Source: a virus. From it: DNA of 23,990 nucleotides. The position numbers and the translations under genes are program-made. Below are positions 1-23,990 of the stretch, in pieces. The notes under the pieces were generated by a model that did not search any database, was not told the origin of the DNA, and was given only the letters and a program-made list of their open reading frames with translations. The stretch lies in the IMG/VR virus record IMGVR_UViG_3300017772_000130, positions 1 through 23,990 of that record, one strand, 5' to 3'. Within the stretch, counting starts at the first letter, position 1; each line of letters starts with the position of its first letter.

Positions 1-156
1 ATAAACAACAACCGTATCTATCCGTACTAGGACCGACTATATGGTATCAACACCATTTTACGGTAGGTTATGGGCATATTTTGAATAATTTTTAGGTTTT
101 GAAACATTTACTAGCGGTTTCCTCTTACTATAAATGTTATAATCTATTATTACAGA

Positions 157-321
157 ATGATTAGTATGTATCCGTTCAAATATTATGTTAGACCAAATTG
201 TCATTCAACCACACACATGTCTAACCATTCTATACCCTTATACAGGGCTTTATGGGCATTGAAGTGGATGGTCTATAAGATGACAGTCCTATTAGGAGTG
301 ACCCACATTCAATACCCTTAA
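157..321 (+). CDS. Doubtful plus-strand small ORF
   Basis: This is a 54-codon frame from ATG 157 to TAA 319-321. It has rather ordinary residue use (YPFKYYVRPN, then YRALWALKWMVYKMTVLLGV) but no Shine-Dalgarno and no family I know. A TATAAT at 138-143 precedes it without a fitting -35. It is the longest frame in the 475-base stretch at the left edge. It may be chance; I list it because nothing else explains the region. Confidence 0.25.
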   Translation: MISMYPFKYYVRPNCHSTTHMSNHSIPLYRALWALKWMVYKMTVLLGVTHIQYP

Positions 322-351
322 GTTTGGCTTTTTAGGTGCTTGCTAAACTTA
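319..351 (+). repeat. Inverted repeat at end of the small plus-strand ORF
   Basis: TAAGTTTGGC (319-328) pairs with GCTAAACTTA (342-351) around a 13-base loop. The one imperfect pair is G-U in plus-strand RNA but A-C in minus-strand RNA, so the hairpin favours a plus-strand transcript. Confidence 0.5.
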
Positions 352-366
352 CAAAGAAATTGCACC

Positions 367-402
367 ATGTTAACACTGTATGAACACAATGTGTGTTAAC
401 AT
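367..402. repeat. Perfect 10-base inverted repeat downstream of the operon
   Basis: ATGTTAACAC (367-376) and GTGTTAACAT (393-402) are exact reverse complements around a 16-base loop. The stem is AT-rich and lacks a T-run on either side, so it is a poor terminator. A protein-binding site or a weak bidirectional end of transcription are both possible. Confidence 0.6.
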
Positions 403-475
403 ACTACTACTATAACATGTCATAGTCTTAATGTACACACTTAATGCTACCAAAATATTAGGTGCATTAGGTTAA

Positions 476-1225
476 TTAGGTATACTTGGCTTTACCCTTA
501 TTGTGTACCCACCATGACTTTGTAACCCCATATCTTTGTGGGTGTGGCTTGTGTATGCCCTCTTGGGAACAGTTACCAAAATACTTGCTCAATGGGCCTC
601 GCATTAACATACCAATTTGATATGCATCATGGCCAGCATTGGTCTGCTCTACCGCATCAGATAAGAATGCATCATACAACAAATTGACCATGTATGTGGG
701 TGCATGTGGGTATATGGATACATATTCATTCACTCCTGGCATATACACATGTGAATTGGTCCATATAAAGCCTGTTTCTGGATAATTTATTAGCCTATGT
801 GTTCTATCATGCATCACAATGGGCTTGTTATAGGCACTCATTACATTATGATATTCTGTAGGGTTGGGCATGTTGACAAATGTGGTATCAAAATCAATCC
901 ATGTGATGGAATCATATGCCTTATACAGACTGTATAATGTGATGCCCAATCGTAGTGCTGCCACTTTGTGACACCATCTCCAGGGCTGATTTCGATAGTC
1001 TGATGAAGTATGTGATGTCTTTAGTTCGTTCATTCGTCTGAATAATTCTGGGCTTTCAGTGGGCCAATGGTTAATGGCCTTTACCCAGGCAGGACACCAT
1101 GACATATTGGCATCTTCAGTGTACACTATCAGATCGTACTGTTTTTTAGGAAATGTATGAAAAAACGAATATCCATAGTCTTCATACAATTGTTCATTGG
1201 CTGATGTAATAAAAAGACTGGACAT
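476..1225 (-). CDS. Glycosyltransferase, GT-A type (GT8-like)
   Basis: 249 residues. The core CHKVAALRLGITLYSLYKAY, then DSITWIDFDTTFV, is the typical helix and strand leading to a DxD metal/nucleotide-sugar site (D111-F-D113). Later come PETGFIWTN (149-157), in the place of the acceptor-side 'GfiwfN' loop, and WWVHNKGKAKY near the end, resembling the His-x2-Gly-x2-Lys metal site of GT8 enzymes. It would transfer a sugar from a nucleotide donor. The acceptor may be a virion protein or host surface glycan; the sequence does not say which. It is separated from the coupled operon by a 156-base leader and seems to have its own promoter. Confidence 0.7.
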   Translation of the reverse strand: MSSLFITSANEQLYEDYGYSFFHTFPKKQYDLIVYTEDANMSWCPAWVKAINHWPTESPELFRRMNELKTSHTSSDYRNQPWRWCHKVAALRLGITLYSLYKAYDSITWIDFDTTFVNMPNPTEYHNVMSAYNKPIVMHDRTHRLINYPETGFIWTNSHVYMPGVNEYVSIYPHAPTYMVNLLYDAFLSDAVEQTNAGHDAYQIGMLMRGPLSKYFGNCSQEGIHKPHPQRYGVTKSWWVHNKGKAKYT

Positions 1226-1232
1226 AATGAAT

Positions 1233-1277
1233 GAGCTGTAGCAACAATGTCAGCAAAGTAAAGGAATGCTACAGCTC
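1233..1277. repeat. Perfect 10-base inverted repeat next to the glycosyltransferase start
   Basis: GAGCTGTAGC (1233-1242) and GCTACAGCTC (1268-1277) are exact reverse complements around a 25-base loop. The hairpin ends 7 bases before the ATG at 1225, where no Shine-Dalgarno is visible, so folding may govern ribosome entry. Confidence 0.75.
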
Positions 1278-1307
1278 GTACATATTTAAACTATTTTGTG
1301 GAAGTGC

Positions 1308-1342
1308 CCAACAGGGCTGAACGGAGAGAACTGCCCTGTTGG
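1308..1342. repeat. Perfect 10-base inverted repeat in glycosyltransferase leader
   Basis: CCAACAGGGC (1308-1317) and GCCCTGTTGG (1333-1342) are exact reverse complements around a 15-base loop. The stem has six G-C pairs and would fold at the very 5' end of a transcript from the extended -10 site. No T-run follows on either strand. Confidence 0.75.
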
Positions 1343-1346
1343 AAGG

Positions 1347-1376
1347 ATTATATCAAAAATGGCAAATTGTTGATAT
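1347..1376 (-). promoter_or_regulatory. Possible extended -10 promoter with overlapping inverted repeat
   Basis: On the minus strand 1355-1347 reads TGATATAAT, a perfect extended -10 element; no good -35 is visible, which such promoters do not need. It overlaps one arm of ATATCAA (1350-1356) and TTGATAT (1370-1376), whose centres are 20 bases, about two helical turns, apart, as in a repressor site. Transcription would start near 1340 and read the glycosyltransferase gene. Confidence 0.5.
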
Positions 1377-1381
1377 GAATA

Positions 1382-1624
1382 TTATTTAGTGTTTTTAAGG
1401 ATTATGCCCACTGCAGTGTGGCAATACTTTTTGTCGCACTTGATTCTCCACACAATATCATCAATCTCAACTGATTCATCATACCTAAAAGGCCATGTTC
1501 TTGCATAATGCAGTGTGACTGGTTGCATCTTGGATGCCAAAAACTGATTGGTACCACATGCCACACACTTTTTTATGGCATGAAATTGATCAGGTGTTAG
1601 TGTGGGATAATATTGAACTTTCAT
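1382..1624 (-). CDS. Small Cys-pair protein, possible zinc ribbon
   Basis: 80 residues from ATG 1624, which shares a base with the preceding TAA (TAATG); an upstream in-frame start at 1690 would lie inside the holin-like gene and is rejected. It contains C20-V-A-C23-G and C63-x4-C68, spaced as two halves of a possible zinc site, separated by a stretch with TLHYARTWPFRYDES. I do not recognise a family. A structural zinc site is inferred from spacing only; the second pair is wider than usual. It is the last gene of the main coupled series before a 156-base gap. Confidence 0.6.
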   Translation of the reverse strand: MKVQYYPTLTPDQFHAIKKCVACGTNQFLASKMQPVTLHYARTWPFRYDESVEIDDIVWRIKCDKKYCHTAVGIILKNTK

Positions 1625-1815
1625 TACAGCATCATGATCAGTGCCGCAATTATGCCTAACAGTTGTGCAAACACAGCACTCACTGCCCATAAAAAGTATT
1701 TTTTAATGTTGGCTATGTCGTCTTCAATGTGTGTTAAATGATTATTTTGGATTATCTCCAATCGTTGTTCTATTAGTGCAACTTTTTTGTCTAATTCGTT
1801 TAATTTTGTGTCCAT
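1624..1815 (-). CDS. Holin-like (XhlA-type) membrane protein
   Basis: 63 residues from ATG 1815, which overlaps the preceding stop (TAATG); a longer frame from 1851 would run into the fibre gene. Residues 1-38 form a heptad-patterned helix (LNELDKKVALIEQRLEIIQN, NHLTHIEDDIANIKK), and residues 41-62 are one membrane span (FLWAVSAVFAQLLGIIAALIMM). A soluble coiled coil with NHL-HI, then a single C-terminal membrane segment, is the layout of XhlA-type haemolysin/holin accessory proteins. That would place it in lysis, though no endolysin is in the window. A membrane anchor of another kind is possible. Confidence 0.6.
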   Translation of the reverse strand: MDTKLNELDKKVALIEQRLEIIQNNHLTHIEDDIANIKKYFLWAVSAVFAQLLGIIAALIMML

Positions 1816-2240
1816 TATGATATTGTAGCACCCAGTGCAACCACTTTCCATGCAGAACCATCATACACTGCTAATGTTTTTGATCCTGAATTACCGTTGG
1901 AACAGTATGCAACATCGCCCTCAGTTTTGTCTGTTCGTGCATTTAGTTGTGCCAGTGTTTGTGGATTAAGATTAAGCACATCTTCAATTTTGACTTTGCC
2001 TGTGGCAGGGTCCAGTGTTAATGCATTTGTGGCAGATGAATTAATTTCGTCTGGCAGTTGTACTGCTGAAATTTTTGAGTTTGAATCTAGTCCTGGTACT
2101 CCATTTGCTGCGTTTCGACCATTAATAATTGATGTAATTTCGTCCAGTGCGGCTTTTAGATCAGCTCGTGCATTTGCTGGTGAGTCTGATGAAGCATCCA
2201 AATTAAGAGTGCTAATGTTTCCTGCTGTTCCCCATGTCAT
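1815..2240 (-). CDS. Short tail fibre-like protein
   Basis: 141 residues. The N-terminus MTWGTAGNISTLNLDASSDS, then PANARADLKAALDEITSII, has the same layout as the neighbouring fibre gene: M-x-W, a short strand, then a helix with A-A-L. The C-terminus GDVAYCSNGNSGSKTLAVYD, then GSAWKVVALGATIS, is a motif I recall from marine phage fibres ('G-VAYC-dG-aG-p-LavYdGs-WK'). GGAG is 11 bases before the start. The stop forms TAATG with the holin-like gene. It probably is a small fibre or fibre-associated subunit. Confidence 0.7.
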   Translation of the reverse strand: MTWGTAGNISTLNLDASSDSPANARADLKAALDEITSIINGRNAANGVPGLDSNSKISAVQLPDEINSSATNALTLDPATGKVKIEDVLNLNPQTLAQLNARTDKTEGDVAYCSNGNSGSKTLAVYDGSAWKVVALGATIS

Positions 2241-2307
2241 AGTGTGTGTTTCTCCATGTTTTTATTTAGTTTTTTTTGTTTACATATGTTTGTATTCAAT
2301 TGGTCTG

Positions 2308-2339
2308 CAACGCCCATGTAATGAGCTCTATGAGCGTTG
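2308..2339. repeat. Inverted repeat between two fibre genes
   Basis: CAACGC-c-CAT (2308-2317) pairs with ATG-a-GCGTTG (2330-2339) around a 12-base loop: nine pairs and one internal C/A mismatch. It lies just after the stop of the 496-residue fibre gene. No T-run follows on either strand, so it is more likely an mRNA stabilising or processing hairpin than an intrinsic terminator. Confidence 0.5.
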
Positions 2340-2351
2340 TAGACATGCATT

Positions 2352-3842
2352 CTAGCTAAAATTAGTACCCAAACTGGCCAAATAGTCAGTGCCGTCATAA
2401 AATATTGTCAACACATCAATTGCATTGGCAGCAGTACTTAGTGTTTTGGTTCCACCTGCAAACTTCATTGTTGAACTAAGTGTGTATGGTCCGCCTGAAG
2501 CAGGCTGTCTAATTATTAGTGTTAAACTGTCACCATTTGCCACTGATGCTAATGCATTAACAGTGATGTTGCCAGACAGTGTGACAGTTTGCACATTGCC
2601 ATCAGCAACATCAGGTGTTAGTGTGCCGGTAGTGCCCAAGCCTGTGTTAATGTGTTCCGAATAGCCTCTTAATACTGCATTATTAATTGCATTGTTGTTT
2701 GCATCTATAGGGTTGTTTAAAGGATTTGCCAGTGCAACATTAAATGCACCACCTGAATCTGGCTGAGTGACTGTGATATTGTCAGATGCCCCTGCTGTAA
2801 CTTGGTTGTCTGCACCACCTGAAACAGTTGCAAATTCTAGATTTACAACATCATTATTGTTAAACACACCTGCATTGCCAACTGATGCTACTCTTAAAAC
2901 TTGTCCTACTGATGCACTTTGTGATATTGCTTCTGGAAATTCTATTCTGTTAATCTCACAGGCACCTGTGCCTCTGATATACATTTTGCTACCAGTTTCT
3001 GCCATATAAATTGCGCTGTTAGCAAGTGTTGAGTTGCCTGGATTAAGTGATAAAGTACCGCTGCCATGAAATTCGTTTCCATCCATATCAATCCATGCAA
3101 AACTGGCTGGTCCACCAAATTGTATTTTTGCCCCAGCTGAATCATTTTGGTCCACAAACAATGATAGTTGACCATTGTTGCCCACAATGTTAAAGCCACC
3201 AGTTTCTAAATCAGCAGTTAATGGGCTTACACTGCCCCCGCCAGACACTGTTGCAAAACTTAAATTGCCAGCACCATCAGTTTGTATAACTTGTCCATTA
3301 GATCCGTCTGTTGTTGGTAAAGCATATGCATTATGTAGCCTTATTTTGCCAGTGCCATGCGGTTCTATTTTTATGTTACCATTTTCACCACCTACTAATG
3401 CAATTAACCCTGAATATGTGCCGTGTGTTTTTAAATTTATGCCCGGATAATTTACATGTGCTGACATAACAGTAGGCACACTGCCTGTTGAAGATATTTC
3501 AAAAATACTTGTATTAGTAAAATTGTATGTGCTATAGTTTGATGTGTATGACCCACTAAATGCAATTTCGTGTTGACCAGCAGAATCAGTTTTGGTAACT
3601 GTGATACCTGTACCTGCTTGTATGTGTGTTTCACCGCCAGCAGTGTTTACAACAAATTTTAATGCACCAGATGTTGCATCATACTGTAAAATTCTACCGT
3701 CAGCAATTGCAGTTGTATCAATAAAATCAACAATGTCGTTTACTGCTGTAGACATTGTTTGTAGTTCTGCTCTACTTGTTGCTATACTGTCTTCTGCATT
3801 ATCAAATGCTGATGTTGTTGGTTTACTTGTTGGCCAAGCCAT
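2352..3842 (-). CDS. Tail fibre protein
   Basis: 496 residues. The N-terminus MAWPTSKPTTSAFDNAED, then a helix SIATSRAELQTMSTAVNDIV, is an anchor shared in form with the next gene. The middle is Gly/Ser/Asn-rich and has two copies of an L-FATVSGG motif, one after VIQTDGAGN and one after a VLRVASVGN segment. From memory this is common in marine phage fibres. The final 98 residues are homologous to the partial gene at 23693-23990 (KFAGGTKTLSTAA, FYDG, TNFS). No enzymatic motif is seen. GAGG stands 8 bases before the ATG. It would form a thin beta-rich fibre with an adhesive tip. Confidence 0.8.
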   Translation of the reverse strand: MAWPTSKPTTSAFDNAEDSIATSRAELQTMSTAVNDIVDFIDTTAIADGRILQYDATSGALKFVVNTAGGETHIQAGTGITVTKTDSAGQHEIAFSGSYTSNYSTYNFTNTSIFEISSTGSVPTVMSAHVNYPGINLKTHGTYSGLIALVGGENGNIKIEPHGTGKIRLHNAYALPTTDGSNGQVIQTDGAGNLSFATVSGGGSVSPLTADLETGGFNIVGNNGQLSLFVDQNDSAGAKIQFGGPASFAWIDMDGNEFHGSGTLSLNPGNSTLANSAIYMAETGSKMYIRGTGACEINRIEFPEAISQSASVGQVLRVASVGNAGVFNNNDVVNLEFATVSGGADNQVTAGASDNITVTQPDSGGAFNVALANPLNNPIDANNNAINNAVLRGYSEHINTGLGTTGTLTPDVADGNVQTVTLSGNITVNALASVANGDSLTLIIRQPASGGPYTLSSTMKFAGGTKTLSTAANAIDVLTIFYDGTDYLASLGTNFS

Positions 3843-3843
3843 A

Positions 3844-4581
3844 TTATGTCCTCACTATGTTTCCATTTGCATCTGCTGTAGTCCCTACTGTAAAAGAATA
3901 ATTAATGTTTACTGTAACATCCATCCTTTTTCTTTTACCGTATGCATCTGCATCAAATATATTTAACACTGGATTAGTTCCACTTAGATCTACATAACAA
4001 ACAGGAGTTTGTGTACCAGTTAAATTATCACTTAAAATTTGTGTAAAAAAATCAACATAACTTCCCACACTGGTGTCTGTGTAAGTTCTTTGTCCCACAC
4101 TGCCGCTTAGTGTGCTTGTGTCTAGTCTGTTTGCACCACCAAAACTTACAGTGTCTATATTACTTGCACTTTGTAATGTAACATCAAAAGTTTGTAAAAA
4201 AGGCACAGTGTCGTTTGCACTGTCCATGGTCTGTGTTAATGTAAATTGAAAATATCTGCCTGTCAATGTTGGCACTGCACCTTGGCCTGCTGTAACATTT
4301 TCTGTGCTGGGTGATGCTATTGAACTGCCTGACAATGTGTTACCATACGATATTGTGGTATCAAATGGTAAACCCGTGGTTGCTGATAATAAAATTACAG
4401 TTTTATTAATTTCACCAGCATCAAAAATTCTAGATGTGTATACTAATGTTGTGCCATCAGCATATGTGCCTTCCCATGTGGTAAAACCAGACCATGTTGA
4501 ATAACTTGCCCAAGTTTCTGAAGATGTAGGTACATAAAGTTCTGTTACTTTATCAAAATATCCGTTACCTGTGCCTTGCAT
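3844..4581 (-). CDS. Tail-tip associated beta-rich protein
   Basis: 245 residues, starting in a TAATG overlap with the gpJ-like gene. It is rich in Thr, Ser and Gly and beta strands: WEGTYADGTTLVYTSRIFDA, INKTVILLSAT, GRYFQFTLTQTMDS and LQTFDVTLQSASNIDTVSF. The first half resembles a jelly-roll/discoidin-like sandwich. The second has SYVDFFTQILSDN, TPVCYVDLSGTNPVLNIFD and a basic DADAYGKRKRMDV. No catalytic motif is visible. Position between the tail tip and the fibre gene suggests a tip accessory or fibre adaptor. I do not recognise a named family. Confidence 0.65.
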   Translation of the reverse strand: MQGTGNGYFDKVTELYVPTSSETWASYSTWSGFTTWEGTYADGTTLVYTSRIFDAGEINKTVILLSATTGLPFDTTISYGNTLSGSSIASPSTENVTAGQGAVPTLTGRYFQFTLTQTMDSANDTVPFLQTFDVTLQSASNIDTVSFGGANRLDTSTLSGSVGQRTYTDTSVGSYVDFFTQILSDNLTGTQTPVCYVDLSGTNPVLNIFDADAYGKRKRMDVTVNINYSFTVGTTADANGNIVRT

Positions 4582-6806
4582 TAGATAGAACCTCCATCGT
4601 CTGGTAAATTAGCAATTGTGTCTTTAAGATAGTTAATATATGCTTCAAGACTGCTGCCAGTTTTTGTTTCACCATTAACATCATATGTATGACTAGTAAA
4701 ACCAGAAATCCAATTAATAACACCACCTATTTCATATGTTCTGTCAATTGTGCTTTTGTAGTATGTCACACTGTATTCATATCCTTTGTTTAAAGGAAAT
4801 TCTGGTGTGATTGCAGGTGAATATGCAACATAATTTGCATCTGTTGTTGGTAGACCATTTGTTTGTATATTTCTAAATGGTATTCTTGCTTGTTCTACAA
4901 GTGTAGTGCCTTTATATAGTCTAAATTGTAAAAAATCTATAGATGATTCACTTGGTCTTTGAAAACGCATGCCTAACGCAATTGATCCGCCAATTGCATT
5001 AAAATAATTAAATTGGCTTGCTGAAAAATTTCCACCTATTAATCTAAATGCTCCATCATATCCAAAAGTTGAATATTGTGTGTTTTCGCCTAATGGTCCA
5101 TCCAAATGATCAGGATAGGTGGCTGCATAAGATGTATTTGGTAAACTGCCAGCAACCCATGACTTTAAACCTGGTGGTGTAGGTGGATCTTTTGGTGGGG
5201 GTGGTGGTGAACCTGGAGGTGGATTTACACCAATTTTTCCAATAACTTTTTGTATAGGTTTACCTTGGTATTCGTCTGGTAAAAATAATGGTGGTGGTAT
5301 TTCAACTTGTGGACCTGTTTGATATGGATAATTTGCAGCCACATGTTCTGCAGCCTCAATGCCCACAGTGCCATCATTGTTTAGTTTCATGTTGGTCACT
5401 CTAAATGTTGCTGTAGTTAAATTTAAAACAGTGTCTGTTACTCTTACAATATCGCCTGGTTCTACATCCATTAATTCTTGTGTGCATGTCATAGATATTG
5501 TTCTTTGTGACCTTGATTTTTTATAAATCATTCTTGCAAAATCTCTTGCCATATAAGGATTTGTAATTGTGTCAAATGTAAATTCACCAGTTAAATCTTC
5601 ATTATCATCCACAGCTAAATCGCCTGCTTCACTAAAAGCAACCTGTTGGCTTGAATATTCTAAATCAGGATCAATATAGTTAACAAACACATTGTTAAAT
5701 TTTGTTGTTTTAGTTTCGCCACCTAACGCAATTGTGCCAACAATATTGTCTGCTGTAATATCGTATGCAACTGCAATAGTGCTTGATGTTATGTCAGTAG
5801 CATTACCACCATCTTCAACTTTAAGTTTATATCTGCCCTCAATAAAAGGTAATATTGACCTACAGCCAGATAATAGCTGTCTTACATTGTCTATTATTTT
5901 AGAATTTGTGCTTAAAACACCATTTAAAGTAAGTATTTTTCCTGTATCAACAGATGATGTATCGTATGTTACTGTTTGATCAAATTTATCTGCTGCAATT
6001 TTGAAAACATCAGCATTAATAAAACTTTTATTATAACCTGCACCGTATCTGGGATTCATAAGATAATCTGCAACACAGTTAGCAGGATTAGTTGAATATG
6101 TTTTTGTTAGATCAGCATAATCATTAGCTAAATCTAATCCACCAGAATGTGTGGTTAAGTCATACACTTTTTTGCCTAACACATCAAATGTAACTTGCGG
6201 TATACCACCGCCATATGGGTTAGAATCAGCTTCTTCTTGTGTGCTTGCTTTCCATTCAAATCTAAATGCTGCGTATGCAACACCTGGCAGTTTTCGTTCA
6301 AGTGTTGGCCAAGTTTTAGATTCGTTAGCAAGACCACTTTGGCTTTGATTTTCTGTGCCATAAAATACTTCAAATGTTAACCTATCGTTGTAACGACCTT
6401 GTGTTGTATTATAACGATTATTTGCAACATAAACACTGTCACCCGAAGCCACTGTTGGGTATATTTCATTTTCATCAATTTTAATGCCGGTAATACCTTG
6501 TATTTCGCCTTCACATATTGCATATACTACATATAGATATTTGTTATCAGATCCATCTGTTTCAACAAAAATTGGATGTCCACCAACTCGTCTATAACCG
6601 TACACAATTGGAATGCCTATGTTTGTGCCAGTTTTGTTTATTTTTACACCAGTTGCAATTTGTTCAGCATCAATGTTTAATGAAGGTGTTGAAAATGGTT
6701 TGATTACAAAGCCTACAATGTCGCCCACAAATGATGTAATAGTGCTAAAAAGTTTTTTAACACCTCTTACAAATTTTTTAATTGGATTTGATCCGCCTTT
6801 ACCCAT
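4581..6806 (-). CDS. gpJ-like tail tip attachment protein
   Basis: 741 residues. After a basic amphipathic N-terminus (MGKGGSNPIKKFVRGVKKLF) comes the hub core. It contains IPIVYGYRRVGGHPIFVE (65-82), a typical tail-tip motif, KYLYVVYAICEGEIQGI, NCVADYLMNPRYGAG (243-257), FARMIYKKSRSQRTI and MDVEPGDIVRVTD (446-458). These fit the Phage-tail_3/gpJ hub. Residues 529-546 are a Pro-rich linker (PPPGSPPPPPKDPPTPPG). The last 190 residues form a separate beta-rich domain that may contact the host. The protein would close the tail tip and take part in host recognition. Confidence 0.88.
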   Translation of the reverse strand: MGKGGSNPIKKFVRGVKKLFSTITSFVGDIVGFVIKPFSTPSLNIDAEQIATGVKINKTGTNIGIPIVYGYRRVGGHPIFVETDGSDNKYLYVVYAICEGEIQGITGIKIDENEIYPTVASGDSVYVANNRYNTTQGRYNDRLTFEVFYGTENQSQSGLANESKTWPTLERKLPGVAYAAFRFEWKASTQEEADSNPYGGGIPQVTFDVLGKKVYDLTTHSGGLDLANDYADLTKTYSTNPANCVADYLMNPRYGAGYNKSFINADVFKIAADKFDQTVTYDTSSVDTGKILTLNGVLSTNSKIIDNVRQLLSGCRSILPFIEGRYKLKVEDGGNATDITSSTIAVAYDITADNIVGTIALGGETKTTKFNNVFVNYIDPDLEYSSQQVAFSEAGDLAVDDNEDLTGEFTFDTITNPYMARDFARMIYKKSRSQRTISMTCTQELMDVEPGDIVRVTDTVLNLTTATFRVTNMKLNNDGTVGIEAAEHVAANYPYQTGPQVEIPPPLFLPDEYQGKPIQKVIGKIGVNPPPGSPPPPPKDPPTPPGLKSWVAGSLPNTSYAATYPDHLDGPLGENTQYSTFGYDGAFRLIGGNFSASQFNYFNAIGGSIALGMRFQRPSESSIDFLQFRLYKGTTLVEQARIPFRNIQTNGLPTTDANYVAYSPAITPEFPLNKGYEYSVTYYKSTIDRTYEIGGVINWISGFTSHTYDVNGETKTGSSLEAYINYLKDTIANLPDDGGSI

Positions 6807-7290
6807 CGTAGTCCTTTATTTGTTTGACCATGTAATGTCCTACAGTTTGCATACCTTGTGTTTTGTAAAACAACGCAGCACGATCCATATATTTTTGCAT
6901 TGGCTCATAATTTTTATTAAAATGCATTATGCTTGTTACATAATAATCACAATTATTTTTTCTAAACCAATTAACTAGATTTTGCATTAATTCATCTGCA
7001 ATTTTTTTACTTCTGTTTTCTGGTTTAATAAAAATGTATAATATTTCACCATATTTTTTATCGTTCCAATGTTTTGTGCCAATTAAACCATATATATAAC
7101 CTACTATTTGTTCATTTTCAGTTGCAACAATGCCAGCATAATGATTGGCTATTATTGCATCTCGTATATTTTCTGCTAATATGTCTGCATTAATTTTATC
7201 TGATTCATGCAAATCAGCATCAATTGCTTGTGCTTGTATACAGTCTATTAATGGTTTTATATCTGCTACTTTGATTGGTCTTATTATCAT
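6799..7290 (-). CDS. GNAT-family N-acetyltransferase in the tail operon
   Basis: 163 residues from ATG 7290, which forms TAATG with the preceding stop; an in-frame start 15 bases upstream would overlap that gene and is less likely. The fold signature is clear: IIRPIKVADIKPL (strand 1, helix 1), YAGIVATENEQIVGYIYGLI (strands 2-4), ILYIFIKPENRSKKIADELM (motif A, 83-102) and ALFYKTQGMQTVGHYMVKQI at the end, with the usual FYK-GM. The acetyl-CoA loop is degenerate: R93-S-K-K-I-A98 has Lys where Gly is common. It would move acetyl from acetyl-CoA to an amine. The substrate is unknown. Its end overlaps the tail tip gene by 8 bases. Confidence 0.85.
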   Translation of the reverse strand: MIIRPIKVADIKPLIDCIQAQAIDADLHESDKINADILAENIRDAIIANHYAGIVATENEQIVGYIYGLIGTKHWNDKKYGEILYIFIKPENRSKKIADELMQNLVNWFRKNNCDYYVTSIMHFNKNYEPMQKYMDRAALFYKTQGMQTVGHYMVKQIKDYDG

Positions 7291-7865
7291 TATTTTAAAC
7301 CCCATTTAATTTCGGCCAATGTTTCATGTGAATACTGCATAGAATGATCATTAGGATGTTCTCTTTGAAAATTTTGTTGGTTAGTTCTTCTGCCGTTTTT
7401 TCTGTTAAAATTTATAAATTGGCTTGAAACTTGTAGTTGAATATCTGCAAAATTTTGGTTGTTTGTAACTGAATAGCCTGCAATTTTACCTTTAAAAAGC
7501 AAATAGCCTGTGTCTGTTGTGCCGTTACCTAATAAACCGTTTGTTGATGGATTTAAAAATACTCTTCGTATTTCTACATTTTTATTAATTTGTGTTGATG
7601 TTGCATATGTTGTAATGTTAGATGTTTTTAATGCACTTAATGATATGTTAACACTGTGTATTTGTAATTCAGCTGTTTCGTCTCTTTCACTGATATTTAA
7701 AAAATCACCTTGTGCTTGATATGTGTTGCTGTTAAACACAATGTCAAATGAATTATCTGTAAATCGTGATGTGCCGCTGCCAGTTTCAATGTCTAACAAT
7801 AAACAACCAATTAGACTGTTACCCGCAAGGTATGTGTTAAGTGTTGATGTAAATCCTCTGGCCAT
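7290..7865 (-). CDS. DUF2163/BR0599-like tail hub protein
   Basis: 191 residues. The N-terminal half has strands like CLLLDIETG, FDIVFNSNTYQAQGDFLNIS and AELQIHSVNISLSAL, which is the typical 'l..i.....vyR.t.h..di.f.g..Y' opening of DUF2163 proteins. The second half has VEIRRVFLN, LLFKGKIAGYSV (122-132) and DIQLQVSS, then NRKNGRRTNQQNFQREHPND (154-173), matching the Arg-rich end of the BR0599 family. In gene transfer agents the homologous protein is a baseplate hub before the tail-tip protein. It starts and ends in TAATG overlaps. Confidence 0.7.
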   Translation of the reverse strand: MARGFTSTLNTYLAGNSLIGCLLLDIETGSGTSRFTDNSFDIVFNSNTYQAQGDFLNISERDETAELQIHSVNISLSALKTSNITTYATSTQINKNVEIRRVFLNPSTNGLLGNGTTDTGYLLFKGKIAGYSVTNNQNFADIQLQVSSQFINFNRKNGRRTNQQNFQREHPNDHSMQYSHETLAEIKWGLK

Positions 7866-8512
7866 TAAACAGCCTCCGCAACATCTATTCTATAATTTAC
7901 TGTGCCATCAACATTGTATTGATATTCTTGTAAATCAGATGTAAAATACATTCTGAAAGGCACATTGTCTATTGTGACAGTGGTTGAATTAGTAACTGCA
8001 GTAACAAGTGCTGGCTCAAAATTAATTTGTACATCACCACCAGAATCAGGTATTACATCTGATGTGACCATGTATACTTTGTTATGATTAGAAAATTTAA
8101 TTACATCTCCCATGCTTAAGACTTTGAAATTATCACTAGCATTAATTGATGCCATAGATGTGTCCACACTGGTTGAACCTACATCATAATTTTCTAAACA
8201 TGTAATTGTGCCAGGCGTTGTTGTGACTGATCTTTCTGAAACACCAGGCAGTTGTACATTAAATTCATTTAATGCACCTCTTGCAAGCGCTGCAAATCCT
8301 TGTAACTGTTTAAAATTTGCTTGTGTGTAAGTGGTTAATTCTATGCTTGCACGCCAAATTGTGGTTGCTACTGCACTTCGTATTGTTCTACCACTTGCTG
8401 TTTTTGTAATGGCTGTTGAATTTTCTTGTCTAAAATTTACAGCTCTTGCGCCAAATATACTAGGATTACTTAGTATTGAAGACGCACCATTTAAATCACC
8501 TATTGTAGCCAT
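7865..8512 (-). CDS. Distal tail-like protein
   Basis: 215 residues, beta-rich, directly after the tape measure gene where the distal tail protein normally lies. Visible blocks are FGARAVNFRQENSTAITKTA, IWRASIELTTYTQANF, FKVLSMGDVIKFSNHNKVY, DVQINFEPALVTAV and the final DLQEYQYNVDGTVNYRIDV. The middle block resembles the SH3-like 'GD-i----h..Y.v' insert that several phage minor tail proteins carry. I cannot name a Pfam family with confidence. It ends in a TAATG overlap with the hub-like gene, so the two are translationally coupled. Confidence 0.65.
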   Translation of the reverse strand: MATIGDLNGASSILSNPSIFGARAVNFRQENSTAITKTASGRTIRSAVATTIWRASIELTTYTQANFKQLQGFAALARGALNEFNVQLPGVSERSVTTTPGTITCLENYDVGSTSVDTSMASINASDNFKVLSMGDVIKFSNHNKVYMVTSDVIPDSGGDVQINFEPALVTAVTNSTTVTIDNVPFRMYFTSDLQEYQYNVDGTVNYRIDVAEAV

Positions 8513-8513
8513 G

Positions 8514-10670
8514 TTATGTTGTTACTCCTTGTTGACCTCTTTGGTTAAGAGCTTGATTAATAATACCGACAATTGTTGTTCTTCTATCAATTAACAATTC
8601 ATCAAAACCTGTTGCATCATTTGTTTCTATGTTAAAGTTTACATTTACAGCACCCATTTGACCATTAGGTGAAATTTGTCCGCTTGCACTTGGTGTAAAC
8701 ATTTCTGGACCTTTTTCACCAACAAGATATGATGCACCTTGTGCAACTGCACCACCTTTTTGTCTTGGACCTGTGTATTTTGTTGCTCGTATTTGTGCAA
8801 TTTGCGCTGCTGTGGCTGCTGCTGCAACTGCTGCAAATATTCCGCCTAATATTGGACCTCCTGCCGCTGAACCAACTTTGTATGAATTAATTATTGATGT
8901 TTTTGCTGCAATCAATGCTTCTGCCATCGCAAGTGCTTTTGCAATCTTAAATGCTTTTTCATTTTGTTGTGCAATCTGTGTTAATAAGTCTTTACCGTGT
9001 TTTGCAGCGACTTTAGTTCTTTCACTGCCTTTTAATGCTTCTATGTCTGTTTGTGCATCTTGGCCTGCTCGTATAGTTGATAATGCTTTGTCTATTCGTT
9101 TTTTAGATTCTGCTTGTTGCTCTATTGCTTGTTGAGCTCGTATCATTGCTATCCGTTTAGTATATTTTTCTTCGTTAGCAATATCTATTTCTCTTAATGC
9201 TTCAAGTGCTTTAATGGAATCTGCGTATGCTACAACTTTAGGATCTTCTTTGCCTAATATATCTCTGCCTAGATCACCACCAATTGTTTTGGCTGCTTTT
9301 TCTAATATTTCTAACTGTTTCTTTTGTTCTTCTGAAACAATTGGTATATCACCAACCATTTTTTTAACTTGTTCAGCTAAATTAGCATTTTTCTTTATAC
9401 CAACACCTATTGCATCTAAGGCTTTTTTTGTTCCATTGAAAAATTCACCATATGTGTGAGTTAAGTCATGACCTTTTTCGTCTAGATCCTCAAATGGTAT
9501 TACCATGTTATCTGCAAATTTGCCTAGGTCTTTCATTTGTTGATTTATTTTTGCAAAATTTTCATCACTGACTAAACCTAAACTTTTTCGTATGTTTAAT
9601 ATGCCAGTGTTTACTTTTATAAAGCCTTTTAGTATTAGACCAATGCCTTTACGCACAGAATCAAACACAAGACCAAATAATAATGCTAGTGCTTTACCTT
9701 TTTTACCTAACATAAAGAAACCAATTAGACCAATTTCTCTTGCACCTGGCGGTAATGAATTTAATATTTTAAATAGTCCATCAAAACCTGCTGCCACTAT
9801 TAAAAATATTGGTTTTAATCCGTCTGCAATCCTAGCAAAACCTAATAATGTTTTTTCTACAAACTCTATAAATTTAGCACCAGCAACTGTAGCAAAATCT
9901 GTTAATGATGTTTGTGACTCTGCTAAAAAATCATCAAGTGCTCTTAATGCGCCTTTTGAATATTCTAACAGTCCGCCTTGATTGGCTAATGCAATTTGAA
10001 ATTGTAAGAGTTTATCTTGCAACATAGAAAACACACCATCAAATGTAGTTGATAGTGCAAACGCTGCTTTTTCGTATGGGCCACCAGGACCAAATGCTTT
10101 AGTAATAATATCTCGTGTTTGTTCAACACTGTATTGAACACCATCCCTGAAACCAAGCATTGCTTTAATACCTCGTTCACGGAATAGTTCAGATGCACTA
10201 ATACCGGAAGCAAATGACCTTTGTAACTGTTCTGCAGCAGTTTGGAAATCTAAACCTGAGACTGCCGCAATGTTACCAACAAGTCTTAAGTTTTCACCAA
10301 GTTCTACTGCATTTTTAGAAACAACTGCAAGATTACCAGCACCACGCTGTATTTCAGCCAAAGTGAATGGTACTTCGCCTGCAAACTTAAGCATTTCTTG
10401 GAATGCTTTAGAACCTTCGTCTACAGATTTAAACAAAAATTGAAATCTTTGTTGTAGTTTTTCAACATCTGCACCAACACGCAAAATGGCTTTTAGCCCA
10501 AATGCAGTACCAATTGCAGTACCAGCAGCAATTACTTTGCCTGCTAAACTACCGAAGCCACGCTCTAACTGACCAACATTTTTATTTAGACTGTTAAGTC
10601 GTTTGTCAACATTACGCAAAGCACCTTGCGTTTTATCGACTGCGCGGATTTCTATGTCTGTTCTCGCCAT
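8514..10670 (-). CDS. Tail tape measure protein
   Basis: 718 residues. It sets tail length; at about 0.15 nm per residue this gives a tail near 108 nm (rule of thumb, inference). The N-terminus is a coiled coil (residues 10-40, VDKRLNSLNKNVGQLERGF) followed by a hydrophobic stretch (LAGKVIAAGTAIGTAFGLKA). The middle has helical and hydrophobic parts. Residues 604-631 are Ala/Gly-rich and membrane-like. Residues 639-658 hold the motif GGAVAQGASYLVGEKGPEMF, which ends many tape measures. No lysozyme or peptidase domain is seen. It overlaps the frameshifted chaperone by 38 bases. Confidence 0.93.
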   Translation of the reverse strand: MARTDIEIRAVDKTQGALRNVDKRLNSLNKNVGQLERGFGSLAGKVIAAGTAIGTAFGLKAILRVGADVEKLQQRFQFLFKSVDEGSKAFQEMLKFAGEVPFTLAEIQRGAGNLAVVSKNAVELGENLRLVGNIAAVSGLDFQTAAEQLQRSFASGISASELFRERGIKAMLGFRDGVQYSVEQTRDIITKAFGPGGPYEKAAFALSTTFDGVFSMLQDKLLQFQIALANQGGLLEYSKGALRALDDFLAESQTSLTDFATVAGAKFIEFVEKTLLGFARIADGLKPIFLIVAAGFDGLFKILNSLPPGAREIGLIGFFMLGKKGKALALLFGLVFDSVRKGIGLILKGFIKVNTGILNIRKSLGLVSDENFAKINQQMKDLGKFADNMVIPFEDLDEKGHDLTHTYGEFFNGTKKALDAIGVGIKKNANLAEQVKKMVGDIPIVSEEQKKQLEILEKAAKTIGGDLGRDILGKEDPKVVAYADSIKALEALREIDIANEEKYTKRIAMIRAQQAIEQQAESKKRIDKALSTIRAGQDAQTDIEALKGSERTKVAAKHGKDLLTQIAQQNEKAFKIAKALAMAEALIAAKTSIINSYKVGSAAGGPILGGIFAAVAAAATAAQIAQIRATKYTGPRQKGGAVAQGASYLVGEKGPEMFTPSASGQISPNGQMGAVNVNFNIETNDATGFDELLIDRRTTIVGIINQALNQRGQQGVTT

Positions 10671-11153
10671 GTTCTTTCATTACCTCATGTTCTTTTTTGA
10701 ACCATGCGGCCCATAAGTTAATTTCCTGGACATCAAACTGCAGCACTTCTTTTATGCTTTTCCCCAACTCCTTAGCAATACGCATAATTAGTTGGAGTTC
10801 AATGTCCTCAGTTAGTTTTTTTCAACTTCCTCATATGTTGATGTTGTTGAATTTAACACTGCTGCTATTCTTAGAACAACTGCAGGATCAACTTCATTCA
10901 ACAAATTGACTTTGTCAAACTTCTTAAACAATGGTTTTCCATCTGGATCCAATGCTTTTTGTATTAGTGTTTCAACTAATGCTTCAACAGTTTTACCCTG
11001 TTGCTGTAGTGCAATTATATTTTGTTCTACAGCGAATGGAGAAGCGGCTCTATAATAGATGTCGATCTTCCATTCTGGCACAGTCAGCTTTTCTAAGCCT
11101 CCTGCAAGTTTTTGTTTAAAATGCTCTTGTGCATTTTTTAGAGCTATACTCAT
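10633..11153 (-). CDS. Tail assembly chaperone, frameshifted (GT-type) product
   Basis: A -1 shift at A AAA AAC (10821-10815) bypasses the TAA at 10814-10812. It joins the 113-residue protein to a fully open 60-codon frame that ends at TAA 10635-10633, giving 173 residues. The extension begins LTEDIELQLIMRIAKELGKS and contains DVQEINLWAAWFKKEHEV. This Trp-Ala-Ala-Trp segment is what T-type domains look like. The extension has no good start of its own and runs 38 bases into the tape measure gene. In lambda the T part binds the tail tube protein. Confidence 0.85.
10766..10821 (-). promoter_or_regulatory. -1 ribosomal frameshift signal
   Basis: The heptamer A AAA AAC (10821-10815) is in the correct phase of the upstream gene and is followed at once by its stop. 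After 15 bases a stem can form between AACTCC (10799-10794) and GGAGTT (10771-10766), or a shifted 7-base version CTCCAAC/GTTGGGG with one wobble. A GAGG about seven bases upstream could act as a stimulating Shine-Dalgarno. The spacer is longer than usual, so the role of the stem is uncertain; the slip site is not. Confidence 0.85.
10812..11153 (-). CDS. Tail assembly chaperone, short (G-type) product
   Basis: 113 residues when read without frameshift: helical, with a central LYS/Gln-rich part (FAVEQNIIALQQQGKTVEALVETLIQKALDPDG) and the end YEEVEKN. Position directly before the tape measure gene and the slippery site at the last codons match the lambda gpG type. The protein would coat the tape measure during tail assembly and is absent from finished virions. 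It shares no obvious sequence with lambda G, so the call rests on context, size and the frameshift. Confidence 0.85.
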   Translation of the reverse strand: MSIALKNAQEHFKQKLAGGLEKLTVPEWKIDIYYRAASPFAVEQNIIALQQQGKTVEALVETLIQKALDPDGKPLFKKFDKVNLLNEVDPAVVLRIAAVLNSTTSTYEEVEKN

Positions 11154-11156
11154 GTT

Positions 11157-11441
11157 TTATCTCCTTTTTGTCTTCCTAATGGTAGGTCTAGTAATACCAC
11201 TAGGCGATTGTTTTGAATAGCCTCTGTCTAGACGAGCGGCGTATGGTACGCGGTTAACAGCACTCTTTGTATTTCGAGTACTTTCAAGTCGCCAACCGCG
11301 ACGCGCTCTACCAGATCTAATTGGCGTAAATGATTTTGCATTTGCCAATAGATCAACAGCTATTCTGGTCATTTCACGATCTTTTTCTTGTTCAAGTTCG
11401 CGAATGGCCTGTTTGTTGCCCTTGAAAACAACTTTTAACAT
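11157..11441 (-). CDS. HK97 gp10-like neck or tail completion protein
   Basis: 94 residues. After a Lys/Glu-rich helix comes ANAKSFTPIRSGRARRG, equivalent to the family motif 'A....TP..TG.L..s', then a strand ending VNRVPYAARLDRGYSKQ, equivalent to 'v.n...YA..vE.G'. The C-terminus is very basic (TIRKTKRR). These motifs are the signature of the gp10-like family. In many phages this gene lies before the tail tube gene; here it lies after it. It begins in a TAATG overlap, and the chaperone gene starts 3 bases past its stop. Confidence 0.75.
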   Translation of the reverse strand: MLKVVFKGNKQAIRELEQEKDREMTRIAVDLLANAKSFTPIRSGRARRGWRLESTRNTKSAVNRVPYAARLDRGYSKQSPSGITRPTIRKTKRR

Positions 11442-11848
11442 TAAGTTATTGTTTCTGAGTGTAACACACCAGTGCCTTGGAAAGCAACTGTTGCACTTAC
11501 TACATCGTCAAAACTTGCTGTTCTACTCACTGAAGTTACTATCACATTGCCAACATACTTTACGCCTGTTGCATTTGGAAAAAATTCCACTGATAGTGTT
11601 GCATCATTGTTAGGTTCAAAAATTGCTTGACCGTCTTGTGTTGCAACATCATATAAAACTTCCATTGAGCCTGTAAATGAATGTAAGCCTGACAAGTAAG
11701 TACGAGCACCGTCCCCCATGCTTGTGTCTTCTACTGTATCTTTGACATGTTCAACAGTCCAAGATCTCACAGAAGCCACAGTTAGTGTTGCTCCACCAGA
11801 GTCAGTTCCAAACATTACTTTACCGTTTTCGCCAGTAATTGTAGCCAT
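11441..11848 (-). CDS. Major tail tube protein
   Basis: 135 residues, beta-rich, with features of the gpV/TTP1-like tube family: an opening strand ENGKVMFG, VASVRSWTVEHVKD, the loop MGDGARTYLSGLHSFTGSME, then VEFFPNATGVKYVGNVIVTS and a final VVSATVAFQGTGVL. Copies stack as hexamers around the tape measure to form the tail. Its place between the terminator and the chaperone/tape measure genes is the standard one. Its stop and the next start form TAATG. Confidence 0.85.
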   Translation of the reverse strand: MATITGENGKVMFGTDSGGATLTVASVRSWTVEHVKDTVEDTSMGDGARTYLSGLHSFTGSMEVLYDVATQDGQAIFEPNNDATLSVEFFPNATGVKYVGNVIVTSVSRTASFDDVVSATVAFQGTGVLHSETIT

Positions 11849-11849
11849 A

Positions 11850-12104
11850 TTAGTTCTCCTCTATATTTGGTTGTGATTCTGAATTGTTAGTACTGTCAAT
11901 ATCTTCAATATCGTACAATATCTCTTCTTCAAAATCTGGTTTATTAATTACTTCAGCTTTTGCAGTTATCTTATGCTTAGCTGAAGGTTTTTTCTTTGTT
12001 TTGGTTGGTTGTAATTGTGTCCAACCTTCACCAAGAAATCTTTCTAGTCTATCGGCCTCTATTGATTTTCGTTGGCCGTCTTTTTGTATTTTAACATATT
12101 TCAT
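11850..12104 (-). CDS. Small protein with basic middle and acidic tail
   Basis: 84 residues. The N-terminal part (MKYVKIQKDG, RLERFLGEGWTQLQP) resembles the short 'AxxLEKxLxxGW' domain seen in many phage small proteins. Then comes a basic stretch (TKTKKKPSAKHKITAK) and a strongly acidic end (FEEEILYDIEDIDSTNNSES). The charge-split build suggests protein or nucleic-acid contacts. I do not recognise a function. It starts in a TAATG overlap with the tail terminator gene, and the tail tube ATG follows 1 base after its stop region, so it is tightly tied to tail assembly. Confidence 0.75.
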   Translation of the reverse strand: MKYVKIQKDGQRKSIEADRLERFLGEGWTQLQPTKTKKKPSAKHKITAKAEVINKPDFEEEILYDIEDIDSTNNSESQPNIEEN

Positions 12105-12550
12105 TATGTTGCTCCTTTAGTAAATGAATATCTTACATCACATATCATTAAAAACTCGCCTAATGGTGGTGTGTGTTCGATAATTTCTATTGAAGAAACC
12201 AAAGTTGTGCTTGCTTTATCAGTAAGTTCTCTTGTTCTATCTGTGTTTAATGTTTCTTCAATTCTTTCTATTAATTCGTTGCGTTTTTGATCAACAGTTT
12301 GTATTTGACCTACACGCCCATCAGCACGCACATACCCACGAATATTCATTTGTATGGTACTGCGTCTTGCACCGCCCATTGCATTATCTTCGCGTGTTTC
12401 GTTACCTGTTGTGATTAGTATTGCAGGAAATTGTGTGATTGCTAATTTTTGTAAATCAAAAGGTTCTCTTGTGACAAATGCTGGTTTTGGAGGATCCATG
12501 TCCTTCAACACTAGTTCAACATTTTTTGCTATAGATTCTCTGTTAGACAT
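12104..12550 (-). CDS. Tail terminator (tail completion) protein
   Basis: 148 residues of alternating alpha and beta character: NVELVLKDMDPPKPAFVTRE, FPAILITTGNETRED, IQMNIRGYVRADG, then helix RNELIERIEETLNTDR, then IEIIEHTPPLGEFLMICDVRYSFT. This matches the usual build of gpU-like tail terminators, which cap the tail tube and join it to the head: an N-terminal helix, a central sheet with 'P-i-v', a helix with E--l..al and a final strand pair. Position before the tube protein agrees. Its stop forms TAATG with the next gene. Confidence 0.7.
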   Translation of the reverse strand: MSNRESIAKNVELVLKDMDPPKPAFVTREPFDLQKLAITQFPAILITTGNETREDNAMGGARRSTIQMNIRGYVRADGRVGQIQTVDQKRNELIERIEETLNTDRTRELTDKASTTLVSSIEIIEHTPPLGEFLMICDVRYSFTKGAT

Positions 12551-12553
12551 GCA

Positions 12554-13006
12554 CTACCTTTTTAATCTAAGATAGTGAGTAGGTTCCTTCTCTGCGTCAC
12601 TAACTGTGCCAGAAGAATCTAGATCATATTCTATCCCGTCGCGCATGCATAAATCAAGTTCGCGCTCGTATTCTTTTCTGTAAAATTCCATTTTTCTTTC
12701 AAAGAGGTCCATGTCAGGCTCAAACTTTGCAAGTTTAGGATATATGTGGAAACCAAGTGCTTGGTAACAGCATGCTCTTGTTAATTGTGAAGCAGTGTAT
12801 AGGTCATCATCTGGATCGACTTGACCTGTTGTTAAGTATTTTATATCATACAAACCTATTTGTTGTGTTGGCCACCAACGAACGCGTAAATCTCTAAACA
12901 CATCATTCTGTGCTTTTGTTATTTCTGCTGTAAAATCGTTAATGCCAAAATTATCAATATCCGGCTCGTATTCTTTAATATCTGTTATAGTAGCTAATAT
13001 AGCCAT
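12554..13006 (-). CDS. Head-tail connector (adaptor) protein
   Basis: 150 residues, first gene beyond the capsid terminator, with a perfect AAGGAGGT 10 bases before its ATG. The N-terminal part (FTAEITKAQNDVFRDLRVRWW) and the helical middle (LYTASQLTRACCYQALGFHIY) fit the mostly helical gp6/gp15-like adaptors that dock on the portal. This assignment rests mainly on position and helical pattern. Unusually, residues 128-139 (DLDSSGTVSDAE) match an EF-hand calcium loop (D-x-D-x-S-G-x-V-x-x-x-E). A single loop without clear flanking helix pairs may still bind calcium in the assembled ring. Confidence 0.75.
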   Translation of the reverse strand: MAILATITDIKEYEPDIDNFGINDFTAEITKAQNDVFRDLRVRWWPTQQIGLYDIKYLTTGQVDPDDDLYTASQLTRACCYQALGFHIYPKLAKFEPDMDLFERKMEFYRKEYERELDLCMRDGIEYDLDSSGTVSDAEKEPTHYLRLKR

Positions 13007-13065
13007 GGGGTTTCTGACCTCCTTTATAAATTTAATGTTAACAAGTTCTGCTTGTAAATTTATTT

Positions 13066-13112
13066 ATCAAAAATAAAAAAAAATAGGCCTGCAAAGTTAA
13101 TCACAGGCCTAT
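13066..13112 (-). terminator. Rho-independent terminator after the capsid gene
   Basis: Read on the minus strand, a perfect 9-base stem ATAGGCCTG / CAGGCCTAT (13104-13112 with 13083-13091) closes a 12-base loop. It is followed directly by a run of nine T, then A and five more T. It lies between the capsid stop and the connector gene. Since the genes beyond it belong to the same module, it probably works as a partial terminator that sets capsid mRNA above tail mRNA. Confidence 0.9.
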
Positions 13113-13140
13113 AATTTTTAAAAGGGTGTTGGTTATTAGA

Positions 13141-14007
13141 TTATGCTAATGTAGCATTACCAATAATAGACACTCCATAGTTATCAAACACTTCAGTAGT
13201 ACCATATGCCATTGATCCTACGATTTCCGTAGCTCTCATAGAGGCATCTCTTTGGTTTTCTACTCTCATGTTTCTTTTTAGCATGTATGCCATAGCATCT
13301 GCAGAAAAAGCAGCACCATAATAGTTTCCAGTACCAGTTGATTCAGCAGAATTTCCACCAATTACTGTACTTTCGAAAATATTTACATTTGCAATTTTAC
13401 CTATGAAACCTTCAGATAATGCTGTATTACCAACATCAGATAAAGCGTGACTCATAGTTGCGCCTGCATTAGTTAACTGTTTCTTTAAAGAGTATGCTTG
13501 GAATGGATGCAATACACAGTAGTACGGTCCTGGAGCATTCGCTGCTCTTAGACGCGCCGCTGCTTTAAAAATTGTGTCCACTGATATGTCTGTTGCACCT
13601 GATCCTACAGTTTGTGAAAAACCTGTGAATAGCGCAGCAATATCTTGGTCAACTTTTAAACCCATTGCTTGTCCAATTTGACGACCAATTGCTGTTGCAA
13701 CATCTTCGTTTGATGTTTCAGTTGCAAGGTCAGTCAATGTTACCAATACACCTCTTTCAGATGCAGTGATTGTTTTTGATGTAGTGACTTCAAACGCTTT
13801 GTTTGCTAGGTCAGCTCCATCAGCCGGTGAATCAGCTGTTAAAACCGGAAAAATCGGAATTTGCGCTGTTAGACCCGGGGTTCCGCTCATATCGTAATTA
13901 CGAATTAACGGTCTTAATATAGACGATTCTTGTAGCGTGTATAATCCAGCCTGAACTATGTTGGAATACAACGCCGTTGTTACGCCTGTATCTACTTCAT
14001 TTGACAT
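13141..14007 (-). CDS. Major capsid protein (HK97 fold)
   Basis: 288 residues. The N-terminal arm (TALYSNIVQAGLYTLQESSILRPLI) is followed by the extended-loop region (PIFPVLTADSPADGADLA) and the spine-helix segment ETSNEDVATAIGRQIGQAMGLKVDQDIAALF. The P-domain/A-domain core contains YYCVLHPFQAYSLKKQL and GFIGKIANVNIFES. Near the end is FSADAMAYMLKRNMRVE, and then VFDNYGVSIIGNATLA. This is typical of unprocessed HK97-fold coat proteins. GGAG stands before the ATG. An intrinsic terminator follows about 30 bases after the stop, which would favour high mRNA output for this gene over those beyond it. Confidence 0.93.
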   Translation of the reverse strand: MSNEVDTGVTTALYSNIVQAGLYTLQESSILRPLIRNYDMSGTPGLTAQIPIFPVLTADSPADGADLANKAFEVTTSKTITASERGVLVTLTDLATETSNEDVATAIGRQIGQAMGLKVDQDIAALFTGFSQTVGSGATDISVDTIFKAAARLRAANAPGPYYCVLHPFQAYSLKKQLTNAGATMSHALSDVGNTALSEGFIGKIANVNIFESTVIGGNSAESTGTGNYYGAAFSADAMAYMLKRNMRVENQRDASMRATEIVGSMAYGTTEVFDNYGVSIIGNATLA

Positions 14008-14025
14008 GTGATTGTCTCCTGTATG

Positions 14026-14730
14026 TTATAGACGAACACCTTTTTTCTTCATGATCTCTTTATAGCGAGCTCGATGATCAGGGTTCATCATGTTTAGTTT
14101 ACTTGTATCGTTATCAACCACTGGATCTTGCTTACCAAAACCTTGTCCTGTACCAGAACCTGATGGTCCTGCTTGCACAAAGTGTTTGTTAGCATTCAAG
14201 AAATTGTTTACCAAGTCTTTTACACTAAATGGATCACCATTATCGTTGTATTTTACTTGTCCGTTTGACGGATCAATTACATCCACTTGACCTGCTTCAT
14301 TTAATTTTAACTGCGCTTTCAAAAGTTGTGTAACCTGATTAGGGTTAATTGCTTTTGCTGTTGCTGCCTCATTTAATAAAGCACCATCAATTTTAATTGA
14401 TTGAAGTTCGTTTTCATATTGACCTATTTTTGAGTTAAATTTTTCAGCTTGCTCTTTAAGCAATTTTTCAAATTCGCCTCTTTTTTCTAGTTCGCCATGT
14501 CTACGCTTTTCTTCAGCTTCAACTAATTGTTTATAATGATCCACATCAACACCAGAATACTTTTTTTCGTATTTGGCTTTTTCCCTTGCAATTCGATCTT
14601 TAACAATTTTTTCTAAATCGTCTTGACCAAACTTTAAGTTAGTTTCTTCTTGTTTTACCTGTGTATCAGCCTGCTCTTTTATTTCAGGTGCAGTTTCCTG
14701 AGATTTTACCGCTTCTGTTTCTGCGTTCAT
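14026..14730 (-). CDS. Capsid scaffold protein
   Basis: 234 residues, directly before the major capsid gene. An acidic N-terminus (MNAETEAVKSQETAPEIKEQ) leads into a long charged coiled coil at about residues 35-115, rich in Glu and Lys (LEKIVKDRIAREKAKYEKKY, EKRRHGELEKRGEFEKLLKE). A Gly-rich linker (GPSGSGTGQGFG) follows, then a basic C-terminal helix (DHRARYKEIMKKKGVRL). This is the usual plan of gp20-like phage scaffolds, whose basic end binds coat protein during prohead assembly. No protease motif is visible. The start follows AGAGGT. Confidence 0.85.
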   Translation of the reverse strand: MNAETEAVKSQETAPEIKEQADTQVKQEETNLKFGQDDLEKIVKDRIAREKAKYEKKYSGVDVDHYKQLVEAEEKRRHGELEKRGEFEKLLKEQAEKFNSKIGQYENELQSIKIDGALLNEAATAKAINPNQVTQLLKAQLKLNEAGQVDVIDPSNGQVKYNDNGDPFSVKDLVNNFLNANKHFVQAGPSGSGTGQGFGKQDPVVDNDTSKLNMMNPDHRARYKEIMKKKGVRL

Positions 14731-14791
14731 ATTATACCTCTTGTTTGAGTTGAGTGTACTCCCTGCCCTACGACAGTACTGTGTTTATTTA

Positions 14792-14947
14792 TTATCTTTT
14801 CTTCTTTTTGCCTCTAGTCATTGACTTTTTAGAGTTTTTCTTCTTTTTTCCTCGTGTCATGATGGTTCCTCCTTTTATTTTAAATTTTCTGCGTTGTTGT
14901 TTTTGTCCTATAGTGGCAGAAATCTTTGAAACTGTTGTTATCGCCAT
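14792..14947 (-). CDS. Small basic protein, 51 residues (alternative 22-residue form)
   Basis: The longer frame begins at ATG 14947 inside the last codons of the previous gene (10-base overlap): MAITTVSKISATIGQKQQRR and onward, to a TAA at 14792. Residue 30 is a second in-frame ATG at 14860, preceded 7 bases away by a perfect AAGGAGG (14868-14874). From there the product is only 22 residues and is a near-tandem repeat, MTRGKKKKNSKKS followed by MTRGKKKKR. The long form has coupling but no visible ribosome site of its own, so either or both forms may be made. The family is unknown. It is the last of the small basic genes before the scaffold. Confidence 0.55.
   Translation of the reverse strand: MAITTVSKISATIGQKQQRRKFKIKGGTIMTRGKKKKNSKKSMTRGKKKKR
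14868..14874 (-). promoter_or_regulatory. Consensus Shine-Dalgarno inside a small gene
   Basis: AAGGAGG lies 7 bases upstream of ATG 14860 and is one of the best ribosome sites in the window. It falls inside the 51-residue frame, where it encodes Lys-Gly-Gly, and supports an internal start that yields a 22-residue basic peptide. Confidence 0.6.
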
Positions 14948-15195
14948 GCTTTCATACTCCAATATGCTGGTGATAATGATTTTTGGCCTTTAACTTTTTT
15001 TAGTACAGCACCCATTCTTGCTAAAAATGACTTTTGTCTAACAGGATTATTTTTCTTTATAGTCATGCCTTTTTGGCCAAAGTTAACTTTTTTAACATTG
15101 CCTGTGCTTCTGTCTTTAACAAACACTTTAAATTTTTTAACATCACCTCTGCTTGGTTTATTTAATTTGACTGTTCTACCTTGATATTTGGCCAT
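14938..15195 (-). CDS. Basic protein with conserved C-terminal Arg/Trp module
   Basis: 85 residues. The N-terminal half is a small basic domain (MAKYQGRTVKLNKPSRGDVKK, VKDRSTGNVKKVNFG). The C-terminal half reads GMTIKKNNPVRQKSFLARM, then a gap, then SPAYWSMKAWR. From memory the pattern 'VNFG--MxIKKxxPxRRKSFRARH...ARYWSCxxW' recurs in uncharacterised proteins of the head region of T4-like and other marine phages. This copy lacks the Cys residues of that version (M instead of C in YWSM). It starts in a TAATG overlap. Function is unknown. The company of capsid genes suggests a head role. Confidence 0.7.
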   Translation of the reverse strand: MAKYQGRTVKLNKPSRGDVKKFKVFVKDRSTGNVKKVNFGQKGMTIKKNNPVRQKSFLARMGAVLKKVKGQKSLSPAYWSMKAWR

Positions 15196-15320
15196 TATCT
15201 ACCTTGTCCTTTATATTTTTTAAAATTTTTCTTTTCTGATTTATTCATTCTTTTTTTGTGTCTGCCTAACTTTTTTGGTTTTGGCCTTAGTTCAATATCT
15301 TTAAATTTTATTCGTGCCAT
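15195..15320 (-). CDS. Lysine-rich 41-residue protein
   Basis: This is a short gene read by hand: MARIKFKDIELRPKPKKLG, then a very basic stretch (RHKKRMNKSEKKNFKKYKGQGR). Start and stop both lie in TAATG overlaps with the genes on either side, which is the main reason to accept so short a frame. About 40 percent of residues are Lys or Arg. I recognise no family. Size and charge resemble capsid-internal or nucleic-acid-binding peptides, but this is inference. Confidence 0.65.
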   Translation of the reverse strand: MARIKFKDIELRPKPKKLGRHKKRMNKSEKKNFKKYKGQGR

Positions 15321-15502
15321 TATCGTTTTTTAATCATTTTACTAATATACATATTTTTTACAAGACTTACTTTTTTACCAAAAAGCCTATCTGCTTTTCT
15401 TTTTACTTTGGCATATGTTTTAGTTTTTGTATTGAATGATTTTGGTTTACCTATACTTTTAGGTCTTTTCTTTTCCCATACAGGTTTTTGCTTTTTTTTC
15501 AT
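15320..15502 (-). CDS. Lysine-rich 60-residue protein
   Basis: The protein starts MKKKQKPVWEKKRPKSIGKP and is strongly basic throughout, ending VKNMYISKMIKKR. I chose the ATG at 15502, which shares its A with the previous stop (TAATG) and stands 10 bases after GGAG. An upstream in-frame TTG at 15508 is only 4 bases from GGAG and is less likely. There are no acidic clusters and no membrane segment. The family is unknown. Position between portal and scaffold suggests a minor head protein, perhaps packaged with DNA, but nothing in the sequence proves that. Confidence 0.7.
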   Translation of the reverse strand: MKKKQKPVWEKKRPKSIGKPKSFNTKTKTYAKVKRKADRLFGKKVSLVKNMYISKMIKKR

Positions 15503-15744
15503 TAACAAAATTCTCCTTCTTTATGTGTATTATACTTAATTTTTTTATGTCTTTCGTTTATTTCTTTGCGTCTTATCACAATAAGTTTTTTTAATTGTAA
15601 TAAAATTTTGCGTGCTTTCACACCATATTTTTTGTAATTTTTTTGTTCAAAAATATGTATGGCATCGTTGTACTCTGATAACAAATCTCTTATTTGTTTT
15701 TCAGTGCCAAATACAAAATCTCTTGCTGGAATAAATTTACCCAT
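15502..15744 (-). CDS. Small helical basic protein after portal
   Basis: 80 residues, predicted helical, with a central charged segment AIHIFEQKNYKKYGVKARKILLQLKKLIVIRRKEINERHKKI and a single Cys at the end. I do not recognise the family. Its ATG lies inside the last codons of the portal gene (8-base overlap) and its stop forms TAATG with the next gene, so it is translated in the head cassette. It is the first of five small, lysine-rich genes in a row. A head-assembly or DNA-binding role is only a guess from place and charge. Confidence 0.75.
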   Translation of the reverse strand: MGKFIPARDFVFGTEKQIRDLLSEYNDAIHIFEQKNYKKYGVKARKILLQLKKLIVIRRKEINERHKKIKYNTHKEGEFC

Positions 15745-17260
15745 TGTTAAACAGTCTACCTAATTCTGGATGTAATTCTAAAATCTGTTCGTCTGTATAA
15801 CCTTGTTCTACCATTTCTCTCATGTGTTTCACAAGATTATTTTGGTCTGTTAATGGTGGGTGTTCGTTTGGTGTGTTAGGTGTGGTTGGTAAAGCTGGTG
15901 TTTCATTTGCAACCAAATCATAATCTTTTTCCATTAATGTTTCATATATTTTTTGGTCAATTTGTGCAATAATTTCTGGATTTTCAATGTTTGACTCTTT
16001 GGCCATTTTAAACATTGCAATACTGTTTGCTTTGTCTTGTATTGAAAATGATCTAGGATATTCTATTTTACCATTCCATGTTGTGCCTTGGAACATACAC
16101 CATAATCTCCAAATTTGTTCTTCAACATGTTCACAATTTAATGCAAAATCTGATATTTTAGCTCCTAATAATTGAAATTCAGAAGATAATGCAATACCGG
16201 ATAATCTTCTGCTTTCTATACTTCTTATACCGCCAACAGATGACATTTGGTTTATTGCATCAACTTTTTTCTGTACAGATTCTAGTACTGCTTCAATGCT
16301 TGCGCCTGATGGTTGTAATAAAAATGGTTTTAAACCGGGATCTAGATTGTCTTCCATTTGGATTATAGAACCTGCTCCAGCACTTGCTTGTGTGCCTGTA
16401 GTTTTCACCAAACTTGGGTGGTTGGTTAGTCTAATAATACTTTGTATTTCGTTTAATTCTTCATAGATTGATCTTTGCATATCTGCTTGATCACCCACTG
16501 CAGATACACCAACACCTCTTATTGCACTTCTTTGTGCATATAAACACACAGCAGGTATTTTACCTATAGTGTTTGGTATTGTTTCGATGTATTCAGCTTT
16601 TCTATCTTCGCCATACATTTTATAAATGTGTATTTCATTTTTTGTGTATTCTCTTATAAACTGTTTGTTATTAACAATTTCTTCTTTTATTTTTAGATAT
16701 GTTAATTCATATAAACCATTTGGCTGTCTTTCGTATTCCCAGTCTAACACATTTTCTGGTGTAAACAAAGATACATATGGTCTGATATTTTGATTTAGTT
16801 CGTCTGCTCTTGTGTTTGCAACTGATACAGGTTTTTCAACAATAATCCATGCATTTCCATACACCATGGCCATTGTTGCCGCATCTCTTAAAAATGCTTG
16901 AAATGATCTACCGTCTAGATCTGCATCTTCAGTAAATGCTTGAAGTGCTGGATCATTATCAATTGTGCCATAATCTCTTTTTGGCTCTTTTCTAAATAAA
17001 AATGATGTGTAAATTCCTACAATAGCTTTAACATGATTATCAAGTGCAAGCATACGCAATCTTTTTTCATAATCATCTCTGCTTTCATAATAGTATGGCT
17101 CTAAATATTTGCCCATAAAATAATCATAACCACCATTATAACTATCTCTTAAAAATTGCCATCTATTAAAATAATGTGAGTACGCATTGTGTGATTCTAA
17201 AAGATAATCTATTTGATACTTTGAATCACCTTTTATAAATCTATCTAATATAACAGGCAT
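15737..17260 (-). CDS. Portal protein
   Basis: The 507-residue protein follows the large terminase in a TAATG overlap. It would form the dodecameric ring at one capsid vertex through which DNA passes. Recognisable features are the aromatic N-terminal region (FNRWQFLRDSYNGGYDYFMG), the ALDNHVKAIVGIYTSFLFRKEP segment, GNAWIIVEKP, the wing/stem region around AVCLYAQRSAIRGVGVSAVGD, and the helical RSIYEELNEIQSIIRLTNHPSLV. This looks like the DUF4055-type portal family. The C-terminus is acidic and Pro-rich, then ends LELHPELGRLFNNG. The stop overlaps the next small gene by 8 bases (ATGGGTAA). Confidence 0.9.
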   Translation of the reverse strand: MPVILDRFIKGDSKYQIDYLLESHNAYSHYFNRWQFLRDSYNGGYDYFMGKYLEPYYYESRDDYEKRLRMLALDNHVKAIVGIYTSFLFRKEPKRDYGTIDNDPALQAFTEDADLDGRSFQAFLRDAATMAMVYGNAWIIVEKPVSVANTRADELNQNIRPYVSLFTPENVLDWEYERQPNGLYELTYLKIKEEIVNNKQFIREYTKNEIHIYKMYGEDRKAEYIETIPNTIGKIPAVCLYAQRSAIRGVGVSAVGDQADMQRSIYEELNEIQSIIRLTNHPSLVKTTGTQASAGAGSIIQMEDNLDPGLKPFLLQPSGASIEAVLESVQKKVDAINQMSSVGGIRSIESRRLSGIALSSEFQLLGAKISDFALNCEHVEEQIWRLWCMFQGTTWNGKIEYPRSFSIQDKANSIAMFKMAKESNIENPEIIAQIDQKIYETLMEKDYDLVANETPALPTTPNTPNEHPPLTDQNNLVKHMREMVEQGYTDEQILELHPELGRLFNNG

Positions 17261-18507
17261 TATTTAACTCCATATGTTGTTCCCGCAAAACCCCATCTTT
17301 GCGTAGTTGTTTTATCTTCATAATCTTTTTTAACTGGATAAAGCATATCTACACAATATCCAACTGCATCAGCCATGTGTGTGTTTTCGTTATTTTCAAC
17401 AACACTTGTGTTTGGCTTAAAACTTAAAGATTCTAAACTTTTTATTGTTTGTTTGCAGTTTTTATCCACAAATAAACTTCTAACACCTGAAACAGTCTTT
17501 AATTTACTATTTACAGCATTTATTCTATCTCTTATAGGTGTGTGCTTTGGTCTTACATTCACTGCAAAACCTGCATTTTGTAATATTGAAATATCTGTTG
17601 CACCCGCAATAGCTGAACTTTTTCTTTGTCGTCCTGCTGGATCTGGGTAACATGTAATTTTGCTTTTAGGATATCTTCTTTTAATTTCATCTACCATTTC
17701 GTAAGTGTTGCTGTTTTCAATACTTATTTCGTCCACACAATACATTGTGGCATTATGAATAACAAATATTGCAGCACTCATTGGTGAGTAGTTAAAATCC
17801 ATACCAATGTGTAAATCAAATTTATCCATACCTTTTAAATCTTTTACACATTCTTGTCTTTGAAAATTATAAAAGACACTGTGAGACCATGTGTTAAAAG
17901 TTGCTAGATATTCTTGTTCAAATGTTCTTTCATCAAGGTCTCTTTTTGCTTGTTCTATTTCTTCTTCATCTACTTGGTCACCTTCAATTGTTTTGTAACT
18001 AAATGCTGCCCAATCTTCTGTAGTTTGTGCCATTGTGTACATGTCGTGTGAAAATGATCCAACACCTCTTGGTGTGCCAATAAACAATGCTTTACCTTTT
18101 GTGTCTGATAATGCTGGTCTTAAAACTGCTGTCCATAATTCAGGATCTAGATCTTGAAACTCGTCAAGCACTATCAAATTATATGAATTTCCACGAAGTG
18201 CATCTTTATTTTCTGCTCCTTTTAGATATATTTTGGATCCCGATTTTAGTCTAATTGTTAATTCTGCTTCGTTGGTTTGTTCTACCCATCTTAATTTTTT
18301 TAATTTGTCTTTTAAATTTTCCCATGCAATACTTTTGGCCATTCTGTAAGAGGGCGCAACATATAATACTTCTTGATCAACACTTGCGGCATGTTTAGCA
18401 AGTTCTCTCATTGCACAATATGTTTTGCCAAATCGTCTGCCAGTTACAGCAACACGAAATCGTGAATTATCTGTACAAATAGTTTCTTGCGCTGCACTTA
18501 GTGCCAT
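17260..18507 (-). CDS. terL: Terminase large subunit (packaging ATPase and nuclease)
   Basis: The 415-residue protein powers DNA translocation into the prohead through the portal and cuts the concatemer. The ATPase half has Walker A TGRRFGKT (residues 22-29), Walker B LIVLDE (111-116, catalytic E116) and a coupling motif GTPRG (144-148). The nuclease half keeps the acidic cluster expected of the RNase H-like fold: D237 in IGMDFN, D289 in YPDPAG and D380 in HMADAVGY. All motifs are intact and the length is normal, so the enzyme should be active. Both ends are in TAATG overlaps, with the small subunit before it and the portal after it. Confidence 0.97.
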   Translation of the reverse strand: MALSAAQETICTDNSRFRVAVTGRRFGKTYCAMRELAKHAASVDQEVLYVAPSYRMAKSIAWENLKDKLKKLRWVEQTNEAELTIRLKSGSKIYLKGAENKDALRGNSYNLIVLDEFQDLDPELWTAVLRPALSDTKGKALFIGTPRGVGSFSHDMYTMAQTTEDWAAFSYKTIEGDQVDEEEIEQAKRDLDERTFEQEYLATFNTWSHSVFYNFQRQECVKDLKGMDKFDLHIGMDFNYSPMSAAIFVIHNATMYCVDEISIENSNTYEMVDEIKRRYPKSKITCYPDPAGRQRKSSAIAGATDISILQNAGFAVNVRPKHTPIRDRINAVNSKLKTVSGVRSLFVDKNCKQTIKSLESLSFKPNTSVVENNENTHMADAVGYCVDMLYPVKKDYEDKTTTQRWGFAGTTYGVK

Positions 18508-18809
18508 TAAAACTCCTTATTATCTGACCAAGGTAAAGGATTTTTGTTTGTAGTATCTTCTGGATTATCTTTAAATCCTAAAACATTTTTAGATAAAAAT
18601 ATCTGTGCTCTTGTATCGCCTTGTAATGCTTTATCCCACATTGCTCTACGCAAAGATTTTTTACCTGCTTCTCTGCCTTTTTCTATTATTGACTTAAATT
18701 TTTTTACAAGATGCACTGTTGAGCAGCCAACAAACTCTGCAATTTCGGCATGTGTACACTGTATACATGCTAGCTTATAAACATCATCTTTGTTAATTGG
18801 TTTTTTCAT
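18507..18809 (-). CDS. terS: Terminase small subunit
   Basis: The 100-residue protein has a helix-turn-helix at about residues 20-40 (AEIAEFVGCSTVHLVKKF), which in this family recognises the packaging site. It is followed by the typical oligomerisation segment KSLRRAMWDKALQGDTRAQIFLSKNVLGFKD. The C-terminal tail (LPWSDNKEF) would contact the large subunit. Length is normal for small terminases. Start and stop both lie in TAATG overlaps, and the large subunit follows at once, which makes the call safe. Four cysteines or a metal site are not present; Cys15, Cys18 and Cys29 are probably incidental. Confidence 0.88.
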   Translation of the reverse strand: MKKPINKDDVYKLACIQCTHAEIAEFVGCSTVHLVKKFKSIIEKGREAGKKSLRRAMWDKALQGDTRAQIFLSKNVLGFKDNPEDTTNKNPLPWSDNKEF

Positions 18810-19138
18810 TATGCTTGTCTTTCAATTATTTTAATTCTAAAATTTCTGCTATCACGCAGGCCGTTTGTTGTTACAATTTTATATTCTATGTTGTATGTGT
18901 TGCCTGCTGTGCCTGCAGATATGTTTGCTGTAACAGTGTTAGCTGTTACCCCTGTTGAATCAATTGTTAATGCCGATGAATCGCCTGCAATTGTTTCTGC
19001 TGTGACAGTTGCAGATGTAATTGAATCACCTGCTGGCATCCAATCTACAAAATCTAATGTGTAATCTAAAATTGCATAGGGATCTTTATCTATAATTTTG
19101 CCTGCTCTATCTTGTTTAAAACCTGTTAATGTTGGCAT
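18809..19138 (-). CDS. Ig-like small virion protein
   Basis: This protein of 109 residues has no signal peptide. Its core is a beta-sandwich-like domain: DYTLDFVDWMPAGDSITSATV, then alternating strands, then SAGTAGNTYNIEYKIVTTNG and RDSRNFRIKIIERQ. The pattern 'DP-A-LDY--D---W---GD-I----W' followed by 'GGTAG--Y-V---I-T--GR-D-R-F-I-V-E' is, from memory, very common in phages of Gram-negative bacteria. There it is usually called a fibre or head-associated protein. It starts in a TAATG overlap with the adhesin and ends in a TAATG overlap with the small terminase. Tight coupling to packaging and adhesin genes favours a structural role. Confidence 0.65.
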   Translation of the reverse strand: MPTLTGFKQDRAGKIIDKDPYAILDYTLDFVDWMPAGDSITSATVTAETIAGDSSALTIDSTGVTANTVTANISAGTAGNTYNIEYKIVTTNGLRDSRNFRIKIIERQA

Positions 19139-21144
19139 TATATTCTATCTCCTACTCTTCTGTTACTACGCTGTACAATTGTTTTATCATTGTAAATTTC
19201 AGCTTTGCGTGTTTCACTTAGCATAGTTTCTTTTCGTGTTTCTTGGTTAATTTTATTTATACGAGATTCGCTATTTATTTGGTCATCCCTTAATTCTGCC
19301 TGTACTATTATTTTTCTAAGTTCTGAAGCAATATCTATTGCTCTAAATGGATCTACTGCCTGTAATATTCTGCCTGATGCACTTGTTTGTGTACTTGTAT
19401 TTATATTAGTATCTTTTGCTGTAAAATTAACATTTAATAAAAAATTAGTTTGGTGTGAACTTGTAATTTGTGCTTGTGCAGTTTGTTTTAATAAAGTTGG
19501 TATAATTGTGGTTTGAGCATCTGCTGCAATTGATGAAGCAAATGTTTTTAAATATCCACCAACAACATTTGTGGCTGTTTCTATGTCTAAGCTGGTTGAT
19601 ACAACAAAATTTAATCCGCCTTGTAAAACTGCAGTCATGTCTGTGGCTATTGATGCTTGACCACTAAACAATATACCTGCTGTTGTGCCTGCTGTTTGGT
19701 CAACTACATATTGCGCATCAGCACCAAGTGTTAATGTACCTGATGTTTGTAGATAACCTGCAACAGTGTTAATTGCAGTATCTGCAATTATATTTGCATC
19801 TGGTATTATTTCAACTGTGGCTGTGCCTGATGCTTGTGAATCTGAAGTAACACTTATAACAGCAACAATTGCATTTCCGCCTAATGCATTAAATTGTGCA
19901 TCTGCCGCAAAATTATATGTTGTGGTTTGTAATCTTCCGCCTGTACTTGCAAAAATAGAACTAGCTGTTGCCGACATTGATTCATCAAATATTAAACCTG
20001 TCTCATTGTTAATTGCACTTGAAGCAGAAATACTTGATGTCCCAAATCTTGCTAGACCACCAAGTGTATCAAACACACTCCTTGCACTAAATGATTGGTT
20101 CATGGCTGCATCAAATGTTATACCAACATAACTGTCTGCAACATAATTGTCAACAACATAATCTAGATCAGGAAAGCCTACTGTATTTCTTGCTGTACTT
20201 GTTTGTGTAATTGTAGATGCAAAATTATTTGGATCAGCAATAATGGCATTCCCGCCAATACTGTTAATTGTAGTTGTTACTGCAAAATCGTTTGGATCAG
20301 CATTTTTAAAATTTATAGTGTTAATGCTAATAGCATTTTGCACACTGTTAGACATTGTGCCTACATCATATGCAACATATGGGATAGTTCGCACAGTTGT
20401 TGGATTCCAATTAATATCATTAAGTGGATAAGCAGATGATCCAATCCTTAATAAAAATTCTTCATACAGACCAGCACCTACATTCATAGATGAATTAAAA
20501 TTATATGATCCGTTTCCTGGTGTCCAACTATCTTTTAGTGCACCATCAAAATATAGATAAAACACACCACTTAGTCTATAAAGTCTTACATGAATCCAAG
20601 AACTATGTGTGGATAATGATGTTAACGCAGTTGCAGAAATAGTAAAATTAAAATGTTGTAATATTAATGAGTTGCTATTAAAACCTTGTCTTAATCTAAA
20701 TAAATGTGAACTACTACTATTTTCATATGTTAATTCAATATAGCCTGATCCAAGATAATGACTGTCTTGGCCATACATTCTTAAAACTGTTTGTCTACTA
20801 GATGGAAGATATTGTGGTGAAAAGAAAAAATCTACAGAAAAATCGTTTGTGCCTGCTTGTGTAGGATATGTGCCAGTCGAACGGTTTAAAGTGAATCCTG
20901 GATAAGTTGTTCCGCCAACTGTGCCTGCTAATAATTGATCAGCATATAAACCATCATTTGTTGATCCTACATATGATGTAAAATTTGTACCGCCAGTACT
21001 GCTTGTGTGGTTTTTATATGTAAGTCCAGTCGCAACGGTATCGCCAGTTGTTTCATCAACTGCAGATTGACTACTTACAGTGATACCGCTTGAACTATCC
21101 CTAGTAAAATGGATTAATGATCTTATGTTGCCAAAATCGGCCAT
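19138..21144 (-). CDS. LamG-containing repeat adhesin
   Basis: The protein has 668 residues in three zones. Residues 85-245 look like one LamG/concanavalin domain (DFSVDFFF, W-HVRLYRL, YLYFDG). Residues about 283-550 form a long Ala/Thr/Ser-rich region of degenerate units of roughly 19-24 residues, often with a central GG (INSIGGNAI, FDTLGGLAR, FNALGGNAI, TNVVGGYLK). Residues 607-651 hold five units of exactly nine residues with E and R at fixed places. The end is basic (SNRRVGDRI). This build suits a fibrous surface protein with a globular binding head. The start ATG follows GGAGGT. The stop overlaps the next start as TAATG. From memory, marine phages carry related proteins next to the terminase genes, but their role is not established. 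Confidence 0.75.
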   Translation of the reverse strand: MADFGNIRSLIHFTRDSSSGITVSSQSAVDETTGDTVATGLTYKNHTSSTGGTNFTSYVGSTNDGLYADQLLAGTVGGTTYPGFTLNRSTGTYPTQAGTNDFSVDFFFSPQYLPSSRQTVLRMYGQDSHYLGSGYIELTYENSSSSHLFRLRQGFNSNSLILQHFNFTISATALTSLSTHSSWIHVRLYRLSGVFYLYFDGALKDSWTPGNGSYNFNSSMNVGAGLYEEFLLRIGSSAYPLNDINWNPTTVRTIPYVAYDVGTMSNSVQNAISINTINFKNADPNDFAVTTTINSIGGNAIIADPNNFASTITQTSTARNTVGFPDLDYVVDNYVADSYVGITFDAAMNQSFSARSVFDTLGGLARFGTSSISASSAINNETGLIFDESMSATASSIFASTGGRLQTTTYNFAADAQFNALGGNAIVAVISVTSDSQASGTATVEIIPDANIIADTAINTVAGYLQTSGTLTLGADAQYVVDQTAGTTAGILFSGQASIATDMTAVLQGGLNFVVSTSLDIETATNVVGGYLKTFASSIAADAQTTIIPTLLKQTAQAQITSSHQTNFLLNVNFTAKDTNINTSTQTSASGRILQAVDPFRAIDIASELRKIIVQAELRDDQINSESRINKINQETRKETMLSETRKAEIYNDKTIVQRSNRRVGDRI
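19192..19326 (-). repeat. Five exact 27-base-period (9-residue) repeats
   Basis: Residues 607-651 of the adhesin read as five consecutive 9-residue units: SELRKIIVQ, AELRDDQIN, SESRINKIN, QETRKETML, SETRKAEIY. Glu recurs at 608, 617, 626, 635 and 644, and Arg at 610, 619, 628, 637 and 646, with no insertion. The period is exact at protein level, while the DNA has diverged. Confidence 0.85.
19495..20298 (-). repeat. Degenerate ~20-residue protein repeats in the adhesin
   Basis: This part of the 668-residue adhesin encodes about ten units of 19-24 residues with the loose pattern small/Ala-rich strand, GG or G, then a hydrophobic strand. Examples are NFAADAQFNALGGNAIV, NIIADTAINTVAGYLQT, QASIATDMTAVLQGGLN and LDIETATNVVGGYLKT. 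Units diverge in sequence but keep spacing, which suggests a beta-solenoid or fibrous stack rather than recent duplication. Confidence 0.55.
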
Positions 21145-21161
21145 AGGAAGTTACCTCCCTA

Positions 21162-21602
21162 TTATGTCATAGAGACTGTGATGTTTCCAATTGCAACCTG
21201 GAATGTGTCTCCAGTAGTTACTGTTTTCGAAACTGAAAGTTCTCCAAAATAAAGCACATTCCCTGAACTTGATGCATCCATAATAGCTAAACAAGTTACT
21301 GTTGCATTATAGTTTGCAGTGGCTGTTGGAAAAGTTACAGTGGTATCATTTGCTATTGAACCGCCTGATGCAGAACCAAAACCTACTTGTTTTCTTACAT
21401 AAGAACCTTGTGAAATTTCGTCAGTTAGTGTGCCTTGTTCCAGGTTATCTAATACACTGCCGCCTGATCCTACAGAACCTGCTGTTCCATGAAAAAGTGC
21501 AACATATAAAGATGTACCCGGAGTGGTTGTGCTTTGTGAATTACCGTTAAGCCAGAAATCTAAAGTTCTATCCTCAACATAATTTGAAGCTGCGTTACTC
21601 AT
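21162..21602 (-). CDS. Conserved phage virion-associated protein
   Basis: This 146-residue protein begins with a short helix (SNYVEDRTLDFWLNG) and continues as a beta-rich domain with the landmarks LYVALFHGTAG, GSYVRKQVGF, VTFPTATANY, AIMDASSSGNVLYFG and a closing TVTTGDTF. From memory this pattern (helix, 'YVALF', 'GSYARQ', 'TFPxAT', 'IFDA--GNLLY-G') is widespread in phage structural modules. It is usually annotated as hypothetical or tail fibre-associated. The start follows a strong AAAAGGAG. It lies between two LamG adhesins, consistent with a surface-structure role. The exact position in the virion is unknown. Confidence 0.7.
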   Translation of the reverse strand: MSNAASNYVEDRTLDFWLNGNSQSTTTPGTSLYVALFHGTAGSVGSGGSVLDNLEQGTLTDEISQGSYVRKQVGFGSASGGSIANDTTVTFPTATANYNATVTCLAIMDASSSGNVLYFGELSVSKTVTTGDTFQVAIGNITVSMT

Positions 21603-21670
21603 ATTTTTCTCCTTTTAATTAAAAGTTTATTGTTGTTATAACAAGAGTATTTATATGCGTTTGCATAATG
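21603..21670 (-). promoter_or_regulatory. Palindrome-rich leader before the 146-residue virion gene
   Basis: This 68-base gap holds three small inverted repeats: TATGC-gttt-GCATA (21654-21667), a perfect 12-base palindrome TTGTTATAACAA (21633-21644) and a perfect 14-base palindrome CTTTTAATTAAAAG (21612-21625). The last one runs into the Shine-Dalgarno AAAAGGAG of the next gene, so folding could mask that site. No good -35/-10 pair is visible and there is no U-run that would make a terminator. Confidence 0.35.
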
Positions 21671-23683
21671 TTAACTGTTGTCATCTGTTTGAGTGGTTGA
21701 CTCACAATGGAATAAAGCAATCGTGTTATCATCATTTGTGAATGCAGAACCTGGTACTGTGATATTGCTGGAACTGTGTGTGTATCTGTTGTTGTTTGAC
21801 AATCTTATTTCATCTATGGTGTTGGTTCCTGAATTTGTTCCTTCTCCTGCTTGTCTATTACCAAAGAACAAGTTAGTGGTAGCACTTATGCTGTGTGAAG
21901 CAGATATCTTGTGTGTACCATCTAACCACAAATGGAACGAACCTGTGCCGTCGTACTGCATTGCAATATGATGAAAACTTGTGCCTGGATTGCCAAGATT
22001 TGTTTCACCGCCGTCGTGTGTGAAATATAAATTACCATCTGAATATGTGTGCAGTGTTAGACGGTTTGAACTGGTTGGAAAACCGTCACTGCTAAGGGAA
22101 CCTGTTGAAAATAGTTTTGTTGTTTTGTTTGATGTGCCACCATCACTGATTTTAAATCTAAATTCCAATGTTAATGTTTGGTCATCATCAAATTCAAACC
22201 CTGCAGGTAACATATTCAAATAAGCGTGTGATCCGCCAGCACTTAATTGTAGTGCATTGTTGAATACACCGCTTGATGTTTGTGTCCATCCACCATTGCT
22301 CCATTCTGATAGAGCTCTTGGTCCAACATCTTTGGTTGTTGTGTCATTATTTGAACCTTCAAAGTGTAGCAAGAGTTTTGTATAACCATCTGCCTCAAAA
22401 GCAGATGTGGGTGGTGTGAATGCTTGACTGTATCTTGCCACACTCGAATGTCTGAACTCATCTACATAACCTACAATTCCAAATCCTCCACCTCCAAGAT
22501 ATACACCTATCCTGTAATCGTTGTTGACAAAATTCGTGCTGTTGGAAACACTTGCTAATGATGTGCCATCTCTATAAAAATGTAGTGTGCCTGATTTTCT
22601 AACAATCGCCAAATGATACCATTGTCCTGTGCTCATGCCATGACTGGCTTTAAGCAGTTCTGAGTTACCATTTCTTATTACAAATTGACTTGATGAGTTA
22701 AAGTATCCATTCAGTCTGCTGGAAACACCACTTCCAGTATCAAAAAAGTATCTGCCGTGCACTGTGGTAAAATCTGTTGGATAGTAGAAAAATTCTATAG
22801 TAAAATCACCTGAACCTATATTTAGATTTGCATGTTCAGGATCCACAGCATCATTGTTGCCATCTAACTCAACACTACTTCCACCAAATTTTGCTTGGTC
22901 TGTGGAGATATGAGCATTATCTGTCAGTGTGATTGGAACTGCTGAATCTATTCTTACTCCATCATCTAATATCACTGTGCTGTTGTTGTCTCCATCACCG
23001 TGTATCAATAGATGTGTGTGTTCATCTTTTGTGAATGCTGATGTTGGCACTGTGATAGATGCGCCCGAATATCTTGCGTGACCTTTTGAAATTCTAAATT
23101 CATCTACAAAACCTGGTGGTGTGTAATTTTCAGCACCAATAGAATTGTGCCATATTCTTATTTGATCGTGTGCGTAATTGTTTGAGTCGGAATATGTTGA
23201 ACCAACTTGCGTGCCATCTACATATAAACTAGTTGTGCCTGATTCACGACACAATGCAATGTGTTGCCATTGATTGGCAGACAAAACATTACTTGCTGTA
23301 ATTCGATTGGCACTGCTCACATACAGATAAAGGTCATCTGCTGATCCATCTGATGGATATGAATACAATAAAATTTTTGCGCCGTTGGAACCATTACGCA
23401 AATCAACTGCAAATCTGTCTAATGATGTCAAATAATTAAACCATTCGATTGTAAAATCACCTGTGCCAAAGTCTAGATTGTTGCCCACATCTGCAATTTG
23501 AATGTAATCACCTGTGCCGTCCATAGCAATTGATGCCCCACCAAATTTATTTTGAGTAGTTGAAATTTTTGTATCTCCAAATGCTTCAATCACCATTGAT
23601 TGAGATGTTCTTGGATTTGGATCTGCCGCTGTTGTGCTTGATACTTTGGATAATGTGTTTATTCTAAATGCACCTAGTGGCAT
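21671..23683 (-). CDS. Adhesin with three LamG-like domains
   Basis: This 670-residue protein has three concanavalin/LamG-like jelly-roll domains at about residues 48-204, 265-416 and 475-634. Each starts with a FGG or NALQL strand, carries a GDFTIE-type strand ('DFGTGDFTIEWF', 'NIGSGDFTIEFF', 'DQTLTLEFRF'), a W-HIA or W-HLAI strand, a 'YVDGT' or 'YRDGT' turn and a closing VDEFR or IDEIR motif. Each closing motif is followed by a linker of the form RY----TVP-SAF. LamG domains bind glycans or proteins, and in tailed phages they sit on fibres or the capsid surface. No signal peptide or membrane segment is present. The start ATG at 23683 follows GGAG. The role in receptor or surface binding is inferred from domain type. 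Confidence 0.85.
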   Translation of the reverse strand: MPLGAFRINTLSKVSSTTAADPNPRTSQSMVIEAFGDTKISTTQNKFGGASIAMDGTGDYIQIADVGNNLDFGTGDFTIEWFNYLTSLDRFAVDLRNGSNGAKILLYSYPSDGSADDLYLYVSSANRITASNVLSANQWQHIALCRESGTTSLYVDGTQVGSTYSDSNNYAHDQIRIWHNSIGAENYTPPGFVDEFRISKGHARYSGASITVPTSAFTKDEHTHLLIHGDGDNNSTVILDDGVRIDSAVPITLTDNAHISTDQAKFGGSSVELDGNNDAVDPEHANLNIGSGDFTIEFFYYPTDFTTVHGRYFFDTGSGVSSRLNGYFNSSSQFVIRNGNSELLKASHGMSTGQWYHLAIVRKSGTLHFYRDGTSLASVSNSTNFVNNDYRIGVYLGGGGFGIVGYVDEFRHSSVARYSQAFTPPTSAFEADGYTKLLLHFEGSNNDTTTKDVGPRALSEWSNGGWTQTSSGVFNNALQLSAGGSHAYLNMLPAGFEFDDDQTLTLEFRFKISDGGTSNKTTKLFSTGSLSSDGFPTSSNRLTLHTYSDGNLYFTHDGGETNLGNPGTSFHHIAMQYDGTGSFHLWLDGTHKISASHSISATTNLFFGNRQAGEGTNSGTNTIDEIRLSNNNRYTHSSSNITVPGSAFTNDDNTIALFHCESTTQTDDNS

Positions 23684-23692
23684 TGTGTCTCC

Positions 23693-23990
23693 TTAACTAA
23701 AGTTTGTGCTTAATGATGCCCAATAATTAGAACCATCATAAAATACACTCATGATATCTATTGCGCTTGCAGCAGTACTTAAAGTTTTTGTGCCGCCAGC
23801 AAATTTAAAAGTGGAACTTAGTGTTCTTCCGCCTGTTCCGTCTTGTGTGATTATTAAAGTTAAACTTTGACCTTGTTGTGGACTTGCAAATGCGTTTATT
23901 GTTAAATCACCACTAAGCGTAATTGTTTGTACTGGTCCATCATTAACATCTGGTGTTTTTGTGCCGCTTGTTGTGCCTATATCATGAACA
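23693..23990 (-). CDS. Tail fibre-like protein, C-terminal part (5' end outside window)
   Basis: The frame is open from the right edge to a TAA at 23693-23695 and gives 98 residues ending in SLSTNFS. This stretch is a homologue of the C-terminus of the fibre gene at 2352-3842: by hand alignment about 61 of 88 positions are identical, with only one gap. Shared blocks include TPDV-DG-VQT, SLTLII, KFAGGTKTLSTAA and FYDG. It is Gly/Ser/Thr-rich and looks like a beta-structured tip or trimerisation domain of a phage fibre. The next gene starts 9 bases after its stop, with GGAG between them, so the two are co-transcribed. The N-terminal part is not visible, so total length and attachment are unknown. 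Confidence 0.8.
   Translation of the reverse strand, partial: VHDIGTTSGTKTPDVNDGPVQTITLSGDLTINAFASPQQGQSLTLIITQDGTGGRTLSSTFKFAGGTKTLSTAASAIDIMSVFYDGSNYWASLSTNFS

Follow-up and report, generated by a model that had tools for sequence, protein, structure and literature searches.

Very small basic proteins, each inherited independently, share a head-operon slot in an IMG/VR phage record

Introduction

The chlamydial histone-H1-like protein Hc1 has a Lys-rich C-terminal tail that binds DNA. Hc1 proteins have been described in large aquatic phages (moraphages), where the authors suggest genome compaction during packaging (PMC12619734). Eukaryotic DNA viruses have small basic protamine-like proteins (see, for example, the introduction of PMC6163548). 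The Tlr6F protein (DUF5754) is conserved and widespread in DNA viruses and has no similarity to domains of known structure or function (PMC4642659); it occurs in polinton-like viruses, virophages and giant viruses (PMC4642659, PMC12220804). In phage T4, an N-terminal sequence of about 10 residues targets the internal proteins to the prohead core, and gp21 trims them (PMC9958956). T4-type prohead proteases cut after Glu within a short motif (PMC5694885).

Here we compare these systems with a block of five very small genes, A to E, that lies between the portal and scaffold genes of a marine phage. The window is the whole stretch of DNA that we analysed, 23,990 bases of IMG/VR record IMGVR_UViG_3300017772_000130. 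Related loci are cited by L numbers.

Results

Layout of the window

The order on the minus strand is TerS, TerL, portal, five small ORFs, scaffold, capsid and tail genes (Table 1). An earlier note on this DNA had placed five small ORFs between portal and scaffold and had taken their translation to be coupled through overlapping stops and starts. We found all five on the minus strand, with overlaps of 8 nt at portal/A, 1 nt at A/B, B/C and C/D (each junction reads TAATG) and 10 nt at D/E; E and the scaffold gene do not overlap but lie 61 nt apart. Local G+C is 28%, compared with 36% in the whole window. The same note described most of the products as Lys-rich and basic. That holds for B, C, D and E, which are strongly basic, but A is only mildly so, with 20 Lys and Arg residues against 10 Asp and Glu.

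Table 1. Positions and properties of the small genes, their flanking head genes and other features of the window
Feature	Coordinates	Strand	Length (aa)	Net charge	K+R	Description
Gene A	15502..15744	-	80	+10	25%	putative divergent member of the Hc1 (histone-H1-like) family by its relatives, predicted helical hairpin
Gene B	15320..15502	-	60	+22	40%	N-terminus VWEKKRPKSIGKPK, common with a broad small-protein family
Gene C	15195..15320	-	41	+15	44%	phrog_17967, family ending KKYRGQGR
Gene D	14938..15195	-	85	+22	28%	phrog_7595, sub-threshold DUF5754/Tlr6F-like
Gene E, long form	14792..14947	-	51	+20	39%	start within the end of D
Gene E, short form	14792..14860	-	22	+13		MTRGKKKKNSKKSMTRGKKKKR; inner ATG at 14860, AAAGGAGG upstream
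Portal (flank)	15737..17260	-				phrog_145, 1.3e-59; translationally coupled to A
Head scaffolding (flank)	14026..14730	-				phrog_206, 3.8e-14
Major capsid (flank)	13141..14007	-				PF25209 over Pfam cut-off
Lectin-domain protein	21671-23683	-	670			three laminin-G-like lectin domains
Neighbour of lectin-domain protein	19138-21144		668			no Pfam match
Acetyltransferase	6799-7305	-				GNAT family, within tail gene cluster
XhlA-like protein	1624-1851	-				small coiled-coil/membrane protein near the window's far end

The lectin-domain protein is a candidate receptor-binding or fibre protein, and its ORF ends near the window edge, adjoining the 668-residue protein. The acetyltransferase gene lies among the tail genes.

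Conservation of the five genes

D is present at full length and 74–94% identity in at least 80 IMG/VR loci, and among the loci listed it is often better conserved than terminase, portal or capsid. Its dN/dS is 0–0.14, and that of C is 0.06. In close pairs, dN/dS is 0.06–0.13 for B and 0.03–0.34 for A. We saw no frame disruption of A–D in the relatives that we compared. The values for E are looser, about 0.2–1.0, and rest on few sites. Constraint on E is weak, particularly in the N-terminal extension.

That dN/dS of E reaches about 1 in distant pairs is what one would expect if the small ORFs were chance or decaying frames. We find that hardly credible, since A–D are conserved at full length with low dN/dS, intact frames and conserved overlaps, and the inner Shine-Dalgarno element of E is itself conserved. 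For A–D, conservation and dN/dS refute it. The earlier note had judged noise unlikely, and our results agree, the layout of E being kept although its constraint is weak. It had named frame disruption, Ka/Ks near 1 and frequent loss as signs to the contrary. The first two are absent for A–D, with close pairs well below 1. Loss is another matter: B, C and D are often lost or replaced, with the frames of A–D intact.

The slot in relatives

We scanned 51 loci that were seeded with the portal, a search blind to D. D occurs in some of them, C in one and B in none. Where portal identity is at least 60%, A follows the portal in 14 of 14 loci, and E precedes the scaffold gene in most of the 14. The slot of the nearest relative, L134 (portal 81% identical), holds A, a methyltransferase, C, D and E, with the methyltransferase replacing B. 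In the freshwater phage DSL-LC06 the slot holds only other small ORFs. Its occupants in other relatives are methyltransferases, a small membrane protein of XhlA type, or a pair of different small basic genes.

The earlier note had treated the five genes as a set. The portal-seeded loci and L134 rule out one five-gene unit; the genes belong to distinct families, each with its own distribution, and have one slot in common. Because relatives differ in their slot genes, we regard the slot as having a variable content of small, mostly basic genes. In the window, this head-operon slot is occupied by a number of very small basic proteins, each with its own inheritance.

The methyltransferase-like gene in the slot of L134 (L134:2750-3253) belongs to Pfam Methyltransf_24, and two more were identified by eye (L009:1793-2293 and L021:5017-5526). 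Protein H, encoded immediately before D in the slot of L021, L023 and similar relatives, has a homologue (62 bits) in the XhlA-like protein at the window's far end. Judging by this match, the XhlA-like/H gene has moved place between genomes.

Gene A

Neither window A nor the A of L134 has a match in Pfam. However, five A homologues score over the cut-off of the Hc1 family (PF07432, 23.5 bits), at 41.8, 34.1, 31.4, 26.3 and 23.7 bits, and the best of these, from L023, is 48% identical to window A. Through its relatives, then, A would belong to the Hc1 family. AlphaFold2 gave a confident helical hairpin for A. Compared with the PDB, the hairpin had only non-significant helical matches (ribosomal S15-like chains and designed bundles among them), and a sequence search of solved structures with A gave nothing. 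A search with A alone found one relative, and single-sequence searches with A or C were replaced by profiles.

A resembles chlamydial Hc1 in its homologues over the cut-off and in the predicted helical hairpin. It differs in that window A itself has no Pfam match and in that the long Lys-rich tail is missing: A ends KKIKYNTHKEGEFC, and its relatives end in acidic tails. The moraphage proteins (PMC12619734) are phage-encoded Hc1, as A would be through its relatives, but moraphages are jumbo-like. We found Hc1 in 2 of 20 genomes of D phages, so A and D do not co-travel.

Genes B, C and E

B matches phrog_34011 only weakly (E 0.6). A protein from locus L113 matches the same family at E 8e-19, and an iterated HMM groups it with B via the N-terminal 20 residues. 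B adjoins D in several phage lineages.

C matches phrog_17967 at E 4.2e-12, with residues 3–41 on positions 2–41 of 41. The family is broad. In T7-like phages its gene immediately precedes D within the scaffold–capsid interval, and HTVC112P-type phages have it between TerS and D. A tblastn search against phages with C alone had no match; C is too short for single-sequence search.

E has two in-frame starts, and the inner ATG gives a 22-residue protamine-like peptide. A Shine-Dalgarno-like element precedes this ATG in all homologues examined (it is weakest in L086), the short form alone is kept in locus L012, and a recognisable pattern, TSxS...IGxR, persists in the N-terminal extension. For these reasons both forms of E may be made. 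Most relatives have a short form of about 20–30 residues that is rich in Lys and Arg. It is like the protamine-like proteins of eukaryotic viruses in being very short and dominated by Lys and Arg (+13 in 22 residues), a likeness of composition alone.

Gene D

D matches phrog_7595 ('unknown function') at E 4.6e-16, with residues 2–84 on positions 8–96 of 96. The family is widespread and under strong purifying selection, and it is common to phages of SAR11, roseobacters, Methylophilales and flavobacteria. Of 84,980 species genomes only 30 contain it, and most of these are marine single-cell or metagenome assemblies, in keeping with a phage gene. Some of the D homologues are in Pelagibacteraceae single-cell contigs (L285-L289, L301, L302, L304, L310 and L312), some of which are over 100 kb; these contigs are possibly prophages or co-sorted infecting phages.

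D scores 23.6 bits against PF19058 (DUF5754/Tlr6F), below the Pfam cut-off of 27.4. Among 19 relatives of D, 16 match PF19058 at E up to 1, the best at 7.1e-6, and none passes the cut-off. A comparison of D with one DUF5754-like sequence in hhalign had no match. Because of the sub-cut-off score, the lack of a passing relative and the null one-sequence comparison, we have not filed D under DUF5754. Membership through a relative was also considered and dropped, as the single over-cut-off match among 30 records is a different protein. What D and Tlr6F/DUF5754 have in common is the sub-threshold match, small size and wide spread in DNA viruses.

The AlphaFold model of D has a pLDDT of 92 (input rows from IMG/VR only). 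Searches of the PDB with this fold (Foldseek, VIA-align) gave nothing significant, with a best VIA Z of 3.2, and no solved DNA-binding protein was matched, which says little either way. A sequence search of solved structures with D gave nothing. Against BFVD the matches are almost only uncharacterised phage proteins, with one named XkdF and one ChaB.

D beside head and packaging genes

In several phages D stands among genes for building or filling the head. It lies between scaffold and capsid in HTVC041P and Fussvirus S30C28, between TerS and TerL in HTVC111P/112P-type phages, and upstream of a head morphogenesis gene in Kolga. In roseophage CRP-6 it forms a single protein with an XkdF head-maturation protease (PF14550, 65 bits), and the fused gene is upstream of the capsid gene with two genes between. 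The CRP-6 product, gp55 (L273:3935-4624), has D at the N-terminus of the XkdF protease and is annotated only as a hypothetical protein. HTVC106P is an exception, as its D is not beside head genes.

Free-standing D usually begins M-AKYQGR or M-AEYQGR. After removal of Met, this start matches the predicted cut product of the fused D described below. Among the window proteins that we scanned, no head protease was recognised, whether of the gp21 type or of the XkdF type of CRP-6.

Could these be non-structural nucleic-acid-binding proteins, for example ones that regulate translation or late mRNA, and be encoded in the head operon only by circumstance? A slot that also accepts methyltransferases and an XhlA-like protein would allow this, as would the position of D outside the head module in HTVC106P. 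We nevertheless consider it very unlikely, because head, packaging and head-protease genes recur as partners in several lineages and because of the motif at the D junction.

D as a fused domain in T4-like and jumbo phages

A profile search added contigs of T4-like and jumbo phages, where D forms the C-terminal domain of longer, dissimilar proteins. A motif, [LIVMF]xE/[ASG] (the slash marks the junction), precedes D in 32 of 33 fusions, against a background of 1.06%, which is the share of positions in the N-terminal parts of the fusions. Examples are the junctions ...LPLEE/AEFQGKKVTL of HTVC008M AGE60465.1 and PMME/SEYQGKD of Melnitz-3 QZI94972.1. We then held the motif fixed and tested it on loci outside the defining set. 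In these held-out fusions the full motif is present in 57 of 67 and a P1 Glu in 59 of 67, with a background of 1.38%. Seven of the 67 carry ELFD/AEY instead, with Asp at P1 (L294, L295, L340, L357, L369, L372 and L376). In this sublineage of D precursors, either the protease differs or the site is uncut.

The charge on the two sides of the junction is opposite. The last 60 residues before D are net negative in 35 of 36 fusions and in 65 of 67 held-out ones (against other ORFs, p about 1e-12 and 1e-29), and the D domain has a median charge of +18 in the first set and +20 in the held-out set. Since the sequences are related by descent, these fusion counts describe conservation and are not independent trials. 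N-termini that resemble capsid-targeting sequences are enriched, though most fusions lack them: they occur in 14/38 compared with 20/252, and in the held-out set in 17/67 compared with 33/401, with a pattern that was written after viewing the first set and with uncertain start codons for the fused ORFs. Such an N-terminus is absent from the free-standing D of the window, which has no pro-region.

Among 17 records whose D is fused or of T4 type, 12 encode a gp21-type protease (PF03420) that passes the cut-off, and the misses are mostly fragmentary records. Each of 15 large phages (15/15) has exactly one D per genome. We had also considered D as a reusable capsid-targeting tag; the one copy per genome weakens that idea.

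In many phages a 27-residue gene, family G, immediately precedes D. It matches PHROG 28338, as does the DUF5824 region of Melnitz-3 and L261. In both of these, DUF5824 and D are within one polypeptide. The loci in point are L068:2396-2479 and others like it, and L138:2333-4285.

Another explanation is that the small proteins help to assemble or fill the head, as co-scaffolds or as partners of the portal or terminase, and are not kept in the virion once the head is built. The positions of D (portal–scaffold, TerS–TerL, scaffold–capsid), the coupling to the portal and the protease fusion in CRP-6 would all be expected of such factors. However, release of an intact and conserved basic domain at a predicted protease site points to a product that is kept, and in T4-like records such as HTVC008M the single D is far from the head genes. 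On balance we hold this to be quite unlikely.

Discussion

D is most likely a head-internal basic protein, either freed from an acidic precursor or encoded ready-made, and A, B, C and E may be accessory to it. We would give this reading a probability of roughly 55%. The earlier note had suggested internal head proteins that neutralise DNA charge, and that is the reading which the evidence from D and A supports best: for D, the protease-type junction, the acidic pro-region, the fusion to a head protease and the neighbouring head genes in several phage lineages, and for A, the Hc1 matches of its relatives.

In large T4-like phages, D would be made as the C-terminal domain of a precursor in which the acidic preceding region would shield it. 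The precursor would enter the prohead core, and a gp21-type prohead protease would cut after the Glu of the LxE/A site just before D. The freed domain, with a net charge of about +18 to +20, would stay in the head and bind incoming DNA, and may leave the head together with it. In the window phage the scaffold has a gene of its own and no head protease was recognised, and there D would be encoded pre-cut; without its initiator Met it starts AKYQGR, which matches the predicted processed N-terminus AEYQGR. A, with its histone-H1-like hairpin, B, C and the 22-residue E would serve as accessory basic proteins in that compartment, their translation being coupled to that of the portal while proheads assemble. 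We propose this accessory role because of their position and composition.

The T4 proteins IPI, IPII and IPIII are like D in being small, in the predicted entry into the core, in the predicted gp21-type cut after Glu and in belonging to T4-like genomes. We saw no sequence similarity between them and D. The propeptide of the D precursor is long, variable and acidic, in contrast to a leader of 10–20 residues, and D is strongly conserved, with small phages encoding it pre-cut and no protease recognised. If our reading is right, D would act as the T4 internal proteins do, although its architecture differs from theirs.

An alternative is that the phage packages D and the proteins encoded beside it as effectors and ejects them, as it does T4 IPI or Alt, so that they act in the newly infected cell in anti-restriction or host take-over. 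The proposed route into the head is the same, and the T4 internal proteins have been described as diverse defence proteins that share only their targeting sequence (PMC3012670). T4 internal proteins vary between relatives, though. D, by contrast, ranks with the best-conserved proteins that these phages have, and it occurs across phages of SAR11, roseobacters, Methylophilales and flavobacteria. The charge of D and its conservation across unrelated hosts lead us to favour a generic partner, in the simplest case the packaged DNA, over a host-specific effector; charge is no proof of this. We rate the effector explanation as somewhat unlikely and keep to D as a protein that would reside in the head. 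Our literature search for published virion proteomics of D phages gave nothing usable. Our reading predicts that D in the virion has a specific mature N-terminus, AEFQGKKVTL in the case of HTVC008M AGE60465.1, and that the head protease releases the basic domain.

A broader idea is that D and Tlr6F/DUF5754 are one genome-packing family. An acidic pro-region would silence the protein and the capsid maturation protease would switch it on in large phages, small phages would encode it pre-cut, and the polinton-like virus, virophage and giant virus proteins would be further members. We think this unlikely. If it were true, there would be a 'protease-activated viral protamine' shared by large phages, small phages, polinton-like viruses, virophages and giant viruses.

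If our reading of D is right, many marine phages, including those of SAR11, would carry a basic head protein that is either released by proteolysis or encoded pre-cut, and several tiny 'hypothetical' genes of head operons would gain a likely role.
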